NCBI GenBank assembly: GCA_012964235.1
Contig: DTUJ01000157.1
Coordinates: 1-37,677 of the forward strand
Direction of reading: 5' to 3'
Source: Fidelibacterota bacterium
Lineage (GTDB): Bacteria; Fidelibacterota; Marinisomatia; Marinisomatales; UBA8229
DNA length: 37,677 nt
The first letter of the stretch is position 1. Each line of letters opens with the position of its first letter. Below are positions 1 to 37,677 of this stretch, piece by piece. Both the position numbers and the translations under genes were made by a program. The notes beneath the pieces were generated by a model. It did not search any database and was not told the origin of the DNA. It saw nothing but the letters and a program-made list of their open reading frames with translations.

Positions 1-1
1 T

Positions 2-1213
2 ATTCTAGATATTGAAGTGAAAATCGATAAAATCCGGGAAGAGAAAGAACAGGTGATTGCTGAGCAGAAGTTTGAAAAAGCCGCTTCGCTAAGGGACAAG
101 GAGCAAAAACTGATGATAAAACTGGCAGAAGTCCAGAAAAAATGGAATAAGGAAGAAGGAAAGAACCCGGTCTTGATTACCGAAGATCACATAGCTGATA
201 TAGTTTCATTAATGACTGGGATTCCCGTGGCCAAAGTTGCCCAATCCGAAACCAAGAAACTTTTAAATATGGAGAAAGAAATCCATAAATATATTGTGGG
301 TCAGGATGAAGCAATTAAATGTTTGTCTGGTTCGATTCAAAGGGCTCGAGCAGGATTAAAAAGTCCCCATCGGCCGATCGGTGTATTTCTTTTTCTTGGA
401 CCTACAGGAGTTGGTAAAACAGAATTGGCTAAAGTTATTGCGAATTATTTATTTAGTTATTCTGATGCCCTTATTAAAATAGATATGACAGAATATGGGG
501 AACGATTCTCAGTCTCGCGAATGATTGGGGCACCCCCTGGGTATGTGGGGTATGAAGAGGGAGGAGAACTGACCGAAAAGGTTCGTAGAAATCCTTATTC
601 TGTTGTTCTGTTCGATGAGATCGAAAAAGCCCATCCGGATGTTTTCAACGTGTTGCTTCAATTATTTGATGAGGGAGTACTGACAGATGGACTGGGAAGG
701 AAAGTTGATTTCAAGAACACGATCATTATTATGACCTCCAATGTAGGGACGAGGGAGATCCAAGATCATACCTCATTTGGATTTACGGATACAAAAACTG
801 ATTTCGATTATTCTTCAATGAAAGACCAGATACTCGATCAGGTTAAATCAATTTTTAACCCCGAATTCTTGAATCGTATTGATGATACCATTGTGTTTCA
901 TCCCCTTTCCAGGCAAGATGCATTGGAGATTGTAGACTTTCTCCTTGTGGATCTGAGGGAGAATCTTTTTACACTGAATATAGAGCTATTTTTAACCAAA
1001 CGGGCTAAAACGTTGCTTTTAGGTAGAGGTTTCAGTCCAAAATATGGTGCACGAAACCTTCGCCGTGAAATACAATCTTCGTTGGAAAAACCCATCTCTG
1101 AACTTCTTCTTGAAAATGTATTTGTTTCCGGTAATAAAATAAAAGTGGATACTTCGGATGGACAGTTTACATTTAATTCTGTTCGGAAGAAAAGAATGAG
1201 TTCTAATTCCTGA
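2..1213 (+). CDS. clpC: ATP-dependent Clp protease ATP-binding subunit, ClpC-like (5' truncated by window edge)
   Basis: AAA+ motifs GPTGVGKTELAK and VVLFDEIEKAHPDVFN; sensor-2 region GFSPKYGARNLRR; UVR-like segment EKEQVIAEQKFEKAASLRDKEQKL, typical of ClpC rather than ClpB. Frame is open to the left edge. Confidence 0.9.
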   Translation: MLDIEVKIDKIREEKEQVIAEQKFEKAASLRDKEQKLMIKLAEVQKKWNKEEGKNPVLITEDHIADIVSLMTGIPVAKVAQSETKKLLNMEKEIHKYIVGQDEAIKCLSGSIQRARAGLKSPHRPIGVFLFLGPTGVGKTELAKVIANYLFSYSDALIKIDMTEYGERFSVSRMIGAPPGYVGYEEGGELTEKVRRNPYSVVLFDEIEKAHPDVFNVLLQLFDEGVLTDGLGRKVDFKNTIIIMTSNVGTREIQDHTSFGFTDTKTDFDYSSMKDQILDQVKSIFNPEFLNRIDDTIVFHPLSRQDALEIVDFLLVDLRENLFTLNIELFLTKRAKTLLLGRGFSPKYGARNLRREIQSSLEKPISELLLENVFVSGNKIKVDTSDGQFTFNSVRKKRMSSNS

Positions 1214-1357
1214 GAATATCCCCTATTTCTGTCATAAAGTACTATAATACTTAAGTATCTGCCATTTAGGCAATTATTCTCCTTTGGCACATAAATTGTG
1301 ATATTTTGTATAAATTTTAGCACTTGTTCATAGAATTTTAAAATTAAGGAGAAAAAA

Positions 1358-3268
1358 GTGGGAAAAATAATTGGTATTGATCTTGGTACAACAAATTCCT
1401 GTTTAGCTGTTTTAGAGGGTGGGGAACCAACCATTATAACCAATCCTGAAGGGGGCCGTACAACCCCGTCAGTTGTTGGATTCACAAAAGACAACCAACG
1501 CCTAGTTGGGCAGACTGCGAAGCGACAGGCAGTGACCAATCCGGAAAACACAGTATTTTCTATCAAACGCTTTATGGGCAGGATGCACAAAGAGGTAAGT
1601 ACTGAAATATCTGAAGTGCCCTACAAAGTTGATAAGAATTCAAGCGGAGCCGTTGTTGTTAAGGTGAGGGATAAAGAATATACTCCACCAGAAATCAGTG
1701 CTATGATTCTCCAAAAGTTAAAGCAAATGGCTGAAGAACATCTTGGGGGAAAGGTAACCGATGCTGTGATTACGGTCCCAGCTTATTTTAATGATTCCCA
1801 GCGTCAGGCTACAAAAGACGCTGGGAAAATTGCTGGATTGAATGTCCGACGGATTATTAATGAACCGACAGCAGCTTCGTTAGCTTATGGATTGGACAAA
1901 AAAAAGGACGAAAAAATCGCTGTTTTTGATTTAGGTGGAGGAACATTTGATATTTCGATTTTGGAGTTGGGAGATGGTGTTTTTGAAGTGAAATCATCCA
2001 ATGGTGACGGGCACCTGGGGGGAGATGATTTTGATCAAAGGGTTATTGACTGGATCGCCGACGAATTCAAGAAAAGCGATGGGATTGACCTTCGGAATGA
2101 TCCCATGGCACTTCAAAGATTAAAAGAAGCAGCAGAGGCGGCTAAAAAAGAATTATCAACTTCAAAACAGACAGATATTAATTTGCCCTTTATTACAGCA
2201 GATTCATCTGGACCAAAACATCTAAATCTTAGTCTTTCCAGGGCAAAATTTGATGACCTTGTAGCCGATCTTGTAGAGCGGACAGTTACACCATGTCAAA
2301 AAGCAATATCTGATGCCGGGTTATCTGCTGTAGAAATTAATGAAGTTATTTTGGTTGGCGGATCTACACGGATACCAAAAATACGGGAAAAGGTTAAAGA
2401 GATATTTGGTAAAGAACCTAATAAAAGTGTGAATCCAGATGAGGTTGTGGCCCTAGGTGCAGCGATTCAAGGTGGTGTACTGGCTGGCGATGTTGATGAT
2501 ATTCTATTGTTAGATGTTACCCCGCTTTCGCTGGGGATTGAAACACTGGGCAGTGTGAACACAAACCTGATTGATCGCAATACGACCATACCTACTAAAA
2601 AATCTCAGATTTTCAGCACGGCAGCTGATAACCAGACCACTGTGGAAATTCACGTACTCCAGGGTGAACGGGAAATGGCAATTGATAATAAAACTATTGG
2701 CCGTTTTCACTTGGCAGATATTCCGCCTTCACCCCGCGGCATTCCACAGATCGAGGTTTCATTTGATATTGATGCCAATGGTATATTGAACGTCAGTGCA
2801 AAAGATAAGGCAACCGGAAAAGAACAGAGTATTCGAATTGAAGCATCTAGCGGGATTTCTGAATCGGAAATTGAGAAAATGGTCAATGATGCGAAAAAGT
2901 ACGATAAGGAAGATAAGGAAAAACGCGAAAAGATCGATCTGACAAACCAGTCAGAACATTTGATCTATGAGACAGAGAAAAATATCAAGGAATACGGTGA
3001 TAAACTAGATGATAAAGAAAAGACATCTTTGACCGAAAAGGTCGAAGCTCTAAAGAAAGCCAAAGATAGCAGCAATATCGAGGATATGAAAACTGCCATG
3101 GAATCATTGAATAGTTCCTGGTCCCAGGTAGCTTCAAAAATGTATGAAGCTTCAAAAAATGAAGAAGATGCTTCCCAAACGGAAACAAAGGCAAATAAGT
3201 CCACGAAAACAAAAGCAAAAAAGAGAGACGGTGAAATAGAGGATGCAGATTTTGAAGTTGTGGATTAA
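1358..3268 (+). CDS. dnaK: Molecular chaperone DnaK (Hsp70), GTG start
   Basis: [52 protein letters not shown]; acidic C-terminus ending DADFEVVD; aaggag upstream of GTG. Confidence 0.98.
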
Positions 3269-3283
3269 CCCTAAAGATACTAC

Positions 3284-3317
3284 AAAAAAAAAGCGTTCTT
3301 ACTAGATCGCTTTTTTT
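3284..3317 (+). terminator. Rho-independent terminator downstream of dnaK
   Basis: A9-GCG-t-TCT-tact-AGA-t-CGC-T7: the A-tract/GCG arm pairs with the CGC/T-tract arm, starting 15 nt after the dnaK stop. Confidence 0.8.
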
Positions 3318-3372
3318 GTTTTTGGAACTGGTGACATGTAACTTCGTATTGTTCAGAAACAACTTTATTTTT

Positions 3373-6300
3373 ATGAAACGTCTGAGAACTATTCTGTTAT
3401 TATTCGGGATCCTTTGCGCTGGGGGGATAATTCTGTTATTAACTCCAAGATTATGGCAAGATAAAATTGAGATAGTTTTAAATGAAAATTTTTTAAGTAG
3501 TAAGGGGTGGCAGATTTCCATTGGAACTATAAAAGGTCATTTATTTTCAACAGTGATTATGGAAGATATTTTATTATGGCATCAAGATGGTTCCAATGTC
3601 CTCTCCAATGAAGTGAGCTCAAAAATAAACCTGATTCCACTTATCACAGGGGAATTATCATTGGATCTCCTTGAAATAAATGAAATAAAGATAGCACTTA
3701 AAGGTGATTCTATTATTAAAAGTGGAGTGGGAAAAAAAATCGAATTAGCTTTTCCTAAGTTCCCGTTTCATATTGATGATTTGCGATTGAACGGGAAATT
3801 GGAAATGATAAATATGGATACTGTTTATAATTTTGATCTGGAATTTGTTGGTAACACCAGTTACCAACCTCAGGAACTCAATATAGGTATTGACAATTTG
3901 GTTGTTAATTATGAGGATTCTTTATTTAGGATTGATTTGAATGAGTCATCCATGAAAATAGAAAAAGGCAAAATAATATTATCACATATAAGCGGGGTGG
4001 CTTCAAGTATTCCATTTGAGGGGGATTTATTTTATTCTTGGATGCCTGACGCACATTTTTCTGGAGAAATGATTATAGGGAAAGTATCATTACCTGAAGA
4101 TTTTTTTGGTGATATTCCCATGAAACCTGTTTTTTCCTCTTTATCAACTTCGATAAAGTTTGAATCTGATTTAACAAATTTTCATGGTATTGCAGAAGTC
4201 TTCAATGATCTTGGTTTGAATTTACATGGGAAATTTTCCTTGAAAAAAAATCCTGATGAGTTATTAGTGGGAACAATAGAACTGAAAAGTGACTCCACAA
4301 TGTTGAAAGTAAATGGGATTTTGAATGATTCAGGCAGGATAAATGGAAATATTCTATTATCAAATTTAGACTTAAATCAGTGGTTAATAGACCAAGAGAA
4401 TACGAATATTTCAGGAATAGTTTTGATCGAAGGATTGATTAGTGATGGTATTCTATCAAATTTGTCTTTAACAACAAAAGTTCAAGAGTCAAAGTTATAT
4501 TTAGAGGATTTAGTTTCCATTTCAGGTACTATTTCATATCATGACAGTTTAGTGGAATTTATTGATCCCCTTACTTTATCTATTGGACCTAGTTCGATTA
4601 TTATGAAAGGAAATGTAAACCTAAGATCTGAAAGTATGGATTTGGCATTTGATATGAAAGAAGCAGATGTTTTTATTATTAATAATTTTTGGTCTGATTC
4701 TCTTAAAACAGGAGTGGCTACTGGGCAGATGAATGTATCTGGTTCGTTTACTGAACCTTCATTGGATGCTGACTTGTTTTGCAGGAATATTCTGTATAAA
4801 GATGCTTCTTTGGAAGAAATGGAAATTCATTTAAGTTTTGATAACAGTAAAAATGTTGAAAATGGTTTTGCTCATATTATTTTTGAAAATGGTATTTGGA
4901 AGGACTACCATTTCGACAATGGTACTGTTGATCTGAAATTTAATTCCGGAGTAGTAGAATTAGAGAATATTCAAATGAATAATGGGAATGATTTTATTCA
5001 ATTATCTGGGAGAATTGAAGAAAATGGAAATGTGTTTCTTGATCGATTGCAAGCAGCTTATGAAGGGCATTATTTAGCTCTCCCGAGCCCATTAAACTTC
5101 ATCCTAAAGGATGAATCAATTATTGTAAAACCTTTTGTGCTTCACGTTGATGATGGGGTGGTTGAGGGATATTTTCACAAGAAAAAATTATTGGATGGAA
5201 GGTTTAAGCTTTCGAATATTGAATCTTCCTTAATTTCTCCTTTTATTCAGGATAATCGGTTCAAAATATCCGGAATGATTTTTGGGGAACTTGGAGTCCA
5301 TGAGTCAATAGAAAAGTATAATTATTCCTCAGATATTTCTTTGAAAAAAGGGTCAATTTTAGGACAGAATTTTGACGATTTAGTCATTTCATTATTTGTT
5401 CGTGATGAGATAATGCATATTGAAGAGTTAACCTTGATTTATGGGGATAAAACAGGTTTGCAAGTAATGGGGACTTTGCCATTAAAGAGCCAGAAGGGGC
5501 AACCAATTGAAATTAATTTGAATACAAAATTCTCAAACTTAGATCTGAAAATATTAACACAGGTGATTCCAGACCGGTTTCATATCGGAGGTCAAATAAA
5601 CGGTAATTTTAAAGTAGGTGGTACAACAGAAAAGACCCTTTTTGATTTTGATGTGGCTATTAGTGATGCAGTGTTTGACAAAATGCAATTTGGTCAGGTG
5701 AAAGGTAAAGGGAGTTATGATGGAAAAAACTTGAGTTTTTCCCAATTTTCTTCAGACCAAGAGCAAAGTCATTTGGAAGGTACTGCATCTTTACCGTTCG
5801 ATTATAATATAGGGTCAGCTCATTTTGGTCAGACAACCTTAGATAATCCTCTTTATTTGAACGTGGGGGGGCATACAAAAGATCTTAGTTTTATTACTCA
5901 ATATCTAACCGGTGTGGACTCTATTATAGGAGATTTTAATATCAAACTGGGATTAAATGGTACTTGGCAGAATCTTATTCGGGACGGATGGATACGAATA
6001 AATGATGCTAAAATTTTTACCAACCTTCTAAAAAGCCCGATTGATAGAGTTGATGGATATGGAAATCTAATCAGGAACCGATTAAATATAGAAAGTTTGA
6101 ACGGAATTATGGTTAAGTCAATGGAGAAACAACAGGGAAAAAATTTGTTTCTTACTGGTAGTATGGATATGAGTAAATTTTTCCAGCCTTACTTTGATAT
6201 CTGGATTACTGGTGAGAATATTTACTTTGAAGCGCTCCAAGAGGATATAAAAGGTTTAGTGAATTTGGATGTTAGCATGAAAGGGAAAGATGATATTACA

Positions 6301-7143
6301 ATTAGTGGGAAAATTCCGCTCTTAGATGTAGAGATGTACAAGGAATTTACATCCTCAAATATAGCAGGTTCTTTTTCAAAAGAAGGGCGTGTCTCATTTA
6401 ATTATAAGATTAATTTTCCAATTATTGGAGATTTCACCTTATTAAACAACCAGATTGATGCACGTTTGGGTGGAGATATAAACATTACAAAACTGGGAAC
6501 ATATCCTGCAGATTTTTCCGGAGAAGTTATTTTTGAGGAAGGAAAATTTTATTACTCTGGTGACATCTTCACAATAACAGAAGGATATTTAATTTTTGAT
6601 AAAAAAGGGTTCAATCCCTATTTTAATATGACTGCTATTACAACCATTGATGATGAACAAATTGATATTTCTTTTACTGGTCCATTAAGCAATCCAAATT
6701 TAATACTAACTTCCAGAAGTGGTTTTTCGCAAAGTGATATCTTGGAATTATTGACCTGGGGTAAACGATTCGAAGATCAGGAGATTTCTTATTCAGGAAT
6801 TGGAACCAGAGCAACAAGTTTGGTTGAAGGCTGGCTTGATACTCAATTAGATCGAAAGTTAATCCAACTTAGCGGTTTGGACCAATTTGGCATTTTAGAG
6901 AAAGTTAAAATAGAGGGTGCAACCAGTCTTTTAGATCCAGGAGGAAAGAAAGATTTCAAAATAGGGGCAAATGTAACCAAAACAATTTCGTTTAATTATG
7001 CCTTTCACCGGTCTTTTTCACTCACAAGTCCAAACCACGCTGTCGGTTTTGAATATAAAGTGAATAAATATCTTTCATTGATTGGTGATGTGGATCAAAA
7101 TGGAAAAGTGCATGCAAAATACAAATTAAGATATGCATATTAA
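3373..7143 (+). CDS. tamB: Translocation/assembly module TamB-like protein (DUF490 C-terminus)
   Basis: Large beta-rich protein with N-terminal TM (MKRLRTILLLFGILCAGGIILLL) and typical C-terminus (LGGDINITKLGTYPADFSGEVIFEEGKFYYSGDIFTITEGYLIFD...ILELLTWG). Start placed at ATG 3373; the ORF-track start lies in the dnaK terminator. Confidence 0.85.
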   Translation: MKRLRTILLLFGILCAGGIILLLTPRLWQDKIEIVLNENFLSSKGWQISIGTIKGHLFSTVIMEDILLWHQDGSNVLSNEVSSKINLIPLITGELSLDLLEINEIKIALKGDSIIKSGVGKKIELAFPKFPFHIDDLRLNGKLEMINMDTVYNFDLEFVGNTSYQPQELNIGIDNLVVNYEDSLFRIDLNESSMKIEKGKIILSHISGVASSIPFEGDLFYSWMPDAHFSGEMIIGKVSLPEDFFGDIPMKPVFSSLSTSIKFESDLTNFHGIAEVFNDLGLNLHGKFSLKKNPDELLVGTIELKSDSTMLKVNGILNDSGRINGNILLSNLDLNQWLIDQENTNISGIVLIEGLISDGILSNLSLTTKVQESKLYLEDLVSISGTISYHDSLVEFIDPLTLSIGPSSIIMKGNVNLRSESMDLAFDMKEADVFIINNFWSDSLKTGVATGQMNVSGSFTEPSLDADLFCRNILYKDASLEEMEIHLSFDNSKNVENGFAHIIFENGIWKDYHFDNGTVDLKFNSGVVELENIQMNNGNDFIQLSGRIEENGNVFLDRLQAAYEGHYLALPSPLNFILKDESIIVKPFVLHVDDGVVEGYFHKKKLLDGRFKLSNIESSLISPFIQDNRFKISGMIFGELGVHESIEKYNYSSDISLKKGSILGQNFDDLVISLFVRDEIMHIEELTLIYGDKTGLQVMGTLPLKSQKGQPIEINLNTKFSNLDLKILTQVIPDRFHIGGQINGNFKVGGTTEKTLFDFDVAISDAVFDKMQFGQVKGKGSYDGKNLSFSQFSSDQEQSHLEGTASLPFDYNIGSAHFGQTTLDNPLYLNVGGHTKDLSFITQYLTGVDSIIGDFNIKLGLNGTWQNLIRDGWIRINDAKIFTNLLKSPIDRVDGYGNLIRNRLNIESLNGIMVKSMEKQQGKNLFLTGSMDMSKFFQPYFDIWITGENIYFEALQEDIKGLVNLDVSMKGKDDITISGKIPLLDVEMYKEFTSSNIAGSFSKEGRVSFNYKINFPIIGDFTLLNNQIDARLGGDINITKLGTYPADFSGEVIFEEGKFYYSGDIFTITEGYLIFDKKGFNPYFNMTAITTIDDEQIDISFTGPLSNPNLILTSRSGFSQSDILELLTWGKRFEDQEISYSGIGTRATSLVEGWLDTQLDRKLIQLSGLDQFGILEKVKIEGATSLLDPGGKKDFKIGANVTKTISFNYAFHRSFSLTSPNHAVGFEYKVNKYLSLIGDVDQNGKVHAKYKLRYAY

Positions 7144-8956
7144 TTTACTTTTTAACAAAAAAGTATTTCTTTTGGGTATTTCTTTTTTTTCATGTTTCTT
7201 GCTAGCTAGTCAAAAAAAAACGGTAAAAACGGTAAGTATCATTGGTGCTGAAATAGTAAAAGAGAGTCTAATACTCTCTGCCATGAGGACGAAAAAATCA
7301 ACAATCTTTTCTTCTCAGGAATTTGATTCACGCATACTCAGGCTTGATGCCATCAGTGTTAAAACATTATACATTTCAAATGGGTTTTTGGAAGTAAGTG
7401 TAGAAGATTCCACTCGAATTGTGGATGGTAAAGTACATGTATTTTTAAAAATATCTGAAGGAAAGCAATACTTTTTACGTTCAGTAGAAATTCAAGGAAA
7501 CCAAACCATTACTGATAAAACAATTAATAAAATATTAGAATTCATACCGAAAAAACCGTATGACCCTGTTACAGCAAATAAAAATTTATCTTTAGTTAGA
7601 CAAGAGTATGAACAATATGGGAAATTATTTTCATCAATAATGATCACCGACAAAATTGGAGATTCTGTAAATGTTCAAATTCAAGTTGAAGAAGGTCCCG
7701 ATGTATACATAGACACTTTTTTTATCGAAGGTCTCCAGAGTTTGGGGGAAGATAATGTCACTAGGGAAATAGCATTCAAATCAGGCGATCTTTACAAAAA
7801 AGAGGAAATAGATTTAACAAAGCGAAGAATACTGCAAACAGGTGTATTTTCTTATGCTGGAATCACTCCCTTGCCGGTTGCAGGAAGTGACACTACTGTA
7901 AATGTGTTGATTGAACTACGACAATTCACACAAAAACAATGGTCATCTGAGGGTGGATATTTTCCCATTGAATATTATAGAGGTGTTGAACCCATCCCGG
8001 GGATAGGAGGAGAGATTGAATGGAGGAATAGAAGTTTGGCTAGATCTACAACAAACTTTTCTGCAAGAGTTATTGTACAAGGTCTTTTATCTGAGGATTA
8101 CTTATATCTAATTTATCCCAAATTTGGAATGGATATGGATTTTTCCAATCAGTGGTTTTTAGAACGTCGAATTCCAACTAGAATTAGACTTTTCTATGAA
8201 ACTTTTACAAATTTAGGTCAAGAAGGATCTCTATCTCCTGTAATGCGTTATGGCTTACAGCTTACGAGTCATAAAAAACTTGACAAATTTTCTTTTATAG
8301 AGACAGGGTTGAATTGGGAACAGTTTATTGGATTTGAAAATGATCAACAAGAAATAGAGCAAAGAACATTTAAAATGAGGGGTTTATTGGATAGATCAGA
8401 TAATCCATTATTTCCACATAATGGATATCGGCTGACAGGTGAAGTTAGCCAGACCGGGGGAATATTGGGTGGTACCAGAGATTATGTTAAAATTGACCTT
8501 GGGATAAATAAATATATCCAGATACATAAGAAAATAGTTTTAGCTGGAAGGCTGAAATATGGAATGATATTTGGTTGGGAGGAATCTTATAATGATGTTC
8601 AGTATGAGAAATTTTATCTTGGAGGAAGTTCAAGTCTCCGGGGCTGGGACATGCTAAAATTCAAAGTAGATGAGAATGATATGCCTAATGGAGATATTAT
8701 TCGCCTAATGATGAATTGGGAAATTCGTTTCCCGCTTTTCTGGATTCTCGGGGGTGAATTATTTATTGATGGGGGATATCTAACAGATTCCTTTCGCAAT
8801 CAATCCATTGATCAAATTGAATGGGACGGAGGATTTGGTATCACTCTTATGACTCCTCTTGTTCCGCTCCGGCTGGATTTTGCAATTCCACTAATAAAAT
8901 CAACGGGTGGTTTTAATTCGTGGAAAATTCAATTGGGGGCCAGCTATATTTTTTAA
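7133..8956 (+). CDS. Omp85-superfamily outer membrane protein (TamA/BamA-like) with POTRA repeats
   Basis: Signal-like N-terminus, POTRA-like segments (FLRSVEIQGNQTITDKTINKIL; YIDTFFIEGLQSLGEDNVTREIAFKSGDLYKKEEIDLTKRRILQTGVF), barrel with GGSSSLRGW (L6-like motif), terminal aromatic F. Confidence 0.88.
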   Translation: MHINLLFNKKVFLLGISFFSCFLLASQKKTVKTVSIIGAEIVKESLILSAMRTKKSTIFSSQEFDSRILRLDAISVKTLYISNGFLEVSVEDSTRIVDGKVHVFLKISEGKQYFLRSVEIQGNQTITDKTINKILEFIPKKPYDPVTANKNLSLVRQEYEQYGKLFSSIMITDKIGDSVNVQIQVEEGPDVYIDTFFIEGLQSLGEDNVTREIAFKSGDLYKKEEIDLTKRRILQTGVFSYAGITPLPVAGSDTTVNVLIELRQFTQKQWSSEGGYFPIEYYRGVEPIPGIGGEIEWRNRSLARSTTNFSARVIVQGLLSEDYLYLIYPKFGMDMDFSNQWFLERRIPTRIRLFYETFTNLGQEGSLSPVMRYGLQLTSHKKLDKFSFIETGLNWEQFIGFENDQQEIEQRTFKMRGLLDRSDNPLFPHNGYRLTGEVSQTGGILGGTRDYVKIDLGINKYIQIHKKIVLAGRLKYGMIFGWEESYNDVQYEKFYLGGSSSLRGWDMLKFKVDENDMPNGDIIRLMMNWEIRFPLFWILGGELFIDGGYLTDSFRNQSIDQIEWDGGFGITLMTPLVPLRLDFAIPLIKSTGGFNSWKIQLGASYIF

Positions 8957-9068
8957 ATTAAAAATTGGATTTTTTTCAAGGTAAACTTCCTATTTTATTT
9001 TGAATAAACAATTGATTTCATATAAATTAAACAGTTTTGTTAATAAATAAATATTATCAGGGAAAAAC

Positions 9069-9803
9069 ATGAAGATAAAGCTACTAATATTGGGTATTGT
9101 CCTAACTCTGTTTTCTGGTTGTGGAAAATCACCGAAAGAAGTGATGCAGATCGGACAGGAACATCTTTTAAATGAAAAATATGATTTTGCTCTTGAGTCA
9201 TTCCAAATTGTTTTTGAAAAACATCCACATGATCCTTTGGCTGACAGTGCGGGTTATCAAATTGCCAGGGTCTACCTCGATTACCTCAATGATTATGATA
9301 ATGGGTATAAAACGCTGAATAGCCTAGTGAATAACTATCCTGATTCAGATTATGGAATAAGAAGCAGGGAGGAAATAAGGCAATTTCCTAATTGGTTGTT
9401 TACGACAGCAGAAACAAAAAGGAATGCCAAGGATATCAATGGCTCTATTAAAACGCTAAATTATTTAGTGAATAAATTTCCCTCTCATGAAATTGCCTCC
9501 AAAGCCCAATATCTCATCGGAGATATTTATATGAATGATCAACGGAATTTTGATTTGGCAATTGACTCCTACCGTAAAATAATCAATGATTTTCCGGGAT
9601 CAAAACAGGAGCCCCATGCCCAGTTTATGATTGGGTATATCTATGCAAATGTATTGGATGATTCTGAAAATGCCCAGGTTGAATACAATTTATTTTTACA
9701 AAAATATCCTGACCATGAGTTAACACCATCTGTAAAATTTGAATTGGATTTTATTGGCAAGGATATAAATGATATTCCCCAGCTCAAACATATAACTTCT
9801 TAA
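9069..9803 (+). CDS. TPR-containing outer-membrane lipoprotein, BamD/YbgF-like
   Basis: Lipobox-type signal (LTLFSGCGKSPKE); repeated TPR-like units (YDFALESFQIVFEKHPHDPLADSAGYQIARVYLD; FDLAIDSYRKIINDFPGSKQEPHAQFMIGYIYA). Confidence 0.75.
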   Translation: MKIKLLILGIVLTLFSGCGKSPKEVMQIGQEHLLNEKYDFALESFQIVFEKHPHDPLADSAGYQIARVYLDYLNDYDNGYKTLNSLVNNYPDSDYGIRSREEIRQFPNWLFTTAETKRNAKDINGSIKTLNYLVNKFPSHEIASKAQYLIGDIYMNDQRNFDLAIDSYRKIINDFPGSKQEPHAQFMIGYIYANVLDDSENAQVEYNLFLQKYPDHELTPSVKFELDFIGKDINDIPQLKHITS

Positions 9804-9815
9804 ACCTAATTTGTT

Positions 9816-10811
9816 ATGTCAGATTTTAGTTTAACTGAGATCAATGAAAGGATTTCACGGGAATCCACCTTTGTTGATGATATAAAAAAAGCTCTCAAAG
9901 AAGTTATTGTTGGCCAAGAAGAATTAGTGAACCGGATTCTGATTGGTATGTTGGCGAATGGGCATATTTTGTTGGAGGGAGTCCCAGGATTGGCCAAAAC
10001 ACTGGTTGTAAAGTCATTAGCCCAATTAATTGATACGAAATTTCAACGGATTCAATTTACACCCGATATGCTGCCGGCAGATTTAATTGGTACTCTTATT
10101 TATAACCAGCACACAGGGAAATTTGATACAAGAAAAGGACCGATATTCGCAAACGTCATCCTTGCTGATGAAATTAACCGTGCACCATCAAAAGTGCAGA
10201 GTGCTCTCCTTGAAGCGATGCAGGAACGTCAGACAACCATCGGAAAAGAAACTTATTTGATGGATGCACCATTTTTAGTTCTTGCGACCCAAAATCCGAT
10301 AGAACAGGAAGGCACGTATCCCTTACCAGAAGCCCAGACTGATCGTTTTATGCTGAAAGTAAGAGTAGATTATCCATCCATAGATGAAGAAAGACTAATA
10401 CTCCGCAAAGCTGCCAGAACTCAAATTGATACTGTATTGACACCGGTAGTAAATCAACAACAGCTTTTGAAGGCTCAAAAAGTAATAGATGATATTTATG
10501 TTGATCAGAAAATAGAGGAGTATGTATTAAATCTTGTGTTTTCTACAAGGAATCCTGATAAATACGAGTTGAAGGATCTGGAGGGACTTATTGAATATGG
10601 AGGATCCCCGCGAGCATCAATTAATCTGATCTTGGCAGCAAAATCCAGAGCGTTTTTAGAACATCGTGGATATGTAACTCCTGAAGACATACGTTATATT
10701 GGAGCGGATGTTCTTCGCCATAGAATCATTTTAACCTACGAAGCCGAAGCGGAAGAGATCACTTCAGAGGATATTATTCGGAGATTGTTTGAAACGATTG
10801 AGATCCCTTAA
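9816..10811 (+). CDS. MoxR-family AAA+ ATPase
   Basis: EVIVGQEELVNRILIGMLANGHILLEGVPGLAKTLVVKSLA, LADEINRAPSKVQSALLEAMQERQ, ATQNPIEQEGTYPLPEAQTDRFM. Confidence 0.95.
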   Translation: MSDFSLTEINERISRESTFVDDIKKALKEVIVGQEELVNRILIGMLANGHILLEGVPGLAKTLVVKSLAQLIDTKFQRIQFTPDMLPADLIGTLIYNQHTGKFDTRKGPIFANVILADEINRAPSKVQSALLEAMQERQTTIGKETYLMDAPFLVLATQNPIEQEGTYPLPEAQTDRFMLKVRVDYPSIDEERLILRKAARTQIDTVLTPVVNQQQLLKAQKVIDDIYVDQKIEEYVLNLVFSTRNPDKYELKDLEGLIEYGGSPRASINLILAAKSRAFLEHRGYVTPEDIRYIGADVLRHRIILTYEAEAEEITSEDIIRRLFETIEIP

Positions 10812-10900
10812 AAATAAGTAGGATTAATTCAGTTCATTCCAATTAAATGGTGCGTTTCCATTAACGCAAACAGTCATCTAACTTATAGTCAATTGTAGCG

Positions 10901-11776
10901 ATGATCCCGAAAGAAATTCTGCAAAAAGTACGACGAATTGAAATCCGAACACGAGGGGTGGTAAATAATCTGTTTGGGGGAGAATACCATTCCGTTTTTA
11001 AGGGGAGAGGAATGACCTTTTCTGAGGTCCGTGAATACCAACCAGGAGATGATATCCGCCTTATTGATTGGAATGTGACGGCAAGAACTGGTTCACCATT
11101 TGTAAAGATATTTGAAGAAGAAAGAGAGTTGACTGTTTTTCTTTTGGTGGATGTGAGCCGCTCCGGTCATTTTGGAACTATTGAGAAATTCAAGACGGAA
11201 ATCGGAGCAGAAATCGGAGCTGTCCTCGGATTCTCAGCGATTAAAAACAATGACAAGGTTGGTGTGATTCTTTTTAGTGATGATGTTGAGAAATATATAG
11301 CTCCAAAGAAAGGGAAATCCCATGTATTGCGGGTTATACGAGAATTGCTGTATCATAAACCCCAGGGCAAAGGAACTTCCATAAACAAAGCTCTCGATTT
11401 TCTCCTCAAAATTTCAAAACGTCAAAGTGTTGTCTTTCTCATTTCTGATTTCCAGGATGATGGATACTGGAGAACACTTCGCATTGCAAACCGAAAGCAC
11501 GATTTAATTGGAATTTACCTTTTTGACCAATTAGAAGTTGAGTTTCCTGATATGGGTCTAGTAAAGGTTCATGATCCTGAAACAGAGAAGGAAGTGTGGA
11601 TTGATACACGTTCCTATCAGGAACGATTGAACTACAACCGTACTATGAAGGAAAGATTAGAAAAGCTGAAAAAGGAAAGTGAACGAATAAAATTTGATCT
11701 TATCACAGTTTCTACCACAGAAGATTATGTAGAGCCACTCATGTCCTTTTTTAAACAACGTGAAAAGCGGTTTTAA
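10901..11776 (+). CDS. DUF58 domain-containing protein
   Basis: FKGRGMTFSEVREYQPGDDIRLIDWNVTARTGSPFVKIFEEERELTVFLLVDVSRS is the DUF58 signature; follows moxR. Confidence 0.93.
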   Translation: MIPKEILQKVRRIEIRTRGVVNNLFGGEYHSVFKGRGMTFSEVREYQPGDDIRLIDWNVTARTGSPFVKIFEEERELTVFLLVDVSRSGHFGTIEKFKTEIGAEIGAVLGFSAIKNNDKVGVILFSDDVEKYIAPKKGKSHVLRVIRELLYHKPQGKGTSINKALDFLLKISKRQSVVFLISDFQDDGYWRTLRIANRKHDLIGIYLFDQLEVEFPDMGLVKVHDPETEKEVWIDTRSYQERLNYNRTMKERLEKLKKESERIKFDLITVSTTEDYVEPLMSFFKQREKRF

Positions 11777-11784
11777 GTTATCTT

Positions 11785-12708
11785 ATGTATTACAGATTAT
11801 TTAGATATTTTTTTTGCTTGGTATGTATTTTATTTGTGATCAGTTGCAGCAAAGATTCTCAAATTGAATCATTTCATATAAAAGCAGAAGTGGATACTAC
11901 AAAGGCTACAATCGGCGATATTGTATCCCTGAGAATTATAGCTGAAGAATCTGACGGCCTGCATTTATCTTTCCCCGATATGGAAGATTCTGAATTCTTT
12001 GAAATTCGGCAGAAGCAGTATTTGAAAAAGGGAAAAGGAGTTGTATTTAACATTGTGTTTTGGGATACAGGTCGGCTTGAAATTCCACCTTATCCTATAG
12101 AAATTATGAAAGCTGATAATACCGTTGACTATATCATGGAGACTGATCCGTTTTTTATCACAGTCTACTCAACGATAAAAAATTCGGATGGTAAAGATTT
12201 GAAGCCAATTAAAGAGCCCGTCCCGGTTACCACACCAATTTCATACAGAAAAATTATTTTATCGATAGTCTTTCTTTTGCTGTTTGGATATATGGTTTAT
12301 CTTTGGACAAGGAGAATTCAAATTGAAAAGAGAAAAGAAATAATACAGAACATAATTCCTCCTCCGTATGAGGAAGCATTGGACAGTCTTGAGTTAATAA
12401 AAAAAGTTTGCGATGTAAAGAAATTTTATGTGGAATTATCCTATCTCCTTCGTAAATATGTTGAGTCAAGCATTTATATTAAAACCCTGGAAATGACAAC
12501 AGAAGAGATTGATTCTTACAGTTCATTAATTCAAATGGAAACATACCTTTTGAAAGAGTGGATAGAATTACTAAAACGATCTGACCTTATTAAATATGCG
12601 AAACAGATTCCTGAAGAAAATAAACGGGAAAATGATTTAGAATGGTCAAGACAATTTATTACTTTGACAAACAATTACTGGAGAAAACTTCAAGTAGGCG
12701 TGTCGTGA
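11785..12708 (+). CDS. BatD-like lipoprotein with one TM segment
   Basis: Lipoprotein signal (FFCLVCILFVISCSKDS), beta-rich domain (EVDTTKATIGDIVSLRIIAEE...DTGRLEIPPYPIEI), TM segment (KIILSIVFLLLFGYMVYLW), cytoplasmic tail; located after moxR-DUF58 as in Bat operons. Confidence 0.6.
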   Translation: MYYRLFRYFFCLVCILFVISCSKDSQIESFHIKAEVDTTKATIGDIVSLRIIAEESDGLHLSFPDMEDSEFFEIRQKQYLKKGKGVVFNIVFWDTGRLEIPPYPIEIMKADNTVDYIMETDPFFITVYSTIKNSDGKDLKPIKEPVPVTTPISYRKIILSIVFLLLFGYMVYLWTRRIQIEKRKEIIQNIIPPPYEEALDSLELIKKVCDVKKFYVELSYLLRKYVESSIYIKTLEMTTEEIDSYSSLIQMETYLLKEWIELLKRSDLIKYAKQIPEENKRENDLEWSRQFITLTNNYWRKLQVGVS

Positions 12709-12804
12709 GAATTAAAACAAAAAACACAAATGATGTGGAGAGAATTCGTAAATTTGAATTCTTATTGGCAATCGGTAAATTATTGTGAAAAATTAAGGAT
12801 AATT

Positions 12805-13365
12805 TTGGGTACAACAGCAGAGATTCGAAATAATGCAGTTCTTCTTCATAAGGGGAAAAGAATGAAAGTGTTGGAATTCCAACATGTAAAACCTGGAAAG
12901 GGAGGGGCTTTTGTCCGAACAAAGTTGAAGGATATTCAGACCGGTAAAATAATTGATGAAACCTTCAATGCCGGAGCTCGGATAGAAATTATACGAGTTG
13001 AGGTGAAGCCTATGCAATACCTGTATAATGATGGGGATTTTTTTATTTTTATGGATAATAAAACTTATGACCAGATAACTGTTTCTGAATCTACAATTAA
13101 TCGTGGAAAGGATTTTTTAGTGGCAGGGATGAATGTGGATTTATTATTTGATGGTCAGGAAATATTGGATATTCGTATTCCTGCTCATGTCGTTTTACAA
13201 GTTACTGACACAGAGCCGGGGTTTAAGGGGAATACAGCAACGGGTGCTACAAAACCAGCAACTTTGGAAACCGGATTTATAATTCAGGTACCTTTATTTG
13301 TGAGTTCTGATGACAAAATAAAAATTGATACCCGTACTGGTCAATATATAGAACGCGCAAAATAA
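12805..13365 (+). CDS. efp: Elongation factor P, TTG start
   Basis: TTG at 12805 gives MGTTAEIRNNAVLLHKGKRMKVLEFQHVKPGKGGAFVRTK...TGATKPATLETGFIIQVPLFVSSDDKIKIDTRTGQYIERAK; aaggat just upstream. The ORF-track start at 12730 adds 25 non-homologous residues. Confidence 0.95.
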   Translation: MGTTAEIRNNAVLLHKGKRMKVLEFQHVKPGKGGAFVRTKLKDIQTGKIIDETFNAGARIEIIRVEVKPMQYLYNDGDFFIFMDNKTYDQITVSESTINRGKDFLVAGMNVDLLFDGQEILDIRIPAHVVLQVTDTEPGFKGNTATGATKPATLETGFIIQVPLFVSSDDKIKIDTRTGQYIERAK

Positions 13366-13403
13366 TTTTATTAAACTTGTGAAAAAAGTAACTGGAGAAA
13401 CTT

Positions 13404-13868
13404 ATGTGGCAGGATAAGATAAAAGAAATTATTTATTTATTAGAAAATTCCACAGTGAATGAAATAGACTTAACCTTTTGGGGCCGCCGGTTCCGAGTGG
13501 TTAAAAGTCCACCAGAGGTATTGTCTGATGATCTTGATTCAGGTAGTACTGTACGTGTGGAGACACCAATTTCATCTGATGTTTCTGAACCTCCTTCTGA
13601 ATCGTCCCCAAAACTGCCAAAAGATGGAATTGAGGTTTTTTCACCTATGCCTGGAACTTTCTATCGATCTCCAGGCCCGGATAAAGATCCTTTTGTAAAA
13701 GAAGGTGATCAAGTGGATAAAGGAGACACTCTGTGTATTATCGAAGCAATGAAGATTATGAATGAGATTGAAGTGGAGTCCAACGGGGTTATTCAAAGTG
13801 TCTTAGTAAAAGATGGGGCACCAGTGGAATATGATCAACCGCTTTTTATTCTTAGCTCTTCATCCTGA
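13404..13868 (+). CDS. accB: Acetyl-CoA carboxylase biotin carboxyl carrier protein
   Basis: Biotinyl motif [27 protein letters not shown]; directly upstream of accC. Confidence 0.95.
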
Positions 13869-13874
13869 GCCTGA

Positions 13875-15263
13875 ATGTTTAACAAAATACTGATTGCAAA
13901 CCGAGGCGAGATTGCCCTGCGGATTATTCGATCCTGCCATGAATTGGGGATAAAAACAGTTGCTGTGTATTCCACAGTTGATAAATTTTCCCTTCATGTA
14001 AGATTTGCCAATGAAGCGGTTTGTATCGGACCGGGTCCCAGTTCTGAAAGTTATTTGAATATACCGCGGATTATTGCAGCAGGCGAGATTACGAATGCTG
14101 ACGCAATTCATCCAGGATATGGATTTTTAGCAGAGAGTGCAGACTTTTCCCGAATTTGTCAAAAAAATGGTTTTTCCTTTATTGGTCCGTCCCCGGAAAT
14201 CATCAATGCAATGGGAGATAAAGCTCAGGCAAAAGCCACCATGGAAAAGGCTGGAGTGCAAGTTATTCCTGGCAGTGATGGAATACTCCCCGGTCCTACC
14301 GAAGCCAGTAAATTGGCAGAGAAGATGGGATATCCAGTCATGTTGAAAGCAACTGCTGGAGGAGGAGGAAGGGGCATGCGCCTAGTCCGTAATCCCGAAG
14401 AAATGGAGAAAATGTTCATTACAGCTCAATCCGAAGCAAATATAGCTTTTGAAAATGGGGATTTATACTTGGAAAAATTTATTGAAACCCCCCGTCATAT
14501 TGAAATTCAAATCATCGGGGATATCCATGGAAACGTTGCTCACCTTGGCGAGAGGGAGTGCTCTATTCAACGACGCCATCAGAAATTAGTGGAGGAATCT
14601 CCATCAGCGGTTGTAGATGTAGAATTAAGAAAACGAATGGGTGAGGCTGCTATCCATGGTGCAAAAAAAATTGGATACATCGGTGTTGGGACAATGGAGT
14701 TCCTTTTGGACAAGAAAAAAGAATTTTTCTTTATGGAAATGAACACACGGATTCAGGTTGAACATACGGTGACAGAGATGGTGACAGGGGCAGACCTGAT
14801 AAAACAGCAAATTCGTATGTATGCAGGTGAGAGGTATCCTGCCTATTTAGATACTTTACAGCTTCGTGGTCATTCCATCGAATGCAGGATTAATGCGGAA
14901 GACCCTGATAGAAATTTTATTCCATCTCCAGGAACAATTACCAGTTTTCATATGCCCGGAGGAAAAGGAGTTCGAGTAGATACACATTCCTATGTAGGAT
15001 ATGAAATACCAACAGATTATGATTCTCTGATAGCAAAACTTATTGTTCAAGCAAGTAACCGTGATCGTGCTATTAACAGGATGCAGTGCGCTCTGGAAGA
15101 GTGTATAATTGAAGGACCAAAAACAACTATTCCATTCCATGAAGCAATCATGCGTGATAAAGAATTCAAAAAAGGGAACTTTGATACAAGTTTTCTGGAA
15201 ACATTTGAATACAGCTCAAATGGAACAATTGAAAAGGTAGAAGAGGATAGGGAGCAGCATTGA
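13875..15263 (+). CDS. accC: Acetyl-CoA carboxylase biotin carboxylase subunit
   Basis: [66 protein letters not shown]. Confidence 0.97.
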
Positions 15264-15637
15264 AGATTCCCCAAGATTTAGTATACACAAAAGAACATGA
15301 ATGGATTCAGGTTAATGACAATATTTTAACAATTGGAATTACTGATTTTGCCCAAGGAGAGTTGGGGGATATAATTTTTGTAGAATTCCCAGAAATTGGT
15401 GAGGAATTCCAAAAAGATGATCCCTTCGGGACCATAGAAGCTGTTAAAACAGTCGCGGACATTTTCGCTCCGGTGCAAGGAAAAATAATTGAGATCAATC
15501 ATGATATTGAAAATTCTCCAGAGGTCATTAATACGGATCCTTATGGAGATGGATGGTTGGTGAAGATTGAGATAACAGAACATATGGTTAGTGATGGATT
15601 ATTGTCACCGGAAGATTATGAATTATTGCTGAGTTAG
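15260..15637 (+). CDS. gcvH: Glycine cleavage system H protein (lipoyl carrier), TTG start overlapping the accC stop
   Basis: [39 protein letters not shown]...[24 protein letters not shown]. Confidence 0.95.
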
Positions 15638-16387
15638 ATGAAAAATATTTACAAATATTTGTTAGAGACTTGTGAAAGAAAAGGAGCTGGACATATTGTT
15701 CTGATCGATCCGGACCGAAAAAATGACGGGTCATTTGAAACCTATGTAGAGATTGTAAATAATTCTGGCGCAGATGCAATTTTCATCGGTGGGAGTCTAA
15801 TGATGGATGGACAGTTCCATGAAAGGGTGGCAAAGATAAAAGCACTGTCCAATGTTCCCATTATATTTTTTCCCGGTGGTGCAAACCAACTGAATGAACA
15901 TTATGATGCCATCCTTTTCATGTCTCTTCTTTCTGGACGGAATCCCCAATATTTAATTGGTGAGCAGGTAGTGTCAGCACCAATTATCAGTGATTTGAAG
16001 ATCGAAACGATTCCCACTGGTTATCTTCTGCTTGATGGAGGTGGAAAATCTACCGTGGAATTTATGAGTGCGTCACATCCCATTCCATTGAATCGTACTG
16101 ATATAACAGAAGCTCATGCCTTGGCAGCTCAGTATCTTGGTATGAAACTTGTTTATTTGGAAGCCGGCAGTGGAGCACAAACCCCGGTTCCGACCGAAAC
16201 AATTCAAACGCTATCTGAAAAAGTGGATATACCTTTGATTGTAGGTGGCGGGATCCGGACACCGGAAGATGCTGAGAAACGTGTGCGCTCCGGTGCTAGT
16301 TTTATCGTAACCGGAACAGTGCTGGAAACATCCGACAGTTCCTCTCTGATGCAAGAACTTGCAAGTGCGATTCATGTAAAGGAATAA
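15638..16387 (+). CDS. Geranylgeranylglyceryl phosphate synthase family protein (PcrB/GGGPS)
   Basis: VLIDPDRKNDGSFETYVEIVNNSGADAIFIGGS, GYLLLDGGGKSTVEFMS, YLEAGSGAQTPVPTETIQTLSEKVDIPLIVGGGIRTPEDAEKRVRSGASFIVTGT. Confidence 0.88.
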   Translation: MKNIYKYLLETCERKGAGHIVLIDPDRKNDGSFETYVEIVNNSGADAIFIGGSLMMDGQFHERVAKIKALSNVPIIFFPGGANQLNEHYDAILFMSLLSGRNPQYLIGEQVVSAPIISDLKIETIPTGYLLLDGGGKSTVEFMSASHPIPLNRTDITEAHALAAQYLGMKLVYLEAGSGAQTPVPTETIQTLSEKVDIPLIVGGGIRTPEDAEKRVRSGASFIVTGTVLETSDSSSLMQELASAIHVKE

Positions 16388-16389
16388 AG

Positions 16390-16965
16390 ATGACAATCAG
16401 AGAAAATATTGCAAGGCAATTGGTTGAAAGTGCTGAAACAAAAAAGGAGATGGTAGAATTATGCCTGTCCGATATTGAAAAGGCAGCAGAATTAATGATT
16501 GGAGCAGTACAAAAGAAGAAGAAAATTCTCTGGTGTGGAAATGGAGGAAGTGCTGCCCAGTGCCAACACCTTTCAACTGAATTGGTTGGGGGTCTTCGGT
16601 CTCATGACCGTAAAGCAATTCCATCAGTTTCTCTGACAACGGATTCTTCCCTTTTGACAGCATGGACGAATGATTCCGATTTTGAAACGGTATTTTCCCG
16701 ACAGGTAGAAGCTCTGGGAGAAGCAGGGGATGTTTTAGTTGCTCTCTCTACCAGTGGAAATTCTAAAAATGTAATTGAAGCTGTCAAATGTGCAGATACT
16801 ATGGGCATTCACTCTATTGTTTTAACGGGGAAATCCGGTGGATTATTATCAAACGGCGGGTCAGTGACAATCCGAATTCCAAGTGATGATACACAACGCA
16901 TCCAAGAAGGACATATTACCGCAGGGCACATTCTTTGCGAGTTAGTGGAAAATTCAATCAGGTGA
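16390..16965 (+). CDS. gmhA: Sedoheptulose-7-phosphate isomerase / phosphoheptose isomerase
   Basis: SIS-domain signature ILWCGNGGSAAQCQHLSTELVGGL, LVALSTSGNSKNVIEAV, RIQEGHITAGHILCELVE. Confidence 0.93.
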   Translation: MTIRENIARQLVESAETKKEMVELCLSDIEKAAELMIGAVQKKKKILWCGNGGSAAQCQHLSTELVGGLRSHDRKAIPSVSLTTDSSLLTAWTNDSDFETVFSRQVEALGEAGDVLVALSTSGNSKNVIEAVKCADTMGIHSIVLTGKSGGLLSNGGSVTIRIPSDDTQRIQEGHITAGHILCELVENSIR

Positions 16966-16988
16966 AATGAATTTTGGTTTGAGTTTTT

Positions 16989-17894
16989 ATGGAAACATAT
17001 CTTGAAGATTACATCACTATGCTTCGTGTTGAAAAGAATTTATCCCCCAAATCTATTGAAGCCTATAAGAGAGACTTGACACGGTACATAGATTTTCTGG
17101 AAGAGGAAAAGGATATAAACAATTTGGAGGAAATTAGCCCGAAGCATATTCGGGGGTTCATTCGTGTCCTGAACGATGCTCACTTGGCACCAGCAAGTAT
17201 CACCAGGGCTTTTTCTTCCATAAGGTCTTATCATTCCTTTTTGTCTGGAGAAAATTTAGTACAGCAAAATCCTTCCCAATTGCTGGATGCACCTAAACCA
17301 TCCCGGAAGCTACCAGTAGTCTTGGCGGTAGAAGAAGTCAATAGAATCCTTGGTGTTATTGATACTGCTAAATCCCTTGGAAGACGAGATCTGGCAATTT
17401 TGGAAGTCCTTTATTCAGCTGGAGTGAGAGTAAGTGAATTGTGTGATTTAAGAATGATAGATTTATTTTTGGATTCGGAAACGATTCGAGTGACTGGCAA
17501 GGGCAACAAAGAGCGCCTTGTGCCCATAGGTCCCTTGGCACGGGAATGCATAAATAATTACCTGAAATATGAAAGACCAACCTTATCAAAAAAAGATAAG
17601 AACCTTGGAAAAATATTCCTCAGCAGGAATGGACGACCACTAACACGCATGGCGGTGAACATCATTTTTAACAAATGGGTTAAAGCTTCTGGAATCAAGA
17701 GAAAAGTGAGTCCCCATACATTTAGACATTCATTTGCCACTCATCTTTTGGAAAGGGGAGCCGATCTTCGTGTTGTACAGGAAATGCTGGGACATGTAGA
17801 TATTTCTACGACCCAAATATATACTCACCTGGATAAAGAACACTTGAAAGAAGTTCATCGAACATTTCATCCATTTGAGAAAAAGGGAAAATAA
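16989..17894 (+). CDS. xerD: Tyrosine recombinase XerC/XerD
   Basis: N-terminal SAM-like core-binding domain; catalytic residues in YSAGVRVSELCDLRMID, HTFRHSFATHLLERGADLRVVQEMLGHVDISTTQIYTHL. Confidence 0.9.
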   Translation: METYLEDYITMLRVEKNLSPKSIEAYKRDLTRYIDFLEEEKDINNLEEISPKHIRGFIRVLNDAHLAPASITRAFSSIRSYHSFLSGENLVQQNPSQLLDAPKPSRKLPVVLAVEEVNRILGVIDTAKSLGRRDLAILEVLYSAGVRVSELCDLRMIDLFLDSETIRVTGKGNKERLVPIGPLARECINNYLKYERPTLSKKDKNLGKIFLSRNGRPLTRMAVNIIFNKWVKASGIKRKVSPHTFRHSFATHLLERGADLRVVQEMLGHVDISTTQIYTHLDKEHLKEVHRTFHPFEKKGK

Positions 17895-17913
17895 TAAAAA
17901 GGGAATTTCATAA

Positions 17914-18552
17914 ATGGGAATCTACAGTTTAGATCCCTCAGTACAGGCTATACTAATTCCTGTTTTGGTATTTGCTTTAAGTTTCCATGAGTTTGCCCAC
18001 GGTTGGATGGCTAATCGTCTTGGTGACCCAACTGCTAAGCACCAGGGGCGGTTGACTCTGAATCCGCTTGCTCATCTCGATCTGATGGGTACTCTTATGT
18101 TGTATTTTGCAGGATTTGGTTGGGCAAAACCAGTACCGGTGAATGGAGGAAATTTAGTCAGCCCGCGGACGGATATGATAAAAATTGCTTTTGCGGGCCC
18201 GGCGTCCAATTTGCTATTAGCAGTGATCGGGGGTGTCCTGCTTCGCATATTAATAGGATCATCCTTGTTTCATGAAACAATTATTGTGACGCTAATTTTT
18301 TTCACTCAGATTAATATTGCTCTGGCAGTGTTCAACCTGATTCCTATTCCACCTTTGGATGGTTCACAGATTTTTTCCGGATATATGTTGAATCGCAATC
18401 CAGACCTGGTGATGAAACTTCAGGCTTATGGACCGCAAATATTGTTCGGGATTATCTTGATTGGGTACTTTACTGGGTTTTCAGTAATCTGGATGATCAT
18501 GGGACCCTTGGTGAAAATGTTCATGTTTCTGTTTTCAGGAATTACCCTTTGA
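17914..18552 (+). CDS. Site-2 protease family (M50) membrane metalloprotease
   Basis: Zn motif HEFAHGWMANRLGDPTAKHQGRLTLNPLAHLDLMGTLMLYFAGFGWAKPVPVN; C-terminal NLIPIPPLDGSQI. Confidence 0.92.
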   Translation: MGIYSLDPSVQAILIPVLVFALSFHEFAHGWMANRLGDPTAKHQGRLTLNPLAHLDLMGTLMLYFAGFGWAKPVPVNGGNLVSPRTDMIKIAFAGPASNLLLAVIGGVLLRILIGSSLFHETIIVTLIFFTQINIALAVFNLIPIPPLDGSQIFSGYMLNRNPDLVMKLQAYGPQILFGIILIGYFTGFSVIWMIMGPLVKMFMFLFSGITL

Positions 18553-18686
18553 AACAGAACAGATATTTTCGCAGGATACTTCCTGACAGGCTGGTGAAAC
18601 GTCGTTCCTTGGTTTGGTTGGGGATTATGTTTTTCCTCGTTCTGTATTGTATGTTCTATCTGAAAACGATAGCTCTAGAAGGATAG
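18549..18686 (+). CDS. Putative 45-aa single-TM membrane microprotein (TTG start), not in ORF track
   Basis: Hand translation: MKQNRYFRRILPDRLVKRRSLVWLGIMFFLVLYCMFYLKTIALEG*. Basic N-terminus followed by a hydrophobic helix; TTG overlaps the upstream TGA (TTGA) and the stop lies 6 nt before the next ATG. Confidence 0.5.
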   Translation: MKQNRYFRRILPDRLVKRRSLVWLGIMFFLVLYCMFYLKTIALEG

Positions 18687-18691
18687 AAATA

Positions 18692-20395
18692 ATGTCTGCA
18701 TTAGTAGAGTGTGTACCAAATTTCAGCGAAGGTCGAGATCAAGGCAAGGTCGCACTGATCACAGATGCCATCAAAGCGGTGAAGGACATTACTCTTCTAG
18801 ATGTAGATCCTGGCCAGGATACAAACCGTACGGTCGTGACTTTTGTTGGACCCATTGAAGCTATAGAAGAAGCGGCATTCAAAGGAATTCAAAAAGCAGC
18901 AGAAGTTATCGATATGCGTCAGCAAAAGGGTGCACATCCACGGATGGGGGCAACGGATGTGTGTCCTTTCGTACCTATAAGTAATGTAACCATTGAAGAT
19001 TGTGTGGAATTATCCAAGCGTGTTGGCAATCGTGTAGGGGAAGAGCTGGGCATACCTGTTTATCTTTACGAGAATTCTGCACAAAAGAAAGAACGGAAGA
19101 GTTTACCAAACATTCGGGAAGGAGAATATGAAGCTTTACCAGAAAAGCTGCAGAAACCAGAATGGAAACCGGATTTTGGTCCAGCTAAGTTCAATGCTGG
19201 CGCTGGTGCTACAGTTATTGGATGTAGAGAGTTTCTAATTGCTTACAACATCAATTTGAATACCAGAGACACACGCCTTGCGACAGATATTGCCTTTGAG
19301 CTCAGGGAGAAGGGGAGATCCAAACGCGTTCCACATACCGTATCAAAAAATTTACTTGATGGAGAAATTATCCGCAATAAAGATGGAAGCCCTGTGAAAC
19401 AGAGAGGCAAATTTAAAGATGTAAAAGCAATTGGTTGGTACATGGATATTTATAACCGGGCACAGATCAGCATTAATTTCAATAATTATAAATCTTCTAC
19501 CATCCATGATGTTTTTGATGAGGCATGTGCATTAGCAACGGAAAGAGGAGTTCGGGTAACTGGAAGCGAACTTGTGGGGTTGATCCCGCTGGAAGCATTG
19601 TTAATGGCAGGACGACATTATTTGAAGAAGCAAAACCGTTCCACCGGTGTATCTGAAAAAATGATAGTGGAAACTGCTGCCCAGTCTCTTGGATTAAATG
19701 ATGTAGCTTCGTTCAACCCAAATGAGAAGATTATTGACTATGCTGTTCGAAATAAAACTGAGAAACACATTGATGTAGCAACTGAGGAATTTCTTGAAGA
19801 AGTAGGATCGAACAGTCCCGCACCAGGAGGAGGAAGTGTATCCGCTTTAGCCGGAAGCTTGGGCGCAGGGCTCACGTCCATGGTGGCGGCACTGACTCAT
19901 GAGAAAAAGGATTTTTTTGATAAGAAGCCTTTAATGGAGGAAATTGGTGATGAGGCTCAAAAAATTAAAGACAGGTTATTGTTTTTAGTGGAAGAGGATA
20001 CGAACGCTTTTAAAAAAGTTATGGCTGCAATTCGTCTTCCCCAATCATCTCCTGAAGAAAAAACGACAAAAGCAAAAGCTGTCCGGGAAGCAAACATTTA
20101 TGCAATCAGAGTACCTTGGGAAGTTGCTAAGCTTTCCTACAGGGTGATGGAACTTGCGTTACAGTTGGTGAATGAAGGGAATCCAAATTCCGTAAGCGAT
20201 GTAGGTGTTGCCGGAGAGGTTGGGATGGCTGCAATTCGTGGTGCCTGCTTGAATATCCTCATCAATCTTCCTGGGATAGAAAGTGAGGATCGTTTTGTAA
20301 AGGATATGAATACAAAAATGGATGCTCTTATTCCAAAAGCTGAAAAACTCCAAAAGCAAATTCTCAAAGAAACTATCAATAAAATCAATTCTTAA
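18692..20395 (+). CDS. Fused glutamate formiminotransferase / formimidoyltetrahydrofolate cyclodeaminase
   Basis: N-terminal MSALVECVPNFSEGRDQGKV...KGAHPRMGATDVCPFVPI; C-terminal FTCD_C/FchA-like EEVGSNSPAPGGGSVSALAGSLGAGLTSMVAALT. Start set at ATG 18692. Confidence 0.92.
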   Translation: MSALVECVPNFSEGRDQGKVALITDAIKAVKDITLLDVDPGQDTNRTVVTFVGPIEAIEEAAFKGIQKAAEVIDMRQQKGAHPRMGATDVCPFVPISNVTIEDCVELSKRVGNRVGEELGIPVYLYENSAQKKERKSLPNIREGEYEALPEKLQKPEWKPDFGPAKFNAGAGATVIGCREFLIAYNINLNTRDTRLATDIAFELREKGRSKRVPHTVSKNLLDGEIIRNKDGSPVKQRGKFKDVKAIGWYMDIYNRAQISINFNNYKSSTIHDVFDEACALATERGVRVTGSELVGLIPLEALLMAGRHYLKKQNRSTGVSEKMIVETAAQSLGLNDVASFNPNEKIIDYAVRNKTEKHIDVATEEFLEEVGSNSPAPGGGSVSALAGSLGAGLTSMVAALTHEKKDFFDKKPLMEEIGDEAQKIKDRLLFLVEEDTNAFKKVMAAIRLPQSSPEEKTTKAKAVREANIYAIRVPWEVAKLSYRVMELALQLVNEGNPNSVSDVGVAGEVGMAAIRGACLNILINLPGIESEDRFVKDMNTKMDALIPKAEKLQKQILKETINKINS

Positions 20396-20471
20396 ATGAA
20401 GCCACTTTTGGATTTCTCTTTAATTTTTTCCTATTATTAAGTACCCTTCGGAGTAAAATAAGGAAGTAATT

Positions 20472-22229
20472 TTGACAAAAATTCAAACATTATCAAAAGA
20501 TCTGCGTAATAAAATTTCTGCTGGTGAAGTAGTAGAAAGACCGGCTTCGGTTGTAAAGGAACTTATGGAAAACAGCTTGGATGCTGGCGCGTCAGAGATC
20601 ACCGTGGTGGTGGAAAAGGGAGGGCAACAAATCATTCAGGTAACTGATAATGGTGCCGGAATCAATTCGGTTGATATACCCAAGGCAATAGAGCGGTACA
20701 GCACGAGTAAAATTAAAAAATTGGATGACTTGTTTACTATAGATACATTTGGGTTCCGTGGAGAAGCACTTGCTAGTGTTGCATCTGTGTCAGAATTGGA
20801 AATTGCTTCCTGCCAAGAGGGGAAAGAGGGGGCAGAGGTGATAGTCCAGAATGGTGAATGTTCAGAAATCCGTCCTGCCCCAAGAGTGAGAGGTACCCAA
20901 ATCACAGTACATAACTTATTCTATAATACCCCTGCCCGGAGAAAGTTTATGAAGTCACCTCGTATAGAACTTCGGCAAATTATCCAGACGATTAAACGAA
21001 TGGCTTTGTCACACCCGGAAGTGAATATTATTTTATCTGCTGATGGAAAAGAAGTGGTGAATGTACAGCCCGAGTCTCTTGAAGAACGGATTGCATCATT
21101 ATTTGATCCTACCTATCAAGAAAATCTTTTATCTGTTCAATTACAAAAAGGGGATTATTCATTTTCAGGTTTTATAGGGAATCTGAATCTTGTCCGGTCA
21201 CGCCCAGGAGACCAATATATTTTTTTGAATAGACGGTACATTAAGAATAGACTTTTGAATTCTGCGGTATACTCTGGATATCAATCCTTAACAAAACGTG
21301 GGGAGTTCCCATTCTTCGCACTGAATTTAGTTATCCCCCCTGATCAAATAGATGTAAACGTCCACCCCATGAAAATTGAAGTCCGATTTAAGGACGAATG
21401 GAGGGTTTACCATGTATTGAAATCTGGTATAACCGATTCTCTATCGGATGTGCTGGAGACTATCCCGTATTTTGAGAAAATGACTGGAGACTCTAATGTA
21501 AAGGAACCCAACATTTCAACATCCGGAGTTGGTAGTGTCAAGCAGGAAATATTTCCATTTAATCGTCGTATTCCTGGACCGGTACAATCCTCTGCCCAAC
21601 TTGAACGAGCAAAGAGTTATGCTTCCGAACTTGCGACACGGCAGGAATCTTCCAGCCGAATTGATGTGGAAAATATTTGGCAGATACACAAGAAATATGT
21701 TGTGTCTGAGATTAGCAGCGGCCTTGTAATTATTGATCAACATGTTGCCCATGAACGAATCCTTTTTGAAGAAGCAATGAATACTTTTAATACAGGATCC
21801 ATGGCTTCACAGGCGCTTCTTTTTCCTGAAATTCTGGATTTCTCTCCCGATGAATACTCTGTTTTTTTGGAAGTATTACCTTTTCTTGAAAAGATAGGAT
21901 TTCGTATGAAGGAAACAGGAAAATATAAAGTCGAATTGGAAGCGATACCCTCTGAAATGAGCTGGGGTAACGAACGACGTGTGATCAAGGATATCATTGA
22001 CCATTATTTAAGCCATCAGAATGAATATAGTTCAATGCAGGAAAATCTTGCAGCATCTTTTGCCTGTCATGCTGCTGTTAAAGCTGGAGATACGCTCTTA
22101 AAAGATGAGATGCAGGAATTGGTGAATCGTTTATTCGGGACAAAGCATCCTTACTATTGTCCCCATGGCCGCCCGATTATCGTACAACTTTCACTTGATG
22201 AATTGGATAAACGGTTTGAAAGAGAATAG
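20472..22229 (+). CDS. mutL: DNA mismatch repair protein MutL, TTG start, endonuclease-type C-terminus
   Basis: LRNKISAGEVVERPASVVKELMENSLDAGAS, FGFRGEALASVASVSE, LFYNTPARRKF; C-terminal DQHVAHERILFEE, ACHAAVKAG and CPHGRPI. Confidence 0.96.
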   Translation: MTKIQTLSKDLRNKISAGEVVERPASVVKELMENSLDAGASEITVVVEKGGQQIIQVTDNGAGINSVDIPKAIERYSTSKIKKLDDLFTIDTFGFRGEALASVASVSELEIASCQEGKEGAEVIVQNGECSEIRPAPRVRGTQITVHNLFYNTPARRKFMKSPRIELRQIIQTIKRMALSHPEVNIILSADGKEVVNVQPESLEERIASLFDPTYQENLLSVQLQKGDYSFSGFIGNLNLVRSRPGDQYIFLNRRYIKNRLLNSAVYSGYQSLTKRGEFPFFALNLVIPPDQIDVNVHPMKIEVRFKDEWRVYHVLKSGITDSLSDVLETIPYFEKMTGDSNVKEPNISTSGVGSVKQEIFPFNRRIPGPVQSSAQLERAKSYASELATRQESSSRIDVENIWQIHKKYVVSEISSGLVIIDQHVAHERILFEEAMNTFNTGSMASQALLFPEILDFSPDEYSVFLEVLPFLEKIGFRMKETGKYKVELEAIPSEMSWGNERRVIKDIIDHYLSHQNEYSSMQENLAASFACHAAVKAGDTLLKDEMQELVNRLFGTKHPYYCPHGRPIIVQLSLDELDKRFERE

Positions 22230-22270
22230 GAAATACTGCATTCAATTGATCTGAATTATCTATCAGTAAT

Positions 22271-23206
22271 ATAAACTCACAAACGCCGGCTCTTATTATT
22301 ATTGGTCCAACTTCCTGTGGGAAATCTCACCTTGCTGTTGAAATCGCCGGCAGAATAGACGGAGAAGTGATTGGTCTGGACTCGCGCCAGATATATAGTG
22401 GAATGGAAATTGGTACTGCCCAACCCACAAAAAAGGAACAGGATGCAATTCCCCATCATCTTATTGGTATTCGTTCTCCTGAAGAACCGATAACCTCAGG
22501 TGAATATGCGAAACTGATTACAGCTACAGTGAGGGATGTTCGGAAACGTGGTAAAGAGCCAATAATCTGCGGGGGATCAGGTTTATATTATAGAGCAATC
22601 ACTAAGGGAATTTTTAAAGGCAGTGTTAGTAACCTTAAAGTACGTGAACAACTTGAAAAAGAGTATGATGAAGAAGGAGGAAGCGTTCTATTAGGAAAGC
22701 TACAGAGCGTAGATCCTGATTATGCGAAAATTGTTCATCCAAACAATCGCAGGAGACTGGTGCGGGCGCTTGAAATCTACAAAGCCACGGGGAAACCACC
22801 CTCTATCCACTTTAAGAAGCAGAAAAGGTCTGGAGAAAAAGGCCTGGACAAATTTACAGTTTTTCTAACCTGTTTTATTGATAAATTGGAAAAACGAATT
22901 CGACAGCGAACAAAAATAATGTTAAGTAATGGATGGATAGAGGAAGTACAGAACCTTCAACTGAAGTTCCAAAATAAACTGTTACATCCACTAGACTCTA
23001 TTGGTTACCGGCAGATAATTGCTTATTTGAATAATAAATTATCCTATGAAAAAATGGTGGAAGATATTAATCTGCGTACACGCCAGTATGCAAAACGGCA
23101 ATTACAGTGGTTCAGTAAGGAATCGTCTGACATGAAAATTGAATTGTCGGGAGATTTTAAAAAATCTGATATTGCTGCTCGAGTTATTCATAGTTGGCAA
23201 GGTTAG
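22271..23206 (+). CDS. miaA: tRNA dimethylallyltransferase MiaA (apparent non-canonical start)
   Basis: In-frame TPALIIIGPTSCGKSHLAVEIAGRIDGEVIGLDSRQIYSGMEIGTAQPTKKEQDAIPHHLIG. The P-loop lies upstream of the ORF-track start (GTG 22367); ATA 22271 is a tentative start. Confidence 0.88.
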   Translation: MNSQTPALIIIGPTSCGKSHLAVEIAGRIDGEVIGLDSRQIYSGMEIGTAQPTKKEQDAIPHHLIGIRSPEEPITSGEYAKLITATVRDVRKRGKEPIICGGSGLYYRAITKGIFKGSVSNLKVREQLEKEYDEEGGSVLLGKLQSVDPDYAKIVHPNNRRRLVRALEIYKATGKPPSIHFKKQKRSGEKGLDKFTVFLTCFIDKLEKRIRQRTKIMLSNGWIEEVQNLQLKFQNKLLHPLDSIGYRQIIAYLNNKLSYEKMVEDINLRTRQYAKRQLQWFSKESSDMKIELSGDFKKSDIAARVIHSWQG

Positions 23207-23292
23207 ACTCCCACCCATTTTTACTAATACAACATTATTATTTTTCTTTTTAACTATTTCCCCTATTTATTGTATGTTCCGGCTCGAATTAG

Positions 23293-23389
23293 CCCTTTAA
23301 TCCATTCCAGTGAGAAGGAAAGGGAGCAATTGAGAACCTCCGTTCATACGGTTCCAGCAAACTGGAATGATTCAAGCGGGGGTTTTTTT
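23293..23389 (+). promoter_or_regulatory. PyrR-type transcription attenuator leader (anti-antiterminator / antiterminator / terminator)
   Basis: PyrR-box-like ATTCCAGTGAGAAG in a hairpin (CCCTTT/AAAGGG lower stem); 9-bp perfect antiterminator CATTCCAGT(23303-23311)/ACTGGAATG(23361-23369); alternative terminator CCTCCG(23337-23342)/CGGGGG(23377-23382)+T7; pyrR starts downstream. Confidence 0.85.
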
Positions 23390-23444
23390 ATAGCCTCCAG
23401 TTGGAAAGGGTAGAGAATACAACATTGATCATGGTAAGTTAATT

Positions 23445-23993
23445 ATGGTGAAAGCAAAACAGGTTTTAGACGCAAAATCAATACAAAGTATTGTAATACG
23501 TTTGTCTCATGAAATTGTTGAAAAGAATCATGATTCTACCGAACTTACTCTAGTAGGGATCCAAACCCGTGGAGGACCTCTGGCAAAGAGGATTCAGGCC
23601 TTAATTCATAAACACTCAGGTGTGAAAGTTTCCTTGGGATTGGTAGACATAACCTTTCATCGGGATGACTTTAGGGACCGATTGGTGGTTCCACAGGTGA
23701 AAGGGACTGATTTACCTGATTCCATTGATGATGGAATTGTCATTTTGGTGGATGATGTGCTTTATACAGGAAGAACGGTTCGTGCAGCAATCGAAGTTTT
23801 GCTTTCTTATGGAAGACCTGGGAAAATACAGCTGGGGGTATTGGTTGATAGAGGACATCGGGAGATGCCCATTAAGGCAGATTTTGTTGGAAAGAATATT
23901 CCCACCCAAGACGGTGAACATGTGGAAGTTCTTTTAAAGGAAGTGGATGGAAAAGATTCTGTAGAATTGAGGTTTTATGAAAGGGATTCTTGA
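23445..23993 (+). CDS. pyrR: Bifunctional pyr operon attenuator / uracil phosphoribosyltransferase PyrR
   Basis: VGIQTRGGPLAKRI, VILVDDVLYTGRTVRAAIEVL, LGVLVDRGHREMPIKADFVGKNIPT. Confidence 0.96.
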   Translation: MVKAKQVLDAKSIQSIVIRLSHEIVEKNHDSTELTLVGIQTRGGPLAKRIQALIHKHSGVKVSLGLVDITFHRDDFRDRLVVPQVKGTDLPDSIDDGIVILVDDVLYTGRTVRAAIEVLLSYGRPGKIQLGVLVDRGHREMPIKADFVGKNIPTQDGEHVEVLLKEVDGKDSVELRFYERDS

Positions 23994-24922
23994 TGCTCCA
24001 GCATAAACACCTTTTAGGTCTGGAAGGATATCCTTCCGAGGATATTCAGACTATTATTGATACAGCTTTTGGATTTCGGAAAGTGCTGGAACGTCCAATT
24101 AAAAAAGTACCATCCTTGCAAGGAAAAACAGTAGTAAATCTTTTTTTTGAAATGTCTACACGTACCAGAATTAGTTTTGAATTAGCGCAAAAACGTATGA
24201 GCGCTGATACAGTTTCTTTTTCGGCTGCTTCAAGCAGCCTGAACAAAGGTGAGAGTTTCAAAGATACCGTTCAAAATATCGAGGCCATGAAGATTGATGC
24301 TGTTATTTTGAGACACCCTGCATCAGGTGCACCCCTGCATTTAACCAAATTTGTAGATGCAGTAGTGATCAATGCAGGAGATGGGACGCACGAACACCCT
24401 ACCCAGGCTATTTTGGATATGATGAGCCTTCAGGAACAGTTTAATAACCTAGAGGGACTGAAAGTGGGAATAATTGGTGATATTTCCCATAGCAGGGTTG
24501 CGTTAAGTAATATTTTTGGATTGACTACCATGGGTGCAGATGTGATGATCTGTGGCCCGTCAACACTCATACCACCCCATATTGAAAAACTTGGTGTAAA
24601 GGTCAGTTATGATATGGATGAAGTAATTGATTGGGCCGATGCTGTTAATATACTCCGAATTCAATTGGAACGAATGGGTACCGGCTTATACCCTTCTATA
24701 CGGGAGTATAGAGAATTATTCGGCCTCTCCGTAGAACGAATAAAAAGACACAGCAAGGATCTTGTAGTAATGCACCCGGGACCCATGAATAGGGGAACGG
24801 AAATTGACAGTGCGGTGGCGGATAGTGACAGAGCAATTATTCTTGATCAGGTTTTAAACGGTGTTGCTTCCCGGATGGCAATCCTGTATTTATTGCTAGG
24901 CGGGAAAACAGAAGAAAATTGA
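23993..24922 (+). CDS. pyrB: Aspartate carbamoyltransferase catalytic subunit
   Basis: FFEMSTRTRISFELAQKRMSADTVSFSAASSSLNKGESFKDT, GDGTHEHPTQAILDMMSLQE, MHPGPMNRGTEID. ATG overlaps the pyrR stop. Confidence 0.97.
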   Translation: MLQHKHLLGLEGYPSEDIQTIIDTAFGFRKVLERPIKKVPSLQGKTVVNLFFEMSTRTRISFELAQKRMSADTVSFSAASSSLNKGESFKDTVQNIEAMKIDAVILRHPASGAPLHLTKFVDAVVINAGDGTHEHPTQAILDMMSLQEQFNNLEGLKVGIIGDISHSRVALSNIFGLTTMGADVMICGPSTLIPPHIEKLGVKVSYDMDEVIDWADAVNILRIQLERMGTGLYPSIREYRELFGLSVERIKRHSKDLVVMHPGPMNRGTEIDSAVADSDRAIILDQVLNGVASRMAILYLLLGGKTEEN

Positions 24923-24936
24923 TTTAGTAAAGAATA

Positions 24937-26229
24937 ATGCGAAGTAAAAAACAGCCGAGAGAACTCCTGCTAAAAGGTGGCACTGTTGTTGATCCATTTC
25001 GAAAAGAAAAATATGTTGGAGATGTCTTTATTAAGAATGGTAAGATTCAGAAAGTTGGTGATGTGAACTATAAATCTTCTATGACCCAGGTTGATTGTTC
25101 CGGTTTGATTGTGACGCATGGATTTTGTGATATTCATGTTCATTTTCGGGAACCTGGGAGGGAAGATAAAGAAAGCCTTGCTACTGGATCACAAGCGGCT
25201 CTCGCAGGAGGATTTACACGTGTTTGTGTTATGCCAAATACCAATCCTCCTCTTGACACTCCAGAATCGATTCGTTTCATTGTAGAAAAAGCAGAGACAT
25301 TACCCATTCATATTCATCCTATTGGTTCCATTACCAAGGGACAGAAAGGCAAAGAAATTTGTGAGATGGCCGCAATGAGAAATGAAGGCGCAGTTGCTTT
25401 TAGTGATGATGGCATACCTGTCTCAGATGGAGAAATTATGCGGCTTGCTTTAGAGTATGCAGGAATGATTGGAGTACCAATTATCAATCATGCTGAAGAT
25501 TGTTGCATCCGTAAGAATGGTGTTATGAACGAAGGAGAAATATCAACTCGAATGGGATTAACAGGGAATCCGGATATTGCCGAATCAACTATGGTGAACC
25601 GCGATTTAGAACTTGCACAGTTAGCAGGCTCAGTTCTTCATGTTCCTCATGTTAGCACGGCTAAAGCCATTAATCATGTTCGAAGAATGAAAAAAGAATA
25701 TAAACACCTTTCGGCAGAAGTGACCCCACACCATCTGTATTTCAATGATGAAGCTCTCGTTGAATACGACACAAATTTAAAGGTTGCTCCACCGATAAGA
25801 ACAGAGCATGACCGTCGAGCACTCATAAAAGCTTTGAAAGATGATGTAATCGATTGTATTGCTACTGATCATGCCCCTCATACTATTGAAGAAAAAGAGA
25901 GAACTTTTGATCTGGCTCCCTTTGGAATGATTGGGCTTGAGAGTTGTTTTGGTGTGGTTTATCAGATATTAGTGAAAGAGTCAGGGATGGCACTTGGAGA
26001 ATTGATACAAAAGTTGACCGTAAACCCAAGAATGGTGATGGGATTCCAGCCTGATTTGTTCAAACCTGGAATTCAGGCAGAGATTTCTGTGATTGATACA
26101 GAGAAGGAATGGGTATTTAAAAAATCGTCCATTCAATCCCGTTCTGGCAACAGTCCTTTCCTTGGTAAAAAAGTAACAGGGAAAATTCACTTTATTCTTT
26201 CGAAAGGAATCATTACTGAAATAACTTGA
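24937..26229 (+). CDS. pyrC: Dihydroorotase
   Basis: GFCDIHVHFREPGREDKESLATGSQAALAGGFTRVCVMPNTNPP, CIATDHAPHTIEEKERTFDLAPFGMIGLES. Confidence 0.96.
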   Translation: MRSKKQPRELLLKGGTVVDPFRKEKYVGDVFIKNGKIQKVGDVNYKSSMTQVDCSGLIVTHGFCDIHVHFREPGREDKESLATGSQAALAGGFTRVCVMPNTNPPLDTPESIRFIVEKAETLPIHIHPIGSITKGQKGKEICEMAAMRNEGAVAFSDDGIPVSDGEIMRLALEYAGMIGVPIINHAEDCCIRKNGVMNEGEISTRMGLTGNPDIAESTMVNRDLELAQLAGSVLHVPHVSTAKAINHVRRMKKEYKHLSAEVTPHHLYFNDEALVEYDTNLKVAPPIRTEHDRRALIKALKDDVIDCIATDHAPHTIEEKERTFDLAPFGMIGLESCFGVVYQILVKESGMALGELIQKLTVNPRMVMGFQPDLFKPGIQAEISVIDTEKEWVFKKSSIQSRSGNSPFLGKKVTGKIHFILSKGIITEIT

Positions 26230-26271
26230 TCCTTCCTCTTTTCTTTAATGAGGTTGGCTTATTTTATCTAC

Positions 26272-26277
26272 TATAAT
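26272..26277 (+). promoter_or_regulatory. Candidate -10 box for the rplM operon
   Basis: Perfect TATAAT about 70 nt upstream of the rplM ATG; no convincing -35. Confidence 0.3.
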
Positions 26278-26349
26278 TTGTATTGAATAAATGTTGACTA
26301 TGATTGGAGAGTTATACTACCTTCACCAACTTTTACCGAAGTGAAAATT

Positions 26350-26778
26350 ATGAGAACAAAGTCTATCAATAAATCAGAAATAAACCATGATTGGTGGGTG
26401 GCCGATGCAGAGGATCAAACCCTTGGACGGTTTGCGAGTCGAATTGCCCAGGTTTTAAGAGGAAAGCATAAACCCCAATTTACACCTCATATGGATATGG
26501 GTGATTTTGTCATTGTTGTCAATGCGGAAAAGATTAGGGTTTCAGGAAATAAGGAAATTGACAAAACGTATTTTAAGCATTCTGGTTATCCAGGTGGAGG
26601 CTCAACAAAAAATTTAAAATTTATGAGAAAAACTTACCCAAAAAGAGTAATAGAAAATGCTATCCGGGGAATGCTGCCTCACAATCGTTTAGGCAGTAAA
26701 ATTTTTAAGCATCTTAAGGTTTTTGCAGGCCAGGATCATCTGCACCATGCCCAGCAACCTAAAAAACTTGAAATGTAA
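26350..26778 (+). CDS. rplM: 50S ribosomal protein L13
   Basis: MRTKSINKSEINHDWWVADAEDQTLGRFASRIAQVLRGKHKPQFTPHMDMGDFVIVVNAEKI. Confidence 0.97.
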   Translation: MRTKSINKSEINHDWWVADAEDQTLGRFASRIAQVLRGKHKPQFTPHMDMGDFVIVVNAEKIRVSGNKEIDKTYFKHSGYPGGGSTKNLKFMRKTYPKRVIENAIRGMLPHNRLGSKIFKHLKVFAGQDHLHHAQQPKKLEM

Positions 26779-27171
26779 ATGAATAAAGAAACTTATCAAG
26801 CAACCGGAAGAAGAAAAAGTTCAATTGCCCGTGTCTTTCTTAATCCTGGGAAGGGATCTTTTTTAATCAATGGTAAAGAATATAAAAAGTACCTTTGCCG
26901 TGAAAGCTTAGCAATCCTTGTGAATCAACCTCTCAACACGGTTGGTTGTACTGATGAGTATGACATTATTAGCACTGTGAGAGGAGGAGGGCTCACCGGA
27001 CAAGCCGGTGCTGTTCGATTAGGTATATCCCGGGCTCTTCTACAAGTAAACAAAAATCATCGTACTTTATTGAAAACTGCTGGTTTTCTCACAAGAGATT
27101 CCCGTCGGGTGGAGCGGAAAAAATACGGTCAACCCGGAGCTCGCAAGAAATTTCAATTTTCAAAAAGATAA
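26779..27171 (+). CDS. rpsI: 30S ribosomal protein S9
   Basis: ATGRRKSSIARVFLNPGKGSFLINGK; RGGGLTGQAGAVRLGISRALL; C-terminal KKYGQPGARKKFQFSKR. Confidence 0.97.
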   Translation: MNKETYQATGRRKSSIARVFLNPGKGSFLINGKEYKKYLCRESLAILVNQPLNTVGCTDEYDIISTVRGGGLTGQAGAVRLGISRALLQVNKNHRTLLKTAGFLTRDSRRVERKKYGQPGARKKFQFSKR

Positions 27172-27175
27172 TTTT

Positions 27176-28138
27176 ATGGCACGGATTAGTTTTGATGATT
27201 TATTAAGCATAGGTGCTCACTTTGGACATGTAGTCCGCAAGTGGAATCCAAATTTCCAGCCTTATGTTCTCATGGAAAAAAATGGTGTTCACATTATTAA
27301 TCTTGAGGAAACACTGAAAAATCTTGAGAGAGCACTCCATTTTATCACAGACGTGATTTCACGCAATGGCGAAATTCTATTCGTCGGTACAAAAAAGCAG
27401 GCAAAAGATATTATTCAACAGGAAGCTGATCGATGTGGAATGTTTTATGTGGTTGAGCGCTGGCTTGGTGGGACACTTACAAATTTTTCTACAATTAAGA
27501 AAAGTATCAAGCGTCTTCAACTTCTGGAAAAAGAAGGATCAAGTATTTATGAGAATCTGACCAAGAAAGAATTACAAATGCTTAACCGTGAGAGGATTAA
27601 GTTATCTGATCAGCATCGTGGGATCAAGGATATGCGGCGCCTCCCTGATGCAGTTGTTATTGTGGATGCATTTTTTGAGTCTATTGCTATCAAAGAGGCA
27701 AATTTGTTGGAAATTCCAGTAATTGCTATAGTGGATTCTAACACAGATCCTAGGAAAATTGATTATCCGATTCCGGCAAATGACGATTCTATCCGAACAA
27801 TCCAATTAATCATATCTACTCTGACTGATGCTGTGATTGAAGCAAGGACAAAGGATGATGCTGTAGAAGATATTAAATTGGATTCCGAACAGTCAGATTC
27901 CAAGGAAGATAAGTCTGAAATAAAGAAAGAACAATTATCCGAAGAGACAAAGATAGAAACTGCCGCAGAGGAACTGGCAGTAAATACTGAAGAATTTGAT
28001 AGCACGACAGAAAAAACTGCTAAGAAAAAATCAGTCAAAACGAAAACTACCCTAGGGACTGATTCTGAAGAAAAGAAGACAAAAGGAAATAAGGATAGCC
28101 AGAAGAAACCTGCTGTAATAGAAGAGGAAGAGAATTAG
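27176..28138 (+). CDS. rpsB: 30S ribosomal protein S2 with long charged C-terminal extension
   Basis: LLSIGAHFGHVVRKWNPNFQPYVLMEKNGVHIINLEETL, FVGTKKQAKDII, RWLGGTLTNFSTIKKSI; tail of about 95 residues rich in E/K/S/T/D. Confidence 0.96.
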   Translation: MARISFDDLLSIGAHFGHVVRKWNPNFQPYVLMEKNGVHIINLEETLKNLERALHFITDVISRNGEILFVGTKKQAKDIIQQEADRCGMFYVVERWLGGTLTNFSTIKKSIKRLQLLEKEGSSIYENLTKKELQMLNRERIKLSDQHRGIKDMRRLPDAVVIVDAFFESIAIKEANLLEIPVIAIVDSNTDPRKIDYPIPANDDSIRTIQLIISTLTDAVIEARTKDDAVEDIKLDSEQSDSKEDKSEIKKEQLSEETKIETAAEELAVNTEEFDSTTEKTAKKKSVKTKTTLGTDSEEKKTKGNKDSQKKPAVIEEEEN

Positions 28139-28144
28139 TTTGTT

Positions 28145-29481
<1,337 letters not shown>

Positions 29482-29487
29482 ATAGAT

Positions 29488-30045
29488 ATGATTGAAAATA
29501 TTTTAGAAGATTCTGAACATCGTATGGATCAAACTCTTGTCCATACACGAATGGAGTTAGGGAAGGTTCGAACAGGACGTGCAAATCCAGAACTTCTTGA
29601 TGGCATCCAGGTGAGCTACTACGGAACAATGACACCGTTAAATCAGGTAGCAAATATATCAGTTCCGAATCCACAGAGAATGTCTATCCTGCCCTATGAA
29701 AAAGCATTGATTCCTGATATTGAAAAAGCGATCCTCGAGAGTAATATTGGATTGACACCCAGCAATAACGGTAATGCTGTCATCGTTCCTATACCCCAAT
29801 TATCTGAGGAGAGGAGAAAGGAACTTATCAGATATGTTCATGATTTAGTGGAAGAGGGAAGAGTTTCTGTTCGGAATGTTCGAAAGGATGCAAACCACCA
29901 ACTGAAGGATCTCCAAACTGGGGAGCATATATCAGAAGATGAAATCAGACGAGCGGAAAATGATATTCAGACAATGACGGACAGGCATATCAATGAATTG
30001 AAAACAGTACAGGAACAAAAAGAAAAAGAAATCATGAAAGTATAG
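29488..30045 (+). CDS. frr: Ribosome recycling factor
   Basis: LGKVRTGRANPELLDGIQVSYYGTMTPLNQVANISVPNPQRMSILPYEK; VSVRNVRKDANHQLKDL. Confidence 0.97.
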   Translation: MIENILEDSEHRMDQTLVHTRMELGKVRTGRANPELLDGIQVSYYGTMTPLNQVANISVPNPQRMSILPYEKALIPDIEKAILESNIGLTPSNNGNAVIVPIPQLSEERRKELIRYVHDLVEEGRVSVRNVRKDANHQLKDLQTGEHISEDEIRRAENDIQTMTDRHINELKTVQEQKEKEIMKV

Positions 30046-30052
30046 TTCTTTC

Positions 30053-30080
30053 CCCTTCGCGGGCGACTCCTTTAGAAGGG
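30053..30080. terminator. Possible terminator hairpin between convergent frr and nrdJ
   Basis: CCCTTC ... GAAGGG inverted repeat 8 nt after the frr stop, followed by TTAATTT; AT-rich spacer to the convergent nrdJ stop. Confidence 0.4.
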
Positions 30081-30108
30081 TTAATTTAAAATTAAATATA
30101 TAAAGTAT

Positions 30109-32535
30109 TTAATCACATTTAGAAAATCCACAGCCCGTACAAGTTACGCACCCTGATTGAAACTGAACGGGGCCACCACAGTCGGGACATGAAGAAATAT
30201 TTTTTACTGTATAGTCTTGTATATTCTTACCATGTGTTTCAGCTTCATTGGCAATGGTAAAATGTGTAAATTTTGGTTCATCTTTTGATTTTTTCTGTGT
30301 GTGGTTTTTCAGATAGTCATCCAATGCTTTCCCAATAGCATCAGGAGTAGAAAGTATAAGTCGTCCATCTTCCCATGTCGGGTTTGGGCCACTAATTCCT
30401 TTTAATTGCTTCACAATAGATTCAGGATTGATTCCTGATCGTAAAGCTAGAGAAATAAGTCGGCTAATTGCCTCAGATTGTGCAGCTGCATTTCCACCGG
30501 CTTTACCAATAGCAGTAAATACTTCACAAAGGCCATGTTCATCTTCATTGACAGTAATGTATAATGTTCCTTCCCCTGTACGAATTCTCCGGGTTCTTCC
30601 TAAGGTTGTATTAGGCCTGAATCGAGGTTCAGCTCTCACACGGATTTTTTCGGCTGATTTATTCGTGGTTGATTCTTGTATTTCTTTTTCTTCATTCGTT
30701 TTTGCATCTGTGATGAGTACGCCTTCACGTGCACCCTCCCGGTAAACAGTAATACCCTTTAATCCTGCTTTATAAGCAGTCATATAAATATCTGCAACGG
30801 TTTCAACTGAAACGTCTCCAGGTAGATTTACGGTTGAAGAGATAGAACTGTCAATATACTTTTGGATGACCCCTTGCATTTTTACGCGAAAATAGGGATC
30901 AATATTATGAGCAGTGATAACATAGTCAGGGAGGTTCTCATCATTTCCAAAGAGTTTTTCAATGATGGGGTGATATACTTTATATTCTTTAAACAGTTTA
31001 CCATTGCCTTTATTTTTCTTTACTCTCCGTCTGTAAGATGTATCAAAAATCGGTTCGATCCCGGAGGAAACTCTGGCAACAATGGCCCCGCTTCCGGTTG
31101 GAGCTACAGTTGTGAGAGTGCTATTTCGGATACCGTGTTTTTGAATTTGGTCCCGAAGGTTCTTTGGTAGATTTTTAATAAATTTACTTTTACTATGCCC
31201 AGACCAGTCAAAATTCGGAAATATACCCTTTTCTTTCGCCAATTCTATACTGGTTTCATAGGAAGTATCTCGAAAAATTTGCATAATCTGGTCCACGGTC
31301 TGAAGCGCATCCTCACTATCGTACTTAATATTCATTTTTACCAACATATCAGCCAGCCCAAGAATTCCGAGTCCAACTCTACGATCATTCTTAGCATTAG
31401 CTTTTTGTGATGCCAAGGCATGCCTTTTCATGTTGTAATCAACAACATTGTCTAGAAAGCGAAATCCCATGGAGACAGTTTCTTTAAACTTATCAATGGT
31501 GAAATTTTTATTATTATCTACGAACCTTTCTAGATTGATTGCGCCCAGATTACAGCACCCGCCCTCTGGTAATGGTTGTTCAGCGCATGGATTTGTTGAT
31601 ACTAAAGGACTACAATATTCTGCATTGTGATAATCTTTCATTGTGTCCCAAAAGAGAAGACCCGGCTCCGCACTGCTATGTGCATAATGGATTATCTTAT
31701 TCCATAAATCTCGCGCTTTAACAGTTTTGTATGCCGTATTCTTCCACATGAGTTCAAAATCGTCATTCTGTTCTACTGCTTGTAAAAATTTATGTGTTAA
31801 CAGAACAGAAATATTGGAGTATTTAACCATATTTATATCACCTGTTTTGATGGCGATAAATTTTTCGATATCAGGATGATCTACCCGGAGCGTTTGCATA
31901 TTGGCACCCCGTCTTCCATGCTGAGCAATTGTATTTGTATTCTCGCTGAACAGGTTCATGAATCCCGTTGGCCCGCATGATTCCCCTCCCGTTCCATGGA
32001 TCGCATCGCCTGCAGGTCTCAAAAGTGAGAGATCATGGCCACACCCACCACCATATTTATAGGTAAGAGCTTCGTCGTTAATAGCGGCATAGATTGCATT
32101 TATGGAATCGTCCTTAATAGCAACAACATAACAATTATTTAATGTTGTTGTAATGTCCTCACGGCCTGCTCCATGCATAATACGACCACCCGGGACAAAC
32201 CTGAAATCTTCAAGTATAGAAAAGAAATTTTTCTCCCATTTATCTTTAAGCTGTTTCGTTTTCTCAACGGAGGAAATGCTTTTTGCCTGACGGGTCCATA
32301 ATTCCCAGGGATGTTGTTCCCAGGGGGCTAAATACTTATTCTTCAAGACATCCATACCGAGGGTATCTTTTCCATAATAATTGTTTATTTGAAATTCAGT
32401 GGGTAATTCACCATCTGACTTAATCAATGGTTCTGAATCTATCTTGACGTTGAGGAGAGCTTCCGGAACTTTTGGATCTGGTGCTTTGGATCTAACTTTT
32501 GTAGAGGTAAAATCTAGTTCTATTGCTTCAGCCAT
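30109..32535 (-). CDS. nrdJ: Vitamin B12-dependent (class II) ribonucleotide reductase with TSCPD domain and C-terminal zinc ribbon
   Basis: GGRIMHGAGRED, GGGCGHDLSLLRPAGD, STNPCAEQPLPEGGCCNLGAINL, TVAPTGSGAIVARVSSGIEPIF, C-terminal SCPDCGGPVQFQSGCVTCTGCGFSKCD. Confidence 0.95.
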   Translation of the reverse strand: MAEAIELDFTSTKVRSKAPDPKVPEALLNVKIDSEPLIKSDGELPTEFQINNYYGKDTLGMDVLKNKYLAPWEQHPWELWTRQAKSISSVEKTKQLKDKWEKNFFSILEDFRFVPGGRIMHGAGREDITTTLNNCYVVAIKDDSINAIYAAINDEALTYKYGGGCGHDLSLLRPAGDAIHGTGGESCGPTGFMNLFSENTNTIAQHGRRGANMQTLRVDHPDIEKFIAIKTGDINMVKYSNISVLLTHKFLQAVEQNDDFELMWKNTAYKTVKARDLWNKIIHYAHSSAEPGLLFWDTMKDYHNAEYCSPLVSTNPCAEQPLPEGGCCNLGAINLERFVDNNKNFTIDKFKETVSMGFRFLDNVVDYNMKRHALASQKANAKNDRRVGLGILGLADMLVKMNIKYDSEDALQTVDQIMQIFRDTSYETSIELAKEKGIFPNFDWSGHSKSKFIKNLPKNLRDQIQKHGIRNSTLTTVAPTGSGAIVARVSSGIEPIFDTSYRRRVKKNKGNGKLFKEYKVYHPIIEKLFGNDENLPDYVITAHNIDPYFRVKMQGVIQKYIDSSISSTVNLPGDVSVETVADIYMTAYKAGLKGITVYREGAREGVLITDAKTNEEKEIQESTTNKSAEKIRVRAEPRFRPNTTLGRTRRIRTGEGTLYITVNEDEHGLCEVFTAIGKAGGNAAAQSEAISRLISLALRSGINPESIVKQLKGISGPNPTWEDGRLILSTPDAIGKALDDYLKNHTQKKSKDEPKFTHFTIANEAETHGKNIQDYTVKNISSCPDCGGPVQFQSGCVTCTGCGFSKCD

Positions 32536-32855
32536 TTCCGTTTTTCTGTACTAATTTTTCATTCAGTGGACGAAATCGGCAAGTGAAAAAATACCGTAAA
32601 GCAAGAAATTATGTTATAAATTGTTGGGTTGGCAGCCCAAATTTATCTACAAGTAAATTAACAGACAAATAGAAATATTGGTTTAAAGTGGTTTTTTTAA
32701 AATTCTCCAAAATTTGATTTGGTTTTTATTGAGAACAATACATAATAATAAAAACATTTTATTCATTTAGCTGGTTATAAAAATATAGTTAAAACATAAT
32801 TGGAAAAGGGATTCTCATAGCATTGTTTATCGGATTTATTGACAGTTTTTTATAG

Positions 32856-34211
32856 TTACGCTTGAGTTTTTATTAATGGAAATTTCCTGACTGTCCAGTA
32901 AACCCAGGTCAACGCTACTATGGATGAAACAACCGTTGAGATCATCATGGAATACCAGATCCATTCCAGAGGTCGACCTTGAATAAAAATAAAAAATGCT
33001 GCCAATGGAGACGATACTAGCAATACACGAATGGACGTAATGATTAACAAAGGCATTCCAAGACCAAGGCCCTGGAGAATACGACCACAAGGCATGGCAG
33101 TCGCAACCAATGGATAAACGATGGACATAAGCCTTAAATATTTGACCGCTGTATTTTGGATATAAATATCCTTAGTAAAACCCATGATTAATTGTGGTGC
33201 ACAAGCATATACAATAATAGAAATAACCACCGTGATCATGAATGACCTGGTTAATCCGTATTTAATAATATATTTTACTTTGTCCAATTTCTGCGCACCA
33301 TGAAACATGCCCACCAAAGTTGTTAATGCGAATGCTATGGACATAATAGGTAGAAAAATGACCATATCAATTCGTCCGCCAACCTGGTAGGCAGCCACCG
33401 AATCAGTGGAAAAATAAACGAGAATCCTATTAAAAATTAACTGTCCGATAGACATGATCACCATGGACATGGAAGCAGGAAGGCCAACTTTAATAATATC
33501 TTTCATAATAAAAGAAGATGGTTTGAAATCCTTTAAACGAAAGGTAATATAGGAATGCTCTTTGACGAACAACATATAAACAAAAATAATAAAAACGATT
33601 ATCTGGCTAATAACAGTTGCCCATGCTGCCCCAGGGATACCAAACCCAAGTGTAAAAATAAAAATTGGGTCCAGTATAATATTCAGTACAGTCCCTAACG
33701 CGGCTACTGTCATTGGAAATTTGGTATCCCCTTCCCCAGCCAGGATGGAACGAAAAAACGCAGACAGCACCATAAAGGGTAATCCAATACAAATAACTCT
33801 GAGATAAGACCAGCTTAAGTTAGCCACATCAGCGGTTGCACCAATACTGACTAAAATTTGTTTGCCGTAAACCAACCCGACAGTTGTTAATACAACGCTG
33901 ATACCTAAACCCAGAACCACTGCATGTTCTGCGCTGTTATCAGCGCTGATTTTATCTTTTGCACCAATGAATCGGGCTATGGAAGCAGTAACGCCGGCAC
34001 CCAGTCCAAATGTCAACCCCAGAACAAAAAAGAATAAGGGCATGTTAAAAGCCACAGCTGCAATGGCATTGCCACTCAACCGGCCGATAAATACCATATC
34101 AACGATAGAATAAATTGTTTGAATGCTCATCCCAGCCATGACCGGAATAGCTAATTTCCATAAACCCTTTGCAGGGTTGGATAAATATTCTTCTAGTCTG
34201 GATTCAGCCAT
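32856..34211 (-). CDS. MATE family efflux transporter
   Basis: About 12 hydrophobic segments; LAIPVMAGMSIQTIYSIVDMVFIGRLSGNAIAAVAF and FGLGAGVTASIARFIGAKD typical of MATE. ATG at 34211 preferred. Confidence 0.92.
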   Translation of the reverse strand: MAESRLEEYLSNPAKGLWKLAIPVMAGMSIQTIYSIVDMVFIGRLSGNAIAAVAFNMPLFFFVLGLTFGLGAGVTASIARFIGAKDKISADNSAEHAVVLGLGISVVLTTVGLVYGKQILVSIGATADVANLSWSYLRVICIGLPFMVLSAFFRSILAGEGDTKFPMTVAALGTVLNIILDPIFIFTLGFGIPGAAWATVISQIIVFIIFVYMLFVKEHSYITFRLKDFKPSSFIMKDIIKVGLPASMSMVIMSIGQLIFNRILVYFSTDSVAAYQVGGRIDMVIFLPIMSIAFALTTLVGMFHGAQKLDKVKYIIKYGLTRSFMITVVISIIVYACAPQLIMGFTKDIYIQNTAVKYLRLMSIVYPLVATAMPCGRILQGLGLGMPLLIITSIRVLLVSSPLAAFFIFIQGRPLEWIWYSMMISTVVSSIVALTWVYWTVRKFPLIKTQA

Positions 34212-34246
34212 AGGTAACACCAAAGTTAGATTAAATAGTCTAGAAA

Positions 34247-34492
34247 TTAATGCTTATTTCCTGCGACAGAAGGAAGCTCATGAAAAACAGGAAGGTGTGT
34301 TGCATCCGCATTCAGTTTGTCAATGGTGACTTTACCCTTGAAAACTCTTGAGCCAATTCATCGATTACGGGACCGATGGTTCTACATGTGCCATACTCTA
34401 GGTAGCCAGATATAAATCAAGGTCAATCCAATTTGATTTTCAACGGTTTCCTGCCAATTTTCATCTGTGTATGTTATTACGAAATCGTTCAT
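34247..34492 (-). pseudogene. Decayed thioredoxin gene (frameshifts and stops; active site disrupted)
   Basis: Minus-strand translation over frames: MNDFVITYTDENWQETVENQIGLTLIYIWLP / GTCRTIGPVIDELAQEFS / KGKVTIDKLNADAT, matching thioredoxin order. Good SD (AAAGGAATTAAC-ATG) remains. Confidence 0.8.
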
Positions 34493-34538
34493 GTTAATTC
34501 CTTTCTTTTTCTCTTTAGATGAAAAAGATCAGAAATGG

Positions 34539-36350
34539 CTATACATTAATTGAAGCAAAGGGCCAGAGGATTGGAATTAACCAGGTTGCCATGCACCATA
34601 ATACAATTGCCAGGGGCAATCCCACGCGCACATAATCAGTAAACTTATACCCGCCGGGACTATAAACCATCAAATTTGTCTGGTAACCGATGGGTGTAAT
34701 AAATGATGCAGAAGCTGCAAAACATACTGCAAACACGAATGTCCGGGGGTCTAATCCCATCTGCTGAGCAGCAGAAATGGCTATAGGTGTCATAATAATA
34801 GCTGTGGCGGCGTTGGATGTCGTTTCCGTCAGAATTATTGTAACCAGGTATATTAAAGACAGCATAATCGTTGGACGGATGAGTGGATTAAATGCATTTG
34901 CAATATCATTTAATACTGTTCCAATCCAAAAAGCAGTTCCGCTTTTTTGAATGACAATTCCCAAAGGAATTAATGCAGCGATCAACACGATTACCTGCCA
35001 ATTAATACTCTGATAAGCTTCATTCGCTGTGATAACTCTGATGACTAAAAGAAATATGGCTCCGATCAAAGCTCCTTTCAAAATAGGAACAATCCCTAGT
35101 GCAGCTAGGATAACTGTGCCCAATATCACTGCGACGCTTACCCACCAATATTTATGTTTTTGCAGTGTTGCTTCAATTTCACCCAGAACAATGAAATCAC
35201 CAGAATCAGAAAGCTCTTTAATTTTTTCAATTGGTCCATAGATGAGAAGTGTATCAAATGCTTGAAGAACAACATGGGCAATTTTCTTTCTGAGAATCTC
35301 TCCTTCCCGCCTGATTGCTAAAATGAAACTACCAAAACGGCGGCGGAAATTGATTTCCATTAAACTTTTACCTACCAAATCTGTCCGATTCGTTATCAGA
35401 CATTCTACCAGAGTATTATCATCATGGATTAATTCATCCTGGGTCAATTTTTCATCCGTCAGCATTGTGACTTTTTCTACTTCCTTCATGCGTAAAAAGT
35501 TTTCAAGAGAACCCCGGACAAATAAGATATCTTCTGGATAAATAATTGTATCCCGAATATTTTTACTGATTAGTTTACCATCTCTTAATATATCTAAAAC
35601 CGTGATATCGTAATTCTTATTTACGGCTCTTTCCTTGCAAGTACGCCCAACAAGTGGGGATTCTTCACTCACTTTTAATTCAGTCAAATAACCACCCATG
35701 TGATAGCTTTTGGTTAAACTGGACGTTACAGTTCTGGATGGTATTAAAAATGGAACGGCTATTAATAAATAGGCCACACCAATAACGAGCATAACCAATC
35801 CGAATTTTGCGAACTCAAACATTCCCAAGGGTGGCGATGAAGGTATGGTATTGACATAAATTGAATTCACCAGGAGATTTGTGGATGTACCTACTAAAGT
35901 AAGTGTACCTCCAATGATGGCGATATAACTCAACGGCATAAGCAATTTAGATGGACTTAAATTATACTTTTGAGCAAGACGAATTGTCAATGGAATAAAG
36001 ATAGCTACGATAGCCGTATTATTAACAAAGGCTGAAGCCAAGGCAACCGATATCAAAAAAACAAACAAACCAAGGAATCGAGACCGTTCAGTGAGTTTAT
36101 TCAGACGAATTACCATATATTCCAATATTCCTGATTTTTGTAGGGCATGGCTTAATACAAATAACAATGCAATGGTGATCACGGCTGGATTTGCAAATCC
36201 GCTTATGGCTTCTTCCGGTGAGATATAGCCCAATACCAATACAACTGCTAATATTGACAATGCCGTTACATCCAGCGGAAACAGCTCCCCTACAAACAGG
36301 ATAAACATTAGGGTAATTACACCCAGAACTATGGCAATTTCAAGAGTCAT
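34539..36350 (-). CDS. SLC13-family anion/sodium symporter with two TrkA-C (RCK_C) domains
   Basis: TM halves with FVNNTAIVAIFIPLTIRLAQKYNLSPSKLLMPLSYIAIIGGTLTLVGTSTNLLVNS and TETTSNAATAIIMTPIAISAAQQMGLDPRTF; central TrkA-C-like ESPLVGRTCKERAVNKNYDITVLDILRDGK and RTDLVGKSLMEINFRRRFGSFILAIRREGE. Confidence 0.9.
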   Translation of the reverse strand: MTLEIAIVLGVITLMFILFVGELFPLDVTALSILAVVLVLGYISPEEAISGFANPAVITIALLFVLSHALQKSGILEYMVIRLNKLTERSRFLGLFVFLISVALASAFVNNTAIVAIFIPLTIRLAQKYNLSPSKLLMPLSYIAIIGGTLTLVGTSTNLLVNSIYVNTIPSSPPLGMFEFAKFGLVMLVIGVAYLLIAVPFLIPSRTVTSSLTKSYHMGGYLTELKVSEESPLVGRTCKERAVNKNYDITVLDILRDGKLISKNIRDTIIYPEDILFVRGSLENFLRMKEVEKVTMLTDEKLTQDELIHDDNTLVECLITNRTDLVGKSLMEINFRRRFGSFILAIRREGEILRKKIAHVVLQAFDTLLIYGPIEKIKELSDSGDFIVLGEIEATLQKHKYWWVSVAVILGTVILAALGIVPILKGALIGAIFLLVIRVITANEAYQSINWQVIVLIAALIPLGIVIQKSGTAFWIGTVLNDIANAFNPLIRPTIMLSLIYLVTIILTETTSNAATAIIMTPIAISAAQQMGLDPRTFVFAVCFAASASFITPIGYQTNLMVYSPGGYKFTDYVRVGLPLAIVLWCMATWLIPILWPFASINV

Positions 36351-36421
36351 ATGTTAACAATTATCCTCAGCAGATTTTTCCTGGTGATATTTTAAGGGTC
36401 ACTAATTGGATTTTTTTATCA

Positions 36422-37677
36422 TTATAATATTACTGTTTCATCAACTTTGTCAATTTGATTTGGTTTTAGAAATTTTTTCGCATACTTTTTATAGATTCCT
36501 TCCTTCACAAAAATTTTAAATAAATCTTTATCAATATGGCGATCTTTATTCATAAAACCCATAATCCGCATTGCTTCTGAAAGTTTTTTTCCATCCTTAT
36601 AAGGTCGGTCAGCAGCGGTTAATGCTTCGTAAATATCAGCGATTGCGATCATTTTAGCCTGTGGAGACATTTGGTTTTCAGTTAAGCCCCGTGGATATCC
36701 CGTACCATCTAATTTTTCGTGATGTCCACCAGCGAACTCAGGAATATTTTTTAAATGTTTGGGATATGGTAACTGTTCCAACATTTCAATAGTAATGGAG
36801 ATATGACTGTTAATTATTTCACGTTCTTCGGGAAGCAGTGTCCCCTTGGATATGTTTAAGTTGCGTACTTCATCTTTTGATAAAAAGGGTTTTTTCTTGC
36901 CTTTTTCTTTAAAGGGATATTTTGAAATTCGTATTACCCGTTCCTGCAATTCTTCGAGCATAAATTCACCACCAATATTGCATTGCTCAAGGAATGCTTC
37001 ATCTTCATCTAATTGTTCCATTTGTCTTTTATATTCACCCTTGAGTTTTTTTAAAGCGGTTTTATCACTATTTTTCAACTTATATGTTTTTTTTAAAAAT
37101 TCAATTTCTTTGTCACGACGGAGAACCTCAAATTTATTCTTGATAATATCAATTCGGTCAAAAATTTTCTCTAGTTTTGTTCCTTTATCTACGATATGAG
37201 TAGGGGTAGCTACTTTACCGCAATCATGAAGCCAGGCTGCAATATATAATTCATTTCGTTCATCCGGAGTCATGTCAAAATCCTTATATTTCCCGCTTTT
37301 AATCTTTCCAACAGCATCTGCGAGCATCATTGTAATCTCCGGTACACGACTGCAATGTCCCCCGGTGTACGCAGATTTTTTATCGATAGCGGTTGCAATT
37401 AGTTTAATGAACGATTCAAAAAGAACCTCTAATTCTCTAATTAAATTTTTGTTTGTGATTGCAATAGCAGCTTGACTGGCAAGACTTTCAATCATTTTTA
37501 TCGAGGTAGAAAATGAAACGATTTCACCTGTCTTTGGATTTTTAGAATTCAATAACTGAAGAACACCAATAATATTATCTTCATGGTTTTTCATTGGCAC
37601 CGTTAAAAACGATATTGAACGATATCCATGTCTTTTATCCCACCCTTTTGTACCGGAAAAATCAAATCCTTTCTCTT
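36422..37677 (-). CDS. GAF / HD-GYP domain phosphohydrolase, putative cyclic-di-GMP phosphodiesterase (5' end beyond window)
   Basis: HDCGKVATPTHIVDKGTKLEKIFDRI, AGGHHEKLDGTGYPRGL, IAIADIYEALTAADRPYK. Upstream in-frame sequence GFDFSGTKGWDKRHGYRSISFLTV continues a GAF domain to the edge. Confidence 0.88.
   Translation of the reverse strand, partial: EKGFDFSGTKGWDKRHGYRSISFLTVPMKNHEDNIIGVLQLLNSKNPKTGEIVSFSTSIKMIESLASQAAIAITNKNLIRELEVLFESFIKLIATAIDKKSAYTGGHCSRVPEITMMLADAVGKIKSGKYKDFDMTPDERNELYIAAWLHDCGKVATPTHIVDKGTKLEKIFDRIDIIKNKFEVLRRDKEIEFLKKTYKLKNSDKTALKKLKGEYKRQMEQLDEDEAFLEQCNIGGEFMLEELQERVIRISKYPFKEKGKKKPFLSKDEVRNLNISKGTLLPEEREIINSHISITIEMLEQLPYPKHLKNIPEFAGGHHEKLDGTGYPRGLTENQMSPQAKMIAIADIYEALTAADRPYKDGKKLSEAMRIMGFMNKDRHIDKDLFKIFVKEGIYKKYAKKFLKPNQIDKVDETVIL

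Follow-up and report, generated by a model that had tools for sequence, protein, structure and literature searches.

The window analysed here, a stretch of 37,677 nucleotides from a Fidelibacterota bacterium, carries a leader in front of genes for pyrimidine synthesis, and the question raised by this locus is whether the genes are governed by PyrR and, if so, through which RNA switch. PyrR attenuation is best known from Bacillus. A sequence-only reading had proposed a PyrR-type attenuator and had guessed that the host might belong to the FCB group. The sequence and anatomy of the leader, the homology of its hairpin and of the encoded protein, the covariation of the hairpin, the gene context and the energetics, including a computed fold that switches as the 3' arm of the terminator emerges, all agree with that proposal. 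We therefore conclude, with a probability of about 0.93, that the leader works as a transcription attenuator under PyrR control, through which pyrR-pyrB-pyrC is autoregulated. Since the PyrR encoded in the window is 96% identical to those of two Candidatus Neomarinimicrobiota MAGs (GTDB Fidelibacterota), the guess about the host was also right: it is an uncultured marine member of Candidatus Neomarinimicrobiota (Fidelibacterota, SAR406), which belongs to the FCB group.

All features described below lie on the forward (+) strand, and a readout of the sequence placed the hairpin, antiterminator, terminator and U7 tract exactly where they had first been reported. The PyrR-box hairpin, the putative anti-antiterminator, spans 23293-23324 and contains the box sequence AUUCCAGUGAGAAG at 23304-23317. 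It has a bulged base at 23304 and a CAGUGA loop at 23308-23313, and comparison with the feature list for PyrR-binding hairpins (PMC7430163) and with the Rfam consensus found the CAGNGA loop, the upper stem, the purine-rich internal loop and the CCUU/AAGG lower stem all in place. The antiterminator, which we call type A, has its 5' strand CAUUCCAGU at 23303-23311, overlapping the 5' arm and loop of the hairpin, and its 3' strand ACUGGAAUG at 23361-23369, which doubles as the 3' arm of the inner stem of the terminator. The two strands are exact complements, so the 9-bp perfect helix originally described does consist of nine Watson-Crick pairs, and 0.2% of shuffled terminator loops yield a helix as good. 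Downstream of the hairpin lies an intrinsic terminator (23336-23389), made up of the 5' arm ACCUCCG (23336-23342), an inner stem in which GUUCCAG (23351-23357) pairs with CUGGAAU (23362-23368), and the 3' arm CGGGGGU with the U7 tract (23377-23389, the tract itself being 23383-23389), both evident in the sequence and in the folds. CCUCCG (23337-23342) and CGGGGG (23377-23382) pair with one G-U, and the addition of A23336-U23383 brings the stem to 7 bp, such that the whole 5' arm, which is present in the full-length minimum-energy fold, pairs with 23377-23383. Because the antiterminator has bases in common with the PyrR hairpin (5' arm and loop) and with the inner-stem 3' arm of the terminator, the three RNA states are mutually exclusive. 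Right after the U-tract, at 23393-23400, stands GCCUCCAG, a conserved element found also in L009 and L010 that is a partial complement of the 3' arm of the terminator.

Computed energies agree with this exclusivity. The 116 nt from 23280 to 23395 fold to -39.9 kcal/mol, whereas shuffles average -27.5 kcal/mol (z = -3.8; 0/200 shuffles). For a transcript ending at 23370 the lowest energy, -22.2 kcal/mol, belongs to the antiterminator, and in the full-length leader the hairpin plus terminator is preferred (-37.4 vs -29.5 kcal/mol), in thermodynamic folding that takes no account of kinetics or pseudoknots. The antiterminator is thus excluded by the hairpin and itself excludes the terminator, by strand sharing as well as by energy.

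In B. subtilis, UMP-bound PyrR stabilises the anti-antiterminator, with the result that the terminator forms (PMC7430163). PyrR binding, the UMP signal and actual termination at the present locus we infer by analogy with Bacillus. When UMP and UTP are plentiful, UMP-bound PyrR would grip the PyrR-box hairpin as it emerges from RNA polymerase, and the hairpin so held would make 23303-23311 unavailable to its downstream partner; the terminator (23336-23383) would then form and transcription would stop at the U7 tract. When pyrimidine nucleotides are low, PyrR would be off the RNA and 23303-23311 would be free to pair with 23361-23369, which would block the inner stem of the terminator and allow the genes to be transcribed.

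The genes are those expected of such a system, and the claim that the leader precedes pyrR-pyrB-pyrC is borne out by calls above the family cut-offs. The first, pyrR (23445-23993), encodes a regulator/uracil phosphoribosyltransferase that scores 222.5 bits with the equivalog NF003549.0 (cut-off 138) and matches the PDB structures of the Thermus (1ufr) and B. subtilis (1a3c) proteins; the locus therefore encodes PyrR itself together with the pyr genes to be controlled. Its stop codon overlaps the start of pyrB (TGATG), which encodes aspartate carbamoyltransferase (23993-24922; NF002032.1, 388 bits, cut-off 263) and is followed by pyrC, encoding dihydroorotase (24937-26229; TIGR00857.1, 396 bits, cut-off 279). 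The order pyrR-pyrB-pyrC recurs in 76 of 80 related loci. Upstream of the hairpin, TATGTT (23273-23278) resembles the -7 element of FCB-type promoters (TAnnTTTG), and its spacing is conserved: of 58 leaders from the phylum, 34, the window among these, have TAnnTT exactly 22 bases 5' of CTTTAA. We regard it as a putative promoter element. A generic sigma-70 scan and a terminator scan picked up neither promoter nor terminator, the former because the element is not sigma-70-like and the latter because the terminator loop is longer than the limit of the scan.

Whether the hairpin is the PyrR element was examined with covariance models. The full length of the Rfam PyrR model (RF00515) can be aligned to 23290-23391, at a score of 30.8 bits that no other place in the genome matches (next, 22.1 bits); the proposed Rfam search thus singled out the right site but left it under the gathering cut-off of 54 bits. 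That cut-off was reached in 0/61 genomes of the phylum searched, and the Rfam model appears insensitive in this phylum, for which reason leaders of relatives were extracted to build models of our own. As a gathering cut-off is a detection limit set by curators and not a mechanistic feature, we assign the leader to the mechanism rather than to the curated Rfam entry. Our held-out model R2, built from 22 sequences that all come from outside the family of the window, gives the site 47.6 bits (E=7.2e-9) and finds it to be the sole strong site in the genome. The next best has 18.4 bits, and no further PyrR site above this score, and hence no wider regulon, was found in the genome of the window. A match to Phe_leader (21.5 bits) was rejected, being far under its cut-off of 55 and without leader peptide context.

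The covariation anticipated for related genomes is present. Among 25 hairpin sequences 95.3% of cells are paired, and 8 of 11 pairs show two-sided changes, bulged (36-nt) and unbulged (37-nt) upper stems being counted separately and the model covering the bulged form only. On four of five measures 0/500 shuffles did as well, while on the fifth, the number of pair types, five shuffles matched it; sliding the strands against each other lowered pairing to 50-62%. A second model, R1, matched in 55 of 120 genomes of the class, once per genome, and in 54 of these 55 cases pyrR follows on the same strand at a distance of 51-497 nt. In most leaders of relatives the box is followed by a U-tract terminator.

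Beside these stand several families with another arrangement. Two leaders of the neighbouring family f11 (L092 in G118, L094 in G057) have a complete attenuator with the other antiterminator, type B (see below), 328-497 nt 5' of pyrR, and the interval shows no evident ORF. In family f2, of the same order, 18 listed streamlined genomes of 0.7-1.0 Mb (G002, G010, G014 and others) are without a pyrR match, and no PyrR box was found in those of them listed in the box search; PyrR control has apparently been lost along with genome reduction. In sister family f18, nine leaders (L126, L127, L129, L131, L132, L136, L137, L141, L142) have a strong terminator about 40 nt 5' of pyrR and a conserved promoter-like TAACTTTG. 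They have no PyrR box, and six of the nine have GAAGTGA in its stead; a consensus structure beyond the terminator was sought in them and none was found.

When hairpin regions and terminator loops were compared across 48 leaders, it emerged that the antiterminator first described for the window, although present throughout its genus, is not the usual helix of the lineage. The usual helix is type B, in which GGGCAG(N) in the 3' flank of the hairpin pairs with (N)CUGCCC immediately 5' of the 3' arm of the terminator. Type B is found at p < 0.05 in 39 of the 48 leaders and in most of the order of the window. Among 43 leaders (the genus of the window and L070 excluded), the observed partners pair better than in any of 1000 re-dealings, and C-G, A-U, U-A, G-U and U-G all occur at its variable seventh position. 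In the genus of the window type B is absent: GGGAGC (23322-23327) occupies the site of the GGGCAG strand without a partner, and the best such helix in the window is at chance level (p = 0.38). Type A, in which the 5' arm and loop of the hairpin pair inside the terminator loop, occurs in all four members of that genus (the window, L009, L010 and L091; p 0-0.004 each), in a separate clade of eleven, where CCGUUCC/GGAACGG has become CCAUUCC/GGAAUGG by compensatory change, and, weakly, in L070. In most leaders cut before the 3' arm of the terminator, the window included, the minimum-energy fold contains one or the other antiterminator.

Because the inner arm GUUCCAG duplicates box sequence, the local hairpin may account for some of the type-A match. 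In its full form, this alternative accepts the box and terminator as real but takes the whole 9-bp helix for a by-product of the inner hairpin GUUCCAG/CUGGAAU, with PyrR acting on the terminator by another route. The window, L009 and L010 do repeat UUCCAG of the box in the terminator inner stem, a 7-bp hairpin formed locally should outpace a 9-bp helix that has to close a 49-nt loop, type B is missing from the window, and in L009 the antiterminator has one pair fewer and lies above the computed minimum (-16.7 vs -18.9 kcal/mol), a non-antiterminator state being favoured. However, given that L091, with an inner 5' arm diverged to GUUUCCA, still keeps all nine box/antiterminator pairs, that the second clade has the type-A helix without a duplicated arm, and that in three of the four genus members the shortened transcript has its energy minimum with the antiterminator, we consider this explanation unlikely.

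Seven leaders carry both types (L018, L022, L029, L039, L041, L044, L051) and form one clade (support 97/92); their two helices cross and hence are either alternatives or parts of a pseudoknot. On the PyrR tree the label 'A only' needs three changes, forced by well-supported branches, a count that is approximate since the tree is built from a single protein of 180 residues and the A and B labels are set by stem scores. One reading, to which we give even odds, is that the antiterminators of the Fidelibacterota PyrR attenuator are exchangeable, an ancestral-looking type B having been replaced or joined by type A about three times. On this reading, type B would exclude the terminator chiefly by crossing it and not by strand sharing. 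If true, these leaders would be a natural record of an RNA switch changing its output helix while regulation was kept.

A second alternative to attenuation by PyrR is that the hairpin works on translation or mRNA stability and that the terminator is constitutive or weak. Seven relatives (L060, L066, L067, L077, L080, L036, L049) and MAGs of Actinobacteria and Thermoleophilia (L084, L087, L088) have a box before pyrR without a convincing U-tract terminator; these boxes may act on translation. In the window, by contrast, the 117 nt that separate the box from the start codon hold a full terminator as well as a mutually exclusive helix, and for this leader we regard the explanation as very improbable. 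That the leader is merely the terminator of an upstream miaA unit with chance pairing and no regulation, as might be argued from miaA ending at 23206 and from the order miaA - leader - pyrR - pyrB - pyrC kept in 61 of 80 loci, can hardly be entertained when the box shows conservation and covariation throughout the class, precedes pyrR also in loci without detected miaA, and begins 22 bases after the conserved promoter-like element.

The PyrR-controlled attenuator thus preferred is of a known kind in a new phylum. A limited literature search found no report of PyrR attenuation in Marinimicrobia/SAR406. The occurrence outside the Firmicutes is less noteworthy than first supposed, as the box and terminator are found also in Fusobacterium and in Melioribacter/Ignavibacteriota. 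The taxonomic point is modest, and the turnover of antiterminators is more interesting. In a large part of this uncultured ocean phylum PyrR attenuation emerges as the common means of controlling pyrimidine synthesis. The phylum offers about 50 natural variants of one switch with a constant sensor hairpin and a varying antiterminator, and a usable covariance model is now supplied where that of Rfam scores under its own cut-off.

The PyrR RNA family has been called moderately distributed (PMC3766115). The pyr attenuators of Bacillus velezensis (AR1-AR3, L119) share with the window the hairpin CCUUUAA...UCCAGNGAG...AAGG, a U-tract terminator, a competing helix and the position before pyrR and pyrB. 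R2 recognises AR1, the pyrR leader (20.2 bits), as well as a box of Acetoanaerobium (22.1 bits). Unlike B. velezensis, the window has a bulged base in the upper stem; it lacks pyrP between pyrR and pyrB, the helix that involves the box has 9 bp against 6 in AR1, and there is one site per genome instead of three. In AR2 the 3' arm of the hairpin matches the 5' arm of the terminator (0/500 shuffles), as it does in Paenibacillus at p = 0.11. Six controls, a small set, included none with type B placed as in Neomarinimicrobiota. Type A, judged by sequence, does appear to have counterparts outside the phylum: the box motif CCAGAG has a possible pairing partner in CUCUGG of the terminator loop both in AR1 (weakly, p = 0.11) and in the pyrR leader of Fusobacterium vincentii (L122, p = 0.03), which belongs to another phylum than the window and has an unbulged, Firmicute-like box. 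Within the FCB group, Melioribacter/Ignavibacteriota (L085, L086) have a PyrR box (33.7 bits with R2 in Melioribacter) and a CCUCG/CGAGG-like terminator before pyrR, and their PyrR is 53% identical to that of the window. Most other Neomarinimicrobiota of the order have the type-B GGGCAG/CUGCCC helix missing from the genus of the window and are like the window in hairpin, terminator, promoter spacing and gene order.
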